Of a DNA stretch of 64,000 nucleotides, positions 1 through 64,000 are shown in pieces. The DNA is taken from contig VGDM01000009.1 of the NCBI GenBank assembly GCA_016869715.1, forward strand, positions 1 to 64,000, written 5' to 3'. The notes beneath the pieces were generated by a model that saw only the letters and a list, made by a program, of their open reading frames with translations, had not been told where the DNA came from and made no database searches. The position numbers and the translations under genes were made by a program. Position 1 is the stretch's first letter, and every line of letters starts with the position of its first letter. This stretch comes from Alphaproteobacteria bacterium. Lineage in GTDB: Bacteria > Pseudomonadota > Alphaproteobacteria > Acetobacterales > Acetobacteraceae.

Positions 1-1
1 C

Positions 2-739
2 GATCCGCGTCGTTTTACGCTGATTGCCTTTGGCGGTGCCGGGCCGGTACATGCCTGTGATTTGGCTCGACTATTGAAAATCGAGCGCGTGCTAGTACCG
101 CTTGGCGCCGGGGTCGCTTCTGCGATTGGCTTTCTGGTGGCACCACCCGCGACCGATCTGGTGCGCAGCCTGGTCGGGCGGTTGGAACGGCTCGATTGGG
201 CGAAGATCGCGGCTCTTTATGCGGAAATGGTTGCGGAAGCGCGCGGCCTGCTGATTGGCGCTGGCGCTGATCCGGCGGACATCATCTACAAGCCGGCGGC
301 GGATATGCGCTATGTCGGCCAGGGGTTTGAAATCCCAGTACCGATGCCAAGCCTGACGCCCGGCCCGCAGGATATTGCGGCGATTGAGCAGAATTTCCTG
401 GCGGCCTATCGCGAACGCTTTGGCCGCGCGCTCGATGGCCTGCCGACTGAAGCGCTGACCTGGCGGCTGGCCGCATCAGCGCCGAGCCGAGATATCGCCA
501 TGGAAGGCGCACAAAAATCCGAAGTCGGTGAGGCGAAGCGCGGCAGCAGGCGCGCGTTGTTTGAAGGCCACGGCTGGTGCGATTGCGCGGTCTATGACCG
601 CTATCGGCTGGCCCCCGGTGCGGCTTTTACGGGGCCGGCCCTGGTGGAAGAACGCGAATCAACCTGCGTCATCCCGCCCGGCGCGCAGGTTTCCGTGGAC
701 AGGCATCACAATCTTGTCATTGAATTGAGCCAAAGCTGA
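2..739 (+). CDS. Hydantoinase/oxoprolinase A (HyuA-type), C-terminal part, cut by window edge
   Basis: The frame is open from base 2 and continues from upstream, so the listed ATG at 62 is internal. The first visible residues read FTLIAFGGAGPVHACDLARL, a strongly conserved block of the hydantoinase A / 5-oxoprolinase family that belongs to the ATP-binding actin-like fold. Known members work with a HyuB subunit to hydrolyse cyclic amides such as N-methylhydantoin or 5-oxoproline using ATP. Only about the last 245 residues are present; full HyuA proteins are near 690 residues. The C-terminal beta-rich part (around GPALVEERESTCVIPPGAQV) is typical. A TctC binding-protein gene follows after 11 bases, preceded by GAAGGAGG, so the two are probably co-transcribed. 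Substrate cannot be told from this fragment. Confidence 0.9.
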   Translation, partial: DPRRFTLIAFGGAGPVHACDLARLLKIERVLVPLGAGVASAIGFLVAPPATDLVRSLVGRLERLDWAKIAALYAEMVAEARGLLIGAGADPADIIYKPAADMRYVGQGFEIPVPMPSLTPGPQDIAAIEQNFLAAYRERFGRALDGLPTEALTWRLAASAPSRDIAMEGAQKSEVGEAKRGSRRALFEGHGWCDCAVYDRYRLAPGAAFTGPALVEERESTCVIPPGAQVSVDRHHNLVIELSQS

Positions 740-750
740 AGGAGGCTGCC

Positions 751-1731
751 ATGCATTCCATCCAACGCCGCCTGGTTCTGGCCGGCTTGCTTGCCGCGCC
801 CACGCTTCGGACTGCTTCCGCGCAGGAGGTTTGGCCCGCGCGCCCGGTACAGATCATCAATCCCTGGCCCGCGGGTGGGTCATCAGACACCATGGCGCGG
901 CTTTTCGCGCAGCGTTTCAGCCAGGCTTTCGGCCAGCAATTCGTGGTGGATAATCGCGCCGGCGCATCGGGCACGATTGGGCATGGTGTTGTCGCTCGTG
1001 TGCGGCCGGATGGTTATACGCTGCTGTTTGCGACGAACAGCACCTATGCCATCGTGCCCCATCTGATTGATCCCCTGCCCTATGATAATCGCGCGGGCTT
1101 TACCGGGATCAGCCTGGTGGGGCGCACACCGCAGGCGCTTTGCGTGCATCCTGGCGTGCCAGTGAACAATATCACGGAATTCCTGGCCTATGTACGCGCG
1201 CGGCCGGAACAGGTCTCCTTTTCCTCCGCCGGGATTGGCGCATCAAGCCATTTGGCGACAGAAATGCTGATGGCGATTGCGGGCTTGCGCATGCTGCATG
1301 TGCCCTATCGCGGTGGCGCGCCTTCCATGCAGGCGGTAGTGGCTGGCGAGACGCAAATGTCCTTCATTGATGCGGTATCTTCCCTGCCGCATCGCGCTGC
1401 CGGCACGCTGAAATTGCTGGCGGTGGGGACAGCGACGCGATCCTCGCTTTTGCCGGAATTGCCGACACTGGCGGAATCAGGCGTGGCTGGGTTTGATTCC
1501 TCGACCGACATGGCGCTGATGGGTCCGGCGGGCTTGCCGACCGTGGTGGTGGAAGGGCTGGCGGGTGCCGTGCGCGCGGCAGTGGATGATCCGGCCTTTC
1601 GCCAGCAGATGATCATGCAGGGGACGGAGCCGATTGGTTATGGCCCGGCGGAGTTTCAGGATTACTGGAAGCGGGAGATCGCCAAATGGGGTGAGGTGAT
1701 CAAAAGCCGCGGCATTCGCGCGGCGGGGTGA
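751..1731 (+). CDS. Tripartite tricarboxylate transporter substrate-binding protein (TctC/Bug family)
   Basis: A 326-residue secreted protein with an N-terminal export signal ending near TASAQEVWPARP, followed by the standard family opening PVQIINPWPAGGSSDTMARL. Later landmarks are FVVDNRAGASGTIGHG, the DGYTLLF block and HVPYRGGAPSMQAVVAGE, all standard for TctC/Bug periplasmic receptors, which bind carboxylates or amides in a two-lobed cleft. The start is well supported by AGGAGG five bases before ATG. It directly follows the hydantoinase gene with an 11-base gap and is likely in the same transcript, so a cyclic amide or carboxylate breakdown product is a plausible ligand (inference). No TctA or TctB genes are nearby. 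Confidence 0.93.
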   Translation: MHSIQRRLVLAGLLAAPTLRTASAQEVWPARPVQIINPWPAGGSSDTMARLFAQRFSQAFGQQFVVDNRAGASGTIGHGVVARVRPDGYTLLFATNSTYAIVPHLIDPLPYDNRAGFTGISLVGRTPQALCVHPGVPVNNITEFLAYVRARPEQVSFSSAGIGASSHLATEMLMAIAGLRMLHVPYRGGAPSMQAVVAGETQMSFIDAVSSLPHRAAGTLKLLAVGTATRSSLLPELPTLAESGVAGFDSSTDMALMGPAGLPTVVVEGLAGAVRAAVDDPAFRQQMIMQGTEPIGYGPAEFQDYWKREIAKWGEVIKSRGIRAAG

Positions 1732-1780
1732 GGACGCGACCTGCGGCAAAATGAGGATTTTAGTGCAAGAAATCGTTCTT

Positions 1781-1795
1781 GTTCTATTTTTGTTC
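1781..1795. promoter_or_regulatory. LexA SOS box upstream of recA
   Basis: The sequence GTTCTATTTTTGTTC is an exact match to the alphaproteobacterial LexA operator GTTC-N7-GTTC. A third GTTC begins at 1775, six bases before the first arm. The box lies about 180 bases before the recA ATG at 1974, leaving room for a promoter and an untranslated leader. By family knowledge LexA represses recA here until DNA damage. The match is seen directly; repression is inferred. Confidence 0.88.
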
Positions 1796-1973
1796 TTGCC
1801 AAAACCCTAACCTCTTGGCATCTTTCCCCTTGCACCGAATCGAGGTTCCAGGGCCTTGTCGCGGGGCTCTGACGAATTTTCTGGTCACATAACCATAAGC
1901 TGTGGCAACTGTGGCGGAAATCGCGTTATGGTTGAAATCATCACGGGTTACTCTCCAGCATCAGGGGTGCAGC

Positions 1974-3020
1974 ATGGACAAGGGAAAGGCGCTCGACGCA
2001 GCGCTCAACCAGATCGAAAGGGCCTTCGGCAAGGGCTCCATCATGCGCCTAGGCGCCAAACAATCCCAGCAGGGCGATATCGAGGTCGTGTCCTCAGGCT
2101 CGCTTGGGCTTGATCTGGCGCTTGGCATTGGCGGTCTACCGAAGGGGCGGATTGTTGAAATCTACGGGCCGGAATCCTCGGGCAAGACCACGCTTGCCTT
2201 GCATGTGATCGCGGAAGCGCAGAAGCGCAGCGGCACGTGTGCCTTTCTGGATGCGGAACACGCGCTCGATCCCGGCTATGCCAAGAAGCTTGGTGTGGAT
2301 GTGGATAATTTGCTGATCAGCCAGCCCGATGCCGGCGAACAGGCGCTTGAGATCGCCGATACGCTGGTACGGTCGGGCGCGGTTGACGTGCTGGTGGTGG
2401 ATTCTGTCGCAGCGCTCGTGCCGCGCGCGGAGTTGGAAGGCGAAATGGGCGATAGCCATGTCGGGCTGCATGCGCGGCTGATGTCGCAGGCGCTCCGCAA
2501 GCTCACGGGTTCGGTCGCCAAATCCAATACACTGCTGATTTTCCTGAACCAGATCCGCCTCAAGATCGGGGTGATGTTCGGTAATCCGGAAACCACCACG
2601 GGCGGCAATGCGCTGAAATTCTACGCCTCGGTCCGCATGGAAATACGCCGCATTGGCGCCATCAAGGAACGTGATGAGGTAACGGGCAATCATACCCGCG
2701 TGAAGGTGGTAAAGAACAAGATGGCGCCGCCCTTCCGAGAGGTTGAATTCGACATCATGTATGGCGAGGGCATCAGCAAACTTGGCGAATTGATTGATCT
2801 TGGCGTGAAGGCCAATATCGTCGAGAAATCGGGTGCCTGGTTCTCCTGCGATAGTCAGCGCATCGGCCAGGGGCGCGAAAACGCCAAGGGCTTCCTGCGC
2901 GACCATCCTGGAATGGCGGCGTCCATCGAACAGCGCATTCGCGGCCAGGCGGGCCTGCTGGCCGAGAAGATGCTCTCGGGCGATACATCAGAAGAAGAGG
3001 AAAAGGCGGCGGCGGAATAA
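1974..3020 (+). CDS. recA: Recombinase RecA
   Basis: A 348-residue RecA. It binds single-stranded DNA as an ATP-dependent filament, promotes strand exchange and triggers LexA self-cleavage. Visible marks are the opening [21 protein letters not shown], Walker [10 protein letters not shown] near residue 68, Walker [10 protein letters not shown] region, the [15 protein letters not shown] segment and an acidic C-terminal tail ([10 protein letters not shown]). The ORF track begins 24 codons earlier at 1902, but family alignment places the start at the ATG at 1974. An SOS box sits upstream at 1781-1795. The gene stops 15 bases before the end of a convergent TctC gene, and no terminator hairpin is apparent in that gap. 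Confidence 0.98.
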
Positions 3021-3035
3021 TCGCCGCCCGCCTAT

Positions 3036-4001
3036 TCAATCCGCATAAGCGCCGGCGGCTTCAATTATGGGCCGCCAGCGATCCACTTCCCCAGCCACGA
3101 AGCGGCGATGGAAGGCGATGGAAGCGCGTTCATCCGAAGGCACATCGGTCAGCAGATCGGCAAAGCGCTGACGAAGCCTTTCTTCGCGTAAAGCCAGGCG
3201 CAGCGCGGCAGAGATCTGTTCCTGGATCGGCTCTGGCGTGCCGGCAGGCGCGTAAAGCCCGTGCCAGGTGGACATTGCGATGCTGGGGGAACCGCCCTCC
3301 GCCGTGGTCGGCACATTCGGCAGGCCAGCCAAACGTTCTGGGCTGCTCACGGCAAAGACCCTAACGCGATTATCGCGAATATAGGGCACAGTATTGGTTG
3401 CCTGATCGCATAGCACGTCAATCCGCCCGGCCATCAATTCAGCAATGGCGGGGGCCGTGCCGCGAAACACCACAGTCGTGGCGCGCGCGCCTGCCGCCTG
3501 CTGCACCAATAGCCCGCAAAGATTGGCGGCCGAGCCAATCCCGGCAGTCGCCAGATTGATCACATCCGCCTTCCGGTTCATTTCCGTCATCAGCTCCCGC
3601 AAATTGGCGACCGGAAAATCGGGCCTTGTGATCACCGTCATGGCGGCGTCAGAGACAATGCCAAGCGGCGCAAAGCTGCCCGGCACCTGATAAGGCAGGC
3701 GGCGGAACAGGGTGGCACTCGCCGCCATGCCGATATTGTTGATCATCAGCGTATAGCCATCCGGGCGGGACTGGGCTAGGCGCTGCGGCCCCACCACAGA
3801 ACCGCCAATTGCCTCCACCACCACGGATTGGCCGATATGCTTGCCGAGATTATCGGCAATGATGCGCGTGATGGTATCGGTCGGCCCCCCGGCGGCACCG
3901 GCGGCGATGATGGTGATCGGGCGCGCGGGAAAGGCTTGGGCCTGGGCTGCGGGGGCGGCTAATACTCCTACCCCCAGGGCGAGGAATTGGCGGCGCTTCA
4001 T
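3036..4001 (-). CDS. TctC/Bug-family substrate-binding protein
   Basis: A 321-residue periplasmic binding protein with a twin-arginine-like leader (MKRRQFLALGVGVLAAPAAQAQA) followed by the family opening FPARPITIIAAGAAGGPTDT. The DGYTLMINNIG block and a shortened VFRGTAPAIAELMAGRIDVL ligand-loop segment confirm the family. The start is supported by AGGAGG five bases before ATG. It converges on recA and is divergent from the TRAP permease pair. No transport membrane genes of the Tct type are near it, so it is one of several orphan receptors in the window. Ligand unknown. Confidence 0.92.
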   Translation of the reverse strand: MKRRQFLALGVGVLAAPAAQAQAFPARPITIIAAGAAGGPTDTITRIIADNLGKHIGQSVVVEAIGGSVVGPQRLAQSRPDGYTLMINNIGMAASATLFRRLPYQVPGSFAPLGIVSDAAMTVITRPDFPVANLRELMTEMNRKADVINLATAGIGSAANLCGLLVQQAAGARATTVVFRGTAPAIAELMAGRIDVLCDQATNTVPYIRDNRVRVFAVSSPERLAGLPNVPTTAEGGSPSIAMSTWHGLYAPAGTPEPIQEQISAALRLALREERLRQRFADLLTDVPSDERASIAFHRRFVAGEVDRWRPIIEAAGAYAD

Positions 4002-4226
4002 GGTTTCCTCCTGGCTTGGCCTGGCCGGGTTTGCGCCCTGGCTTCGGCAGCGCTTATCCTGACAGGGGAAGGCTGGGGCGCGAAAGGGGGTGAGTTAGTG
4101 AATTCTCACCAAAGCCCCTGCTCAAGACAGTTTCCTTTTGCACAAGGCTCCGGTAGCTTGTCGCCAATGATTTAAGAATCCCACCTCCTGAGCGGGATGG
4201 GCTTTCCAACAGGGGGTACCCGCTTC

Positions 4227-4772
4227 ATGGCGCCACTTTTGGCGTTCAGTCGGTTTATCGACTGGATCAATCAGAACATCGGTAAAATCTGCGATTGGCT
4301 TGTGCTGCTCGCCGTCCTGGTCAGTTCCGTCAATGCCATGATGCGTTATGGCTTCGACATGAGTTCCAATGCCTGGCTCGAAGCGCAATGGTATATGTAT
4401 GCCGCCATCGTCATGCTTGGCGCCAGCTATACGCTGAAGCGCAATGAACATGTGAGGGTGGATATCCTGTACATGATGCTGTCGCGGCGCGGGCAGATCC
4501 TGCTGGATATCGCCGGCATCATCGCTTTCATGCTGCCGGCCTGCATCCTGCTCGGCTGGCTGTCCTGGCCCTTCTTCATGCAGTCTTTCTCAGTGAATGA
4601 ATGGTCCAGCAATGCCGGCGGCTTGCTCCGCTGGCCGGTGAAATTCCTGATCCCGCTTGGCTTCGGCCTGTTAACGCTGCAGGGCATTTCTGAACTCATC
4701 AAGCGCGTGGCGGCGCTGAACGGCCATGACATCCCCGACCTTGAAGCCCATTACGAAAGACCGTTGCAATGA
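4227..4772 (+). CDS. dctQ: TRAP transporter small permease (DctQ family)
   Basis: About 181 residues with four predicted membrane helices, the usual layout of the DctQ small subunit of TRAP transporters. Visible features are the SSNAWLEAQWYMYAAIVMLGASYTLKRNEHVRVDIL segment around residues 45-80, which is the family's best-conserved stretch. It pairs with the DctM large permease, whose ATG overlaps this stop codon by four bases (ATGA), so the two are translationally coupled. The start is uncertain: ATG 4197 has only a weak upstream purine run, and ATG 4227 has AGGGGG about 11 bases before it and gives a more usual N terminus (MAPLLAFSRF). I chose 4227. Confidence 0.88.
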   Translation: MAPLLAFSRFIDWINQNIGKICDWLVLLAVLVSSVNAMMRYGFDMSSNAWLEAQWYMYAAIVMLGASYTLKRNEHVRVDILYMMLSRRGQILLDIAGIIAFMLPACILLGWLSWPFFMQSFSVNEWSSNAGGLLRWPVKFLIPLGFGLLTLQGISELIKRVAALNGHDIPDLEAHYERPLQ

Positions 4773-6373
4773 TCCCGTTGGAGTGGATGCCGCCCCTGAT
4801 GTTTGCGGGGCTGATTGTCTTTTTGATCATCGGCTTTCCGGTGGCGTTTTCGCTGGCGGCGGTGGGCTTGTTCTTCGGTATGATTTCCATGGCGCAGGGC
4901 TTCTTCACGCTGGACTTCCTGCAAGCCGTCCCTGGGCGCGTTTTTGGCAGTATCCTGGCCAATGATCTGCTGCTCGCCATTCCCTTCTTCACGCTCATGG
5001 GCGCGATATTAGAAAAATGCGGCCTCGCTGAGGATATGCTGGAAAGCATGGGCCAGCTTTTTGGCCCCATGAAGGGTGGGCTTGGCTATTCGGTGATTAT
5101 TGTAGGCTTCATCCTGGGCGCCATTACCGGCACCGTCGCCGCGCAGGTGATTGCCATGGCGCTGATCACCATGCCGGTGATGATGCGCTACAATTACAAT
5201 ATCCGCTACGCGACAGGCGTCTTGGCGGCATCGGGCACCATCACCCAGCTTGTGCCGCCGTCATTGGTGCTGGTGGTGCTGGCTGACCAGCTTGGGCGTT
5301 CCGTCGGTGACATGTATCTCGGCGCCTGGGGGCCTTCTCTGCTGCAGATTGCAATTTTCGCCATCTATACGTGGTTCCTGACCATCATTCGCCCGCAGGA
5401 TTTGCCGCCGGTGCCGCGCACACTGACGGGTAGGCCGTTGCTGATCAAATGCATGTGGGGCATCATCCCGGCTGGGGTGCTGATCTTCCTGGTGCTCGGC
5501 ACCATCATGCTGGGGCTGGCAACGCCCACTGAAGCCGGCGCGCTGGGTACAGTTGGCGCCATCATTCTTTCCGTACTGCGCAATACCAAAATGTCGCGTG
5601 TCGATCAGATCGCCTATACGTTTGGGCTGGTGGCAACAGGCCTTTGCATCCTCTTCAGCTTTACTGCTGGCATGAAGACCCTGCCCTTCCGGCTCAGCTT
5701 CTCGGCGCTTTTTGCCTCGATCATCTGGCTATGTTGGCGCGCCTGGCAGGATAAGCCGCTGCATGATTTGATTGTGGAGGGCATGCGCTCCACCATGCGC
5801 ATCACCGCCATGGTGGCCTTCATCGTGGTGGGGGCCACCTGCTTTTCCATCGTCTTTGCCGGGGTGGATGGAAATCTTTGGGTGGAACATGGGCTGAGTA
5901 GCCTGCCGGGCGGCGTTTGGGGCTTCCTGATCGCGGTAAATCTGCTGGTCTTCTTCCTGGCCTTCTTCCTCGATTTCTTCGAAATCGCCTTTATCATCGT
6001 GCCCATGCTGGCCCCGGTGGCGCAGAAGCTATTGACCCCGGTGGTTGGTGCGGATGCGGCGCTGATCTGGTTCGGCGTAATGCTTTGCGTGAATATGCAA
6101 ACCAGCTTCATGCACCCGCCCTTCGGCTTTGCGCTGTTTTACCTCCGTAGCGTCATTCCAAAGACCATCAGCAGCGCGGATATCTATTGGGGCGCCATTC
6201 CCTGGGTGGGCTTGCAGCTCATCATGGTCGCCATTGTCATCTTCATGCCGATCACCGTTACCTTCTTCCTGGATAAGCCGCATGGTATTGACCCCAATAC
6301 CATCAGGATTGAGGTCGCGCCGCCCCCGGATGAGGATGACCTACCGCCGCCAAGCTTCGGCCCGCCAAGGTAA
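4769..6373 (+). CDS. dctM: TRAP transporter large permease (DctM family)
   Basis: A 534-residue polytopic membrane protein with many hydrophobic helices. Family marks include the NDLLLAIPFFTLMGAILEKCGLAEDML region, the ATGTV-like segment GAITGTVAAQVIAMALITMPVM and the PPSLVLVVLADQLGRSVGDMY stretch. DctM forms the transport pathway and uses an ion gradient to import the substrate captured by a DctP protein. It is longer than the typical 430 residues: there is an extra hydrophobic region around 280-330, as in the TRAP subfamily for mannitol/chloroaromatic-type or keto acids. It overlaps dctQ by four bases and ends just before a strong terminator. The convergent DctP gene at 6506-7609 is its likely receptor. 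Confidence 0.94.
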   Translation: MIPLEWMPPLMFAGLIVFLIIGFPVAFSLAAVGLFFGMISMAQGFFTLDFLQAVPGRVFGSILANDLLLAIPFFTLMGAILEKCGLAEDMLESMGQLFGPMKGGLGYSVIIVGFILGAITGTVAAQVIAMALITMPVMMRYNYNIRYATGVLAASGTITQLVPPSLVLVVLADQLGRSVGDMYLGAWGPSLLQIAIFAIYTWFLTIIRPQDLPPVPRTLTGRPLLIKCMWGIIPAGVLIFLVLGTIMLGLATPTEAGALGTVGAIILSVLRNTKMSRVDQIAYTFGLVATGLCILFSFTAGMKTLPFRLSFSALFASIIWLCWRAWQDKPLHDLIVEGMRSTMRITAMVAFIVVGATCFSIVFAGVDGNLWVEHGLSSLPGGVWGFLIAVNLLVFFLAFFLDFFEIAFIIVPMLAPVAQKLLTPVVGADAALIWFGVMLCVNMQTSFMHPPFGFALFYLRSVIPKTISSADIYWGAIPWVGLQLIMVAIVIFMPITVTFFLDKPHGIDPNTIRIEVAPPPDEDDLPPPSFGPPR

Positions 6374-6395
6374 ATCCTGGCCCAACCCTAGAGGC

Positions 6396-6430
6396 AAACC
6401 CCATGGCGCATCGCCATGGGGTTTTTCTTT
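6396..6430 (+). terminator. Rho-independent terminator of the TRAP permease operon
   Basis: AAACCCCATGGCG pairs perfectly with CGCCATGGGGTTT across a three-base loop (13-bp stem), followed by TTTTTCTTT. It lies 22 bases after the dctM stop codon. Confidence 0.93.
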
Positions 6431-6445
6431 GTCTGCAACGCGCAT

Positions 6446-6477
6446 AAAAAACCGGTCAGATGCTGTCACCTGACCGG
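6446..6477 (-). terminator. Rho-independent terminator of the DctP gene
   Basis: On the minus strand CCGGTCAG and CTGACCGG form an 8-bp stem with a ten-base loop, followed by a run of six T residues. It lies 28 bases after the stop of the leftward DctP gene and about 16 bases from the opposing terminator of dctM. Confidence 0.85.
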
Positions 6478-6505
6478 CTCTGAAAAAACCAGCTACGCGT
6501 CTGGA

Positions 6506-7609
6506 TCAGATGCGGTTGGCCGCCGACATCCTGTGCATGAAGCCGTCAAACGTGGCCTCCGCAACACGGAACCAGGCGACGGTATCCGGACGGAACGCCT
6601 TCATGCTGTCGAGCAGCTTCTTGAACATGGCATTCTGCGCGGCGACTTCATCATAATATTTCCAGCACTCATCATAACAGGCTTGCAGAACAGGTGTCGA
6701 GAAGGGCTTCAGCTGCGTACCGCCAGCAAGCAGACGCTTCATGGCCTGCGGGTTCAGCGAGTCATATTTCGGCACCATGGATGCGGTGACGATACCTGCC
6801 GCAGCTTCAATCATAGCCTGATAGCTCTTGGGAATGGAATTCCAGGCCCGTTCATTGATGAAGAGCGTGCCGCAAGACGCGCCTTCCCACCAGCCGGGGT
6901 AATGATAGAAGCGCGCGACCTTATTGAAGCCGAGCTTTTCATCATCATAGGGTCCGACCCATTCGGCGCCATCAATCGTGCCGCGTTCCAGCGCCGGGTA
7001 GATATCACCCGCGCCGATCTGTTGTGGCACAACGCCAAGGCGGCGCAGGATATTACCGGCAAAGCCACCGACGCGGAATTTCAGGCCGCGCAAATCCTCA
7101 ACCGTATTGATTTCCTTGCGGAACCAGCCGCCCATCTGGCAGGCCGTGCCGCCAAAGGAGAAGGACCGGACGCCAAGCGGGCGGTAGAATTCCTGGATCA
7201 ATTCATGGCCACCACCATTGCGGAGCCAGGCATAATATTGCCGTTGATTGAGGCTGAAGGGCAGGCCCGTCTCAAAAACGAAGCAGGGATCCTTGCCGAA
7301 ATGGTAATAGGCCGCGTCCTGCCCCATCTCAACCGTACCGTTTTGCACCGCGTCATAAACTTGCAAGGCAGGCACGATTTCACCCGCAGCGAAGATGCGG
7401 AGCTGGAACTTGCCATCCGACATTTCATTGATGATTTTGGCTAAAAGCTCTGTCCCCCCAAACAGCGTATCGAGCGACTTCGGAAAGGCCGAGGTATGGC
7501 GCCAACGGACTTCCGGCATGGTCTGCGCGATGGCGGGGCTCGCCAATACGGTGGCGGCGACGGCGGTAGAGCCGAAGCCGGCCTTTTTGATGAAGTTACG
7601 ACGTTCCAC
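6506..7609 (-). CDS. TRAP transporter substrate-binding protein (DctP family)
   Basis: A periplasmic receptor of the TRAP class. I place the start at GTG 7609, which has AGGGGAG nine bases upstream and gives a 367-residue protein that opens VERRNFIKKAGFGSTAVAAT, a twin-arginine-type leader. The ORF track's ATG at 7681 would add 24 residues before that leader. Family marks include WRHTSAFPKSLDTLFGG after the cleavage site, YYHFGKDPCFVFETGLPF, GLKFRVGGFAGNILRRLGV (conserved Arg that binds the ligand carboxylate) and GTIDGAEWVGPYDDEKLGF. These resemble the TakP/SmoM alpha-keto-acid or mannitol/chloroaromatic subgroup. It converges on the DctQM operon, which is probably its partner. Confidence 0.92.
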   Translation of the reverse strand: MERRNFIKKAGFGSTAVAATVLASPAIAQTMPEVRWRHTSAFPKSLDTLFGGTELLAKIINEMSDGKFQLRIFAAGEIVPALQVYDAVQNGTVEMGQDAAYYHFGKDPCFVFETGLPFSLNQRQYYAWLRNGGGHELIQEFYRPLGVRSFSFGGTACQMGGWFRKEINTVEDLRGLKFRVGGFAGNILRRLGVVPQQIGAGDIYPALERGTIDGAEWVGPYDDEKLGFNKVARFYHYPGWWEGASCGTLFINERAWNSIPKSYQAMIEAAAGIVTASMVPKYDSLNPQAMKRLLAGGTQLKPFSTPVLQACYDECWKYYDEVAAQNAMFKKLLDSMKAFRPDTVAWFRVAEATFDGFMHRMSAANRI

Positions 7610-7734
7610 TTCGGGAAACTCCCCTGTTGTGTGGTTGATGAGGTCTGCCAGCACCCTTATGGCGGGGCTTGGAAATTTCATTTATAATACGGCAGTCGGC
7701 GCTAGAAAAGCCGAATCTGCGGCCGAGACCACCC

Positions 7735-8292
7735 TTAATGGCCAGGTTTTACGCCAGTCGGCATGGTGGATAGCCGATCCACCAGCGCAATCCCAATCGC
7801 CGAGAGGATAAAGATGGTGTGGATGATGGTCTGCCACATGATCCCCGTCTCGGTGAAGGCGGCTTGGGGCGAACCCAGATTCCCGGCCTCAATAAAGGTC
7901 CGCAGCAAATGGATTGAGGATATGCCGACAATCGCCATGGCCAGCTTGATCTTCAGCACGCTGGCATTAACATGACTTAGCCATTCTGGCTGATCCGGGT
8001 GGCCGTCCAGGTTCAGGCGCGACACAAAAGTCTCAAATCCGCCAACAATCACCATGACCAGCAGATTGGCTATCATGACCACATCAATCAGGCCAAGGAC
8101 AATGAGCATGATCTGCTGTTCGGAAAAGGTCGAGGCGTCCACGACCAGATGGATCAATTCCTTGAGGAATTTATAGACATAGACGCATTGCGCCACGATA
8201 AGCCCGAGATAGAGCGGCAATTGCAGCCAGCGCGACCCGAAGATCAGGGCGGCTATGGGGCGGAGCGGCTTCAATTCATCAGGCTGGGCCAT
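7735..8292 (-). CDS. UPF0114 (YqhA-like) inner-membrane protein
   Basis: A 185-residue membrane protein that resembles E. coli YqhA throughout: [16 protein letters not shown] near residue 20, [38 protein letters not shown] around 85-110, then [24 protein letters not shown] and a final helix ending in LVDRL. Four membrane helices are apparent. The function of the family is not established. It is a single gene between the DctP gene and a divergent MFS gene. Confidence 0.9.
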
Positions 8293-8400
8293 GGGAATCC
8301 TCGGCTTGGTGGCACGGCGCCGACGACATAGAGCGGTTTAGCCGAATTGTCAGCAGGGTAACCCCTGGTCCAGGCAGCGTTAACCCGGCAAGATGCCAAC

Positions 8401-9621
8401 ATGAAACACTGGCCCGCCGCTCTTGGCGCCACCATGCTGATGCAATTGGTTGCCTCCTTCATGGGTCAGAGCTTGCCGGTGATCGCCCCCCTGATCATGG
8501 CAAGCACGGGGCTGGCGCCGGAACGTGTGGGAAATCTCTCATCGCTGACGGCACTCGCGACCGTGCTGTATCTGATGATTGGCGTCATATTCCTGGTGCG
8601 GATGGGGCCGGTGCGGATGCTGCAATTGGGCACGGCCATGGCGGTGACGGCGCTATTGGTGGCAAGCCTCGGTCAGGCCTGGGCTATATTCCTTGCGGCC
8701 TTCATGCTGGGACTTGGCTATGGGCCAACGCCGCCGGCGGGCAGCCGCATGCTGGCGGCAACCGCGCCGCTGGCGCATCGTTCGCTGATCTTTTCCATCA
8801 AACAGGCCGGCGCGCCAGCCGGAGGCGCCTTGGCCGGGCTGATCGCGGCTCCCGTCGCCCTCGCCTATGGCTGGCCGGCGGCGTTGATGCTGGCCTTTGG
8901 TGTTGGCGTTGCCGCTATCCTGGTGATCCAGCCGCTCCGCCCGGCTTTCGATGCGGAGCGCAATCGCGCGCAGCGGCTTCGCTTGTCCGACATATTCTCG
9001 CCGCGCGCCATCAGCGCGCCCTTAGCAAGCTTCAAGCAAAACACAGCGCTGAAGCGTGTCACGGCGCAGTCGGTTTCCTTCGCCATTTGCCAGGGCTGCC
9101 TGTTTTCCTTCACCGTCACGTGGCTGGTCGAAAAGCGTGGCTTTGATCTGGTGCTGGCGGGCAGCGTTTTCGCCGGCATGCAATTCGCTGGCGTGGTGGC
9201 GCGCATTCTGCTGGGCTGGTTGGCGGACCGCACCGGCAACGCACTCGCCAGTCTGGTGGCGCAGGGTTTTGTCGCGGGCGGCGCCATCCTTGCCTTGGCG
9301 CTGCTGCCAGCTGATGCCGGCTTCTGGCCGCTCGCGCTGATTTGCACAGTAATAGGCTTTTTCGGTGCGTCCTGGAACGGGATTTCATTGGCCGAGGTCG
9401 CGCGGCTTGCGCCACCCGGCAAGGTCGCAGATGCGACCGCGGGTTCGACGATCTTCGTCTTTCTCGGCTATGTCGCGGGGCCTTCGATTTTTGCGACGCT
9501 GGTCAGCTTCACCGGAAGCTGGACCTTGCCGCAAATCCTGATGGCAGCCCAGCTTCTGCTAGTCTCAGCGCTGGTCGGATTGGGGCTCAGGACACCCAGG
9601 CAGGGGGGCGCTTTTCCCTGA
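8401..9621 (+). CDS. MFS transporter
   Basis: A 406-residue major facilitator protein with about twelve hydrophobic segments. The segment AFMLGLGYGPTPPAGSRML around residue 105 and FSIKQAGAPAGGALAGLIAAPVA around 130 match the helix 4-5 region of the CynX/NarK-like organic anion group, and GWLADRTGN marks the inter-helix loop of the C-terminal half. The substrate cannot be assigned. Its last 35 bases overlap the 3' end of the convergent enoyl-CoA hydratase gene, so the two transcripts are antisense at their ends. Confidence 0.88.
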   Translation: MKHWPAALGATMLMQLVASFMGQSLPVIAPLIMASTGLAPERVGNLSSLTALATVLYLMIGVIFLVRMGPVRMLQLGTAMAVTALLVASLGQAWAIFLAAFMLGLGYGPTPPAGSRMLAATAPLAHRSLIFSIKQAGAPAGGALAGLIAAPVALAYGWPAALMLAFGVGVAAILVIQPLRPAFDAERNRAQRLRLSDIFSPRAISAPLASFKQNTALKRVTAQSVSFAICQGCLFSFTVTWLVEKRGFDLVLAGSVFAGMQFAGVVARILLGWLADRTGNALASLVAQGFVAGGAILALALLPADAGFWPLALICTVIGFFGASWNGISLAEVARLAPPGKVADATAGSTIFVFLGYVAGPSIFATLVSFTGSWTLPQILMAAQLLLVSALVGLGLRTPRQGGAFP

Positions 9622-10384
9622 AGGCGGCGATGCCCTCTCGCGCCTCATCGCCCGAGGCGCAACGCGCGAAGGCAAGCGCACCAGCTTCCGCATAGCCATC
9701 CGGCGAAAGCGGACCAAGGGCTGCGATCAGCTTCTTGGTCTCGGCCAGCGCACGCGGCGCGCCCTGCCGGCAATCCACGATCACCGCTGCCACCGCTGCT
9801 TCCAAAGCCGACGCATCGGCAACCATCTGATGCACCAAGCCAATGCGCGCCGCCTCGGTCGCATCGATGGCATTGCCTTGCAGCACCATGCGCGCGGCAT
9901 TGCTGCGGCCCATGCGGCGCACCATCCAGGGCAGGATTTGCGCCGGCACCAGGCCGCGCTTGGCTTCCGGCGCGGCAAAGCGCGCATCAGCCGTGGCAAT
10001 CGCGATATCAGCAGCGCAAACCCAACCAAGCCCACCGGCATGGGCCGCGCCTTGCACAGCTGCAATCACCACCTGCGGCAGGTTGCAGAGCCGCACGAAG
10101 CGTTGCCCGGTCGCGTGATTGCGTTGCTGCGCGACAGCCAATCGTTCCGCCTCCGTGCCCTGCGAACCCACTTCCGTCAAATCAAGTCCAGCACAGAAAT
10201 GCCCGCCAGCACCTGAGAAAATCACAATGCGGGCGGAGGTATCTTTCTCCAACGCATCAAGCGCCGCATCCAGGGCAACCCCCATCGCGGCTGACACGGC
10301 ATTGCGCCGATGCGGCCGATTGAGGCTAAGGCGCACCACTGGCCCTTCCCGTGTGAGCAGAACGGGATTTTCAGTCTCAGACAT
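9587..10384 (-). CDS. Enoyl-CoA hydratase/isomerase family protein
   Basis: A 265-residue crotonase-fold protein. The oxyanion-hole segment is FSGAGGHFCAGLDL (near residue 60) and the second one is AAVQGAAHAGGLGWVCAADIAIA (near 105). FAAPEAKRGLVPAQI carries the glutamate (E in PEA) that acts in hydration in classical members. ATG 10384 with GAAGG nine bases upstream is a better start than the GTG at 10393. It is the last gene of the leftward run that contains the sugar-type ABC importer, 19 bases after the hydroxyacid dehydrogenase. The specific substrate is unknown. Confidence 0.9.
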   Translation of the reverse strand: MSETENPVLLTREGPVVRLSLNRPHRRNAVSAAMGVALDAALDALEKDTSARIVIFSGAGGHFCAGLDLTEVGSQGTEAERLAVAQQRNHATGQRFVRLCNLPQVVIAAVQGAAHAGGLGWVCAADIAIATADARFAAPEAKRGLVPAQILPWMVRRMGRSNAARMVLQGNAIDATEAARIGLVHQMVADASALEAAVAAVIVDCRQGAPRALAETKKLIAALGPLSPDGYAEAGALAFARCASGDEAREGIAAFREKRPPAWVS

Positions 10385-10403
10385 GTGATGCACCTTCGCT
10401 TTG

Positions 10404-11447
10404 TTACGAATTCGGCCCGCGTTCCATGGAATAGGGCTGCCAACGCTTGAGGCTTGTACCCGTCAGCACTGTTGGATTGACGCAAGACAGCGGCCAACGG
10501 CCGGAAAGCACGAGTGAAATATTCTGCCCCACGCGGCGCTTACGCGCCGGGTCAAACCGCGCCGAGGCCGAGGCATTATGCGGCGACAGGATCACATTTT
10601 GCATCTTGTGCAGGGGATTATCCGGCTTGGTCGGCTCAATTTCAAACACATCAATGCCAGCGCCCGCGATCCAGCCCTTTCGCAGCGCCTTGATCAGCCC
10701 GGCCTCTTCCACCGTCGGCCCCCGGCCTGTGGTGACAAACACCGCGGTCTTCTTCATCTGCTTGAAGTGCTTTTCCTTGAAGAAGCCGCGTGTTTCGGGG
10801 GTATCCGGCAAATGCATGGAAAGAAAGTCTGAGGTGGCAAGCAGATCGGAAAGGCTAGCAGGTTCCACGCCAAGCGCTGACATGGTCAGTTCTTCCACGA
10901 AGGGATCGAAGGCCTTCATATGCAGGCCAAAGGCGCGGGCGCGATGCGCGGTCGCGCGGGCCACACGTCCAAAGCCGATGAAGCCCATGGTCTGGCCCAT
11001 CAGGCGCGGGATTTGCAGCAATTGCGGGCGGCCTTCACCCCAACGGCCTTCACGCACCATGCGGTCCTGTTCAATGCAGCGCCGATGGGTTGCCAACAAC
11101 AGCATCATGGCGTGATCGGCCACTTCTTCAATGAAGGTATCCGGGCAATTCGTGACCGGAATGCCCTGCGCGGTCGCGGCAGCCACATCCACATAATCAA
11201 CACCAACAGAACCAAGCGCGATGATGCGGCACTTCTTCAGCGCCTTGATCATCTTGGCGGTGAATTGCATACCCTTGGCATAGACCGCGTCCGCCTGCCC
11301 TGCCTTGGCGATGAAATCCTTCTCAGTCGGTTGGCATTCGATGATCTCCGCCCCCATGCCATCAAGCGCCTCAAGCTCATAATCATAGCCGCCGCCGGAG
11401 GTGGTGAAGGACGCCGCCGCGGGCGTCAGGATGGTAAATTTAGCCAT
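10404..11447 (-). CDS. D-isomer-specific 2-hydroxyacid dehydrogenase, NAD-binding
   Basis: A 347-residue protein of the D-2-hydroxyacid dehydrogenase family (D-lactate, glycerate, phosphoglycerate type). The nucleotide-binding loop is MGFIGFGRVARATAHRARAFG around residue 155. The catalytic Arg is likely in TTGRGPTVEE, the Glu in DVFEIEP and the His in ILSPHNASASARF. It should reduce a 2-keto acid or oxidise a D-2-hydroxy acid with NAD(P). The start is ATG 11447 with AAGGA nine bases upstream; the ORF track adds 12 unsupported residues. It lies 19 bases after the MalG-type permease gene, which suggests that the imported compound feeds a hydroxy/keto-acid route. Confidence 0.92.
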   Translation of the reverse strand: MAKFTILTPAAASFTTSGGGYDYELEALDGMGAEIIECQPTEKDFIAKAGQADAVYAKGMQFTAKMIKALKKCRIIALGSVGVDYVDVAAATAQGIPVTNCPDTFIEEVADHAMMLLLATHRRCIEQDRMVREGRWGEGRPQLLQIPRLMGQTMGFIGFGRVARATAHRARAFGLHMKAFDPFVEELTMSALGVEPASLSDLLATSDFLSMHLPDTPETRGFFKEKHFKQMKKTAVFVTTGRGPTVEEAGLIKALRKGWIAGAGIDVFEIEPTKPDNPLHKMQNVILSPHNASASARFDPARKRRVGQNISLVLSGRWPLSCVNPTVLTGTSLKRWQPYSMERGPNS

Positions 11448-11466
11448 GTGATCGGTCCTTTTCAGA

Positions 11467-12369
11467 TCATTCCTTAACCGCACCGGTCAGGGAGGAAACG
11501 TAGTAATCCACGAAGAAGGAATAGAAGATCGCAACCGGCAGTGACCCCAGCAAGGCACCCGCCATCAGCGCACCCCATTGATAGACATCGCCTGTGACCA
11601 ATTCGGTCAGGATCGCGACGGGAACGGTTTTGTTCTCGCTCGATTGGATGAAAGCGAGCGCATAGATGAATTCATTCCAGGACAAGGTGAAGGAGAAAAT
11701 GCCCGCGCTGATCAGCCCCGGCACGGCGAGTGGCAGGGTGATCCGCCTCAGGATTTGCAGCCGCGTGGCGCCATCAATCAAAGCGCACTCCTCAAGCTCA
11801 TAGGGAATGGATTTGAAATAGCCAATCAGGAGCCAGGTGCAAAAGGGCACCAGGAAGGTCGGATAAACCAGGATCAGCGCGAAGGGCGTATCAAATAACC
11901 CAAGCTGAAACACCATGGTCGCCAGCGGAATGAACAGGATGGAGGGCGGCACCAGATAGGCGAGATAGATCGCAAGCCCGACATATTGGCTGCCGGTGAA
12001 GCGCAAGCGCTGAATGGCATAGGCAGCGAGTGTGGAACTGACGAGTGAGAGAATGGTCGCACCAACTGCCACCATCATTGTGGTCATCAGCCATCTTGGA
12101 TAGGCCGTATTGAAAAGCAGCAGCCTGATGTGATCGAGCGTCGGGGAGCTGATCCAGAAGGGGTTATGCGTCTTGTAGTCGTAAAGCTCCGCATTCGGTT
12201 TGAAGGAGGTGATGGTCATCCAATAAAACGGAAACAGCAGGATGATCAGAAAGCAGGCGAGCGGCAGATAGATGGTGACCATCCGCCGCGCCTTGCTGTC
12301 CCAGGCCATGGCTTCGGTTGGCGGGGCAGCGCTGGACTGGGTTTCTACTCCTTGCCTTGTGGCGCTCAT
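11467..12369 (-). CDS. ABC transporter permease, carbohydrate type (MalG-like)
   Basis: A 300-residue inner-membrane permease with six predicted helices. The EAA loop that docks on the ATPase reads LEECALIDGATRLQILRRITLPLAVPGL around residues 200-228. The family imports sugars, polyols or glycerol phosphates. It lies 18 bases after the MalF-like gene and belongs to the set at 11467-15822 (two permeases, a binding protein, an ATPase). Confidence 0.93.
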   Translation of the reverse strand: MSATRQGVETQSSAAPPTEAMAWDSKARRMVTIYLPLACFLIILLFPFYWMTITSFKPNAELYDYKTHNPFWISSPTLDHIRLLLFNTAYPRWLMTTMMVAVGATILSLVSSTLAAYAIQRLRFTGSQYVGLAIYLAYLVPPSILFIPLATMVFQLGLFDTPFALILVYPTFLVPFCTWLLIGYFKSIPYELEECALIDGATRLQILRRITLPLAVPGLISAGIFSFTLSWNEFIYALAFIQSSENKTVPVAILTELVTGDVYQWGALMAGALLGSLPVAIFYSFFVDYYVSSLTGAVKE

Positions 12370-12387
12370 GGCATTTTGCTCCCGGCG

Positions 12388-13338
12388 TCAATCATTGCTT
12401 TCACCCTGCTGCCATTTGCGGCGTGCCAGAGCGAAATAGCTGAACAAGGTTGCGAAAACGAGGAAGGGAATCATAGAAACCGCAATCGCCGCACCCTCGC
12501 CCAATTGCCCTGCCGGAATGCCGCGCTGGAAGGCAAGCGTTGCCAGCAAATGCGTGGAATTCACCGGCCCGCCGCGCGTGATGGCATAGACCAACTGGAA
12601 ATCCGTGAAGGTGAAGATGATGCTGAAGGTCATGACAATAGCCAAGATTGGCAGCAGCATCGGGAAGGTGATGTAGCGAAAGCGCTGCCAGGCGGTGGAG
12701 CCATCCAGCAGCGCGGCTTCATAAAGCGATGGCGAAATGGTCTGCAAACCCGCGAGCAGCGAAATCGCAACAAAGGGAATGCCGCGCCAGATATTGGCGG
12801 CAATCAGCGACCAGCGCGCGGGCCAGGCGGTATTGATGAAATCAACATTGGTGTCGCGCAGACCAAGCTCGATCAGCATCCAGGAAATGACAGAAAATTG
12901 CGGATTATAGATCCACCAAAAGGCCACCGCTGTCAGCACCGTCGGCACGATCCAGGGCAGCAGAATGATGGCGCGTAGCAGTGATTTGAACGGCAAGTGA
13001 TTATTCAACAGCAGCGCCAACCAGAGCCCAAGCGCGAATTTCCCAATGGTGGCAACACCTGTATAAAACACGCTAAAGAATACTGCGTTCCAGAAAATCG
13101 GGTCTTCGATCATGAATTCAAAGTTTTCGAGCCCGACCCAGCGTCCGCTCCGCCCGATGGTGGTATCGGTGAACGCCAACCAGATGCCAAGCCCCAGCGG
13201 ATAGGTCAGGAATACTGCCAGCAGGCCAACCGCCGGCAGCAGGCAGAGAATGATCAGAAAGGGCTTCCAATCGAGTAGCCTGGTCAGCCAGTTCTGCTCG
13301 ATCTTCGGCCTGACCCATCCTGTAGTGCTGCTGGACAT
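12388..13338 (-). CDS. ABC transporter permease, carbohydrate type (MalF-like)
   Basis: A 316-residue inner-membrane permease. The first helix starts near residue 27 and the EAA loop reads SLYEAALLDGSTAWQRFRYITFPMLLPI near residues 208-236. It forms the heterodimeric channel with the MalG-like gene just downstream. The upstream neighbour is the solute-binding protein gene with a 54-base gap. Confidence 0.93.
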   Translation of the reverse strand: MSSSTTGWVRPKIEQNWLTRLLDWKPFLIILCLLPAVGLLAVFLTYPLGLGIWLAFTDTTIGRSGRWVGLENFEFMIEDPIFWNAVFFSVFYTGVATIGKFALGLWLALLLNNHLPFKSLLRAIILLPWIVPTVLTAVAFWWIYNPQFSVISWMLIELGLRDTNVDFINTAWPARWSLIAANIWRGIPFVAISLLAGLQTISPSLYEAALLDGSTAWQRFRYITFPMLLPILAIVMTFSIIFTFTDFQLVYAITRGGPVNSTHLLATLAFQRGIPAGQLGEGAAIAVSMIPFLVFATLFSYFALARRKWQQGESND

Positions 13339-13392
13339 TCAAGAGGCTCCGGGAGGGGGCGGCCTTTGCATGGAAGGCCGCCCTTGTTCGGT

Positions 13393-14736
13393 TTACGCGC
13401 GACGGAAGATGCGGCGCGACCGCCGTTCGGCCTCACGCATCGCCGCGTCCGGCGTCGCCTGACCAGCAGCAACTGAGGCGAACATCTGCACCAGCACATA
13501 TTCCGCATTGGCCTGGCCAGAGGCTTCCGAAATCGGACCCTTATAGCCATTCCAGAATTGGCTATTCATGCCATCACGGAAGATCGTGACCTTCGGATCG
13601 CTGGTCCAAACCGAGGCAGCCCGATAGGCGTTCAGCGGATGCGCCCAATAGCCAAGATTGGCATTGAGCCATGGCTCATATTGTTCCACTTCCATCATGA
13701 AAGCTACGAAGGCCTTCGCCGCATTGGGGAAGCGGCTGTGGCGGAAGACCATGGCATTCAGGATCAGGGGCGCATTGGGCCAGCTATTCGCCTGACCAAG
13801 CGGCATGACGCTATGTTCCGAATCATCGGCAATGGCGCGCGTCGCCGGATCATTCTTCAGCGCAAAGTAAAGCGATACGCCATTTTGCGTGAGCCAGCAG
13901 GTATTCGCCGCATAGGCCTGATTATTGCTGATATCGCCCCAAGCAATCGTGCCGCCATCAACAAAGGTCGGGTAGAGTTCCCGGAGGTAATTCAGCGCTG
14001 CCAGGGTTTGCGGGCTATTGACCGAAACCGCGCCACTTTCATCGATGATGGAAGCGCCATGGCTCCACATGAGCCAATTGGCGAAGCCATTTCCATCACC
14101 GATTGCATTGCCGAGCGCGAAACCAGCCGGCTTATTGATACGGCGCAGGCGCCGGCAGAGTTCAAGAAAGCTCGTCAGATCATTGGGCGGTGATTGGAAG
14201 CCCACCTCATTCACGGCGGATTTACGCCAGATCAGCGGGCCAGAAGTGCCGCCCATAGGCAGGCCAATCCAATTATTGGTGCCGTGCCGTTTGCCAAGTT
14301 TCTCACCGCCGAACATCCAGCCGCCGAATTTCTTACCAAGATATTCGGCAATATCCGAAAGTTCAATCAGCTTATCGGCATAGATATGGGGTGAATCACC
14401 AAAGCCGATGATGCAATCCGGGCCCGCGCCAGTATTGGCGGTGACAGCGGTTTGCTGGTTGATGTCTTCCCAACCCACGAAATCCACGCGCACCTGCACG
14501 CCGGTTTGCTGGGTGAAGCGCGCGGCATTTGCACGGAACACTTCTTCATCGGGTGCCACGAAGCGGACCGGACGCAGGATGCGCAAGGTTGCGCCGTTTT
14601 CGATCGGCAGGCGCGGCGCCGCAACGCTAGCATCGCCGCGTACCCGATTTTGCGCCAGTGCCTCGCCGCCGGCAGCAAGTGCCGCCATGCCGACACCGGC
14701 ACCAAGAATGCTGCGTCTTGTGATGATATTGGCCAT
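13393..14736 (-). CDS. ABC transporter extracellular solute-binding protein (family 1, sugar type)
   Basis: A 447-residue secreted binding protein. The leader ITRRSILGAGVGMAALAAGGEALAQ has a twin-arginine-like pair. The mature part shows the family 1 layout: RVDFVGWEDINQQTAVTANTGAGPDCIIGF near residues 85-115, a WRKSAVNEVGFQSPPNDLTSF hinge region and NAMVFRHSRFPNAAKAFVAFMM in the C-terminal lobe. The ligand is unknown; other genes of the operon suggest a polyol, sugar acid or similar compound. It is followed by the MalF- and MalG-like permeases. Confidence 0.92.
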   Translation of the reverse strand: MANIITRRSILGAGVGMAALAAGGEALAQNRVRGDASVAAPRLPIENGATLRILRPVRFVAPDEEVFRANAARFTQQTGVQVRVDFVGWEDINQQTAVTANTGAGPDCIIGFGDSPHIYADKLIELSDIAEYLGKKFGGWMFGGEKLGKRHGTNNWIGLPMGGTSGPLIWRKSAVNEVGFQSPPNDLTSFLELCRRLRRINKPAGFALGNAIGDGNGFANWLMWSHGASIIDESGAVSVNSPQTLAALNYLRELYPTFVDGGTIAWGDISNNQAYAANTCWLTQNGVSLYFALKNDPATRAIADDSEHSVMPLGQANSWPNAPLILNAMVFRHSRFPNAAKAFVAFMMEVEQYEPWLNANLGYWAHPLNAYRAASVWTSDPKVTIFRDGMNSQFWNGYKGPISEASGQANAEYVLVQMFASVAAGQATPDAAMREAERRSRRIFRRA

Positions 14737-14769
14737 TTCTTCACTCCTTGATGTTTGGTTGAAAGGTGA

Positions 14770-15822
14770 CTAAATCCTCTGCCCGCTTGCCTTGTCGAAA
14801 ATATGCGCAAGGGAAAGTTCGGGAGAAACTGCCAGCGCATCACCACGATGAGACGCGATCCTCTCACGGAATGCACCCATGATGGTAATGTCACCCACCC
14901 GCAGGATCACCTGCGTCTCGGAACCCGTGGGCTCCACCACCTGAATGGTGGTCTTGATGCCATCGGGATCAAGGCGCAGATGCTCAGGCCGAATGCCATA
15001 AATCACTTCCGCCCCTTCGCGATTGGCATAGGCGGTTGGTAGTGGCCAGCTTGTGCCGCCACCATCAATGAAGCTGCCATCCTTAATCCGCCCGGCAAGC
15101 AGGTTCATCGCCGGTGATCCGATGAAGCCCGCGACGAAAAGATTGGCTGGCCGGTCATAGAGTTCCAAGGGCGCGCCGGCCTGTTCGATCCGGCCATGGT
15201 TCATGACCACAATCTTATCCGCCATGGTCATGGCTTCGATCTGGTCATGGGTCACGTAAACCGTGGTGACCTTCAGGCGCTGATGCAATTCCTTGATCTC
15301 GGCCCGCATCTGCACGCGCAGCTTCGCATCAAGGTTGGAAAGCGGTTCATCAAACAGAAAGACTTGCGGGTTGCGTACAATGGCGCGCCCCATGGCAACA
15401 CGTTGGCGCTGACCGCCGGAAAGCTGGCGCGGATAGCGGTGCAGCAATTGCTCCAACCCCAAAATCCGCGCGGCCTTCTGCACCTCCTGGTCCATTACCT
15501 CCGTGGGCGCGCCGGCCAGTTTCATGGAAAAGGCCATGTTCTGATAGACGGTCATATGCGGATAAAGCGCGTAATTCTGGAACACCATCGCAATATCGCG
15601 GTCCTTGGGCGGCACCTTGTTCACCACCCTATCGCCGATCGCGATCTCACCACCCGTGATATTCTCAAGCCCCGCCAACATGCGGAGCAGCGTGGATTTG
15701 CCACAACCGGAAGGTCCAACGAGAACAACGAATTGCCCGTCTTCAATATCCACGCTCACGCCATGCAATACCTGCGTGGAACCGAAGGCCTTGCGTACTT
15801 CGCGAATTTCTACTGTCGCCAT
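14770..15822 (-). CDS. ABC transporter ATP-binding protein (UgpC/MalK/MsmK type)
   Basis: A 350-residue ATPase. Walker A is GPSGCGKST near residue 38, the Q-loop FQNYALYPHMTV near 80, the signature LSGGQRQRVAMGRAI near 135, and Walker B VFLFDEPLSNLD near 158, with the switch His in VYVTHDQIEAM. The C-terminal extension holds a TOBE-type domain, as in MalK/UgpC. ATG 15822 fits the family opening MATVEIREVRKAFGSTQVLHG; the ORF track's start eight codons earlier is less likely. It energises the adjoining two permeases and lies 33 bases before the binding-protein gene. Confidence 0.95.
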   Translation of the reverse strand: MATVEIREVRKAFGSTQVLHGVSVDIEDGQFVVLVGPSGCGKSTLLRMLAGLENITGGEIAIGDRVVNKVPPKDRDIAMVFQNYALYPHMTVYQNMAFSMKLAGAPTEVMDQEVQKAARILGLEQLLHRYPRQLSGGQRQRVAMGRAIVRNPQVFLFDEPLSNLDAKLRVQMRAEIKELHQRLKVTTVYVTHDQIEAMTMADKIVVMNHGRIEQAGAPLELYDRPANLFVAGFIGSPAMNLLAGRIKDGSFIDGGGTSWPLPTAYANREGAEVIYGIRPEHLRLDPDGIKTTIQVVEPTGSETQVILRVGDITIMGAFRERIASHRGDALAVSPELSLAHIFDKASGQRI

Positions 15823-15858
15823 ATACCCTAATCCTTCCCGACCCACGGCTCCCCGTTG

Positions 15859-17487
15859 CTATTGGCGTGAGATTTCCGTCTCCTTGGAGGTGATGAATTC
15901 CAGCAGCGCCGGCGTGCCATTCTTTGTCTGCTCAATGCCGCGCTTGATGGCCGGGATGATATCCGCGACCTGTTCCACCCTTTCGCCATAACCGCCAAAG
16001 GCGCGCGCCATCGCGGCATAGTCGCCCGAAATATCGGTGGAGCGATATTTCTCCGTGCTGATCGGCATGACCTTCAATTCGATCGCCATGGAGAAGTTAT
16101 TGAGCAGGATTGACAAGATCGGGATACGTTCACGCACCGCCGTTTCGAAATCCATACCCGTAAAGCCAATCGCCGCATCGCCCCAGACATTGATACAAAG
16201 CTTATCCGGTGCGGCAAGCTTCGCGCCCATGGCCAGCCCAAGGCCATAGCCAAGCTGCGTCGTCTTGCCCCAGCCGAGATAAGTCAAAGGCTTGCGACTG
16301 ACCCAGAAGGGCGAGAGCTGATCGCGCGGGCTGCCAGCATCATGGGTAATGATGGTATTGTCCACATCCACCGTTCGCCACACATCGCGCAACACGCGAT
16401 AGGGGTTGAGCGGCGAGGCACCGCTATCCGTCTTATGCGCCCAGGCTGCCAGCCATTCCTTATTGAGCCCTGCAATTTCCTTCGCCACGGCCGTGGGGCT
16501 GCGCGGCTTTTTGATGCGCGAAGCTAGATCGGCAATCAGCCCACCCATCGTCAAGCCAGCATCGCCGACGAGGCCGATGTCAATCGGCAGATCCTTGCCT
16601 AGATGGTCAGGATCAAGCGTCGCGTGAATGACCTTCTTGCCGCTTGGCATTTTCACACCGAAATTGGTTTCCGTAAAGGAACATCCAATACCGAGGATCA
16701 CATCGGCATTATCCAGGAAATGCCGCACGCCACGCCGCATCGCGAGGCCACCTGAACCCAAGGCCAGCGGATGATCTTCCGGAAAGGCTGATTTTCCGCC
16801 AAGGCTGGTGGTAACAGGTGCCGCCAACATCTCCGCCAAGGCCTGCAATTGCGGCCAGGCGCGCGCCCAATGCACGCCAGTGCCGGCATAAATCACCGGG
16901 CGCTTCGCCTTGGCCAGCATCGCCGCCGCGCGTTCCAGATCAACCGGGTCAGGGCCATACCGTGTGGCCGCCACCGGGTGATAGGCGAGCGGTTCCGGCA
17001 CTTCCTCACTCCACATATCGGTCGGGATTTCGACCAACACGGGGCCGCCACGGCCGTTGCGCAACCGTGCGAAGGCGCGGCGAAGGATATTCGGCACCTC
17101 AGCCGCGCTCATGATGGGTTCGGCGGATTTGGTAATGCCGCGCATCTGTAAGGAAGAATTGAAGTTGGGATCAATATGCGCAATGCGGCGCGGATAGCCC
17201 ATGGGCAGCACCAAAACCGGCACGCTTTCGCCATAGCATTGCGCAACCCCGCCATAGGCATTCTCGGCACCCGGCCCATGCTGCATGCAAAAGGCACCAA
17301 TGGTGCGCCCCGATGTCACGCGCGAAATCGCATCCGCCATATGCAGGCCGATTCTCTCCTGCCGGACCATGATGGGGCGGATATCCGCATCGGCGGCATA
17401 TTCAATCAGATAATTGACCGGATAGCCGGTGAGGATCTGAATGCCCTCACGCTTCATGATTTCCGCGATGGCCGCGCCGAGTTTCAT
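15859..17487 (-). CDS. Thiamine-pyrophosphate-requiring enzyme, acetolactate-synthase-like
   Basis: A 542-residue enzyme of the TPP superfamily with the three usual domains. The catalytic Glu is in MVRQERIGLHMADAISRVT near residue 45. The central domain has ERAAAMLAKAKRPVIYAGTG. The TPP/metal motif reads GDAAIGFTGMDFETAVRERI then ILLNN, matching GDG-X25-NN with Ala for the second Gly. Start ATG 17487 fits MKLGAAIAEIMKREGIQILTG; the track's 15 extra residues look non-homologous. Related enzymes make acetolactate, decarboxylate oxalyl-CoA, glyoxylate or sulfopyruvate, or cleave inositol rings; the substrate here is unresolved. It is the first gene of the leftward run with the sugar-type ABC importer and the hydroxyacid dehydrogenase, suggesting one catabolic unit. 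Confidence 0.9.
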   Translation of the reverse strand: MKLGAAIAEIMKREGIQILTGYPVNYLIEYAADADIRPIMVRQERIGLHMADAISRVTSGRTIGAFCMQHGPGAENAYGGVAQCYGESVPVLVLPMGYPRRIAHIDPNFNSSLQMRGITKSAEPIMSAAEVPNILRRAFARLRNGRGGPVLVEIPTDMWSEEVPEPLAYHPVAATRYGPDPVDLERAAAMLAKAKRPVIYAGTGVHWARAWPQLQALAEMLAAPVTTSLGGKSAFPEDHPLALGSGGLAMRRGVRHFLDNADVILGIGCSFTETNFGVKMPSGKKVIHATLDPDHLGKDLPIDIGLVGDAGLTMGGLIADLASRIKKPRSPTAVAKEIAGLNKEWLAAWAHKTDSGASPLNPYRVLRDVWRTVDVDNTIITHDAGSPRDQLSPFWVSRKPLTYLGWGKTTQLGYGLGLAMGAKLAAPDKLCINVWGDAAIGFTGMDFETAVRERIPILSILLNNFSMAIELKVMPISTEKYRSTDISGDYAAMARAFGGYGERVEQVADIIPAIKRGIEQTKNGTPALLEFITSKETEISRQ

Positions 17488-17652
17488 GACTTTCCCTACC
17501 CTGGCGCCAGGCGCCGTTTCATCCCTTGGCACGCTGTCGGTGCCTCAGGGGGAAGCCTAGGCGTGCTTTGCACCCGGATGCAATAAGGCAATGGCCTTGC
17601 GCCCCTAAGCCCGACCCGGCAGGCTTGCCCCTGCCCTTTTGAAGGATCGCCT

Positions 17653-18591
17653 ATGCCCATCCCCGCCTTGTTTCAGGGCAGAGTCGCCCTGCCGGTGATT
17701 GCCGCGCCCATGTTCCTGGTCTCTGGCCCCGATCTGGTGGTGGAAACCTGCAAGGCGGGCGTAGTAGGGAGTTTCCCGGCGCTCAATCAGCGCAGCACGG
17801 AAGGCTATGGCGAATGGCTGGCAGAAATCCGGGAGAGGACCGGCAATGCCGCGGCACCTTTCGGGGTCAATCTGATCGTGCATCGGTCCAATACCAGGCT
17901 GGATGCCGATTTGGCAGAAACCGTGCGCCAGTGCGTGCCCTTCGTGATCACCTCACTCGGCGCCGTGTCGGAAGTGGTGGATGCCATCCATGGCTATGGC
18001 GGGTTGGTGTTTCATGACGTGATCAATCTGCGCCATGCGCAGAAGGCGGCAGAAGCTGGCGTTGATGGGCTGATTGCAGTATGCACCGGAGCGGGCGGGC
18101 ATGCCGGCACCTATAACCCCTTCGCCTTTGTGCAGGAGATCCGGCAATTCTATCAGGGCACCATCATCCTATCAGGTGCCATGTCCAACGGGGCGCATGT
18201 GGTCGCGGCGCGCGCGGCTGGGGCGGATTTTGCGTATTTGGGCACGCGTTTCATCGCGACAACGGAAAGCCGCGCGCCAGAGGATTACAAGCAGATGATT
18301 CTGGCCGCAACGGCGAAGGATATTGTTTATACCAATGCCATCAGCGGGGTGAATGGCAATTTCCTGCGCGCATCATTGGAAGCCGCGGGGCTCGATCCGG
18401 CGAATTTGCCCGAATTCAACAGGGAACTTCATCTGGGCAGCAGCGAAAAGCGTGCCTGGAAGAATATTTGGTCGGCGGGCCAGGGGGTGGGCGCTATTCA
18501 TGATGTGCCGAGCACGGCTGGATTGGTGGCGCGGCTGCAACGGGAATATGCGGCGGCGGTTGCTGGGTTGAACAGGGGCTTCGCCGCCTGA
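17653..18591 (+). CDS. Nitronate monooxygenase (2-nitropropane dioxygenase family)
   Basis: A 312-residue FMN-dependent TIM-barrel protein. The opening LPVIAAPMFLVSGPDLVVETCKAGVVGSFPALN is typical of class II nitronate monooxygenases. The catalytic His is likely in GAGGHAGTYNPFAF near residue 150, and the FMN phosphate site in LSGAMSNGAHVVAARAAGADFAYLGTRF near 175-205. It oxidises alkyl nitronates such as propionate 3-nitronate. ATG 17653 has GAAGGA seven bases before it. Divergent from the TPP-enzyme operon and convergent with mlaF. Confidence 0.92.
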   Translation: MPIPALFQGRVALPVIAAPMFLVSGPDLVVETCKAGVVGSFPALNQRSTEGYGEWLAEIRERTGNAAAPFGVNLIVHRSNTRLDADLAETVRQCVPFVITSLGAVSEVVDAIHGYGGLVFHDVINLRHAQKAAEAGVDGLIAVCTGAGGHAGTYNPFAFVQEIRQFYQGTIILSGAMSNGAHVVAARAAGADFAYLGTRFIATTESRAPEDYKQMILAATAKDIVYTNAISGVNGNFLRASLEAAGLDPANLPEFNRELHLGSSEKRAWKNIWSAGQGVGAIHDVPSTAGLVARLQREYAAAVAGLNRGFAA

Positions 18592-18630
18592 TTCAAATTG
18601 TTGCGGACCGTAGCCAATCCGCCCTCAAAC

Positions 18631-18712
18631 GCCGGCGCGCGCCTCCGCGCGCTTGGCTTCGCCGCATAAGCGGCGTCGCCAATTCGGGCTCGCGCCCGCC
18701 TTTGGCGGGCGT
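18631..18712. repeat. Intergenic GC-rich palindromic element
   Basis: The gap between the nitronate monooxygenase and mlaF genes contains short hairpins in series: GCCGC-ATAA-GCGGC at 18661-18674 and CGCCCGCC-TTT-GGCGGGCG at 18693-18711. No T-run follows either. A similar series, on the opposite strand, occurs at the window's right end. It could act as a bidirectional terminator for the convergent genes or be a copy of a dispersed repeat (inference). Confidence 0.5.
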
Positions 18713-18740
18713 GTGGCACTCAGCCAGGCCAACAATGACC

Positions 18741-19517
18741 CTATTTCCGCAATTCCATCTGTATTGGCCCTTCCCGCTCACCATGAGCGAATTGGTCCAC
18801 CATGGCATTTCCGGTATCGCCAAGTTTCGCGGCCTCGCCGGTCCAGACGATGCGGCCCTTATGTATCATGGCGGCGTCGTCGCCGATGCGGCGCGCGCTT
18901 GGCATGTCATGCGTGATGGAAACCGCCGTGGCACCCAGCCGATGCACCACATCCACAATCAGCCCATCAATCACTGCGCCCATGATGGGATCAAGCCCGG
19001 TTGTCGGTTCATCGAAGAAAATGATCTCAGGCTCGGCCGCAATGGCGCGCGCGAGGGCGACGCGTTTCTGCATACCGCCTGAAAGTTCAGACGGCGAAAG
19101 ATCACCCACCGATGCGGCAAGGCCCACTTGCGCCAAGACCTCGGCCGCCTTGTCGCGGGCGCGGGCGCGGGCGATGCGCTTTTGCGCCAGTAGCTTGAAG
19201 CAGACATTCTCCCAGACCGGCAGGCTATCGAACAGGGCGCCATTCTGAAACAGCATGCCGATACGGTCATTTAGTGCCTCACGCTCGTGCCGCGGCAGCG
19301 CCAAAACATCCCGTCCATCAATTTCAATGCCACCGGCATCGGGTTCAATCAACCCCAGGATGCATTTGATTGTGACGGATTTGCCGGAACCCGATCCCCC
19401 CAGAATGACCATGCCATGCCCTGCGCGGATATCGAGGTCCACGCCATCCAGCACCTGCTTCGGGCCAAAAGCCTTTGAGAGCCCACGCAGGCGGATTTTC
19501 GGCACCGCGCCACTCAT
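18741..19517 (-). CDS. mlaF: Phospholipid (Mla-type) ABC transporter ATP-binding protein
   Basis: A 258-residue ATPase. Walker A is [12 protein letters not shown] near residue 43, the signature SPSELSGGMQKRVALARAI near 145 and Walker B IIFFDEPTTGLDP near 168, with the switch His in ITHDM. The GGSGSGKS and LSGGMQKR forms are characteristic of MlaF/Ttg2A. ATG 19517 overlaps the mlaE stop by four bases; the ORF track's 41 extra residues are a shadow of mlaE. With MlaE it drives lipid movement between outer and inner membranes. MlaD, MlaC and MlaB genes are not adjacent, unlike in E. coli. Confidence 0.93.
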   Translation of the reverse strand: MSGAVPKIRLRGLSKAFGPKQVLDGVDLDIRAGHGMVILGGSGSGKSVTIKCILGLIEPDAGGIEIDGRDVLALPRHEREALNDRIGMLFQNGALFDSLPVWENVCFKLLAQKRIARARARDKAAEVLAQVGLAASVGDLSPSELSGGMQKRVALARAIAAEPEIIFFDEPTTGLDPIMGAVIDGLIVDVVHRLGATAVSITHDMPSARRIGDDAAMIHKGRIVWTGEAAKLGDTGNAMVDQFAHGEREGPIQMELRK

Positions 19518-20299
19518 CGCGCGAAAAACATTTCGGTGATAATGTAATCCAGCGCCAGAATGAGGATGGAAGATATCACCACCGCCGAAGTTGCCGCCGC
19601 CCCAACGCCCTGCGCGCCGCCCTTGCTGTTGTAGCCGCACCAGCAGCCCGTCAACGCAATCACAAAGCCAAAGACCGAAGCCTTCACGAGGCCGGAGACC
19701 ACATCCATGGTCTGCGTGAAATCAAGCGTGGCCCGCAAATACCCGGCCGAGCTGAAGTCAAGCTTCGCCGTGCCGATCAGCCAGCCGCCCATCACCCCAA
19801 GCGTATCGGCAATCAGAACCAGGAAGGGCAAGGCGATGGCGGCGGCCAAAAGCCTTGGCGCCACCAAGTACTTCATCGGGTTGGTGGAAAGCGTGGTCAG
19901 CGCGTCAATCTGATCCGTCACGCGCATGGTGCCGATTTCAGCGGCAAAGGCAGCACCAATGCGCCCGGCCACCATCAGCCCGGCAATCACCGGACCCAAT
20001 TCGCGCGTGATGGAAAGCACCACAACATTCGCGACCGCTCCTTCCGCATTAAAGCGCGCGAAACCCGTATAGGTTTGCAGCGCCAGCACCATGCCGGTGA
20101 AAATCGCCGTCAGCGCCACGACAGGCAGCGAGAAATAACCGATTTCTACCACATGGCGCAGAAACAGTCGGCCATAAAAGGGCGGGCGCAGCAGATGCGA
20201 AATACCCTCAAGCGCGAACAGCACCACGGCACCAATGCGCTGCAACGCCCCCAGCACGGCGCGGCCAAGGGTGGCGACGGGATCGAGGATTGCAGCCAA
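19514..20299 (-). CDS. mlaE: Phospholipid (Mla-type) ABC transporter permease
   Basis: A 261-residue MlaE-family membrane permease. Family marks are LRHVVEIGYFSLPVVALTAIFTGMVLALQTYTGFARF near residues 48-85, REIGPVIAGLMVAGRIGAAFAAEIGTM (here starting RELGP) near 105-130 and a TDQIDALTTLSTNPMKYLVAPRLLA stretch. The start lies three bases from the alr stop and its own stop overlaps mlaF, so alr, mlaE and mlaF are probably one transcript with dnaB. Confidence 0.94.
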   Translation of the reverse strand: MAAILDPVATLGRAVLGALQRIGAVVLFALEGISHLLRPPFYGRLFLRHVVEIGYFSLPVVALTAIFTGMVLALQTYTGFARFNAEGAVANVVVLSITRELGPVIAGLMVAGRIGAAFAAEIGTMRVTDQIDALTTLSTNPMKYLVAPRLLAAAIALPFLVLIADTLGVMGGWLIGTAKLDFSSAGYLRATLDFTQTMDVVSGLVKASVFGFVIALTGCWCGYNSKGGAQGVGAAATSAVVISSILILALDYIITEMFFAR

Positions 20300-20301
20300 G
20301 C

Positions 20302-21384
20302 TCAGCCCGCCCCGTAATCGCGACGGTAGCGGTCGCCGAGCGAGGTCAGGATCTCATAGCCAATCGTGCCAGCTTGCGCTGCCAGATCATCCGGCGATGG
20401 CGCAGCACCGCCGATCAGCGTGACGCGATCCCCTAACGCCAGACCCGGCGTTTCCGTCACATCCAGCGTGATCAAATCCATGGAAACGCGCCCCACCATC
20501 GGCAGAATCATGCCGCGATAGGCCGCGACACCTCGCCCAGATAGGCTTCTCAGGTAGCCGTCCGCGTAGCCAACCGCAATGGTTGCGATCCGGCTGGGGC
20601 GCGCCGCCACGAAGGAAGCGCCGTATCCAACGCTGGCACCGGCCGGGATATCGCGGATTTGCAGAATGGGCGCTTCCAGCCGGATCGCCGGCCGCATCGG
20701 ATTGGGTGCGCCTGGAGTCGGGTTGATGCCGTAGAGCGCGCAGCCTGGCCGGGCAAGGTCTGAGGCGTAATCCGCGCCCAAAAACAGGCCGGACGAATTG
20801 GCAAATGACCGCTTGAGCCTGGGCAGCACCGCACAGGCGCGGGCAAAACGCGCGGCCTGTTCGGCATTCAAGGGATGATCCGGTTCATCCGCGCAGGCCA
20901 AATGCGACATGACATACAGCAGATCGAGCCCCGCCAGCAGCGCATGATCGGCGGCTAGCCCCGCCTGTTCGCCCACATCCAGCCCAAGTCGCGCCATGCC
21001 TGTATCCAGATGCAGTAGCGCCTGACGCGCCCGGCCCGCGCTACGTCCCGCAGCCGCATGGGCAAGCACATCGCCAAGGCTGTTCAACACCGGGACTAGC
21101 GCAGCGCCCTCATCCGCGCCGGGCGCGAAGCCATCCAGCACGGCAATCATTGGCCCGGCGCCAAGGGCCGCGCGCAGCGCCATGCCTTCTGACAAATGCG
21201 CAACAAAGAAATGCCGGCAGCCTGCGGCAACCAGGGCAGGCGCGACGCGCGCCGCACCAAGCCCATAGGCATTGGCCTTCACTACCCCCGCGACAGCACC
21301 CGGTGAAGCATGTTCGGCCAGCGCGCGCCAATTAGCGGCAATGGCCGTAAGGTCAATATGCAAAACCGCGGTCGGGTCCATCAT
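20302..21384 (-). CDS. alr: Alanine racemase
   Basis: A 360-residue fold-type III PLP enzyme that interconverts L- and D-alanine for peptidoglycan. The PLP lysine sits in AGVVKANAYGLGA near residue 35. The catalytic Tyr of the second site is likely in ASVGYGASFVA near 255, and VSMDLITLDVTE near 305 is a signature block. The gene lies between dnaB (13-base gap) and mlaE (2-base gap), an arrangement seen in other alphaproteobacteria. Confidence 0.96.
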   Translation of the reverse strand: MMDPTAVLHIDLTAIAANWRALAEHASPGAVAGVVKANAYGLGAARVAPALVAAGCRHFFVAHLSEGMALRAALGAGPMIAVLDGFAPGADEGAALVPVLNSLGDVLAHAAAGRSAGRARQALLHLDTGMARLGLDVGEQAGLAADHALLAGLDLLYVMSHLACADEPDHPLNAEQAARFARACAVLPRLKRSFANSSGLFLGADYASDLARPGCALYGINPTPGAPNPMRPAIRLEAPILQIRDIPAGASVGYGASFVAARPSRIATIAVGYADGYLRSLSGRGVAAYRGMILPMVGRVSMDLITLDVTETPGLALGDRVTLIGGAAPSPDDLAAQAGTIGYEILTSLGDRYRRDYGAG

Positions 21385-21396
21385 GCGGATGCTGGA

Positions 21397-22923
21397 TCAG
21401 CCCGCAAAACCATCATCATGCTGCGTATCCAAATCCCCGAAACGCGTGAATTCTGCTTCGAAAAACAATTTGATGGTGCCGGTTGGGCCATGGCGCTGCT
21501 TGGCGATGATCAGCTCCGCCTTGTTATGCGCCATTTCCATATCCTTCTGCCATTTATCTACCGCACCTTGGAACTTTTCGGCATTGTCGAAGGAAAGCTC
21601 CTTGGGCGCGCGCTGCATCAAATAATATTCATCGCGATAGACGAACATGACCACATCGGCATCCTGTTCGATCGAACCTGATTCACGCAAATCCGAAAGC
21701 TGCGGGCGCTTGTCTTCGCGGCTTTCCACGGCGCGCGACAACTGCGACAGCGCAATCACCGGCACCGATAATTCCTTTGCGAGTGCCTTCAGCCCCTGCG
21801 TGATCACGCTGATTTCGAGTACACGGCTTTCCGGCCGCGTGCCCGCTGCCGGGCGCATCAGCTGCAAATAGTCAACCACAATCAGGTCAAGCCCCTTGCT
21901 GCGCTGCAAGCGCCGGCAGCGTGTGCGTAGCGCCGAGATGCTGATCGCCGGCGTGTCATCAATATGCAAGGGCAGTGATGCCAATTCGCGGCTGACTTCC
22001 AGAAACCGGTCAAAATCACGCTGGCTGATTTCCCCACGCCGGATGCGATCCCCCGAAATGCGTGATTCCTCGGCGAGCAAGCGCGTCGCCAATTGATCCG
22101 CGCTCATTTCGAGCGAAAACAACGCAACGCCACCCTTAGGCACCGCATTCGGGTCTGCTTCCTGCGCGGTACGCAGCACGGATTTCGCCGCGCCAAAGGC
22201 GATTTTGGTCGCAAGTGCCGTTTTGCCCATGCCAGGCCGGCCCGCGATGATGAGCAGATCGGATGGGTGCAGCCCGCCGGTCTTGTTGTCTAAATCGCGC
22301 AGGCCCGTGGGCAAGCCGGAAACCCCGCCCGGCGTGGTGAAGGCCTTTTCCGCCTGATGCACAGCCAGCGTCAACGCACGCTCAAAAGTCAGGAAGCCGC
22401 CTTTCCCCGCGCCGTCTTCCTTGGCCAATTCAAAGAGTGATTGTTCGGCGGCTTCCAACTGCGCCTTGGCGTCCAACTCGGCTTCCGCACCAAAGGCCCG
22501 GTTCACCACCACTTCGCCCAAATCCACTAATTGGCGGCGGAGCCAGGCATCATAAATCACCTGTCCATATTCACCGGCATTGATGACACCGACCATGGCC
22601 GAGAGAAGCTGCGCCAAATAGGCCGGGCCGCCGACCTCATCCAACAGGCCGGAATGTTCAAACTCCGCGCGCAAGGTCACCGCATCGGCAAGCTGGCCCG
22701 CTTCCACGCGGCGCTTGATGGCCTGGAAAATCCGCCCATGCACCGCATCGGCGAAGTGTTCCGGCGCCAGATATTCGCCAACACGTTCAAACGCCTTGTT
22801 ATTGGCCAAAAGCGCGCCCAGCAGCGCCTGTTCGGCGGCCAGATTGGATGGCGGAACACGCTGCGACAGGCCGAGCAAACCGGGCCCAGGGGTGCCGCCG
22901 GGCGAGGGGTCAAAATTATTCAT
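21397..22923 (-). CDS. dnaB: Replicative DNA helicase DnaB
   Basis: A 508-residue hexameric helicase that opens DNA at the replication fork. The N-terminal domain starts with VPPSNLAAEQALLGALL near residue 25. The ATPase domain has Walker A IIAGRPGMGKTALATKIA near 225, GVALFSLEMSADQLATRL, LDLIVVDYLQLM (Walker B) near 345 and VIALSQLSRAVESREDKRPQLSDLRESGSIEQDADVV. The ORF track extends 87 codons upstream with non-homologous sequence; ATG 22923 gives the usual length. Confidence 0.97.
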   Translation of the reverse strand: MNNFDPSPGGTPGPGLLGLSQRVPPSNLAAEQALLGALLANNKAFERVGEYLAPEHFADAVHGRIFQAIKRRVEAGQLADAVTLRAEFEHSGLLDEVGGPAYLAQLLSAMVGVINAGEYGQVIYDAWLRRQLVDLGEVVVNRAFGAEAELDAKAQLEAAEQSLFELAKEDGAGKGGFLTFERALTLAVHQAEKAFTTPGGVSGLPTGLRDLDNKTGGLHPSDLLIIAGRPGMGKTALATKIAFGAAKSVLRTAQEADPNAVPKGGVALFSLEMSADQLATRLLAEESRISGDRIRRGEISQRDFDRFLEVSRELASLPLHIDDTPAISISALRTRCRRLQRSKGLDLIVVDYLQLMRPAAGTRPESRVLEISVITQGLKALAKELSVPVIALSQLSRAVESREDKRPQLSDLRESGSIEQDADVVMFVYRDEYYLMQRAPKELSFDNAEKFQGAVDKWQKDMEMAHNKAELIIAKQRHGPTGTIKLFFEAEFTRFGDLDTQHDDGFAG

Positions 22924-22993
22924 GCGCTTGTATAGCCCAGCGCGGAGGAGTCGGCGCCTGGGGATAGTGGGGATTGCAAGGAAAAGCTGCGCG

Positions 22994-23998
22994 CTATTCC
23001 GCCGCGCCGCGAAGCCCATCCCACCAGGGGCAGGCGCCAGGCATAAGGGTGTGATTGCCGGGCAGCACCTGCACCGGCGCCCTTTCGCCGCGCGCTGCCG
23101 CAGCCATGCGCATATCTCGCCCCTTGGCGACCGCTTCCGCCCCGGCCCAATGCCGATCATGGCCCCATAGGCTTGGCCCGCCATCCATACGCTCGGCCTG
23201 CCAAGAGCTAGGGTTTATATGCCGCCCACCCCAGCCATATTCGACCAGAAAGCCCCCCGGCGTGCGCGCATAAAAACTCGTCATCCAATCATTGGTGTGG
23301 CGGCCAAGCGTGGTACCGATGCGGCCTTCCTCAGACAGCGCAATGTCATAGCCCTGCCCGACATCATCTAGGCTGAGGCATCCCATCATGAGGTGATGCA
23401 AGGATGCCTTGCCCGTTTCAATCAGCGCCAGCGAATGATGCCGGCCATTCACATGCATGAAATAGGCGCGGAAGGGATTTTCTACCCAATCCGAAAGCCC
23501 AAAGCCGAGCACTTCCCGATAGAAGGGCAGCACATCTTCAATGCGCGGCACATTCAAGACAGCATGGCCCATGCCAAGCGGCCCAGTGCGAAAGCCCGAA
23601 ATGGCGCGACCGGGAATGAAAGGCCGGTCGGTCACTTCCGGCCCATGAAACAGCTCCACCCGATTGCCGAGCGGATCGGTGGTGACAATCACTTCCGCCA
23701 CTCGCCGCCGCGCGGCCAAGGCGGCACTGCCGGCTGCGACGCGATGCCCCGCCGCTTCCAGGCGGGCGGCCATGGCTTGCAATGCCGCCGCATCCGCCAC
23801 TTCCCAGCCAAAGGCGCCGAGGCCATCATGCGCATCAGCGCTGATGATCACGCGCTGGCGCCGATCATCCATGCGGAAGGCGATTTCGGTCGCGGATTTT
23901 TCGGCGAGCATCAGCCCAAGCAGGCGCGGCCCGAAGCCGGCCCAATCATCCAATTGGCTGGCGCGCAGTTCCAGATAGCCCAAGGTGGTAATGGCCAT
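22994..23998 (-). CDS. VOC-family extradiol dioxygenase-like protein
   Basis: A 334-residue protein made of two vicinal-oxygen-chelate modules, as in 2,3-dihydroxybiphenyl 1,2-dioxygenase (BphC). The N-terminal module begins ITTLGYLELRASQLDDW. The C-terminal module has GHAVLNVPRIEDVLPFYREVLGF (metal-binding His near residue 150), NGRHHSLALIE near 205 (second His) and GFLVEYGWGG near 265 (Glu). These match the His-His-Glu iron site of type I extradiol dioxygenases. The ring substrate is unknown. Start ATG 23998; the track's ATG at 24052 adds 18 residues without support. Confidence 0.88.
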   Translation of the reverse strand: MAITTLGYLELRASQLDDWAGFGPRLLGLMLAEKSATEIAFRMDDRRQRVIISADAHDGLGAFGWEVADAAALQAMAARLEAAGHRVAAGSAALAARRRVAEVIVTTDPLGNRVELFHGPEVTDRPFIPGRAISGFRTGPLGMGHAVLNVPRIEDVLPFYREVLGFGLSDWVENPFRAYFMHVNGRHHSLALIETGKASLHHLMMGCLSLDDVGQGYDIALSEEGRIGTTLGRHTNDWMTSFYARTPGGFLVEYGWGGRHINPSSWQAERMDGGPSLWGHDRHWAGAEAVAKGRDMRMAAAARGERAPVQVLPGNHTLMPGACPWWDGLRGAAE

Positions 23999-24071
23999 GG
24001 CGCAATCCCCTTGCTTGCGGCCATGATGGCGCCAAAGCCGCCTAAAGGCCAAGGGAGGAAATCATGCTGCG

Positions 24072-25007
24072 TTGGGTCATGGTCTTTTTTGCATTTTTTT
24101 CAGCCTGGGTATTGCCGTTGCGCAGCAATGGGCACCGGATAGGCCAGTCACCATCCTGAACCCCTATACCGCCGGCAGCACGACCGACCAATTGGCCCGC
24201 GCACTCGCAGCCGGCATGGCGCCGCGGCTTGGTCAGCCCGTGGTGTTCGTCAATCGCGACAGTGCTGCTGGCGGCGTTGGTACTGCGCAAGCGGCACGCG
24301 CCACACCCGATAGGCATTACCTGCTTTTCGCCCAGGCAGTGGTTTTCTCCGTCCTGCCCGCGCGCGGCGAAATCGGCTTCACCGCCGCATCTTTTGTACC
24401 GGTCTGCCAAAGCTTCGAAAATGCCATGGCGATTGCGGTGCGCCCGGAAAGTCGCTTCAGTTTACTGACTGATGTTATCGCTGCCGCCCGCACACGGTCC
24501 GGTGCCATCACCTATGGGCATCAGGGCATTGCCTCGGTCCCGCACCTGGCCGCGATAGAATTGGCGGAGGTTGCCGGCATACAGGTGCAGGAAGTGCCCT
24601 ATCGCGGAGAGCCTGCGCTGGTCACGGATTTGCGCGCCGGGCGCGTGGATTTCGCAGTGCTGGTCATGCGATCGCTCGCCGCCGGGGGCTTTCGTACGCT
24701 TGGCGTCTTTGCACCGGAACGCCACCCGCTGCTGCCGGATGCACCAACGGTGATGGAGCAAGGCTTTGCCGTGGCACCCACCAGCTTTGGCGGGCTTTCT
24801 GCCCCTGCTAAAACGCTAGCCGCCAAAATTGCGCGGCTGGAGGCCGCCTGCCTGGAAGCAGCACGCGAAGAAGCCTATCGCCACGTCGCCACGCGCATGT
24901 TTCAACCAATGCGGCCCGAAGCCGATGCGGCGAGCCTTGCCACAAGGCTCGCAAGCGATGTTGCCGATAAGCGCCGGCTGCTTAGCCTGATCAATGAGGC
25001 GCGATAG
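24072..25007 (+). CDS. TctC/Bug-family substrate-binding protein with an apparently frameshifted leader
   Basis: The body is a 300-residue periplasmic binding protein: APDRPVTILNPYTAGSTTDQLARAL, VFVNRDSAAGGVGTAQAARATPD and VQEVPYRGEPALVTDLRAGRVDF. The open frame begins only at a TTG at 24072 without a placed Shine-Dalgarno. GGGAGG before ATG 24064 has ideal spacing, but that ATG is in another frame, giving MLRWVMVFFAFF before TTTTTTT at 24094-24100 and a stop 90 bases on. Adding one T to that run would join ATG 24064 to SLGIAVAQQ and yield a normal leader. So this is either a homopolymer error, a recent inactivation or slippage. The YRG ligand loop is intact. The gene lies between the divergent dioxygenase-like gene and a convergent isomerase. 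Confidence 0.8.
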   Translation: MGHGLFCIFFSLGIAVAQQWAPDRPVTILNPYTAGSTTDQLARALAAGMAPRLGQPVVFVNRDSAAGGVGTAQAARATPDRHYLLFAQAVVFSVLPARGEIGFTAASFVPVCQSFENAMAIAVRPESRFSLLTDVIAAARTRSGAITYGHQGIASVPHLAAIELAEVAGIQVQEVPYRGEPALVTDLRAGRVDFAVLVMRSLAAGGFRTLGVFAPERHPLLPDAPTVMEQGFAVAPTSFGGLSAPAKTLAAKIARLEAACLEAAREEAYRHVATRMFQPMRPEADAASLATRLASDVADKRRLLSLINEAR

Positions 25008-25017
25008 CCGGGGCGGA

Positions 25018-25851
25018 TCAGTCTACCTTCACCCCCGCCGCGCGGGCCTTTTCCATCATATAGCCGCGCGCCCATTGCATATCTTCAAGCGACCCAAAGG
25101 CATTGGTGTAGTGGCCCTTGAAGCCGCGCGCTTCGATCAGGCGGAACATATCGCCGAAATCGAAATCACCCTGGCCGGGCACCAGATGTTCCTCATGCCC
25201 ATTGCGCCAGCAATCCGCGAGCCGCACTTCGCGCACGCGGTGCATCGGAATGCCCGTCACCCAGGAAGCGACGCCATCAGGCATCAGATGCGCGTGATTG
25301 GCGGTGAAGGAAAGCGCGAAGGCGGGCGAATGGATGGCATCGTGATAATAGCGCCATTCTTCCTGCGTATGCGCCAGGTAATGCACCTCTGCCGTTGGGG
25401 GCTCCACATTCAGGTTCTCCAGCAACAACAGCGCGCCATGCTTTTCGGCGTGCTGCACCATGCGCTGCAGGCGATCCCGCCCCGCTTCCATGCGCATCGG
25501 CAAATCAGCGGTGAAGTGATAACCGGCATGCACCACGATCCATTCCGCTGCAAGCTTTGGCGCCACTTCAATATAGGCGCGCAAATAGGCATCCACGGCT
25601 TCCGACAGGAAGGGGGAATATTCCGCAACATTCACGGCAGAGAGTGTGTGCAGCGCAATCGTCACGCCATTGGCCCGGGCTGAGGCAACAATGGCGCGGC
25701 AGCGCCTGTCATCGAACATGGTCACCTTATTCTCACCCGTGTCCAACTGGATATCTATGTGACGCACCTGGTTGCGCGCCGCCCATTCAATGGCGCCTTC
25801 CAGCTTCAACTTGCGCCCAACATCCACCCCAATCCGGTCAATCAACGCCAT
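25018..25851 (-). CDS. Sugar phosphate isomerase/epimerase-like TIM-barrel protein
   Basis: A 277-residue xylose-isomerase-like barrel (AP endonuclease 2 fold). Visible segments are IGVDVGRKLKLEGAIEWAARNQVRHIDIQLDT at the start, EWIVVHAGYHFTADLPMRMEAGRDRLQRMV (metal-site His), LLLLENLNVEPPT (metal-site Glu), then HAHLMPDG and a late GQGDFDFGDMFRLIEARGFKGHY. Members isomerise sugars, inosose or hydroxypyruvate; the substrate is not evident. ATG 25851 has AGGAGG seven bases upstream, while the track's long extension (89 residues) is a shadow. Divergent from an ABC importer. Confidence 0.87.
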   Translation of the reverse strand: MALIDRIGVDVGRKLKLEGAIEWAARNQVRHIDIQLDTGENKVTMFDDRRCRAIVASARANGVTIALHTLSAVNVAEYSPFLSEAVDAYLRAYIEVAPKLAAEWIVVHAGYHFTADLPMRMEAGRDRLQRMVQHAEKHGALLLLENLNVEPPTAEVHYLAHTQEEWRYYHDAIHSPAFALSFTANHAHLMPDGVASWVTGIPMHRVREVRLADCWRNGHEEHLVPGQGDFDFGDMFRLIEARGFKGHYTNAFGSLEDMQWARGYMMEKARAAGVKVD

Positions 25852-25965
25852 GGCATGCCTCCTGTTTTGGGCATGGTTTACAGGCTTCCGGCAGGGTGGC
25901 AAGCTTCCTTTAAAGCAAGCGGGAGCACCCTTGGCGCACCCGCAATCCCCGGGGGAAGTCACGCA

Positions 25966-27015
25966 ATGATGATGCTTGATCGTCGCGGCATTTTGGCGCT
26001 CGGCGCCTGGGCCGCCGCCACCAGCAAGGCCTTTGCCCAAGGCCCAATGCCGGAACATGAGCGTGTGCTTTATGAGGCCGCACGGCGCGAAGGCGAAATC
26101 ACCTGGTATTCCGGCCAATACAGCGCCGAGGCTTCGGAAGCCGCTGGCCGCGTTTTCAATGAACGCTACCCGGGGGTGCGCTGCAATGTAGTGCGCAGTA
26201 CCTCACAAGTGGCATTTCAACGCCTATCTCAGGATTTGCGTGCCGGGGTAGCACAATGTGATGTGCTTTCTTCTACCAATGGCGGGCATTATGCTCAGTT
26301 GAAGCGCCAGAACCGCCTGATGCAATTCCGGCCGAAAAATGCCGATGGATTGCTGACGCCCCTACGGATTGCGGACCCAGATAATTTCTATCAATCCACC
26401 TTCCTTGGCATTTTTCTGCTGGCGCATAATACGCGGCTAGTATCCGAAGCCGATGCACCCAAATTCTGGAAGGACATTCTTGACCCCAAATGGAAGGACA
26501 AGCTCGCGGTCGGGCATCCGGGCTTCAGTGGTGCGATTGGCCTTTGGGCGATGGAGATGCGTCGGCTCTATAGCTGGGATTACTTCAAGCAGCTTGAGCG
26601 CAATAAACCGCAAATTGGGCGTTCTTCCATCGACCCTATCACCACCATGAATGCCGGCGAACGCGGCGTTGGTGTTGCAGTGTCTTCTGCCTCCACGCTG
26701 TTGAGCATATCCCGCGGTAATCCGCTCAAGCTGATTTATCCCGAAGAAGGCGTGCTGGCCGCACTTTCGCCTTCCGCCATTATCCGCAATGCGCCCCATC
26801 CAAACGCGGCGAAGTTGTTCATGGAATTCCAGACAGGCGTTGGGCTTTCAAACGCTATCAGGCTACTATTCAATGAAAGCATCCGCCCGGATGTGCCGCC
26901 ACCGGAAGGTTCGCGCCCGCTTGATCAGGTAAAGATGCTGGCTCCTTCGATTGAAGATGCGGAAAAGGGCGTACCGGAAGTGCGTGACGCCTGGCGCGAT
27001 ACCTTCGGCGTCTGA
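25966..27015 (+). CDS. ABC transporter substrate-binding protein (FbpA/iron-type family 1)
   Basis: A 349-residue secreted protein with leader MLDRRGILALGAWAAATSKAFAQ. The mature part begins MPEHERVLYEAARREGEITWYSGQYSAEASEAAGRVFNERYPGV, the opening seen in ferric or phosphonate binding proteins of ABC importers with a fused double permease. LPFGVKN-type reverse strands in the track are shadows. Three ATG codons in tandem (25966, 25969, 25972) follow GGGGGAAG; the first was taken. The next genes encode the double permease and ATPase, so this is a full FbpABC-like system. Ligand (iron, phosphonate or another) not determined. Confidence 0.88.
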   Translation: MMMLDRRGILALGAWAAATSKAFAQGPMPEHERVLYEAARREGEITWYSGQYSAEASEAAGRVFNERYPGVRCNVVRSTSQVAFQRLSQDLRAGVAQCDVLSSTNGGHYAQLKRQNRLMQFRPKNADGLLTPLRIADPDNFYQSTFLGIFLLAHNTRLVSEADAPKFWKDILDPKWKDKLAVGHPGFSGAIGLWAMEMRRLYSWDYFKQLERNKPQIGRSSIDPITTMNAGERGVGVAVSSASTLLSISRGNPLKLIYPEEGVLAALSPSAIIRNAPHPNAAKLFMEFQTGVGLSNAIRLLFNESIRPDVPPPEGSRPLDQVKMLAPSIEDAEKGVPEVRDAWRDTFGV

Positions 27016-27023
27016 CGCTACCC

Positions 27024-28754
27024 ATGGCTGAAGGCGCTGAGTTGGCTACGGCGCCGCGCGCAGGCTTGCGCGCACGGCTTGCCATGCTGGAACCAGTCAC
27101 GCTGCTTTGGCTCGTGCTGGTTGCGGGCTTGATTTTTCTGGTGGCCGCCCCGTTGCTCAAAATGCTGCTGATCAGCTTTGAGGAACAGGACACCGGCGAC
27201 TTCACGCTAATGAATTACGCCACGGCCTATGGCCGGCAGCGCTATCTGGATGCCTTGCGCAATTCGCTGCTTTTGGGGCTTTTGAGCGCCGCCATTTCCA
27301 CCATCATCGCCGTACCCATGGCCTGGGCGGTTTCGCGGACAGATATGCCGGGCAAGGGTTTCACTTGGGCCATGGTTTTGGCTGCGTTTGTAATGCCGCC
27401 CTATCTTGGCGCCATTGGCTGGATTTTACTGGCCGGCCCCAATGCGGGATGGATAAACCAGGTCTGGCGCGCCGTGACGGGCGCCCAGGAACCGCTGATC
27501 AATGTCTATACATTCGGCGGACTTGCCTTTGTGATTGCGCTGCATTCCTTCCCGCTGGTCTTCATTTTCGTCAAATCAGCGCTGGATCTCATTTCCTCGG
27601 AAATGGAGGATGCGGCGAATATCATGGGGGCCGGGACCTGGACCACCATGCGCAAGGTGACACTTCCCTTGGTTTGGCCTTCCATTCTGGGCGGCTTCAT
27701 TCTGATTTTTCTTGAAACCATTGCACTTTTCGGTACGCCGGCCATCATCGGCATCCCGGCGCGCATCAATGTGGTGACAATACAGCTTTGGCAGTTTTTT
27801 GAAGACCCGGTGCGTGTGGAAGTGGCTGCCGCCTACGCCATTCCGCTACTCCTGATCACAGTTGCGCTGATTGGTGTGCAAAAGCTGCTGCTCTCGCGCA
27901 AGGGCTTTGTCTCCCAGACGGGAAAGGGCAGCGAAAGGCGGCAGCTCAAGCTTGGCCCTTGGCGTTGGGTGCTGTTTGCCTGGTGTTTTGGGGTGGCACT
28001 GCTCGCGGTGCTGAAACCCTTGCTCGTGCTGTTGCAGGCATCCTTCGCCAAGGCATGGGGGCGCGGATTTTCGCTTGATAACCTTACGTTGCGCAATTAT
28101 CGGATGCTGCTTTTTGAACATGATATGGCGCTGCAATCGGCCTGGAATACCATTTGGTTTTCCGCGGCTTCCGCCGGGCTGGCGCTCATCCTGGCGTTGC
28201 TTGTGGCCTATATTGTTGTGCGTCGCCTGATCCGTTTTGCTGATGGCTTGGCCTTTCTTGCCATGGCGCCTTTCGTCATTCCCGGTATTGTCATGGCGAT
28301 CGGCTTCTACGCTGCTTATGCAGGACCGCCGCTGATGCTGTATGGCAGCGCGCTTCTGATCATCCTGGCCTTCACCGCGCGCTTCCTTCCGATTGCCTAT
28401 GCCAATGCGCAAGCCTCCATCCGTGCGGTGCATCCGGAAATGGAAGAAGCCGCGCGCATCCTTGGTTGTGGGCGCCTGCAAACCATCCGCCGCATCACGG
28501 CGCCTTTACTGAAAACATCCTTGCTCGGTGGCTGGCTGATTGTCTTCATCGTCGCTTCGCGGGAATTGTCAGCCGCGATCTTCCTGGTCGGCCCGCGTAC
28601 GCGCACCATGTCTGTTTTGCTCTATGACCTAAGCGAGCAGGGTAATTTCGAATTGGTCTCCGCCTTTGGCGGCATATTATTGGTAATCACCATGGTCTTT
28701 GTCGGTATCGGCATGAAGCTTGTCGGCCGCGATTTCATGCTTCGGAGGGATTGA
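27024..28754 (+). CDS. ABC transporter double permease (FbpB-like)
   Basis: A 576-residue inner-membrane protein with two tandem MetI-type permease halves, as in ferric iron importers. EAA-type loops are visible at SSEMEDAANIMGAGTWTTMRKVTLPLVWPSI (around residues 190-220) and HPEMEEAARILGCGRLQTIRRITAPLLKTSL (around 470-500). Spacing from the binding-protein stop is eight bases, and its own stop (TGA) lies one base before the ATPase start. Confidence 0.93.
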   Translation: MAEGAELATAPRAGLRARLAMLEPVTLLWLVLVAGLIFLVAAPLLKMLLISFEEQDTGDFTLMNYATAYGRQRYLDALRNSLLLGLLSAAISTIIAVPMAWAVSRTDMPGKGFTWAMVLAAFVMPPYLGAIGWILLAGPNAGWINQVWRAVTGAQEPLINVYTFGGLAFVIALHSFPLVFIFVKSALDLISSEMEDAANIMGAGTWTTMRKVTLPLVWPSILGGFILIFLETIALFGTPAIIGIPARINVVTIQLWQFFEDPVRVEVAAAYAIPLLLITVALIGVQKLLLSRKGFVSQTGKGSERRQLKLGPWRWVLFAWCFGVALLAVLKPLLVLLQASFAKAWGRGFSLDNLTLRNYRMLLFEHDMALQSAWNTIWFSAASAGLALILALLVAYIVVRRLIRFADGLAFLAMAPFVIPGIVMAIGFYAAYAGPPLMLYGSALLIILAFTARFLPIAYANAQASIRAVHPEMEEAARILGCGRLQTIRRITAPLLKTSLLGGWLIVFIVASRELSAAIFLVGPRTRTMSVLLYDLSEQGNFELVSAFGGILLVITMVFVGIGMKLVGRDFMLRRD

Positions 28755-28755
28755 A

Positions 28756-29829
28756 ATGCCGCGCCTGACCCTTTCCGGCCTGACCAAGGCCTATGGCAAG
28801 ACCACCGTCGTGGATGCCATTGATCTGACCTTGGAGGAAGGCGAATTCCTGTCACTGCTCGGCCCATCCGGCTGTGGCAAGACAACAACGCTGCGGATGA
28901 TCGCCGGTTTCGTTGAGCCCAATGCAGGCACCATTGCGGTGGATGGCAAAGTGCTTTCCGCACCAGGCGCAGTGCTGCCGCCCGAACGCCGCGGCATGTC
29001 CATGATTTTTCAATCCTACGCCATCTGGCCAAATATGACGGTGGCCGAGAATGTCGGCTTCGGCCTGGCACTCCGCAAATTGCCGAGTGACGAGGTCAAG
29101 CGCCGCGTGGCTGAGATTCTGGATGTGGTGAAAATGGGCCATCTGGCAGCCCGCTATCCGGCCGAGCTTTCCGGGGGTCAGCAGCAACGCGTGGCACTGG
29201 CCCGCGCCATTGTGGTGAAGCCCGCCGTGCTGCTGCTGGATGAACCGCTTTCCAACCTGGATGCCAATTTGCGCGAGGAAATGCGTTTCGAAATCCGCCG
29301 CCTGCATGATGAATTCCGCATAACTACCGTCTATGTCACGCATGATCAGGCGGAAGCCATGGCAACATCGGACCGTATCGCCGTGATGAATGCCGGCAAA
29401 ATAGAACAGGTTGATGCGCCGCATCTGCTTTATACCAAGCCGCGCACCCGTTTTGTCGCGGGCTTTATTGGGCGCACCAATTTATTAGAAGCACGCGTCG
29501 AAGGAAGCGCCTTGCTGCTTGGTGGCCTATCGCTCGGCCCAGCCGCAGCGGTAGGCATTGCGCCGGATGTTTCGGGCGAGGTTCTGCTTTCGCTTCGCCC
29601 ACAAGCGATGAGCCTGCACCTTTCGGAACCGACACAGGACACCCATGTGCTGGTCATGCCCGTTGAATTGCTGGAACGCACTTATCTTGGTGAATCCTGG
29701 GATTATGTGCTGCGTCCGGGAGGTGCGGCACTGCGCTTGCGCGCCGCGGCGCCGCCCCTTAACGCCTATTCGGTCGGCACCAAACTTTGGCTACGGATAG
29801 ACTCACAGCAGATCGCGGTGGTGCGGTAG
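28756..29829 (+). CDS. ABC transporter ATP-binding protein (FbpC/PotA-like)
   Basis: A 357-residue ATPase. Walker A GPSGCGKTTTLRM near residue 38, Q-loop MIFQSYAIWPNMTV, signature LSGGQQQRVALARAI near 137, Walker B LLLDEPLSNLDANLR near 160 and switch His VYVTHDQAEAM. A C-terminal TOBE domain follows, with LSLRPQAMSLH. ATG 28756 is preceded by GGAGGG; the ORF track start at 28720 lies inside the permease gene. Last gene of the three-gene importer. Confidence 0.94.
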   Translation: MPRLTLSGLTKAYGKTTVVDAIDLTLEEGEFLSLLGPSGCGKTTTLRMIAGFVEPNAGTIAVDGKVLSAPGAVLPPERRGMSMIFQSYAIWPNMTVAENVGFGLALRKLPSDEVKRRVAEILDVVKMGHLAARYPAELSGGQQQRVALARAIVVKPAVLLLDEPLSNLDANLREEMRFEIRRLHDEFRITTVYVTHDQAEAMATSDRIAVMNAGKIEQVDAPHLLYTKPRTRFVAGFIGRTNLLEARVEGSALLLGGLSLGPAAAVGIAPDVSGEVLLSLRPQAMSLHLSEPTQDTHVLVMPVELLERTYLGESWDYVLRPGGAALRLRAAAPPLNAYSVGTKLWLRIDSQQIAVVR

Positions 29830-29832
29830 CCT

Positions 29833-31281
29833 TCAGTGCAAGGGCAGGCTGATCGGCGCAATCTCATCGCCGCTGCGGCCGCGATAATCCCGCCCAACTG
29901 AATCACGCAGCATCTTGGCTTGGCTTTCGGCCAGAATGCCGGCAGCGTCCGCTACATTCAGCTTTTTCGGTTTGCCATCTGCGTAAATCGTTTCGCCCCC
30001 CACCAGCACGCGCTTCACGGCGCGGTCAGCGGCGTGAAAGACCAATGCACGCAAGGGGTCACGCGGCGGCGCCATCAGCGGATGCGCCAAATCCACCAGC
30101 ACCACATCCGCCGATGCACCTTGATGCAAACGCCCAAGATCAGGCCGGCCAAGCGCGGCAGCGCCGCCAATCGTTGCCGCGTGGAAAACACTGCCTGTAT
30201 CAGCGGCAGCGACATCGCGGCAGGCATTACGCGCCAGGATGATAGCAAGCCGCATTTCCTCAATCAGATTGTGCGGCGCGCAATCCGTACCAAAACCAAG
30301 ATTGACACCGCGCGCGCGATACTTACCGAAATGGCGCAAATGCTCGCCATACCGTGCGAAGGGTGATGGGCAATGCGCAACCGTCGCACCTGTATCAGCA
30401 ATCAGCCCGACATCCTTGGCGGTATGCCAGCCGACCGAGATGTGTTCATCCACAAAAATCGCATGGCCCAGAATGCTGCGCGGCGTCAGCAGCCCGATAT
30501 TCGCAGCCCATTGAATGGGGGTGATGCCATGGCGGCGAATAATCTCCCGCACTTCGACAATGGATTGCGCGATATGGGTGGTGAAGGGTCGGCCTGTTTC
30601 GGCAGCATAGGCGATGCTTTCGCGTAACATCTCCTCTTCCACCGTGTCAATCTGCGCGGGGAAGACGATGCCGGTCAGGCGGCCGGAGGCTTCGGCCTCG
30701 GCGTCCTTCATAAATTGTTTGGCGGCATCGAATTGCCGCCGCGCGTCTTCGCATTTCCACATCCAGGTCACGGTTTGCGGTGCTTCCATACCCCAACGCG
30801 CCGCAGCATAGCCCGCACCGGCCCAACCGCGCAGGCCGCTTTCCGCCATGATGGAAAGCCAGGACGGAAAGGGCGGCGACAAATCCACCACACTCGTCAC
30901 GCCAGACGACATCAACTCAGCATATGCCAAACGCATCGCCGCAGCCTGACCTTGCTGGTCCAGGCGAAAGGCTTGCAGGCGCTCGAACAGGCCAGTCATC
31001 TGCTGTTCCGGCACGCCATGATCTTCGCGTACGCCACGCCCGGCGGGTTCAGTTGTCGGGTGGGTATGGATATTGATCAACCCAGGTATGAGCAGCAATT
31101 TGCTGCCATCGATCACTTCGGCGCCGGCAGGCGGCGGAGTATTCGGATCATGTGGCGTCACAGCAGCGATGCGCCCATCGGCAAGCAGCACATCTCTGCA
31201 CTGCCCATAGACATGCCGCCCTGCTGCGGCATCCCATTCGGCGGTCCAGGCAGCGTTGCGGATCAGGGTGGACATGGGCAT
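29833..31281 (-). CDS. Amidohydrolase family protein (TrzA/cytosine-deaminase-like)
   Basis: A 482-residue metal-dependent hydrolase. The first metal motif is LINIHTHPTTEP near residue 70. FTTHIAQS near 225 provides the next His, ILGHAIFVDEHISVGWH near 265 a further active-site region, and LGFGTDCAPHNLIEEMRLA near 325 the catalytic Asp. KRVLVGGETIYADGK is the usual C-terminal beta-sandwich segment. Members deaminate or dechlorinate triazines, guanine, cytosine or 5'-methylthioadenosine; this one is not resolved. AGGAGG sits five bases before ATG 31281. Converges on the ABC ATPase with a 3-base gap. Confidence 0.9.
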   Translation of the reverse strand: MPMSTLIRNAAWTAEWDAAAGRHVYGQCRDVLLADGRIAAVTPHDPNTPPPAGAEVIDGSKLLLIPGLINIHTHPTTEPAGRGVREDHGVPEQQMTGLFERLQAFRLDQQGQAAAMRLAYAELMSSGVTSVVDLSPPFPSWLSIMAESGLRGWAGAGYAAARWGMEAPQTVTWMWKCEDARRQFDAAKQFMKDAEAEASGRLTGIVFPAQIDTVEEEMLRESIAYAAETGRPFTTHIAQSIVEVREIIRRHGITPIQWAANIGLLTPRSILGHAIFVDEHISVGWHTAKDVGLIADTGATVAHCPSPFARYGEHLRHFGKYRARGVNLGFGTDCAPHNLIEEMRLAIILARNACRDVAAADTGSVFHAATIGGAAALGRPDLGRLHQGASADVVLVDLAHPLMAPPRDPLRALVFHAADRAVKRVLVGGETIYADGKPKKLNVADAAGILAESQAKMLRDSVGRDYRGRSGDEIAPISLPLH

Positions 31282-31366
31282 GGCGGCCTCCTGGCTTGCG
31301 GCAAACATCGAATACCGCAAGCCAAGCGCGAAGCGCGCCGCCTTTCAAGCGAAAAGAGGGAGTGCT

Positions 31367-32065
31367 TCAGGCTTCCGCAAAGGCGGGCGCGGCGCGGGCA
31401 ATGCCGCCATAGGCATCCAGCATCCTCTCCCGCCACGCATAAACCGCGTCATCCTTTGCCAGCAGCGGGAAGGCACTGACGCAGCGCGCCCATTGGAAGC
31501 CACCAAAGACGATCATATCCGCATAGCCCGGCGCATCACCATGCAGAAAGGGCGCGGCGCGCAGCGCAATCCGCAGGGGCATCAGACTGTCGCGAAAACC
31601 CTTCACGCGTTCCGCGCGATCCGCCGTCACGGCTTCAAGCGTCATGCCAAAGCGCTTTTCACGATCCGGGACAAAATACGCCACGTCTTCCGGCGCCAGA
31701 TGCTGCGGAATGTCTGAGACCACCAGCCGAGCAATCCCGGCGTGCAATATTGCATCACCCCAGGCATTGATGAAGCGCGCCAAGTCCCGCCCGCCGGTAC
31801 CGCCAAACAGCGAAGGCCGATCCGGGTATGTATCTTCTAGATATTTCGCAATCACCCAGGAATCAAGGATCGCGCGGCCATTATGAAGCATCACCGGCAC
31901 TTTTTGCGACCCATGCGCGCCAATCGCGGTTTTTTCGGCGAAGCGCCAGGGAATGGTCTCAAAGGCCAGGCCCTTATGCGCCAGCGCCAGATGGCTCCGC
32001 CAGCAATAGGGGCTGAAGCGCCGCGCCGGATCGGCACCGCAGAGTTCGTAAAGCTGAAAGGCCAT
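31367..32065 (-). CDS. Glutathione S-transferase family protein (LigE/beta-etherase-like)
   Basis: A 232-residue thioredoxin-fold plus alpha-helical protein. The N-terminal domain shows [26 protein letters not shown] near residues 18-43, QKVPVML with the cis-Pro and [22 protein letters not shown], which resemble the LigE/LigF-like GST group that cleaves beta-aryl ethers in Sphingobium. Start ATG 32065 has AAAGGAG eight bases upstream. It is divergent from the glpK cassette, with only 53 bases between their starts, so the two may share control. Substrate unknown. Confidence 0.88.
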
Positions 32066-32118
32066 CGCGCAATCTCCTTTCCCGCATTATGCTATACGCG
32101 GGAGGGAAAGGCCACGGC

Positions 32119-33621
32119 ATGAAGACCCCTTTGCTGCTTGCGCTCGATCAGGGCACAACCTCTACGCGCACCATTGCTTTTGGGGCGGACCTGGCGCCGC
32201 GCGCGACCGCGCAGATGGAATTGCCGCAGCATTTTCCGGCCCCAGGCTGGGTGGAACATGAGCCCGAGGATATCTGGCAGGGCGCCATCACAACCATACG
32301 CCAGGCCCTGGAAAAAGCCGGCGGAATTGCCGGTGATGTGGCCGGCATTAGCATTACCAATCAACGCGAAACCACGCTGCTTTGGGATCGCACCACGGGC
32401 CGCTGCCTGCATCGCGCCATTGTTTGGCAGGACCGCCGCACGGCGGATGCCTGCACAAAACTCCGCGCTGAGGGGCATGAGGCGTTGCTAACAGAACGCA
32501 CCGGCCTGCTGGCCGATCCCTATTTCTCGGCCACCAAGCTCGCCTGGATGTTGGACAATATCGCGGGCGCGCGGGCAGCGGCGGAACGCGGCGCGCTCGC
32601 TTTCGGCACGGTGGATTGCTTTCTGCTCTCGCGCCTGACGGGCAGGCGGGTACATGCAACCGATGCCACCAATGCCGCGCGCACCATGTTGTTCGATATC
32701 CGCCGCGGCATTTGGGATGCGGATTTGCTGCGGCTGTTTCGCATCCCGGAAGCCATCCTGCCAGAAGTGCGTGATTGTGCTGGGGATTTCGGCGCGACGG
32801 AACCCGCTTTGCTCGGTGCCGCCATTCCCATTCGCGGCATGGCGGGCGACCAACAGGCTGCCACTATCGGGCAGGGCTGCTTCGCGCCAGGCATGGTGAA
32901 ATCCACCTATGGCACGGGGTGTTTCGCGCTGCTCAATACCGGTGAGGCGCCGGTTGCGTCGCGCAATCGGCTGCTGACGACCATCGCCTATCAATTGCAA
33001 GGCAAGCGGCATTACGCACTCGAAGGTGCCATTTTTGTTGCCGGTGCTGCGGTGCAATGGCTGCGTGATGGCTTGGGCATCATCAGGCATGCGAGGGAGG
33101 CCGGGGTTCTGGCCGCGCAAGCCGATCCCGCGCAGCGCGTGGTGCTGGTGCCGGCCTTTGCCGGGCTTGGCGCGCCGCATTGGGATGCCAGGGCGCAAGC
33201 TGCGATTTTTGGCATAACACGCGGCGCCGGTCGTGCCGAGCTTTGCCGTGCTGCCCTTGAAAGTGTCGCGTTTCAAACACGCGATCTGATCGAAGCCATG
33301 CATGCGGATTGGCAGGGCGCGCGTGAAACCGTGCTCCGCGTTGATGGCGGCATGGTTACTTCCGATTGGACCATGCAATTCCTTGCGGACCAGTTGGGCG
33401 CCCCGGTGGACCGCCCGACAGTGCTGGAAACCACCGCACTCGGTGCGGCCTATCTTGCCGGCATGCAGGCCGGGCTTTGCGCACCGCCAGGTGCGGCGGG
33501 GGCTACGCATTGGCGCCTGGAACGGCGTTTCATACCACAAATGAACCGTGCCGAAGCGGATGGTCATTATGCACTTTGGCGTGATGCGCTTCGCCGCACT
33601 CTTTCGGAACAACCCGCATGA
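32119..33621 (+). CDS. glpK: Glycerol kinase-type FGGY kinase
   Basis: A 500-residue FGGY kinase. [15 protein letters not shown] opens the first actin-like domain, with [29 protein letters not shown] and [13 protein letters not shown] next; [16 protein letters not shown] near 190 and [33 protein letters not shown] near 245-275 match glycerol kinase closely. It should phosphorylate glycerol to sn-glycerol 3-phosphate, or a related polyol. ATG 32119 follows GGGAGGGAAAGG. No glpD, glpF or glpR is nearby; the gene overlaps the next one by four bases (ATGA), so it is coupled to a SelA-like PLP enzyme and an AtuA-type protein, not a glycerol operon in the usual sense. That context makes an alternative substrate worth considering. 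Confidence 0.9.
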
Positions 33622-34799
33622 TTTACGATAATCTTGGCGTGCCGCGCATCATCAATGCCTATGGTACCAATACGCGGCTTTCCGGCGGACTGATGGCGCC
33701 CGAGGTGCTGGCCGCCATGGTAGAAGCCGCACGTGCCACGGTTGAAATGCATCATTTGCAAGCCGCTGCCAGCCGAGACATCGCCAAGGCCACGGGCGCG
33801 GAAGCAGGCATTGTCACCTCTGGCGCTTCTGCCGCTGTGTTGCTGGGGGCAGCCGCCTGCATGGCGCGACTTGATCCGGGCGCGATGAACCGCCTGCCCG
33901 ATACGCGCGGCATGCCGGATGAATTTATCACCATCCGCAGCCAGCGCAATATGTATGATCGTGCGCTGCGCGTCGCGGGCGGACGCATCATTGAAATCGG
34001 CATTCCGGACCGCGTTTCCGGCCCCGGCGTGCGCGATGCCGCGCCTTGGGAAATCGCTGATGCCATCACGGATCGTACGGCAGCAATCCATTACCTCGCT
34101 GGTGCGAATAGTGAGCCACCCTTGCCCGATGTGGTGCGCGTGGCGCGTGAACGGCATATCCCCGTATTGGTGGATGCGGCAGCGCAATTGCCGCCCGCCG
34201 ATAACCTGAAGCGCTTCATCACTGAAGGCGCCGATCTAGTGTGTTTTTCCGGTGGCAAGGCTTTGGGCGGGCCGCAATCTTCCGGCATTCTCGCCGGGCG
34301 GCGCGATCTGGTTTCTTCAGCGCTGGCACAGATGCTTGATCTTGATATGCCGGAAGCGGAGTTCATCGCTCCGCCGGAATTCGCGCCCCTCGCGCAAATG
34401 CGCGGCCTGCCGCATCACGGCATTGGACGTTCTTGCAAAATTGGCAAGGAAGAAATCATTGGCCTGATCATGGCCTTGCGATATTTTGTTGCGGAAGACC
34501 CGGCTGAGCGTAGCGCGCGCTGGCAAGCGCGGCTGGAAGCGGTGCTGGCAGCGGCCGGGCACCCGGACGCATTGCGTCTTGTCCCTGATGGCGCCAAGCC
34601 TGGCCTGCCCATTTTGGAATGGTGCTTGCCCGATGCTACCGCCGCGCACGCCGCAGATGCGCGGCTGCGCGCCCAACGCCCCGCCATTCACCTCGATGCC
34701 GGGCGCTTCAACCAGGGCTTGCTTGCCATCAACCCGATTGCCTTTGACGATAGTGACGCGGCTATACTCGGCGCCGCGATCAAGGGGTGCATGGCGTGA
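33618..34799 (+). CDS. SelA-like fold-type I PLP enzyme (aminotransferase/lyase family)
   Basis: A 393-residue PLP enzyme. The opening [29 protein letters not shown] and the PLP lysine in [19 protein letters not shown] near residue 215 match the family that includes L-seryl-tRNA(Sec) selenium transferase and D-glucosaminate-6-phosphate ammonia-lyase. [15 protein letters not shown]-type sequence (here [14 protein letters not shown]) supplies the Asp that contacts the PLP nitrogen. No Sec genes are seen nearby, so a catabolic lyase or aminotransferase role is more likely than selenocysteine synthesis (inference). Coupled by ATGA to the kinase and by GTGA to the AtuA-type gene. Confidence 0.87.
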
Positions 34800-36175
34800 G
34801 TGATCTGTTTCTTGTCGGCAATGGCGCGGGTTTTTCTGGTGACCGCGTGGATGCGCCCATTCCTGTGATGCGCAGCCTGATTAAGCGCGGCCTGCCGGCA
34901 GCGATGTTCTTTGAATGCCTTGGCGAACGCACCGTGGCGCTTGCGCAGCTTGAACGCCGGCGTGATCCCCAAGCGGGCTATGAACCGATGCTGGAACGCC
35001 TACTCGAGCCAATCCTCGCGGATGCGGCGCGCGCGGGTATCCCGATCCTCGGCAATTTCGGTGCGGCCAATCCGCTTGCTGCCGCGCGTGCCATTGCGCG
35101 GTTGGCGAAACAGCTTGGCCTGCCGGGCCTTCGCATCGGGCTTGTCACCGGCGATGATGTTTCCGCCAGCATCAATCTGGACAGCATGGCCGTGCATGAA
35201 GCCGATACAGGGCTTGATATGTCTTCCTGGAAGCTCGTTTCCGCCAATGCCTATATCGGTGCGGCGCCCTTGGCAGAAGCACTCGCCGCCGGTGCGCAAA
35301 TTGTAGTGGCAGGGCGCACCTCGGACCCTGCACTCGCTATTGCGCCGCTCATGCATCATTTCGGCTGGGCCGAGGATGATTGGCATGCACTCGCAGTCGG
35401 CGCCGCGACCGGGCATTTGCTAGAATGCGGCAGCCAGGTCACGGGCGGCGTGTTTTGGGACCCGGGGTTCAAGGATATTCCAGACCCCGCGAATATCGGC
35501 TTTCCCATCGCGGAAGTTGGGCGCCATTTGTCGTTGCTGATCACTAAGCCGGAAGACACTGGCGGCATTGTTGATCTGCGCACCGTCAAGGAACAGCTTT
35601 TGTATGAGGTGCATGATCCTGCGCGCTACATTACGCCCGATGTGACCTTGGATATCACCGCCGCGCATCTGAACATGGCGGGCAAGGATCGCGTGGCGGT
35701 GCATGGCCTGCGCGGCAACCCGCGCCCTGATCTGCTGAAAGTCACTGCCTGTTATGAGGGTTCATGGCTCGGTGAGGGTGAAATCAGCGTCGCCGGCCCC
35801 AATGCGCTCGCCCGCGCCAAGGCGACCGCGGATGTGCTGCTGGAACGCGTCAAGCGCCGCGGCCTTGCGCGCCGCGCACGGGCTGATCTAATCGGTGTTG
35901 TTTCCGTGCATGATTCGGATGATGGCGCGCTGTGGCGTGGGTATGACGGGCCAGCACCGCAAGATATCCGCATTCGCCTGGCGGTTGAGGCCACGACGCG
36001 TGATGATGCAGATCAGGCATCGCGTGAGGCCCTCGCTTTGCTCTGCTGCGGCACCGCCGGCACTTCAGGCGCGCGTTGGCGCGTCACACCACGCATCCTA
36101 ACACGGAGCTTCCTGGTCCCGCGCGATCAGGTGCCGACCGAAAAGCGCGTGCTGCCGGCGCGGGAGTGGAATTGA
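34796..36175 (+). CDS. Acyclic terpene utilisation AtuA family protein (DUF1446)
   Basis: A 459-residue AtuA-type protein. Characteristic segments are LFLVGNGAGFSGDRVDAPIPVM at the start, MFFECLGERTVALAQLERRRDP, the region ILGNFGAANPLAAARAIARLAKQLGLPGLRIGLVTGDDV, and IVVAGRTSDPALAIAPLMHHFGW near 170. AtuA is a protein of the acyclic terpene pathway in Pseudomonas with no settled reaction. I take GTG 34796, which overlaps the previous stop as GTGA and has AAGGGG eight bases upstream, over GTG 34787. The usual C-terminal ferredoxin-fold part is absent here and is encoded by the next gene. Confidence 0.88.
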   Translation: MSDLFLVGNGAGFSGDRVDAPIPVMRSLIKRGLPAAMFFECLGERTVALAQLERRRDPQAGYEPMLERLLEPILADAARAGIPILGNFGAANPLAAARAIARLAKQLGLPGLRIGLVTGDDVSASINLDSMAVHEADTGLDMSSWKLVSANAYIGAAPLAEALAAGAQIVVAGRTSDPALAIAPLMHHFGWAEDDWHALAVGAATGHLLECGSQVTGGVFWDPGFKDIPDPANIGFPIAEVGRHLSLLITKPEDTGGIVDLRTVKEQLLYEVHDPARYITPDVTLDITAAHLNMAGKDRVAVHGLRGNPRPDLLKVTACYEGSWLGEGEISVAGPNALARAKATADVLLERVKRRGLARRARADLIGVVSVHDSDDGALWRGYDGPAPQDIRIRLAVEATTRDDADQASREALALLCCGTAGTSGARWRVTPRILTRSFLVPRDQVPTEKRVLPAREWN

Positions 36176-36522
36176 TGAGCAATACCACTACAATCACCCT
36201 GCATGACATCGCCCATAGCCGCGCAGGCGATAAAGGCAATCGCGTCAACCTTTCCCTCATGCCCTATGATCCGGCACATTATGATCTGCTCGCCGAACAG
36301 GTCACGGAGGAGAGGGTGCTGGCGCTGTTTCTTCATCGCGGCGCCACCGTTTGCACGCGTTACGATTTGCCGCTGCTGCACGCCTTCAATTTCGTGATCG
36401 ATGATGTGCTGGAAGGCGGCGTGAATGGCAGCCTCAATCTTGACGGCCATGGCAAGAGCCATTCCTTCCGGCTGCTAGCCATGACCATTGAAGTGCCGCG
36501 CAACAGGCTCAACCGCCCTTGA
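36175..36522 (+). CDS. AtuA-like ferredoxin-fold small protein
   Basis: A 115-residue protein beginning TLHDIAHSRAGDKGNRVNLSLMPY, the consensus of the C-terminal ferredoxin-fold domain of AtuA-like proteins (usually AHxRxGDKGxxxN). FNFVIDDVLEGGVNGSLNLDGHGKSH near residue 75-100 is the next conserved stretch. The start overlaps the previous stop (TGATG at 36173-36177), so it is made with the AtuA-type protein as its probable partner subunit. The ORF track's 33 extra codons lie inside the upstream gene. Its last 14 bases overlap a convergent gene. Confidence 0.87.
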   Translation: MSNTTTITLHDIAHSRAGDKGNRVNLSLMPYDPAHYDLLAEQVTEERVLALFLHRGATVCTRYDLPLLHAFNFVIDDVLEGGVNGSLNLDGHGKSHSFRLLAMTIEVPRNRLNRP

Positions 36523-37465
36523 CGCCCTCTGTATTCACATAAAGAGCATACAAGGATTGCGCCGCGGCCATGAATAGCCGGTTGCGATAGCGCCCACCGA
36601 AGCAGACATTGGCGCAGCGTTCCGGCAGATGGATATGGCCAATGGGTGCGCCGGTATTGTTATAGACGCGCACGCCATCGAACTCGGCCGTCATGCCCCA
36701 ACCGCACCAGAGATTACCATCCACATCCACGCGGAAGCCATCCGGCGTTTCACCCGGCTCACAGGCCACGAAAACCCGGCGCTTGCGCAAGCTTTTGCCA
36801 CTCGTCACCACATCATAGGCGAGGATATTACGCGGATCGGCGCGGCTTTCGATAACGTACAAAATCTTTTCATCCGGGCTGAAGGCCAGGCCATTCGGAT
36901 GGTTCACATCATCGACCACCAGCGTGATTTCCCCGCTTTGGCCATCAATGCGATAGACATTGGTATGCGGCAATTCGGGTGTGGCGCGTTCGCCTTCATA
37001 ATTCGCCATTAGGCCGAAGGGCGGGTCGGTGAACCAGATGGACCCATCGGATTTCACGACCACATCATTCGGGCTGTTCAGCCGCTTGCCCTTGTAGCTA
37101 TCGGCCAGCACCGTGATCGCGCCATCATATTCAAAGCGCACCACGCGGCGGCCGAAATGCTCGCAGGCAATCACGCGGCCCTGCCGGTCCCGCGTATGGC
37201 CATTGGCGTGATTGGCGGGCTTGCGCCAGGCGCTGACCGCGCCGCTTTCCTCTTCCCATTTCAGCACCCGATTGTTTGGAATATCGGACCATAAAAGGCA
37301 GCGCGCGTCACCAAGCCAGACCGGCCCCTCACCCCAGCGCGTGCCATGATACAGCTGCTCAACGGCCGAAAGCGCCAGGTGATATTTCTTGAAGGATGCA
37401 TCCAGAGCCACAATTGATGGGTCTGGATAGCGCAGGCTTTGCTGCCAGCTTGGGTCTTGGTTCAT
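36509..37465 (-). CDS. SMP-30/gluconolactonase/LRE family protein
   Basis: A 318-residue six-bladed beta-propeller. The metal Glu is in RWGEGPVWLGDARCLLWSDI near residue 45, the Asn in LNSPNDVVVKSDGSIWFTDPPFG near 130, and the second Asn and Asp in HPNGLAFSPDEKILYV near 190 and DVDGNLWCGWG near 255. Members open sugar lactones using calcium or zinc. It converges on the AtuA cassette with a 14-base overlap, so it may not be part of that operon but could supply a related pathway step. Confidence 0.92.
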   Translation of the reverse strand: MNQDPSWQQSLRYPDPSIVALDASFKKYHLALSAVEQLYHGTRWGEGPVWLGDARCLLWSDIPNNRVLKWEEESGAVSAWRKPANHANGHTRDRQGRVIACEHFGRRVVRFEYDGAITVLADSYKGKRLNSPNDVVVKSDGSIWFTDPPFGLMANYEGERATPELPHTNVYRIDGQSGEITLVVDDVNHPNGLAFSPDEKILYVIESRADPRNILAYDVVTSGKSLRKRRVFVACEPGETPDGFRVDVDGNLWCGWGMTAEFDGVRVYNNTGAPIGHIHLPERCANVCFGGRYRNRLFMAAAQSLYALYVNTEGVKGG

Positions 37466-37520
37466 GGCGTTTCTCCCTGGGCCATGACGCGAGCATGGAC
37501 CAAGCGCCGCAAAAGGCCAA

Positions 37521-38225
37521 TCAGGCGCGCAGCAGCACGCGTCGGCGGAGCCGCACCGCCCCTGCCGGCATGGCGGCGAATATGTCCTTCTCGGCTTCGA
37601 TCAGACAAAGCCCGGCCCAGCGCGCGGGGCAAATGGCGCGGCCCACCTTTTCCCAAGCCGAGCCAGCGCGCATCAGCGGCGTGAAGGGCGGTACGTAAAG
37701 CGCGGCATCACGGCGTTCCACACGAAACATCTGCGCCTGCAACAGCCTTGTGATCTGGGGGGGCGAATAAGGCCGGCCATGGCCGAAAGGCGTATGGTCA
37801 AACTGCGCCCAAATGCCACGCCGATTGGGTGCCACCACCAGCAGTCGCCCATCATCGCGCAGCAGGCGCCAACATTCGCGCAGCAAGCGCCCGGCATTCT
37901 CAGCCGCTTCCAGCCCATGCACCAGCAGGATGCGATCAAAGCTCAAATCCGGGAAAGGCAGCGCGTCTTCTTCCGCCAGTACGGCGGATGAAACCCCAGC
38001 ATGGGCAAAGCGCGCCGGGCCGAGTTGCGCCGGCGCCAGCGCAATGCAACGCGCCGCTTCTTCGCGCCACACGGACAAATAGGGCTCCGCATGGCCAATC
38101 CCCAGCACATCCAGCCCAGCAAGGCGCGGCCACAGCGTCGCCAGGCGCCGACGCAGCAGGCGCGCGGTCAGCCCGCCCGCGGGGGCGGCGTAGAACTCGG
38201 CCAGGCCATGGATTTCCTCGCGCAT
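37521..38225 (-). CDS. Class I SAM-dependent methyltransferase
   Basis: A 234-residue methyltransferase. After an N-terminal region REEIHGLAEFYAAPAGGLTARLLRRR comes LDVLGIGHAEPYLSVW (motif I position, a modified glycine-rich loop), LPFPDLSFDRILLVHGLEAAEN (motif IV) and LLRDDGRLLVVAPNRRGIWAQFDHTPFGHGRPYSPPQITRLL (motif V and beyond), typical of the Methyltransf_11 group. ATG 38225 fits; the track's start at 38291 overlaps gloB. Divergent from gloB with a 59-base gap, an arrangement common in alphaproteobacteria. Target unknown. Confidence 0.85.
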   Translation of the reverse strand: MREEIHGLAEFYAAPAGGLTARLLRRRLATLWPRLAGLDVLGIGHAEPYLSVWREEAARCIALAPAQLGPARFAHAGVSSAVLAEEDALPFPDLSFDRILLVHGLEAAENAGRLLRECWRLLRDDGRLLVVAPNRRGIWAQFDHTPFGHGRPYSPPQITRLLQAQMFRVERRDAALYVPPFTPLMRAGSAWEKVGRAICPARWAGLCLIEAEKDIFAAMPAGAVRLRRRVLLRA

Positions 38226-38284
38226 ACGGGTAGATATAGGCGCTTCCGGGGCCGCATGGGATGGCCCCCTGACAAGGTAGCCCC

Positions 38285-39010
38285 ATGGCACTGACCGCGA
38301 CCCCGATCCCCTGCCTTTCCGATAATTACGCCTGGCTGCTCCGCACCGCGGATGGCCGCCTTGCGGTCTGCGACCCGGCAGAGGATGCGCCCGTGGCCGC
38401 GGTGATCGAAGCCATGGGCAGCAAGCTTGATTTGATCCTGCTGACGCATCACCACGGCGATCACGTGGCCGGCGTGCCAGGGCTGGTGGCGCGTTATGGC
38501 GCCAAGGTTATCGGCGCGGCGGCCGATAGGCATCGCCTGCCGCCACTCGATCAGGCGGTGTCACCCGGCAATCATGTGGATGTGCTGGGCAGCACGGCGG
38601 CAGTGCTGGCGAGTGATGGCCACACACGCGGCCATATCGCCTTCCACATCGCCGATTCGCATATTTTGTTATGTGGGGACACGTTGTTTTCGCTCGGCTG
38701 CGGGCGCCTGCTGGAAGGCACGGCAGAGCAGATGTTCGCCTCACTCGCCGCGCTTGCTGCCCTGCCGGGGGAAACGCTGGTGTGCTGCGGGCATGAATAT
38801 ACCGAAAGCAATGCGCGCTTTGCCACCACGGTGGAACCCGACAATGCCACGCTCAAGGTCCGCATCGCGGAAGCCCATGCGCAGCGCGCCGCCGGCAAGC
38901 CGACGCTGCCCAGCACCATCGCTTCCGAACGCGCCGCCAATCCTTTCATGCGTGCGCCGGATATCGCCACACTTGCCCGCATCCGTGCCGGCAAGGACAG
39001 CTTTCGTTAA
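38285..39010 (+). CDS. gloB: Hydroxyacylglutathione hydrolase (glyoxalase II)
   Basis: A 241-residue metallo-beta-lactamase-fold hydrolase. The metal motif ILLTHHHGDHVAG (THxHxDH) is near residue 58, GHTRGHIAFHI near 110 gives the next His, LLCGDTLFSLGCGRL near 127 the bridging Asp, and CCGHEYTESNARFA near 165 the last His. It releases D-lactate and glutathione from S-D-lactoylglutathione in methylglyoxal detoxification. A GST gene follows after 21 bases. Confidence 0.96.
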   Translation: MALTATPIPCLSDNYAWLLRTADGRLAVCDPAEDAPVAAVIEAMGSKLDLILLTHHHGDHVAGVPGLVARYGAKVIGAAADRHRLPPLDQAVSPGNHVDVLGSTAAVLASDGHTRGHIAFHIADSHILLCGDTLFSLGCGRLLEGTAEQMFASLAALAALPGETLVCCGHEYTESNARFATTVEPDNATLKVRIAEAHAQRAAGKPTLPSTIASERAANPFMRAPDIATLARIRAGKDSFR

Positions 39011-39031
39011 TCCGTCAGAAGGAAACGCTCC

Positions 39032-39631
39032 ATGAAACTGCATTACTCCCCAGCCAGCCCCTACGTGCGGAAAGTCATGGTCTGCGCCATCGCCCGCGGC
39101 ATTGGCGGGCTTTTGGAAAAGATCTCGACCAATCCACATCAATCGCCGGCCAATCTGCTGGCCGATAATCCGCTTTCCAAGGTGCCCGCCTTGGTCACCA
39201 AGGATGGCATGGCGATTTATGACAGCCCGGTGATTTGCGAATACCTGGACACGATCGGCGGCGCCGCGCCGCTTTTCCCGCCAACCGGCAGCGCGCCGCG
39301 CCTCAAAGCCATGATCCGGCAAGCAACCGCCGATGGCATTCTGGATGCCGCTGTGGGCCGGCGCCTGCAGATGGGCCAGCCGCAGGATGATGGCCGCAAG
39401 GCGTTTGACGCGCGCCAAAAGGCCGCTGTTGAACGCGCTTTGGCCGTGCTGGAGAGGGACCCGCCGCGCGGGCTTGGCGATATCGGCGCCATCAGCATTG
39501 CCTGCGCGCTTGGCTACCTCGATTTCCGCTTTGCCACTGAACCCTGGCGCGATGCCTGCCCGAAGCTCGCCGCCTGGTTTGACGAGGTCTCGAAGCTCGC
39601 CCCACTCGCTGAAACCGTTCCGGTCGGCTGA
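39032..39631 (+). CDS. Glutathione S-transferase family protein
   Basis: A 199-residue GST. The N-terminal thioredoxin-fold domain shows MKLHYSPASPYVRKVMVCAIARG with the catalytic Ser region, NPLSKVPALVTKDG (cis-Pro) and IYDSPVICEYLDTIGG (glutathione-binding D-S). The C-terminal helical domain has GDIGAISIACALGYLDFRF. It follows gloB and precedes a cupin, with a 3-base gap. The substrate is unknown. Confidence 0.92.
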   Translation: MKLHYSPASPYVRKVMVCAIARGIGGLLEKISTNPHQSPANLLADNPLSKVPALVTKDGMAIYDSPVICEYLDTIGGAAPLFPPTGSAPRLKAMIRQATADGILDAAVGRRLQMGQPQDDGRKAFDARQKAAVERALAVLERDPPRGLGDIGAISIACALGYLDFRFATEPWRDACPKLAAWFDEVSKLAPLAETVPVG

Positions 39632-39634
39632 ACC

Positions 39635-40093
39635 ATGATTGACCTGCGTGATCCGGGTGTGACCGCCGCGCAGGTCATTGCTGCGCTTGGTTTGGCCCCG
39701 CACCCGGAGGGCGGCCATTACCGCGAAATCTGGCGCGATGCGCCGGAAGGTGGCGGGCGCGGTGCCGGCACGGCGATCTATTTCCTGCTCGCTGGCGATG
39801 AATTCAGCCATTGGCATAGCGTGGATGCCGCCGAAGCCTGGCATTGGTATGCGGGCGGGCCGCTGGCGCTAAGCCTTTCCCCGGATGGCCATGATGCGGA
39901 AGCGCTGCGTCTCGGCCCCGATCTTTCGCGCCATCAGCGCCCCTTTGCGCTGGTGCCGAAGGGCTGGTGGCAAAGTGCCGTGTCGCTTGGCCGCTGGAGT
40001 CTGGTGGGCTGCACCGTTAGCCCTGCCTTTGATTTCGCCGGCTTTGAATTGGCGCCGCCCGGTTGGCGCCCCACCCCGCGAGGAAAATCATGA
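39635..40093 (+). CDS. Cupin domain protein (DUF985)
   Basis: A 152-residue protein with the DUF985 opening VIAALGLAPHPEGGHYREIWRDAPEG. ATAIYFLLAGDEFSHWHSVDAAEAWHWYAGGPL carries the cupin His residues, and GWWQSAVSLGRWSLVGCTVSPAFDFAGFEL is the typical final barrel. Some members are epimerase-like, but no reaction is set for this group. Overlaps the following methyltransferase gene by four bases. Confidence 0.92.
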   Translation: MIDLRDPGVTAAQVIAALGLAPHPEGGHYREIWRDAPEGGGRGAGTAIYFLLAGDEFSHWHSVDAAEAWHWYAGGPLALSLSPDGHDAEALRLGPDLSRHQRPFALVPKGWWQSAVSLGRWSLVGCTVSPAFDFAGFELAPPGWRPTPRGKS

Positions 40094-40695
40094 GCACCAG
40101 CCTGGCCTGGGATGAACGCTACCAGAATGGAGGCTTTGAGTTTGGCGAGGCGCCGAACCTTTATTTGCAATCCCAGGCGCATCGGCTGCACCCCGGCATG
40201 CGCGCGCTGGCAGTTGGCGATGGCGAAGGCCGCAATGGCGTCTGGCTGGCCCGTCAGGGTTTAGCGGTAACCTCGCTTGATTGGTCGGGCGTGGGCCTGG
40301 CCAAGGCAGCCTCCCTCGCCCGGAAGCGCGGCGTGGTGCTGAACACCATCACGGCAGATGCCGCCGCCTGGGATTGGCCATGCGCCGGTTTTGACCTGAT
40401 TGCTTGGATTTATCTGCATCTGCCACCCGAAGATCGCGCGAAGGCCACCGCCGGCGCCATAGCAGCGCTCGCCCCCGGTGGCTTGCTGGTGCTGGAATGT
40501 TTCACGCCCGCCCAGGAGGGCCGCCGTAGTGGTGGGCCGAAGCTGCGCGACTTGCTCTGGAGTCGCGCCATTGTCGAGGAATGCTTCGCGGGGCTTGAGG
40601 TGTTGGAATTGCTCGAAGGCACCGTGTTCCTGGATGAAGGCCCACGCCATCAGGGCCATGCCGAGGTCGTGCGTGCCCTGTTAAGGAAGGTATAG
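40090..40695 (+). CDS. Class I SAM-dependent methyltransferase (TehB-like group)
   Basis: A 201-residue methyltransferase. [20 protein letters not shown] is the N-terminal signature of the TehB/tellurite-resistance-like and thiopurine-like group, followed by [41 protein letters not shown] with the modified motif I and acidic residue. [23 protein letters not shown] lies near residue 135. Start ATG 40090 overlaps the cupin stop (ATGA). Target unknown; tellurite is only a family association. Confidence 0.88.
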
Positions 40696-40745
40696 GCGCT
40701 CACGCTAGGTTGTCCCGACAAGGGCTGAAGGTTACAAAGGGAATC

Positions 40746-41408
40746 GTGCACGCCGCGCCGCTCATCACCCCGTCGCTTCTCGCCGCCGATTTCGCCAAAC
40801 TCGGTGAGGAAGTGCGTGCAGTGACCGCAGCAAGCGCCGATTGGCTGCATTTGGATATCATGGATGGGCATTTCGTTCCGAATATCTCCTTCGGGCCGGG
40901 GCTTATCAAAGCGCTCCGTCGCCACACCACCATCCCCTTTGATGTGCATCTGATGATCGCCCCGGTTGACGCCTATTTGCAGGCTTTCGCCGATGCCGGG
41001 GCGGATCTGATTTCGCTGCATCCCGAAGCGGGGGCGCATTTGCATCGCTCACTGCAAACCATTCGGGGCCTCGGCAAAAAGGCCGGCGTGGTGCTGAACC
41101 CGGCCACACCCATCGCGGCCATCGAACATGTGATGGATCTTTGCGATCTTATCCTGGTCATGTCGGTCAATCCCGGCTTTGGCGGGCAGAGCTTCCTGGA
41201 AAGCCAATTGCCGAAAATCGAAAAGCTGCGCCGGCTGATCGAAGCCTCGGGCCGCGATATCCGCTTGCAGGTGGATGGCGGCGTCACGGCCAAAACCGCG
41301 CCGCTTTGCGTGAATGCCGGCGCGGATGTGCTGGTGGCGGGAACCGCCGTATTCGGTGCGCCGGATTACGCCGCGGCGATCAAGGCTTTGCGCGGGGGTG
41401 CAGCATGA
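40746..41408 (+). CDS. rpe: Ribulose-phosphate 3-epimerase
   Basis: A 220-residue TIM-barrel enzyme that interconverts ribulose 5-phosphate and xylulose 5-phosphate. Metal and active-site marks: [17 protein letters not shown] (Ser), [18 protein letters not shown] (His and Asp), [19 protein letters not shown] and [32 protein letters not shown] (phosphate loop). I start at GTG 40746, which has AAAGGGA five bases before it and gives the usual length; the track's TTG at 40710 adds 12 residues. Overlaps the next gene by four bases. Confidence 0.95.
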
Positions 41409-43063
41409 TCAACCTGCTGCGCGGCGCAAGACAAAAACTGGCACGTCTCCGCCCCGTGCGGGTGCCCGATGCCCCTGCCCGCCCCTTCCGTGATCTGTGG
41501 CCCGGCGATGCCGCGCGCGGCGCGCGGCTGCTGCGCGGAGAAGCCGATTTCGCCGGCACCATCCGCCCCATGCGCCTACTCGCCGAAGGGGGTGAGCCCT
41601 GGGGTGGCAAGGGTGCCTCCCCTACCTGGCGCGCCTCGGCGCTTGGTTTCGCCTGGATGCGCGATTTGCGCGCGCTTGGCACCGATGCCGCGCGGCTCCG
41701 CGCCCGTGCACTCACAGCCGATTGGCTGCAAAGCGGCTGGGAAGAAGATATTGCCGATGCGGCAGAGGTGTTCGGCGCGCGCATTTCCGCATGGCTTGGC
41801 CATTGGGATTTCTTCGCTGCGACCGCCGAGGATGTCTTCCGTCGCCAGGTAATGCAGCGCCTCGCGCAGGATGCGCGCGATCTGGTCGGCGCGCTGCCGG
41901 CGGAAGAAGAACACCGCGGCGCGCTGGTGGCGCTGAAGGGTGCGCTTGCCGCCGCCGTTGCACTGGAAGAAGAGGCCTATCTGCAACGCGCCATTCGCTT
42001 CCTGCCTGCCGAGATTGAGCGTCAATTCCTGCCCGATGGCGGGCACGTGGAACGCTCCCCCGCGCAGCAACTCGCGGCGCTGCAAGACCTGATTGAAATC
42101 CGCAATCTGCTGCATGGTGTTGGCGTGGAAGCGCCGCCACATTTGCTGGCGGCACTCGACCGCGCGGCGCCGGCTTTGCGTTTATTCCGCCATGGCGATG
42201 GCGGCTTGGCGCTGTTCAATGGCGCGCGGGAAGAAAACTCGGCGCTGCTTGATCTGGTGCTGACGCAAGGCCAGGCGCGCGGGCGCGGCGCGCTGGAATT
42301 GCCGGAAACCGGCTTTCAGCGCCTGCAAGCCGGGCGCAGCGTCATCATAATGGATGCCGGGCCGCCGCCACGCGGGCGCGCGGGCGCTACTGGCCTCGGT
42401 GGCTTGCCGAGCGGCGCGGATCGCTTCGCCCATGCCGGCACGCTTTCCTTTGAAATGTCGGTCGGGCGTGATCGGCTGATCGTCAATTGCGGCGCGGCCC
42501 CAGCCGGTGAGGAAGGCTGGCGCGATGCGCTGCGCGCCACCGCCGCCCATTCAACGCTCGTGCTGTCCGACACCAATTCAAGTGAGCTCCGCCCCGAGGG
42601 CCTTGGCCGCAAGCCTGAGACCATTGAAGTGGAGCGTCAGGAAGCAACCGGCGCGCAATGGCTGGAAGCAAGCCATGATGGCTGGCGCGGCCCCTTTGGC
42701 GCGGTGCATCGCCGGCGGCTTTACTTGGCCGAATCAGGCGATGATTTGCGCGGTGAGGATGTGCTGGAATTGCCGCCCGATGCGCCGGTGCCGATTTTCG
42801 TCGCGCGCTTTCATCTGCACCCCGCGGTGACGGCGAATCTGTTGCAGGATGAAAGCGCGGTACTGCTGCGGCTCGCTTCCGGTGCGGGCTGGAAGCTGCG
42901 CGCGAAGGGCGCGCGTGTTGCTTTGGAAGACAGCATCTATCTGGGTGGTGAGGCGCGGCGCAGCCTGCAAATCGTGCTCTACGCGGAAGACAATGAGGTT
43001 TCGCTGCAATGGGCAATCACGCGTGTAAGCCTGCCCGGCACAGCACCCATCCCAAGCGCGTGA
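41405..43063 (+). CDS. Heparinase II/III family protein
   Basis: A 552-residue protein with an alpha-helical N-terminal half ([25 protein letters not shown]) and a beta-rich C-terminal half typical of the heparinase II/III fold, with [45 protein letters not shown] around 350-395. ATG 41405 overlaps the rpe stop (ATGA). No secretion leader is evident. The neighbours rpe upstream and a glycosyltransferase downstream are common for alphaproteobacterial copies. A role on cell-envelope or surface polysaccharide is plausible, but no substrate is established. Confidence 0.88.
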
Positions 43064-43079
43064 GCACGCAAAGCGCCCC

Positions 43080-44192
43080 ATGAAAATCTGTTTTGTCGCG
43101 AATGTGGATTTCGCCATGCGGCATTTCATTTTGCCGGTGATGCGCGGCGCGCGCGCGCGTGGGCATGAGGTTGTCGGGCTTTGCGCCGAAGGCCCCTTGC
43201 TTGAGTTTCCCCGCGCTGAGGGGTTTCGCATTGAAGCCATTCCCATGGCGCGCAGCATGAACCCGCTGGCACAGTGGCGCGCCTATACGGAGGTGCGTGA
43301 TTTCCTGAAGCGCGAAGGGTGCGATCTGGTGCATGCGCATATGCCGATCAGTGGCTTGATCGGGCGCGCGGCGGCGCGGGCAGCTGGCGTGCCGCGCATT
43401 GCCTATACCTGCCATGGTTTTCTGTTCAATCAGCCAGGCCCTGGGTGGCGCCGCACCTTGGCGCTGGAATTGGAATGCGCTGCCGGGCGCATCACGGATA
43501 TCTATCTGACTGTCAGCGCGGAAGAGGCAGAAGATGCGCGCAGGCTTGGTATTCACCCGCATGCAACGGCCATTTTGAATGGGCGCGATCCGGCGCAATT
43601 TCATCCCGATGCTGATGCGCGCCTTAGTTTACGCGCCGAATTGGGCGCTGATCCCGATGATTGTGTGATCATCGCGGTCTCCCGGCTGGTGCGCCACAAG
43701 GGCTATCCAGAATTGCTGCGCGCCATGGAGGCAACGCCCGAAAATGCGCGGCTTTGGGTGGTGGGCGAACGGCTAGCCTCCGACCACGGCCAGGATATGG
43801 AACCGCATTTCGCCCGCGCGGCCGCAGCGCTCGGCCCCCGGCTGCAAAGACTTGGCTATCGGCATGATGTGGCGCGGTTGCTGGCGGCGGCGGATATTTT
43901 CTGCCTACCCTCGCATTTTGAGGGCCTGCCCATGAGCGTGATTGAAGCCATGCTGACCGGCCTGCCCGTGGTGGCGACCGATATCCGCGGCCCACGCGAA
44001 CAGGTGGTGGCAGGCGAAACAGGCCTGTTGGTGCCGCCCGCCACCATCCCGCCCCTGGCCGAAGCGCTGTCCCGGCTTGCGAGCGACCCAGCACTACGCA
44101 CCCATCTGGGTGAGGCCGGGCGCGCCCGCGCGTTGGAACGATTTGATGAGGCGAAGATTATCGCGCGTACGTTGGATTTGTTGGGGTTGTAG
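43080..44192 (+). CDS. Glycosyltransferase family 4 protein
   Basis: A 370-residue GT-B-fold glycosyltransferase. ICFVANVDFAMRHFILPVMRGARARGHEVVGLC is the N-terminal acceptor domain, LVHAHMPISGLIGRAAARAAGV follows, and the C-terminal donor domain has IIAVSRLVRHKGYPELLRAM near 200 and FCLPSHFEGLPMSVIEAMLTGLPVVATDIRGPREQV with the E-x7-E motif near 280. It follows the heparinase-like gene by 16 bases. It likely builds an exopolysaccharide or envelope glycan (inference). Its stop is six bases from the end of the convergent TctC pseudogene. Confidence 0.91.
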   Translation: MKICFVANVDFAMRHFILPVMRGARARGHEVVGLCAEGPLLEFPRAEGFRIEAIPMARSMNPLAQWRAYTEVRDFLKREGCDLVHAHMPISGLIGRAAARAAGVPRIAYTCHGFLFNQPGPGWRRTLALELECAAGRITDIYLTVSAEEAEDARRLGIHPHATAILNGRDPAQFHPDADARLSLRAELGADPDDCVIIAVSRLVRHKGYPELLRAMEATPENARLWVVGERLASDHGQDMEPHFARAAAALGPRLQRLGYRHDVARLLAAADIFCLPSHFEGLPMSVIEAMLTGLPVVATDIRGPREQVVAGETGLLVPPATIPPLAEALSRLASDPALRTHLGEAGRARALERFDEAKIIARTLDLLGL

Positions 44193-44197
44193 GCGCT

Positions 44198-45183
44198 TCA
44201 CTCCGCCGTGGCGCCGGCGTCCCTGACAATCTCGGCCCAAATCGGCATTTCTGCCTGCACAAAGCGGCCAAATTCTTCTGGGCCTTCGCTCGGTAGCGCT
44301 TGTAGCCCTTCATGCGCGAAACGCGCCTGCACGGACTGTTACGCCAATACGGCGCGGAGGGCGCTGAACATCCGGTCCCGGATTGGGTTCGGCAGGCGTG
44401 CTGCGGTCCACACGCCCCACCAGCCAGTGATGTGAAGCGCGGGCAGCCCCGCCGCTTCGCTGCCCGGCACATCGGGAATGACCGGCGATGGCAAACGCGT
44501 GCTGAGTGACAGCGCCTTCAACGTGCCGGCGCGGATTTGCGGTAGTGCCACAGGCGGTGTGCCAACCAGGATTTGTACATCCCCAGCCAGCACGGCTTGC
44601 AGCGAAGGCGCACCACCTTGGAAGGGCACATGAGTAATGTCCTGCCCCGTCACTTTCGCAAGCTTGGCGCCCACCAGATGGCTTGGCGTGCCGATGCCAG
44701 GTGTTGCGTAATTCCTACGCCCCGGTTGCGCGCGCATCCGCGCCGCGAGCTCCACCAGGTTATTGATGCCGGTATCAGCGCGCACGGCGATGATCAGCGG
44801 CAGGTCACTCACGCGCGTGATCGGCGTGAAATCATTGATGGGATGAAAGGGCAGGCGGCGATACATGGCCGGGTTCACCGCATGGGTGAAATTGCCGCCG
44901 AGAAGTTCGTGTAGCCATCCGGCTCGCTCCGCGCGACATGTTCGGCAGCGATATTGGAACCGGCGCCAGGGCGGTTATCCACGATGATGGTGGCGCCGCC
45001 CAACTCGCGCGCCAAAGGATCGCTCAGCGTGCGTGCAGGGAAGTGGCCGGAGCCGCCGGGCGGAAAGCCAACCACAAGCCTGATAGGCCGACCTGCGGGC
45101 CAGACAGCGCCGGATTGCGCGGCGGCGTGCTGGGATGGGGCGAAGACGAACGGCGCGGCAAGGAGGGTTCGGCGGTGAAGCAT
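44198..45183 (-). pseudogene. TctC/Bug-family binding protein, inactivated by a frameshift and a nonsense codon
   Basis: The three pieces reassemble a typical TctC protein of about 328 residues. Piece one runs from ATG 45183 (MLHRRTLLAAPFVFAPSQHAAAQ leader, RPIRLVVGFPPGGSGHFPAR, NRPGAGSNIAAEHVARSEPDGYT). Between about 44890 and 44912 the frame changes; the next piece begins GGNFTHAVNPAMYRRLPF and continues through HVPFQGGAPSLQAVLAGDVQI. At 44339-44341 an in-frame TAA interrupts ALRAVLA-*-QSVQARF; reading through it gives ARFAHEGLQALPSEGPEEF and a natural end AEIVRDAGATAE at 44198. Two separate lesions in one gene argue for real decay over a single base-call error. Confidence 0.9.
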
Positions 45184-45316
45184 TCTTGCTCTCCCGGTGC
45201 TGGTCTTGGTAGGTTTTTGGGGCTGGACCGGGACCAAAACTGACAGGCCGGCGCGGCGCGATCAATCAGGGACCCTACCGCCTTTTAAGGCATTGCGGCA
45301 TCGTGGCAGAGTTGCA

Positions 45317-45992
45317 ATGATGAAAAAATCACCGGGAAGGATCTCTAATAAAGCGTTGTTTTCGCCTACCCCTCCTGTTTTTTTCGATGGCCACATTGTC
45401 AGCTTGCGCTACCGCCACAAGTGGAACCGACCACACCTTATTGGTAGAGTCCGATTCCGTCAGCGCAACTTGCCTCTTGCGTCGCGGGGGCACAAATATC
45501 GCGTCCGTTAATCCCACCCCTGGATCCATGCGCACCAGCAAATCACGCAACGACATTACGGTGAGTTGTGAAAAGGCAAATCATGAGCCGACCAGTAGCA
45601 CCGTCACCGCCGGCTTCCAGGCAATGACTCTGGGCAATGTGTTGATTTGCGGTGTCATCGGGCTGGCTGCTGACCTCGCTTCCGGTGCGGCGATTACCTA
45701 CCCAGAATCGGTCAAGGTGGTGCCCCGGCCACAACGCTTCCCGAGTGGAGCCGCGCGCGATGCGTCTTTTGAGGGGCGGCTTGTCGATACCCGTGCTAAT
45801 TTTGCAAGGCGCATCGAAAGTGCGCAAGGCGCCTGTGGTGGTGCTACGGATCAAAGCTGCTTGCAACGCATTCGCAAATTACGTTATCAGGAACAGGAAG
45901 AAATCGGCGTATGGAAGAACGGCGCGCATCCAATCCGACTGGAACCTGAGGGCGGGAAGTACCTCATGGGGGTACCCGCTTCGCCCCCATGA
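45317..45992 (+). pseudogene. Small lipoprotein of unknown function, copy A (start and lipobox in different frames)
   Basis: The coding frame from 45387 encodes 201 residues but opens MATLSAC, too short for an export signal. Upstream in the same frame there is a good signal stretch, FRLPLLFFSMATLSAC, ending in a lipobox (LSAC), but no start codon before a TGA at 45321. ATGATG at 45317 is in another frame and is followed by AAAAAA at 45323-45328; with five A residues it would read MMKNHREG into that signal. The mature part has a PEGA-like stretch, VNPTPGSMRTSKSRNDITVSCEKA, and a hydrophobic segment VLICGVIGLAADLASGAA. Copy B downstream is a clear paralogue. No function is recognised. It may be functional if the A-run is a base-call error. 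Confidence 0.72.
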
Positions 45993-46044
45993 CCGGCCAA
46001 AGGTCGAGCTTCCGCTGAACATTTTGCAGGATTGGGGGTGATTA

Positions 46045-46632
46045 ATGGTCCAGAAATTTCCGATGCTCCGGCCCATCCGCCAATTCCTGCTGCTCAGCTT
46101 CTTGGCGCTTCTCTCCGGCTGAGCCACTGTAACGACCGGGACAGAGCATGCAATGCTCATTCAGACCGAACCTGCTGGCGCTGCCTGCATCTTGCAGAGA
46201 AATGAGTCGATTTTCGGCGCCGTCAATCCAACCCCGGCTTCAGTACGAAACGGCAAATCGCATCATGATATTCGTGTGCAATGTGAAAGGGCAAATTACC
46301 AAGCGACCAGCAGGCTCGTCACCGCTAGCTTTCAAGCCATGACCGCGGGCAATCTTTTGATCGGTGCGATCATTGGCCTCGCGGCGGATCTAGCCTCTGG
46401 GGCAGCGACAATCTATCCAAAAGGCATCACGGTAGTTCTTTGGCCTGGTAGCTTTTCGAGCCCCGAGGAGCAAAACGCTTTTTACGAGGCAAGGCGCACG
46501 GAAGCCATGGCGGATTTCGTGCAGCGTTACGAAAAAGCGCGCAAGGCCTGCGGACGGCGGATGGATCAGAACTGCCAACAGCGCTTGACTGACTTGCAAA
46601 CAGGCTATCGGCAAGAGAATTGCGCTTGCTGA
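46045..46632 (+). pseudogene. Small lipoprotein of unknown function, copy B (TGA at the lipobox cysteine)
   Basis: ATG 46045, with GGGGGTG five to six bases upstream, opens a leader MVQKFPMLRPIRQFLLLSFLALLSG followed directly by TGA at 46120-46122 and then ATVTTGTEHAML in the same frame to a stop at 46632. LLSG-C is the normal lipobox, so TGA takes the place of the lipidated Cys (TGC or TGT). The rest parallels copy A: VNPTPASVRNGKSHHDIRVQCERANYQ, FQAMTAGNLLIGAIIGLAADLASGAATIYP, then a charged tail with paired Cys. The track's 159-residue ORF from 46153 is the part after the TGA. Most likely a nonsense mutant of a duplicated gene. Confidence 0.78.
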
Positions 46633-46713
46633 TCCAAAGGCGCCGCCAGACGCCTATCAGTTAATTGCGCGCAACCGGAATCAAAGAATAAGTTCAGCCT
46701 CTCATCATCCCGC

Positions 46714-47142
46714 CTACCCCACCCCCAACCGCTTCCAAACCCCATCCGCATGCGCGATCAGCCGATCACCCGCCGTCAACTGCCCGCGCACGAAAACGAT
46801 GGAACGCGTGACACGCATCACCTCAGCTTCCGCCACCAGGAAATCTCCCTGCTTGGCGCCGGAGATGAAATGCACATTCAACTGCACCGTCACATTGGGG
46901 CCGCGATCCGCTGCTTCCCACACCGTATGGCCAAGGGTTTGATCCAAGAAGGTAGAAATCATGCCGCCATGGACAATACCGTGGATATTGCTGTGCTTTT
47001 CTTCGACCAGCAGGCCATGCAGGCGCCGCCCATCCACGGTTTTCTGCCAAAAAGGGCCGACCAGGGCGGGGAAGCCATCCTCATGCCAGACGAAATCCGT
47101 CCAGCCATCGGCGGCGGGGTCATAGGGTGTTTTCGCGTTCAT
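46714..47142 (-). CDS. PaaI-type hotdog thioesterase family protein
   Basis: A 142-residue hotdog-fold protein. The central helix segment is HSNIHGIVHGGMISTFLDQTLGHTVWE near residues 60-86 (HGGxxxxxxD motif with likely catalytic Asp), followed by VTVQLNVHFISGAKQGDFLVAEAEVMRVTRSIVFVRGQLTAG. Members hydrolyse acyl-CoA thioesters. ATG 47142 gives the normal length; the ORF track adds 72 shadow residues. Divergent from the GST gene at 47224. Confidence 0.88.
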   Translation of the reverse strand: MNAKTPYDPAADGWTDFVWHEDGFPALVGPFWQKTVDGRRLHGLLVEEKHSNIHGIVHGGMISTFLDQTLGHTVWEAADRGPNVTVQLNVHFISGAKQGDFLVAEAEVMRVTRSIVFVRGQLTAGDRLIAHADGVWKRLGVG

Positions 47143-47223
47143 GGGGGCGGGTGTAACGCAAAGCGGGCCGCGGGTGAAATGCCGGCCCTCGTCAAGCTTG
47201 GCACAAAGAGTTAGGCTTTCCAG

Positions 47224-47838
47224 ATGCAGCTTTTCCATTCCGCCGGCTCGCCCTATGCCCGCATCGCCCGCATGGCGGTTCTGGAACTTGGCCTTGAAGG
47301 CCGCATTGCCTTTACCGAAACCACCTTGCGCGATCCGGCTTCCTCCCTGTTGCCGCATAACCCGGTGGGGCGCGTGCCATCACTCGTGCTGGCAGATGGC
47401 ACCACCATCACGGAAACGACGCCCATTCTGATGGTGCTGGATAGTTTCGTGGCACCAGAAAAACGCCTTTTGGGTGATGGCGCCGATGGCTGGAAGCGGC
47501 TTGCCGCCTATGGCCGTGTGCTTGGCATGCTTGATGGTATCGCGGTCTGGAACCGCGAATTGCGCCGGCCTGTCCATGAAAGATCACCGGGCGTGATTGT
47601 TTTGGAAGAAACCCGCGCCGCGCGCATTGCGGCCGCGCTGCAGGATGATGTTGCACAGGGTGTTTATGCAGTGCCTGATGCTGGCTTCCTCACGCTACTC
47701 GCCGTGCTTGGCTATTGCGAAAGGCGTCATCGTGTTTGGGCTTGGCGCGATGGCGTGCCCAACCTCGCGGCCTGGTTTGATCGCGTGTCAGGCCGTGCTT
47801 CCTTCGCCGCCACCATGCCGCCCGTGAGCGGCATCTGA
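47224..47838 (+). CDS. Glutathione S-transferase family protein
   Basis: A 204-residue GST. MQLFHSAGSPYARIARMAVLELGLEG is the N-terminal start of the thioredoxin fold, with NPVGRVPSLVLADGTTITETTPILMVLD (cis-Pro and glutathione-binding loop). The C-terminal helical domain ends LAAWFDRVSGRASFAATMPP. A 73-residue gene of unknown role begins two bases after the stop. Confidence 0.9.
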   Translation: MQLFHSAGSPYARIARMAVLELGLEGRIAFTETTLRDPASSLLPHNPVGRVPSLVLADGTTITETTPILMVLDSFVAPEKRLLGDGADGWKRLAAYGRVLGMLDGIAVWNRELRRPVHERSPGVIVLEETRAARIAAALQDDVAQGVYAVPDAGFLTLLAVLGYCERRHRVWAWRDGVPNLAAWFDRVSGRASFAATMPPVSGI

Positions 47839-47839
47839 C

Positions 47840-48061
47840 ATGCTTCCCCCAGCGCCGCGCCATAATGGCGGCCCGACCTTGGATGAGGAGCAAGATGTCA
47901 ATGCCTCCTGGCGCGCCTGGCATTGGCGCCGCGCCCATAAGCGCGCCTGGAAAATCCCTCCGCGGGAGATTGCGCTAAGGCGCCTCGCGCGCGCTGAGGA
48001 ATTGGGCATCACCTACAAGGAATATACGCTCGAAATTCTGGAACGCGGCAAGTATCTTTAG
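47840..48061 (+). CDS. Small hypothetical protein
   Basis: A 73-residue basic, tryptophan-rich protein starting MLPPAPRHNGGPTLDEEQDVNASW. The middle WRAWHWRRAHKRAWKIPPREIALRRLARAEELGITYKEYTLEIL reads as two helices, which supports a real gene with coherent amphipathic sequence. Start ATG 47840 lies one base after the GST stop codon, so it may be translated with it. The PRHNGGPTLDEE opening is one I associate with short alphaproteobacterial hypothetical proteins, but I cannot name a family or function. Confidence 0.7.
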   Translation: MLPPAPRHNGGPTLDEEQDVNASWRAWHWRRAHKRAWKIPPREIALRRLARAEELGITYKEYTLEILERGKYL

Positions 48062-48079
48062 TGTAATTGCCAATACCGC

Positions 48080-48463
48080 TCACGGTGAGGCATTCAGGAG
48101 CCTCGGCTCTCCCATCTTGAACCAGGCCTTGGAAATCTCCCCGTCTCCGACCTCATAGAGTGCAATCACGTCAACCTCGCCAGGGCCTTCCGGGAATGTC
48201 CGCGTTAAAACCTCCCGATCAATGACAAGGTTACCCAAGCATAATCGCGTGATCAGGCGCCCGTGCGAATTCGGTTCGCGAAAACGCATCAGATGCTGCT
48301 CCCGGACCTCTGCAACTCCCTTGGCCAAAGGCTGGTCCGAAAAGCCGTAATAGCAGCAATCCTCGGCCCACCAACGCATAAAGGCATCAACATCTCGCGC
48401 GTTACAGACTTCAAGTTGTTGCTGCACACAGTGCGCTGGGTGGGTGGACTGGTTGTCTTCCAT
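48080..48463 (-). CDS. SnoaL-like nuclear transport factor 2-fold protein
   Basis: A 127-residue protein that matches the SnoaL/limonene-epoxide-hydrolase-like layout: VQQQLEVCNARDVDAFMRWWAEDCCYYGF near residues 14-40, then EVREQHLMRFREPNSHGRLITRLCLGNLVIDREVLTRTF and a final ALYEVGDGEISKAWFKMGEP. The fold is a cone-shaped barrel used by small isomerases and cyclases. No substrate can be given. It has lower GC flanks and lies between the small hypothetical gene and the PPC-domain gene. Confidence 0.83.
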   Translation of the reverse strand: MEDNQSTHPAHCVQQQLEVCNARDVDAFMRWWAEDCCYYGFSDQPLAKGVAEVREQHLMRFREPNSHGRLITRLCLGNLVIDREVLTRTFPEGPGEVDVIALYEVGDGEISKAWFKMGEPRLLNASP

Positions 48464-48517
48464 GTTACTTTCCTTTGTTCAGATCATAACATTGTCCACG
48501 ACGAAAGGACGCGGCGA

Positions 48518-49357
48518 TCAGCCCGGCACCAGCACCGCTTCCAGCGTCATCAGCACGGGATTATCGCCAGGCGTCAGCACGCCCGCGCTCAAACGCCCGG
48601 TCAAATCCACCATCGCCACATCAAGCCGCGTGGCACCCGGGCGAATCACACCATCGCGGATCAGCATTTCGGTCGCGAAATTATCCACCAGCGGCGCATT
48701 GGCATAACGCGCGCCGATGATGCTGCCGACACCGCCATGCAGCCGCGCGGAAGCAAAGCCGGCTCTCGCCGCCGCCGTTTCAAATGCCGCGGTAACATCC
48801 TGATTGGGGCAAAGCCGGATCGCGATGCCATTGGCGCTGGTAGCATTTGGCGGCGAGGTCGCAACAGGGGTGAAAAGGTTGAAGCCCGTTTCGGCATCCT
48901 GGCGTGCTTCAAACCGCGCGCCTGAAATCAGCACACCCTGCGCGCGGATTGGAGCGGCGATGTTGGTTTCTTCAGGCAGCATATGGCCACCGCCGGCGCG
49001 GCCATCGGCTTCGGTCCAGAAGCCATGGCAGTGAAAGAAGGGCGCGCCATCGCGAAAGCCGACCGTGATGGACGCCACATCAAGCCGCGTGGCGCCCGCG
49101 GGGCGGAAAGTGTCGCTGTAATAGGCAGCATGGGATAGGTCAGGCGCCAGCGCCGGGATCACATAAGCGAATGGCGCAAGCGCGCCGCCCGAGAGCGTGA
49201 GGCACCCACCTTCTGCTCCATGCGCACGGGCCAAATCATGCAAAGCAGTAAGCAAGCTGGCGCCGCGCGGCAATCCCACATCCACAGCCTGCGCGCGCAC
49301 CGGATGGGCGATGATGCGCTCGGGCCCGGCAGGCCCCGGTTGCTGGATATGGCGCAT
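48518..49357 (-). CDS. Tandem PPC-domain (DUF296) protein
   Basis: A 279-residue protein with two related halves of the plant-and-prokaryote-conserved (PPC, DUF296) domain. In the first half SLLTALHDLARAHGAEGGCLTLSGGAL precedes FFHCHGFWTEADGRAGGGHMLPEETN, which carries the His cluster of the family. The second half, near residues 175-279, has FASARLHGGVGSIIGA, the same block. The single-domain forms are trimers and have been linked to DNA binding or metal sites in plants; the bacterial role is unknown. Neighbouring usg is transcribed in the same direction from upstream. Confidence 0.85.
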   Translation of the reverse strand: MRHIQQPGPAGPERIIAHPVRAQAVDVGLPRGASLLTALHDLARAHGAEGGCLTLSGGALAPFAYVIPALAPDLSHAAYYSDTFRPAGATRLDVASITVGFRDGAPFFHCHGFWTEADGRAGGGHMLPEETNIAAPIRAQGVLISGARFEARQDAETGFNLFTPVATSPPNATSANGIAIRLCPNQDVTAAFETAAARAGFASARLHGGVGSIIGARYANAPLVDNFATEMLIRDGVIRPGATRLDVAMVDLTGRLSAGVLTPGDNPVLMTLEAVLVPG

Positions 49358-49402
49358 GGTCTTTCTGCCCCCCTGGTCGTCGCCGCCCAGTCTCGAGGGG
49401 TT

Positions 49403-49684
49403 TCAATGCAGCGTAAACACCCCATTGGCATAACGAAGCTCCGCCGGGCGCGTCAGCGCGGCCGAGGCAATGCGGACCAAATGCAAAGGCCCGTCAATTT
49501 CGCGCCGCCAAAAGGCGAGGAAGCGGTCCAATTCCGGGAAATCGGGCGCCCGATCCAGCTTCTGCCAAATGAAGCTCTCCAGCACATGCGGGTGATCGGG
49601 CAGATGATAGAGCAATTCGGCCGTAGTCAGCCGCCAATCCGGAATTCGCACCACGTTTGCGAAGCCCTGAAGTTTAAGGCTCAT
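49403..49684 (-). CDS. usg: Usg family protein
   Basis: A 93-residue protein. LTTAELLYHLPDHPHVLESFIWQKLDRAPDFPELDRFLAFWRREIDGPLHLVRIA is the diagnostic core of the Usg family. The family is annotated in some genomes as a tryptophan-synthase-associated small protein, without a known activity. ATG 49684 gives the usual N terminus (MSLKLQGFANVVRIPDWRL); the ORF track's start at 49732 would translate through a perfect tandem repeat. Confidence 0.9.
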   Translation of the reverse strand: MSLKLQGFANVVRIPDWRLTTAELLYHLPDHPHVLESFIWQKLDRAPDFPELDRFLAFWRREIDGPLHLVRIASAALTRPAELRYANGVFTLH

Positions 49685-49698
49685 TTTCCTTGCTCCTA

Positions 49699-49748
49699 TG
49701 CTGTCACAAGCGATCCTGCCCGGTGCTGTCACAAGCGATCCTGCCCGG
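49699..49748. repeat. Perfect 25-bp tandem repeat, two copies
   Basis: TGCTGTCACAAGCGATCCTG followed by CCCGG occurs at 49699-49723 and again at 49724-49748 with no mismatch. It lies 15 bases upstream of the usg start, in what would be its leader, and about 110 bases before the groE promoter on the other strand. It may reflect a recent slippage duplication or a doubled regulatory site. Confidence 0.95.
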
Positions 49749-49857
49749 CTTGCCGCCGAGGGGGCATTAAGCTTGCCATGACAACCCGGGAATTTTTCAA
49801 GAAAAATGTTTGATATGAATGTATTAGCACTTGCATGCTTCGAGCGCTGCCAACCGC

Positions 49858-49886
49858 TTGACGTGCCGCGCCGGCCAGACTACATA
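49858..49886 (+). promoter_or_regulatory. groESL promoter (-35/-10)
   Basis: TTGACG at 49858-49863 and TACATA at 49881-49886 are separated by 17 bases, a good sigma-70-type pair. The -35 is within CTTGACG, so the region could also serve the heat-shock sigma factor RpoH, whose alphaproteobacterial -35 is CTTG. The CIRCE operator follows immediately. Confidence 0.75.
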
Positions 49887-49887
49887 A

Positions 49888-49914
49888 TTGGCACTCCTTT
49901 GGGGTCAGTGCTAA
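49888..49914. promoter_or_regulatory. CIRCE operator (HrcA-binding inverted repeat)
   Basis: TTGGCACTC, nine bases, then CAGTGCTAA. The consensus is TTAGCACTC-N9-GAGTGCTAA, so each arm has one mismatch and the spacing is exact. It directly follows the -10 element and lies 77 bases before the groES start. HrcA repression with release under heat stress is expected from the family. The hrcA gene is not in the window. Confidence 0.92.
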
Positions 49915-49991
49915 CGGCCGGGGCGCCTTCGGTGACCGACCAGTCTTCCCAGAGTGAGGCATCATCAACCCGAGGCTCAGAAGAGGACCTT

Positions 49992-50282
49992 ATGAAATTT
50001 CGTCCCCTGCATGACCGCGTTCTGGTTCGCCGCGTAAATGCGGAAGAAAAGACCGCCGGTGGTATCATCATCCCCGACACCGCGAAGGAGAAGCCCCAGG
50101 AGGGTGAAGTCGTCGCCGTGGGCGCCGGCACTTTGAACGAAAAGGGCGATCTTCGTCCGCTCGATGTCAAGGCTGGCGACCGCATCCTGTTCGGTAAGTG
50201 GTCCGGCACCGAAGTGAAGCTGAATGGCGAGGAACTCCTGATCATGAAGGAATCCGACGTCATGGGCATTCTCGCTGCCTGA
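49992..50282 (+). CDS. groES: Co-chaperonin GroES
   Basis: A 96-residue co-chaperonin. [38 protein letters not shown] carries the mobile loop that contacts GroEL, and [32 protein letters not shown] is the conserved C-terminal part. ATG 49992 gives the standard length; the ORF track start at 49806 runs back through the promoter and CIRCE. It precedes groEL by 41 bases and shares its CIRCE-controlled promoter. Confidence 0.98.
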
Positions 50283-50308
50283 TCGCCGAATTTCCAATCA
50301 GAACCTGA

Positions 50309-51964
<1,656 letters not shown>

Positions 51965-51991
51965 TCCATTGCGCATTGCGCAAGCATGATG

Positions 51992-52019
51992 GGGCGGTCC
52001 TGCGGGACCGCCCTTTTTT
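51992..52019 (+). terminator. Rho-independent terminator of groESL
   Basis: GGGCGGTCC pairs with GGACCGCCC across a four-base loop and is followed by TTTTTT. It lies 27 bases downstream of the groEL stop. Confidence 0.95.
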
Positions 52020-52169
52020 GTGGTGGGGTTTCGCCTAAAATATTGGCATTGGACTGTTATTTAAGCTGGTTTCCCTTGTAGACTTTGCTTGAGGCTAGCC
52101 TTCCCGGACTCCCTCTTTGGCATGGAAGTTGCGAAAGACACTCGTCGGCTGAAGGATGCAACGCTCACG

Positions 52170-53249
52170 ATGGCTACCCAGAGTTCGGCCTCTCAGCAAT
52201 TGCTGCTGAACGGCATTGTTCATAGCTACGGCGCCGCGCGCGCCGTTGATGAAGTGACGGTTGAAGTGAAGGCGGGCGAATTGGTGGCCCTGCTTGGTCC
52301 TTCCGGCTGCGGCAAGACGACCTTGCTCCGTATTGTCGCTGGTTTCATCCGACAGGCTTCCGGCCAGGTTGTCATTGGTGATCGCGCCGTGGATGATCTG
52401 CCGCCCAACTTGCGTGAAGTCGGCATTGTGTTCCAGAACTATGCGCTGTTTCCGCACATGACGGTCGCTGAGAATATCGCCTATGGCCTGGTGGCGCGCG
52501 GCGCGGGCAAGGCCGAACAACGCGCGCGCGTGTCGGAAATGCTCGCCACCGTGCGCATGGCAGGCTTTGCCGATCGCAAGCCGCGGCAATTGTCAGGCGG
52601 GCAGCAGCAGCGCATCGCGCTCGCCCGCGCGCTTGCGGTGCAGCCGCGCATTCTGTTGCTGGATGAACCCTTCGCGGCGCTCGATAAGAATCTACGGCTA
52701 GATATGCAAATTGAGATTAAGCGGTTGCAGCGCCAATTCGGCTTGACCGCCATTTTGGTCACGCATGATCAGGAAGAAGCCATGTCCATCGCCGATCGCA
52801 TCGCGGTGATGAATCAAGGCAGGATCGAACAATTGGGCACGCCGGTTGCGATCTATGACGAACCCGCGACCCCCTTCGTCAATAGCTTCATCGGATCATC
52901 CAATATCCTTGATGGTATCGTCACTGATGCCGGGATCAGGCTTTCGGTTGGCGCTTTGCTCCCCTGCCAAACGCCCAACCTGCCACAGGGCAAGCCCGTT
53001 CAGGTTTCCATTCGGCCGGAGCAATTGATGCTGGTGCGTGACGCCGCACAGGATCGCATTCCGGTGACGCTGACACTCAGCCTGCCGATTGGTGGGCATT
53101 TCATCCATGATGTCGCGGCGGCGGATGGCAGCACGCTTAAAATCGCAACCGCGCGGCATCCGGGTGATGCTTCCACCCTGCCGGGCATATGGCATTGCGC
53201 GCTGACGCCGGAAGCGCGGCCTTCGATCTTTCCCCAATCCAACCCGTAA
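52170..53249 (+). CDS. ABC transporter ATP-binding protein (PotA-like)
   Basis: A 359-residue ATPase. Walker A LLGPSGCGKTTLLRIVAGF near residue 38, Q-loop VFQNYALFPHMTVAENIAYG, signature RQLSGGQQQRIALARAL near 135, Walker B ILLLDEPFAALDKNLRL near 160 and switch His VTHDQEEAMS. A C-terminal domain with VQVSIRPEQLMLV (TOBE) follows. ATG 52170 fits MATQSSASQQLLLNGIVHSYG; ATG 52122 and the track's TTG 52089 would add 16 or 27 residues. It heads the four-gene polyamine-like importer. Confidence 0.92.
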   Translation: MATQSSASQQLLLNGIVHSYGAARAVDEVTVEVKAGELVALLGPSGCGKTTLLRIVAGFIRQASGQVVIGDRAVDDLPPNLREVGIVFQNYALFPHMTVAENIAYGLVARGAGKAEQRARVSEMLATVRMAGFADRKPRQLSGGQQQRIALARALAVQPRILLLDEPFAALDKNLRLDMQIEIKRLQRQFGLTAILVTHDQEEAMSIADRIAVMNQGRIEQLGTPVAIYDEPATPFVNSFIGSSNILDGIVTDAGIRLSVGALLPCQTPNLPQGKPVQVSIRPEQLMLVRDAAQDRIPVTLTLSLPIGGHFIHDVAAADGSTLKIATARHPGDASTLPGIWHCALTPEARPSIFPQSNP

Positions 53250-53267
53250 CCCTTCAGGAGAATTCCC

Positions 53268-54281
53268 ATGGTTTCCAGACGTCGTTTTCTTGCCGGCATG
53301 GCCGGTGTGCTTGCCGCGCCCAGCATTGCGCGTGCCTCCGGTTCCATGACGGCGGCCATCTATCCTGGCACCTGGGATGAGGCCTATCGCGAAGTTGTCG
53401 CCCCCCTGTTGCGTCAGCGCTATAATGTGAGCGTTGCCTTTGAACCACTATTCGCGGTGGATCAGGTTGCGAAGGTGCGCGCCGCGCGCGGTGTCGCCCC
53501 TTTTGATTGCTTCGTTCTGGACCCCGGCCCGGCGGCAGCGGCGCGTCAGGCGGGGCTGTTTGAGCCGATTGACCCGCGCATGATCACCAATGTCAGCAAG
53601 CTGCCCGATGGCATGCTGATGGCGGATGCGGCGACGGTGAATGTGCAAGTGGTCGGCATATGCTACAACCCGAAGAGATTCCCGGAACCTCCGAAAAGCT
53701 GGGCGGATTTGTTCCGCTCACCCTATGTGGATCGCCTCGGCCTCACGGGGTTTCAGACCACTTTCGGCACCGTATCGCTCATTGAAATGGCGAAGGTTTT
53801 TGGCGGTTCCATCACCAATGTCGAACCGATCTTTGCCAAGCTGAAAGAGGTGCTGCCGAAGGTTGCCGCAGTATCCACGCCGGCCGCCTTGCCGGGCCTG
53901 TTCCAGCAAGGCCAGATTGACATCATGTATACCAACACAAATAACGCGGCGACGCTGAAGGGCCGCGGCGTTGACATTGCCTTTGTCGCGCCGAGTGAAG
54001 GCGCTGTTACCTTTGCAACAACACTGCATATCGTAAAGGGTGCTGAGAACAAGGCCAATGCGCATCGCTATATTGACGTAGCGATTTCGGCCGATGCGCA
54101 AAGCAAGCTACAATTGGCGCCCTTCAACATGATCCCGGTGAACAAGGATGTGCAGCTGACACCCAACCTGGATATCAAATCACTCGATGAATTGTCCAAG
54201 ATGGTCACGCATGATTGGAATGTGATCAATCCGCGCCGCGCCGGTTGGATTGATCGCTTCAACCGCGAAATCACGAAGTAA
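53268..54281 (+). CDS. ABC transporter substrate-binding protein (PotD-like, family 1)
   Basis: A 337-residue secreted protein with leader MVSRRRFLAGMAGVLAAPSIARA. After it come MTAAIYPGTWDEAYREVVAPLLRQRYNVSVAFEPLFAVDQVAKVRAARGVAPFDCFVLDPG, PPKSWADLFRSPYVDRLGLTGFQTTFGTVSLIEMAK and QGQIDIMYTNTNNAATLKGRGVDIAFVAPSEGA, the layout of the spermidine/putrescine or similar cationic-compound receptors. CAGGAG lies seven bases before ATG. It stands between the ATPase and two permeases; ligand unresolved. Confidence 0.9.
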   Translation: MVSRRRFLAGMAGVLAAPSIARASGSMTAAIYPGTWDEAYREVVAPLLRQRYNVSVAFEPLFAVDQVAKVRAARGVAPFDCFVLDPGPAAAARQAGLFEPIDPRMITNVSKLPDGMLMADAATVNVQVVGICYNPKRFPEPPKSWADLFRSPYVDRLGLTGFQTTFGTVSLIEMAKVFGGSITNVEPIFAKLKEVLPKVAAVSTPAALPGLFQQGQIDIMYTNTNNAATLKGRGVDIAFVAPSEGAVTFATTLHIVKGAENKANAHRYIDVAISADAQSKLQLAPFNMIPVNKDVQLTPNLDIKSLDELSKMVTHDWNVINPRRAGWIDRFNREITK

Positions 54282-54285
54282 TTTC

Positions 54286-55119
54286 ATGCGCCCAGCAGCG
54301 GTGGATTGGCGCTTGGCCGCGCCTTTGGGGATTGTCTACCTCGCGCTTTTTGCGGCACCGCTGCTGTTGTTGCTTGGCATATCGCTCCATGCGGATCAGG
54401 ATTTGCAGCAATGGGGCTTGGATAACTGGTCCAAATTCTGGGGCGATGCCTTCTACCGCGGCGTTGTCTGGGATACGCTTAGGCTGGGCGCGGCGGCGGT
54501 GCTGGCGACGTCCCTTTTCGCTTGGCCGCTCGCGGTATTCTTCTGCAATGCCAGCCCCCGCACGCAGAAGATCCTGATTTTCATCATTCTGCTGCCGTTG
54601 CTGACATCGGTCGTTATTCGCACCTTCGCATGGATCGTGATCCTGGCGCGGGAAGGGCTGGTCAATCAGATGGTGCTGGCGCTTGGCCTTAGCGCCACAC
54701 CGCTCAGGATATTGCAGACGGAAACGGGGCTTATCCTGGCGCTGATGCAAATCGAAATGCCACTGATGCTGCTGCCCTTGATTTCCGTCATGCGCGGGCT
54801 TGATCCAAATCTGCCCGATGCGTCACGTGCGCTTGGGGCAGGCATGTGGCGGAGCTTTTTTCGCGTCATCCTGCCGCTCAGCCTGCCAGGTTGGATCGCT
54901 GGCGCCACCTTGGTTTTTGCTTCCGCCTGCACGGCCTTCATTTCGCAATCCGTCATTGGCGGGGCGCGGCTTGTCTATCTGCCATCGCTGATCTGGCAGC
55001 AGGCCATGGTGGTTTATGATTGGCCCTTCGCTGCCGTTTGTTCTGTGACGCTGCTGGCGACCGTGCTGGCCGGCATCATGATGCTGAATTGGCTTGGCCG
55101 CTATGCAAGGACCGATTAA
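54286..55119 (+). CDS. ABC transporter permease (PotB-like)
   Basis: A 277-residue inner-membrane permease with six helices. LLPLLTSVVIRTFAWIVILAREGLVNQMVLALGLS near residues 100-135 and the EAA-type loop LPDASRALGAGMWRSFFRVILPLSLPGWIAGATLVF near 180-215 fit PotB. ATG 54286 fits; the track's start overlaps the binding-protein gene. The next permease starts directly after its stop. Confidence 0.91.
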   Translation: MRPAAVDWRLAAPLGIVYLALFAAPLLLLLGISLHADQDLQQWGLDNWSKFWGDAFYRGVVWDTLRLGAAAVLATSLFAWPLAVFFCNASPRTQKILIFIILLPLLTSVVIRTFAWIVILAREGLVNQMVLALGLSATPLRILQTETGLILALMQIEMPLMLLPLISVMRGLDPNLPDASRALGAGMWRSFFRVILPLSLPGWIAGATLVFASACTAFISQSVIGGARLVYLPSLIWQQAMVVYDWPFAAVCSVTLLATVLAGIMMLNWLGRYARTD

Positions 55120-55941
55120 ATGAGGCAACGTCGCACCTTTGCCGACCAAAGCTTTTCCTATGTCTTTGGGGGGCTTACTTTGCTTGGCCTGCTGATCCTG
55201 GTTGGCCCGGTATTGATTGTGCTGATTACGAGTTTCACCACCTCGGCATCCTTGCGGTTTCCGCCGCCAGAAATGTCGCTGAGGTGGTATCAGGCGCTGT
55301 TTGACACAACGCGGTCTGCGCATATCCATCGCGCTGCCGGCAATTCGCTTTGGGTGGCTGGCATGGCAACGCTCGGGGCCACAATGCTGGCCGTGCTCGC
55401 GGCCCTTGCCATTGGGCGGTCGCGTCGGCCAGCGGCACGCGCCTTGGAAGCAAGCTTTCTGTCACCGTTGATCCTGCCCTCGCTCGCTTATGGGCTCGCG
55501 ACCTTGATGTTTTTTTCGTTGCTTGGGCTACGCCCATCGCTCACGCATTTGATCGGGGGGCATTTGGTGGTGATTGCGCCTTTTGTGTTCCGCACCACCT
55601 TGGCGACCGTCACGCAATTGGAACCGGCGCTTTTGGAAAGCTCCGCCAGCTTGGGGGCAGGGCACTTCATGACCTTCCGGCGCATTACGCTTCCCCTGAT
55701 TGCGCCAGGCATTTTCGCTGGCGCCTTCCTCGCCTTCGTGGCCTCCATGGATAATGTGCCGGTCTCGCTTTTCCTCTCCAGCGCGCGGACGGATATGCTG
55801 CCCATCCGGATGTGGGGCATGATGGAAAGCACGCTGGATGTGCGCGTTGCTGCCGTATCTGGCGTGCTTATTCTGGCGATATTGGTGCTGATGTTCGTGA
55901 TGGATCGGCTGACCGGGCTGACGCGCCGGATGAGTCTCTAG
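55120..55941 (+). CDS. ABC transporter permease (PotC-like)
   Basis: A 273-residue inner-membrane permease. LEASFLSPLILPSLAYGLATLMFFSLLGL near residue 108-136 and LLESSASLGAGHFMTFRRITLPLIAPGIFAGAFLAFVASMDNVPVSLFLSS near 165-215 are the PotC-type helix and EAA loop. Its ATG follows the PotB-like stop without a gap. Last gene of the importer; a convergent maf gene follows seven bases on. Confidence 0.92.
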   Translation: MRQRRTFADQSFSYVFGGLTLLGLLILVGPVLIVLITSFTTSASLRFPPPEMSLRWYQALFDTTRSAHIHRAAGNSLWVAGMATLGATMLAVLAALAIGRSRRPAARALEASFLSPLILPSLAYGLATLMFFSLLGLRPSLTHLIGGHLVVIAPFVFRTTLATVTQLEPALLESSASLGAGHFMTFRRITLPLIAPGIFAGAFLAFVASMDNVPVSLFLSSARTDMLPIRMWGMMESTLDVRVAAVSGVLILAILVLMFVMDRLTGLTRRMSL

Positions 55942-55948
55942 TCTCGAA

Positions 55949-56560
55949 CTACCGCAACAACACCCCATGCTGCCGCAAGAACCCGAGCAAGGGCAGCAAG
56001 GGCAGGCCAAGAATGGCCGGCTGATCGCCCTCGATCCTGTCAAATAACTGCGCGCCATGGCCTTCCAGCCGATAGGCGCCGACAGACGAAAGCAAAGCCT
56101 CGCCCTCGGCAGCCAGATAGGCCTCCAGAAACGCATCCGAAAAATCGCGCATGGTCAGGCGCGGCTTCGCCACATGCTGCCAGATGCGCTGCCCGCCACG
56201 ATGGCAAACGAGCGCCGTCACCAATTCATGCCGCCGCCCGCGCAGGCGCTGCAAATGCGTGCGTGCGGCAGCCATATCGGGTGGCTTGTCGTACCAGGCG
56301 CCATCACAGACCAGCAATTGATCCGCGCCGATCACTAGCGCATCAGGCGCGGACCGTGCCGCGCGTTCCGCCTTGGCATCGGCCAGGATCAGCGCGGCCT
56401 CATCCGGCGAAATCCCCTCGGCTTGCGCCGCTTCCTTGATGGCGGCCTCATCCACGCCGGCGATGCGGGTTTCGAACCGCAGCCCAGCGCCTTCCAGCAC
56501 GGCACGCCGCGCCTTGGATGCCGATGCAAGAATAACGACCGGTGTTGCGGCCTGGATCAC
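55949..56560 (-). CDS. maf: Maf-like nucleotide pyrophosphatase
   Basis: A 203-residue house-cleaning pyrophosphatase that hydrolyses non-canonical nucleoside triphosphates such as modified UTP or dTTP. LASASKARRAVLEGAGLRFETRIAGVDE is the family opening, ALVIGADQLLVCDGAWYDKPPDMAAARTHLQRLRGRRHELVTA the central active-site region (Asp), and GAYRLEGHGAQLFDRIEGDQPAILGLPLLPLLGFLR the end. Its ATG overlaps the stop of the TctC gene by four bases. Confidence 0.94.
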   Translation of the reverse strand: MIQAATPVVILASASKARRAVLEGAGLRFETRIAGVDEAAIKEAAQAEGISPDEAALILADAKAERAARSAPDALVIGADQLLVCDGAWYDKPPDMAAARTHLQRLRGRRHELVTALVCHRGGQRIWQHVAKPRLTMRDFSDAFLEAYLAAEGEALLSSVGAYRLEGHGAQLFDRIEGDQPAILGLPLLPLLGFLRQHGVLLR

Positions 56561-57498
56561 TGCCGCGCTTCGGGCCTAAGACCGAGTGCCGCTTCCTCAC
56601 CGGCTGCCGCCGCCAGATAGGCGGCATAGGCTTTGGCATCACGCAAATCCTCGGTCATGCCAAGCCGCGTCATGACAGCCTTGACGGCAGAGGAGCGCAA
56701 TGCCGCCGTGAAGGCAGCCTCCAGCCTTTGGCGCTCAGCTGACGGCATATTGGGCGGGCCAATCAGGCCGAAGGGCGCGGTTTCGGTCAGCCCATAGCCA
56801 AGTTGAACCAGCGTCGGCACGTCGGGCCAGCGGGGATTGCGCTGGGGCGACCAAAGCGTCAGCCAGCGCGCATCGCCCTGATCCACCGCCATGTGCAGCC
56901 GCACGCCGCCCGCCATGACGTCCAAATCACCCGCCATCAGCGCTTCCACGCCATCTGCCGCGCCGCGGAAGGGCAGATGCACTGCCTGGATGTTTTCCTT
57001 CACCATCAGCCGCGACATGGTGACGTGCCCAACCGAACCCACGCCAATACTGCCGAAGGAAAGCTGGCCGGGCTTCTGACGCGCCTCGGCGACAAAATCA
57101 CGCCAGCCGCCAGGGAAGCGATCCGCCTTGGCAATCACGCCATAGGTGCCGCCGGCCAAACACATGATCGGCGTGGCATCGCGCCCCATGGTGAAATCCA
57201 CCCCGCGCTCTACCAGGGCGCGTAGCGTCACGACCGGGAACAGCATCACCACGGACCCATCGGGTGGCGCGCTGCGCAATTGGGTCAAAAGCCTGAGCCC
57301 GGTGCGGCTTGCCTTATTTTCCAGGCGGATTTCCTGGCCCAAAGCCTTGCTCGCGGATTTTGCAAGCGCGCGCATCAGTTGATCCGTCGCCCCGCCTTCC
57401 GCGAACGGGATCAAAAGCGTCACGCCACCTTTCTGCGCCAGCGCCAGATTTGGCGTGGCCAGCAGCCCAGCGCTTGCCAGAAACAGCCGACGCTTCAT
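56557..57498 (-). CDS. TctC/Bug-family substrate-binding protein
   Basis: A 313-residue secreted protein with leader MKRRLFLASAGLLATPNLALAQKGG and the opening VTLLIPFAEGGATDQLMRALAKSASKALGQEIRLENKASRTGLRLLTQL. LSFGSIGVGSVGHVTMSRLMVKENIQAVHLPFRGAADGVEALMAGDLDV gives the ligand loop. It is unusual to be embedded in an overlapping operon with housekeeping genes: its start overlaps the HD hydrolase stop and its stop overlaps the maf start, each by four bases. Confidence 0.92.
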   Translation of the reverse strand: MKRRLFLASAGLLATPNLALAQKGGVTLLIPFAEGGATDQLMRALAKSASKALGQEIRLENKASRTGLRLLTQLRSAPPDGSVVMLFPVVTLRALVERGVDFTMGRDATPIMCLAGGTYGVIAKADRFPGGWRDFVAEARQKPGQLSFGSIGVGSVGHVTMSRLMVKENIQAVHLPFRGAADGVEALMAGDLDVMAGGVRLHMAVDQGDARWLTLWSPQRNPRWPDVPTLVQLGYGLTETAPFGLIGPPNMPSAERQRLEAAFTAALRSSAVKAVMTRLGMTEDLRDAKAYAAYLAAAAGEEAALGLRPEARQ

Positions 57499-58046
57499 GG
57501 CATCTCGCTTGCCAACCGCGCGAGCGCGGCGCGATAGGTTGTGTCAAACAGCGCATCCAGGCCAGGGTTCACGCCCTTAAGCCCCGTCGCGACGCGCCCC
57601 GCCCAGCCAACATATTCGATGCGGCGCGCATGGTTCCATTTCGCCGGCGGACTATCGGCGATGGAACGCAAATTCGCGATTTTGTCAGCAAGTTTCAATT
57701 GCTTGGCCGCTTCGCTATGCTTTGGCGCCTGGCTGATCTGCAAGGCCTTCCTGATTTCCTTGGGCTTTTCCTTATCATCGGTTGCTTCCGCCACCAAGCT
57801 TGCAATGACTGTGCCGAAAACCGCCACCAGATCAGCATCCGTGGTTTCGGTATCTTCCACCGTGTCATGCAGCAGCCCGGCCAGGATGGCTTCCTCTGGC
57901 GCGCCATGTTCTGCCAGGATCGCGGCAACCTCGATCACATGGTTCACATAGGGCTCGGCAGCCGCACCTTTCCGCACCTGCCCGGCATGGGCGCGGGCGG
58001 CGAAAAGCGTGGCGCGCAGGATTTGCGCGGAGAAATTGGCCTCCAT
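57495..58046 (-). CDS. HD-domain hydrolase (small SpoT/MESH1-like)
   Basis: A 183-residue HD-domain protein. The metal motifs are ATLFAARAHAGQVRKGAAAEPYVNHVIEVAAIL (His near residue 15 and 30), GLLHDTVEDTETTDADLV (HDxxED near 60) and AKQLKLADKIANLRSI near 120 (Asp of the conserved K-x-x-D), the arrangement seen in single-domain ppGpp hydrolases of the MESH1/SAH type. Activity on (p)ppGpp is possible but not shown. ATG 58046 fits the family; the 583-residue track ORF is antisense to a TctC gene. It heads the operon HD-TctC-maf. Confidence 0.88.
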   Translation of the reverse strand: MEANFSAQILRATLFAARAHAGQVRKGAAAEPYVNHVIEVAAILAEHGAPEEAILAGLLHDTVEDTETTDADLVAVFGTVIASLVAEATDDKEKPKEIRKALQISQAPKHSEAAKQLKLADKIANLRSIADSPPAKWNHARRIEYVGWAGRVATGLKGVNPGLDALFDTTYRAALARLASEMP

Positions 58047-58121
58047 GGAGATTTTTCTAGCGCCCCTGGGCAGAATCGGAAAGGGGATGCAAGCGCTGGC
58101 AAAGCCTGATACAGCACCCCC

Positions 58122-59096
58122 ATGCCGAGAGAAACCGTGACGCGCCGCGCCTTGATCGCGGCCAGCCCTTTGCTTGCATCCCCCGCCTTGGCGCAGGCAC
58201 CCTTTCCCAATCGCCCGATCCGCCTGGTTGTGGGCTTCACCCCTGGCGGGGCGACCGATATTTCCGCTCGCGCCGTTGCGCCCAAAATGTCGGAAGTGCT
58301 GGGCCAACCGGTGATTGTGGAAAACCGCCCAGGCGCGGGCAGTAACCTTGCCACTGAAATCGTCGCGCGCAGCCCTACCGATGGCTATACCATCCTGCTG
58401 GCAACGCTCGGCGCACTCGTGATCAGCCCCATGGTGATGCGCCTGCCGATAGACCCGGCGCGCGACCTGGTGCCGATCTCCATCGCCGTTGACCTGTTCA
58501 ATATCCTGACCGTGCCGGCAGAACGCCCCTGGCGCACGGCCGCCGATATCATTGCCGCCGCCAAGGTGCGGCCCGGAGAGCTTTCCTGGGGCCATAGCGG
58601 TATCGGCAGCGCGCCCCAATTGGCCGGCTTGCTCTTTGCCAAAATGGCCGGGATTGAAACGATTGAGGTCTCCTATCGCGGCGGGGGCTTGGTCGCGACG
58701 GATTTGATTTCGGGCCGGCTGGATTACGGCTTCCCGACATCGCCTTCCGTCATGGCGCATATCGAAAGCGGCAAGCTGAGGGGGCTTGCGGTGCCAACCC
58801 TGCAACGTTCCCGCCTGCTGCCGAATATCCCAACAGTCGCGGAAACCGGCCTGCCCGGCTTCAATGTGCCGTCCTGGTATGCGGTGGTGGCGCCGCGCGG
58901 CACGCCGGAGCCCGCCGTGCAACGTCTGGCCCAGGCCATGCGCATTGCGCTGGAAGACAAGGACGTGGTCGGCATCCTGAACCGCAATGGTCTGGAGGCG
59001 ATGCCCTCCACGCCCGCGGAATTCGCTGCCGCCTGGGCCGCCGAGCGCACCAAATGGGAACCGATCATTCGCGAAAGCGGCATCAAGATCGAATAG
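58122..59096 (+). CDS. TctC/Bug-family substrate-binding protein
   Basis: A 324-residue secreted binding protein: leader MPRETVTRRALIAASPLLASPALAQ, then FPNRPIRLVVGFTPGGATDISARAVAPKMSEVLGQPVIVENRPGAGSNLATEIVARSPTDGYTILLATLGAL, and IEVSYRGGGLVATDLISGRLDYG as the ligand loop. Divergent from the HD-TctC-maf operon and 49 bases before proA. Ligand unknown. Confidence 0.93.
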   Translation: MPRETVTRRALIAASPLLASPALAQAPFPNRPIRLVVGFTPGGATDISARAVAPKMSEVLGQPVIVENRPGAGSNLATEIVARSPTDGYTILLATLGALVISPMVMRLPIDPARDLVPISIAVDLFNILTVPAERPWRTAADIIAAAKVRPGELSWGHSGIGSAPQLAGLLFAKMAGIETIEVSYRGGGLVATDLISGRLDYGFPTSPSVMAHIESGKLRGLAVPTLQRSRLLPNIPTVAETGLPGFNVPSWYAVVAPRGTPEPAVQRLAQAMRIALEDKDVVGILNRNGLEAMPSTPAEFAAAWAAERTKWEPIIRESGIKIE

Positions 59097-59145
59097 CGGC
59101 GCGGGGGTTAAGGACCTATAAGGCGGCAGAAAGGAATTTTTGCCC

Positions 59146-60411
59146 GTGAACGCCATGCCCCCCGATTCCGCCGAGGCCCTGCAAGACGCCGCGCGCGCCG
59201 CGCGTGCCGCCACCACTGTACTCGCCTCGGCGCCGCGCGCGATCAAGGATCAGGCGCTGCTGCTGGCGGCGGCGGCGCTGCGAGAGCGTCAAGCCGAGAT
59301 CATCGCCGCCAATGCGGAAGACATTGCCGCAGCGCCTGGGTTGTCGCCAGCCTTTCGGGATCGGCTGCTGCTCAATGCCGCGCGCATTGAAGCCATGGCC
59401 AAGGGGCTTGAGGAAGTGGCCGCGCTGCCTGATCCGGTGGGCCGTATGCTTGCAGAATGGCAGCGCCCGAATGGGCTGCGCTTGCAGCGCGTGGCGCAGC
59501 CGCTTGGCGTGATTGGCATGATTTTCGAAAGCCGGCCCAATGTCACTGCCGATGCCGCCGCGCTTTGCCTCAAATCCGGCAATGCGGTCATCTTGCGCGG
59601 CGGGTCTGAAAGCTTGCGGAGCGCCACCGCCATTCACGCCTGCATGGTGCAAGGGCTGAAGCTGGCGGGCTTGCCTGAAGCCGCGGTGCAAGTGGCGCCG
59701 AGTGCGGATCGCGCCTTTGTTGGTGCCATGCTGCGCGCATCCGGCCTGATTGACCTGATCATTCCGCGTGGCGGCAAGGGGTTGGTGACGCGCGTTTTGG
59801 AAGAAGCGCGCGTGCCCGTTCTCGCGCATGCGGAAGGGCTGTGCCACACTTACATCCATGCCGACGCGGATCACGCCATGGCCCGCGCTATACTCGCCAA
59901 TGCCAAGATGCGCCGCACCGGTGTTTGTGGTGCCACTGAAACCCTGCTGATTGATGCCGCCATTGCGCCCGCGCTCCTGCCGGCACTGATTGCCGATTTG
60001 CGCGCCCTTGGTTGCGATTTCCGCGCCGATGACGCAGCGCGCGCCATTGTGCCGGGCCTTACCGCCGCCACTGGCGAGGATTATGCCACCGAATGGCTGG
60101 ATGCGATCCTATCGGTGAAGGTGGTCGCGGGCGTTGACGCAGCCCTTGCCCATATCCGCCGCTTCGGCAGTGAGCATACGGAAGCGATCATCACTGAAGA
60201 TGCCAGGGCAGCGCAGCAATTCCTGGATGGCATTTCCTCGGCTGTCGGGCTTTGGAATGCGTCCACGCAATTCTGCGATGGCGCCGAATTTGGCTTTGGC
60301 GCCGAGATCGGCATCGCCACTGGCCGGCTGCATGCGCGCGGTCCTGTGGGGCTCGAGCAACTCTGCACCTATCGCTACAAGATTTTCGGCACGGGGCAGG
60401 TCAGGCCGTGA
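59146..60411 (+). CDS. proA: Gamma-glutamyl phosphate reductase
   Basis: A 421-residue enzyme that reduces gamma-glutamyl phosphate to glutamate semialdehyde with NADPH in proline synthesis. PLGVIGMIFESRPNVTADAAALCLKSGNAVILRGGSE near residue 120 is the nucleotide-binding part, and the catalytic Cys is in KMRRTGVCGATETLL near 265. I prefer GTG 59146 with AAAGGAA about ten bases upstream; the track's TTG 59140 and ATG 59155 are alternatives differing by two or three residues. It is followed by an interrupted nadD-rsfS-rlmH cluster. Confidence 0.95.
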   Translation: MNAMPPDSAEALQDAARAARAATTVLASAPRAIKDQALLLAAAALRERQAEIIAANAEDIAAAPGLSPAFRDRLLLNAARIEAMAKGLEEVAALPDPVGRMLAEWQRPNGLRLQRVAQPLGVIGMIFESRPNVTADAAALCLKSGNAVILRGGSESLRSATAIHACMVQGLKLAGLPEAAVQVAPSADRAFVGAMLRASGLIDLIIPRGGKGLVTRVLEEARVPVLAHAEGLCHTYIHADADHAMARAILANAKMRRTGVCGATETLLIDAAIAPALLPALIADLRALGCDFRADDAARAIVPGLTAATGEDYATEWLDAILSVKVVAGVDAALAHIRRFGSEHTEAIITEDARAAQQFLDGISSAVGLWNASTQFCDGAEFGFGAEIGIATGRLHARGPVGLEQLCTYRYKIFGTGQVRP

Positions 60412-60516
60412 TGCTGCGGCACGTCTTTGCCGCGCTGCTGATCGTCTTGGCGCTGGCGCCCGCCGCGCGTACTGGCGGCTCAGGTCTGGACTGCGCGATA
60501 TGAAGGCTTGGTTTAG
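60411..60516 (+). pseudogene. Remnant of a secreted-protein gene (signal peptide plus a few residues)
   Basis: ATG 60411 overlaps the proA stop (TGATG) and opens a textbook signal peptide, MLRHVFAALLIVLALAPAART, that stops after 30 residues (stop at 60501-60503). In the next frame the sequence AQVWTARYEGLV reads like the start of a mature protein, then stops at 60516. So both a frame change and a truncation seem to have removed the gene. It could alternatively be a genuine 30-residue peptide. Family not recognisable. Confidence 0.5.
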
Positions 60517-60623
60517 GCGCAGGATGTGGTGGTACGTTTCCGTTGAGGCGGACGTTTCGCCGAAGCGGCGACCTCTGCTATCGTAAACGTTAGATTTGTT
60601 GGTGATCAGGAAAGACCGGAAGC

Positions 60624-62129
60624 ATGCCCGATACCGCCCCGCTCCAAAGCACAAGCAATCTGCTTTCCGTCGAATATTTTGATGTGCTGATTGTGGGCGC
60701 CGGCATTTCCGGCATTGGCGCTGCCTATCACCTTACCACGCAATGTCCGGACAAAAGCCTTGTGGTGCTGGAGAATGAGGAAAGCTTCGGCGGCACCTGG
60801 TGGACGCATAAATATCCCGGCATTCGCTCGGATAGCGACCTGCATACTTTCGGCTATCGCTTCAAGCCCTGGCGCGGCGCGCCGATTGCGACCGCCGAGG
60901 AAATCCTGAGTTACATGGGCGAAGTGATCGCGGAAAATGATTTGGCGCGGCATATCCGCTATCGTCACCATATCACCCACGCATCCTGGGATAGTCAGAA
61001 TAGGCTTTGGACCCTGGAGGTTCTGGACAAGGCCACTGGCCTGCCGCGCCGCTTCACCGGCAAGTTTCTTTACATGTGCCAGGGCTATTATCGCCACCGG
61101 CAGGGCTATATGCCGGAATGGCCGAATATGGCGGCCTATCAGGGACAGCTGGTGCATTCCGAGGAATGGCCAGAGGGCCTTGACTACACCGATAAGCAAG
61201 TTTTGGTGATTGGGTCAGGGGCGAGCGCCGCGACCATTATTCCAGCCATGGCGGCCAAGGCCGCGCATGTTGTGATGCTGCAGCGATCGCCCACTTTTTT
61301 CCGCGTGGGCCGCAACGCAATTGAAATTGCGGAGGAATTGCGCACGCTTGGCGTTTCGGAAGATTGGATTCACGAAATCACGCGCCGCAAAATCTTGTTC
61401 GAGCAGGATAAGTTTGCGAAAATGTCCTTCTCCCAGCCGGACAAGGTGAAGGAAGCGCTCTTGGATGGCATTCGCGGCATTGTCGGGCAGGATTACGATA
61501 TCGCGACCCATTTCACGCCGCGCTATCGCCCCTGGCGGCAACGCGTGGCCTTTGTGCCCGATGGCGATCTGTTCCACGGCATCGCCCAGGGCACGGCGAG
61601 CGTTATCACAGATGAGATTGAGCGCTTCTCCGAGAGGGGCGTTGTGACCAAATCCGGTCAGGAATTGGTAGCGGATATCATTGTCGCGGCAACGGGCTTT
61701 CACCTGAATGTGCTTGGCGATATCGCCTTTGAGATTGATGGCAAGCCGCTCGATTTTCATGAGACCGTGACCTATCGCGGCATGATGTTCACCGGCATTC
61801 CCAATATGGTTTGGGTCTTTGGCTATTTCCGCGCTTCCTGGACGCTGCGCGCTGATCTGGTGGGCGATTTTGTCTGCAAATTGCTGAAGCATATGGATGC
61901 CACAGGTAAGCAGCAGGTGGAAGTGGCGCTGCGGCCAGAAGACCATAACATGCCGATCAAGCCCTGGATTGATCCGGAAAACTTCAATCCGGGCTATCTG
62001 ATGCGCGGGTTGCATTTGTTGCCGCAGCGCGGGGACAAGCCCGAATGGATGCATAATCAGGATTATTGGGCGGAGAAGGATGAATTCCCCAAAATTGACC
62101 TGAACGATGCGGCCTTTGTCTATAAGTAG
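60624..62129 (+). CDS. FAD-dependent Baeyer-Villiger-type monooxygenase
   Basis: A 501-residue flavoprotein. The FAD motif is VLIVGAGISGIGAAYHL near residue 22, then ESFGGTWWTHKYPGIRSDSD near 53. The family fingerprint for Baeyer-Villiger/flavin monooxygenases (F-x-G-x3-H-x3-W) appears as YQGQLVHSEEWPE near 172, with Tyr for Phe. The NADPH motif is VLVIGSGASAATIIPAMA near 194, and the ATG-type motif IIVAATGFHLNVLG follows. It should insert oxygen next to a ketone or oxidise a soft heteroatom, with NADPH and O2. It sits between proA and nadD, where other alphaproteobacteria have no such gene, so it is probably inserted. Confidence 0.92.
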   Translation: MPDTAPLQSTSNLLSVEYFDVLIVGAGISGIGAAYHLTTQCPDKSLVVLENEESFGGTWWTHKYPGIRSDSDLHTFGYRFKPWRGAPIATAEEILSYMGEVIAENDLARHIRYRHHITHASWDSQNRLWTLEVLDKATGLPRRFTGKFLYMCQGYYRHRQGYMPEWPNMAAYQGQLVHSEEWPEGLDYTDKQVLVIGSGASAATIIPAMAAKAAHVVMLQRSPTFFRVGRNAIEIAEELRTLGVSEDWIHEITRRKILFEQDKFAKMSFSQPDKVKEALLDGIRGIVGQDYDIATHFTPRYRPWRQRVAFVPDGDLFHGIAQGTASVITDEIERFSERGVVTKSGQELVADIIVAATGFHLNVLGDIAFEIDGKPLDFHETVTYRGMMFTGIPNMVWVFGYFRASWTLRADLVGDFVCKLLKHMDATGKQQVEVALRPEDHNMPIKPWIDPENFNPGYLMRGLHLLPQRGDKPEWMHNQDYWAEKDEFPKIDLNDAAFVYK

Positions 62130-62180
62130 CCGCCCGCCACGCTATGGCGGGGCTATGCATTTCGGCCTTTTGATCCTGCC

Positions 62181-62789
62181 ATGACGCCTTCCCGTTTCGG
62201 CGATAATCGCCGGCGCCGCATCGGCCTTTTGGGCGGGTCCTTCAACCCGGCCCATGCCGGGCATCGCCATGTCGCGCACCAGGCGCTCCGCGCGCTTCGG
62301 TTGGATCAGGTTTGGCTTCTGGTCTCGCCGGGCAATCCCTTGAAGCCGCTTGTGGGGATGGCGCCTCTGCACGAACGTTTGGCGAGCGCGCGGCGCATTG
62401 CCGATGGCAGGCAAGTGATCGCGACCGATTTCGAAAGGGCGCTCGATACGCGCTTCACCGCTGATACGCTGGCGAAACTGCGGCAGCGCTTTCCGCACGC
62501 GGATTTCGTATTTCTGATTGGCGCGGATAATCTGGTGCAATTACCGCGCTGGAAAGCCTGGCGTCGCATCGCCACTTCTACCCCATTGGCGGTGTTACCG
62601 CGTCCCGGCTGGACAAGGCGCGCGCTTCGCGGTGCGGCGGCTTCGGTGCGGCGCCGCCAGCGTTGCCGGCCCGGGGCGTTGCTTGCCGGCACCAAGCGGG
62701 CTACGACACCGGCGAGATGGTGTTTCGTCCCTGCGCGGGAAAACGCTGCTTCGGCCACCGCGATCAGGGCGGCAGGGTTACACCCGTGA
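62181..62789 (+). CDS. nadD: Nicotinate-nucleotide adenylyltransferase
   Basis: A 202-residue enzyme of NAD synthesis that adenylylates nicotinate mononucleotide. IGLLGGSFNPAHAGHRHVAHQAL is the nucleotidyltransferase GxxN-x4-GH motif near residue 15, FVFLIGADNLVQLPRWKAW the NaMN-site segment near 110, and ASATAIR the C-terminal (I/S)SxTxxR-like motif near 195. Between 140 and 185 the sequence is Arg/Ala-rich and less conserved. Same-frame rsfS follows. Confidence 0.93.
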   Translation: MTPSRFGDNRRRRIGLLGGSFNPAHAGHRHVAHQALRALRLDQVWLLVSPGNPLKPLVGMAPLHERLASARRIADGRQVIATDFERALDTRFTADTLAKLRQRFPHADFVFLIGADNLVQLPRWKAWRRIATSTPLAVLPRPGWTRRALRGAAASVRRRQRCRPGALLAGTKRATTPARWCFVPARENAASATAIRAAGLHP

Positions 62790-62813
62790 TATATCGAGCA
62801 AGAGGAGGCGGCC

Positions 62814-63470
62814 ATAGCCCGCAAGCCCACCCCGGCTGAAGAAAGCCCAAAGCGGCGCGTCGCCACCGCGCCAAAACCCAAAGCCAAGAGCAGCGCAAAG
62901 CCGAAACTCGCTGCTGCGTCCAAGGCGAAGGCCGCGCCGAAAGCCGAGGCTGCCAAGCCAGCCCCAAAGCGCGCTGGTGCGAAAGCATCCGCCGCGAAGC
63001 CTGCGGCCAAGGGCAGCAAGGCTGCGCCGAAGGCGAAAGCCGCGATCGCCAAAACACCGACAGCACCGCGCCCAGGGCGCACCAAACGCCGCACGAAAAT
63101 TGCGCCGGATCGGCTGGAATTGCTTGTGGATGCCGCGCGCAAAAGCCTGGAAGACGACAAGGCCGAAAACATCGTCGTCTTGGATGTGGCGGGCCGCGCC
63201 GATTACACGGATCGCCTGATTATCGCGACCGGCCAGGTGGAGCGCCAATTGCAAGCCATGGCAGCGCATTTGGATGAGGCGCTTGGCAAGGCCGGGCTGC
63301 ATCTCCGGCGCGATGCCGTCCAGGCCTCGCCGGATTGGGTGCTGATTGATGCGGGCGATCTGGTGATCCATCTGTTCCGCCCCGATGCGCGAGAGCTCTA
63401 TCGGCTGGAACGCATGTGGGGTCCGGAAAGCCCCGCGCAGACGGAGCAGGCAGACGCTGCGCGCGGTTAG
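62814..63470 (+). CDS. rsfS: Ribosomal silencing factor RsfS with an H1-like N-terminal tail; apparent ATA start
   Basis: The C-terminal part (from TTG 63120, 116 residues) is a standard RsfS/Iojap domain: [43 protein letters not shown], then [30 protein letters not shown]. It binds ribosomal protein uL14 and blocks subunit joining when nutrients are short. The same frame is open upstream to 62790 and codes a Lys/Ala/Pro-rich stretch ([20 protein letters not shown]). No ATG, GTG or TTG occurs in that stretch, but AGGAGG at 62803-62808 stands five bases before ATA 62814. I therefore propose ATA (or an ATG read or mutated as ATA) as the start, giving 218 residues; TTG 63120 is the fallback. Confidence 0.8.
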
Positions 63471-63921
63471 GATCATTGCCGTCGGGCGGATCAAATCGGG
63501 GCCAGAGGCAGCGCTTTACGCCCATTACGCAGCGCGGCTGCGCCCGGCGCCCGAATTGGTCGAAATCCCCGAAGCGCGCGGCAGCGCTGGCGAAATCCGC
63601 CGGCGAGAGGGTGCGGCGATCCTCGCCGCCATGCCTGATGCTGCGGTGCCGGTGGCCCTGGACCTTGGCGGCGCCACACCGGATACTGAGGGTCTAGCCG
63701 CGCTGCTGACGCGCTGGGATGAAGCCAGGCGCGCGGTGTGTTTCATGATTGGTGGTGCGGAAGGGCTGGATCAGGCCGTGCAGGCGCGAGCGGAATACCG
63801 GCTCTCACTCGGCCCGCTCACCTGGCCGCATTTCCTGGTGCGCGGGATGCTGGCGGAACAGCTCTACCGGGTGCAGGCGATCAGGACAGGCCATCCCTAT
63901 CACCGGACTTGGCGGCCATGA
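63385..63921 (+). CDS. rlmH: 23S rRNA (pseudouridine1915-N3)-methyltransferase RlmH
   Basis: A SPOUT methyltransferase that modifies pseudouridine 1915 in helix 69 of 23S rRNA. The body starts [25 protein letters not shown] and has [16 protein letters not shown] (knot loop) and [37 protein letters not shown] at the end. The only canonical start in frame is ATG 63385, which overlaps rsfS by 86 bases and adds about 27 unrelated residues. CTG 63457 or GTT 63466 (overlapping the rsfS stop) would give the usual length of about 154. I list the canonical ATG, but the true start is probably nearer 63457. Confidence 0.9.
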
Positions 63922-63939
63922 TGCGTAGAGCCGTGTCCG

Positions 63940-64000
63940 CAAAAGATGGGGCCTCTCGCGGCCGCCGAAGGCGGACGAGCGCCCGAACGGGCGCCGCCGC
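63940..64000. repeat. GC-rich palindromic element at window end
   Basis: After the rlmH stop there are two short hairpins in series, CCGCC-GAA-GGCGG (63962-63974) and GCGCCC-GAAC-GGGCGC (63979-63994). There is no T-run. Read on the minus strand it recalls the element at 18631-18712 (ends in a GCTCG plus an inverted CCGCC/GGCGG). The window ends inside it. Confidence 0.4.

Follow-up and report, generated by a model that had tools for sequence, protein, structure and literature searches.

Apparent recent decay of a three-gene cluster encoding a TTT-family receptor and two tandem lipoproteins in a Roseomonas-like bacterium

A 64,000-nucleotide stretch of DNA from a Roseomonas-like bacterium of the Acetobacteraceae (hereafter the window) very probably contains a recently decayed cluster of three genes, namely tctC and two paralogous lipoprotein genes (copies A and B), in which the start codon of copy A has been lost as ATA. 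Normal translation of copy A would be lost because its start codon is ATA where its orthologues have ATG. Transcription from the leader promoter may persist, with copy A left without a standard start (the downstream ATG at 45387 would give a signal-less product), translation of copy B expected to end at its lipobox and the receptor gene broken; we infer that the normal proteins are missing from the cell. The elements discussed below are the following.

45293..45321, + strand: putative promoter, TTGCGG - 17 nt - AATGAT, in a register common to the leaders of relatives
45316-45321, + strand: -10-like hexamer AATGAT, overlapped by the ATGAT of ATGATG
45323..45328, + strand: run of six A residues (A6) in the non-coding leader, 5' of the ribosome-binding site; its length and presence vary among relatives
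45337..45341, + strand: AAGGA, Shine-Dalgarno-like by sequence, 6 nt ahead of ATA
45348..45350, + strand: ATA at the position of the orthologues' ATG start, the lost start of copy A by leader alignment
45348..45949, + strand: lipoprotein copy A, decayed by orthologue comparison (no standard start and a C-terminal frame break)
46063..46664, + strand: lipoprotein copy B, decayed by orthologue comparison (TGA at the lipobox and a C-terminal frame break)
44198..45183, - strand: tctC, solitary TTT-family periplasmic receptor (PF03401), decayed, divergent from copy A

The leader and start codon of copy A

The original prediction described a lipoprotein-signal frame without a start, lying behind an ATGATG and a run of six A residues, and a reading of the sequence bears out this layout. 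Two adjacent ATG codons (45317-45319 and 45320-45322) are followed by A6 (45323-45328) and then a T. The frame of the ATG at 45387 is preceded by an in-frame stop, the TGA at 45321-45323, and stays open from 45324. Its translation, KNHREGSLIKRCFRLPLLFFSMATLSAC, is a signal of the lipoprotein type that ends in LSA/C. The signal encoded in this frame (KRCFRLPLLFFSMATLSAC) is without a standard start codon, and between 45324 and 45387 the sequence contains zero in-frame ATG, GTG or TTG codons. ATGATG is out of register with the signal (45317 mod 3 = 2, 45387 mod 3 = 0). Initiation at the 45387 ATG would leave only MATLSAC, which is too short for export, as had also been predicted. Copy A does encode a lipobox (...MATLSA/C), the cysteine of which is invariant in 13 sequences, orthologues included. 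A T7 run at 45378-45384, longer than A6, lies within the signal-coding part, with the same frame on either side and no shift.

Orthologues of copy A were identified in seven congeneric genomes (G005, G007, G015, G020, G044, G045 and G046), three of which have copy B in tandem with it. All seven orthologues begin with ATG, 12-14 codons ahead of an xxLSAC motif. The leaders of four (G046, G007, G020 and G015) can be aligned directly with that of the window, and their ATG coincides with the window's ATA (45348-45350); the start context is AATGAAG or GATGAAG in orthologues, as opposed to AATAAAG in the window. At the position of the window's AAGGA, orthologues carry GAAGGA, GGAGA or GAGGAG. Since the orthologous ATG falls on the ATA, the start was lost by change of this codon rather than through a shift in the A-run. 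The orthologue comparison that had been proposed as a check aligns ATGATG-A6 with non-coding leaders and does not support the idea that the A-run separates a start from its signal.

The leader alignment further identified a TTGCG-N17-hexamer arrangement in one register in five genomes (that of the window, G046, G007, G020 and G015), with the hexamer variants AATGAT, GATAAT (G007), AAAGGT and GATGGT. A consensus promoter scan returned no promoter above threshold. The alignment suggests that ATGAT forms part of a -10 element, and transcription probably begins downstream of the ATGATG codons, which probably never served as the start codon of copy A. The -10-like element is equally present in relatives with an intact gene.

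We also established how often such an arrangement would be expected. In 400 kb of the same genome, read in stretches, we looked at the sequence that stays open ahead of each long ORF's first in-frame ATG, to a limit of 120 nt; 156 of the 311 ORFs have an out-of-frame ATG there. An upstream out-of-frame ATG is, by itself, close to chance and carries little information; a one-base indel could formally link such an ATG to the gene at many loci. A or T runs of at least six number 12 in the window and 90 in the 400 kb.

Copy A resembles phase-variable contingency genes in that a homopolymer close to its 5' end separates an upstream ATG from an open signal frame, and slippage in A6 as an on/off switch for copy A had been offered as an alternative. 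We regard this as extremely improbable. Contingency tracts belong to genes that are otherwise intact and lie within the coding sequence or the promoter spacer, whereas A6 is short, lies 3' of the -10-like element and 5' of the orthologous start, in a non-conserved leader outside the gene as defined by its orthologues, and precedes a gene that is frameshifted further on. In intact relatives the ATG is downstream of the tract: G007 has A7 at the same position, but its gene is intact, begins at an ATG of its own and is joined to no start by this run, while G046 has the identical AATGAT without an A-run and its gene is likewise intact. The window's ATG codons moreover overlap the putative -10 element, and the C-terminal frameshift of copy A would persist through any switching.

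Lesions in three consecutive genes and their surroundings

Copy A is also broken at its other end. Orthologues end in QEEIRRxEERR....GT, and in the window the frame breaks between ~45902 and 45907, with an orthologue-like tail (RRMEERRASNPTGT) in another frame that ends at 45949; the open frame of copy A continues past the break to 45992. Copy B carries an in-frame TGA (46120-46122) exactly where orthologues have the TGC codon of the lipobox cysteine, and its frame breaks near 46608-46617, followed by an orthologue-like tail in another frame that ends at 46664. In tctC the frame shifts at ~44890-44905 and is cut short by a nonsense codon at 44339-44341; the gene is intact in five relatives (G005, G007, G015, G045 and G046). 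All three genes thus have disabling lesions when compared with intact orthologues at the syntenic locus. The original prediction is supported in that both paralogues have lost normal export by independent lesions, but not in its A-run mechanism; the ATA at 45348-45350, the frameshifted C-termini of A and B and the broken tctC were absent from it.

Recoding of the copy B TGA as selenocysteine was considered and rejected: no tRNA-Sec was found in the genome, and its single above-threshold RF01852 match is a tRNA-Ser(tga) according to ARAGORN. A SelA model (PF03841) gave a partial 36-bit match inside an intact 393-aa gene (33618-34796, + strand), the product of which is probably another PLP-dependent enzyme.

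The window is syntenic with G046 from 25 to 62 kb, and parts of it with G005, G045 and G020. Comparison with these four genomes shows no break in about 40 genes on either side (38 kb), at ~85-99% amino acid identity. These genes were chosen by ORF and homology, and several flagged antisense ORFs were set aside by inspection; ORFs flagged as broken (for example 38567, 40653, 22961 and 33576, antisense or start-extended) were judged to be artefacts, with either an intact sense gene at that position or a stop before the start. Two segments, 26000-29800 and 52000-55500, are not matched in G046 within the region of synteny and may represent insertions or lineage-specific genes. An Rfam scan of the window gave no matches.

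Six disabling lesions were found, all within tctC, A and B, which together make up 2.1 kb of coding sequence; this clustering has a naive P of 2e-8 if placement were random. Scattered sequencing error would not be expected to hit three consecutive genes in this way. The lesions are known from one assembly (3.55 Mb in 196 contigs, ~5% contamination), and a low-coverage or mixed-strain patch could in principle have introduced them into genes that are intact in the organism, a reading with which the low whole-branch dN/dS values given below would agree. We consider such assembly errors very unlikely, because the six lesions and an excess of amino acid replacements occur only in these three neighbouring genes, no such lesions being seen in the ~38 kb of flanking genes, and because the lesions mix substitutions with frame breaks and the lost start lies outside any homopolymer.

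No further copies of the genes were found elsewhere in the same genome. Copies A and B (45300-46700, compared with G045 and G005) show ~65-80% DNA identity, as against ~80-94% for the flanking genes. This high divergence from the relatives' copies is also seen between intact orthologues and may reflect fast evolution or allelic exchange.

Selection on the window lineage

Two-ratio codon models, implemented in a custom script, were used to compare the window branch with the rest. dN/dS on the window branch and elsewhere was 0.15 and 0.11 for copy A, 0.14 and 0.17 for copy B, and 0.09 and 0.05 for tctC; the difference was not significant for any of the three genes in these models. Neutrality over the whole window branch was rejected by the codon models. 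The low dN/dS counts against decay, which must therefore be recent relative to a long branch; a recent loss would leave such values.

Unique changes at invariant columns are more sensitive to recent decay than is whole-branch dN/dS. In tctC, the window has 10 unique amino acid changes at invariant columns, compared with 0-4 in other lineages, and three D-to-H changes in the window's tctC fall at invariant positions; the ratio of amino acid to synonymous changes is 10:9 in the window versus 8:46 (p = 0.002). Copy A has nine window-unique changes at otherwise invariant columns, compared with 2-6 in others, and six of its unique changes are radical, compared with 0-2 in others (p = 0.01). These tests of unique changes were picked after the data had been seen and are supportive only.

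The same values bear on whether AUA, by way of the retained Shine-Dalgarno sequence, still directs weak translation of copy A into a lipoprotein whose C-terminus is altered. In some bacteria AUA supports initiation, though less efficiently, and the AUA start codons of ccpN and citZ in Staphylococcus aureus reach roughly 10-30% of AUG expression (PMC13009471). Copy A resembles these genes and infC, which belongs with them among AUA/AUU-start genes (PMC13009471), in having a Shine-Dalgarno sequence and then AUA at the start position, with AAGGA 6 nt ahead of the ATA, and its window-branch dN/dS of 0.15 is in keeping with continued translation. The starts of infC, ccpN and citZ, however, are conserved or expressed (PMC13009471), whereas copy A orthologues use ATG, AUA is the orthologous start in none of the relatives examined, and copy A is broken again downstream, with a C-terminal frameshift and its six radical changes at otherwise invariant positions; both of its neighbours are broken as well. 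Low-level translation from AUA accordingly seems very improbable to us, and it is less probable still that this species retains copy A for weak expression, with translation throttled by AUA and the C-terminus of the lipoprotein altered.

The best reading of the three genes is instead as ordinary recent pseudogenes. They share with recent bacterial pseudogenes several independent lesions, intact orthologues in place, an excess of replacements at conserved sites and the lack of a further copy elsewhere in the genome; nothing about them is unusual by comparison, except that here three neighbours are affected together.

The intact lipoprotein and the neighbourhood

In relatives, the intact lipoprotein comprises ~200 aa, and an AlphaFold model of the G046 orthologue (pLDDT 77) places a beta-sandwich at the N-terminus and a helical hairpin at the C-terminus. 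Searches of Pfam, NCBIfam and PDB sequences with the intact lipoprotein identified no family above cut-off. PEGA (PF08308) was the best Pfam match, at 14.6 bits against a curated cut-off of 20.8, a score that leaves the protein outside that family. The intact orthologue resembles PEGA-type surface lipoproteins in its lipobox and N-terminal beta-sandwich, but differs from them in this sub-cut-off score and in the extra C-terminal helical hairpin. With the G046 model, the matches from Foldseek were immunoglobulin- or transthyretin-like but only weak, with E above 0.001 throughout, and no close solved structure was found; a literature search found nothing on this lipoprotein family. In several genomes the lipoproteins adjoin a divergent, solitary tctC, a gene arrangement that is at most suggestive of a link between them.

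The case of copy A illustrates how a lost start may be wrongly blamed on an apparent homopolymer frameshift, although the codon that actually changed lies further into the sequence, and how aligning orthologues resolves the start assignment in such a case. The joint decay of a divergent neighbourhood, made up of a TTT-family receptor and two paralogous lipoproteins, hints that these proteins may share a common, dispensable function.
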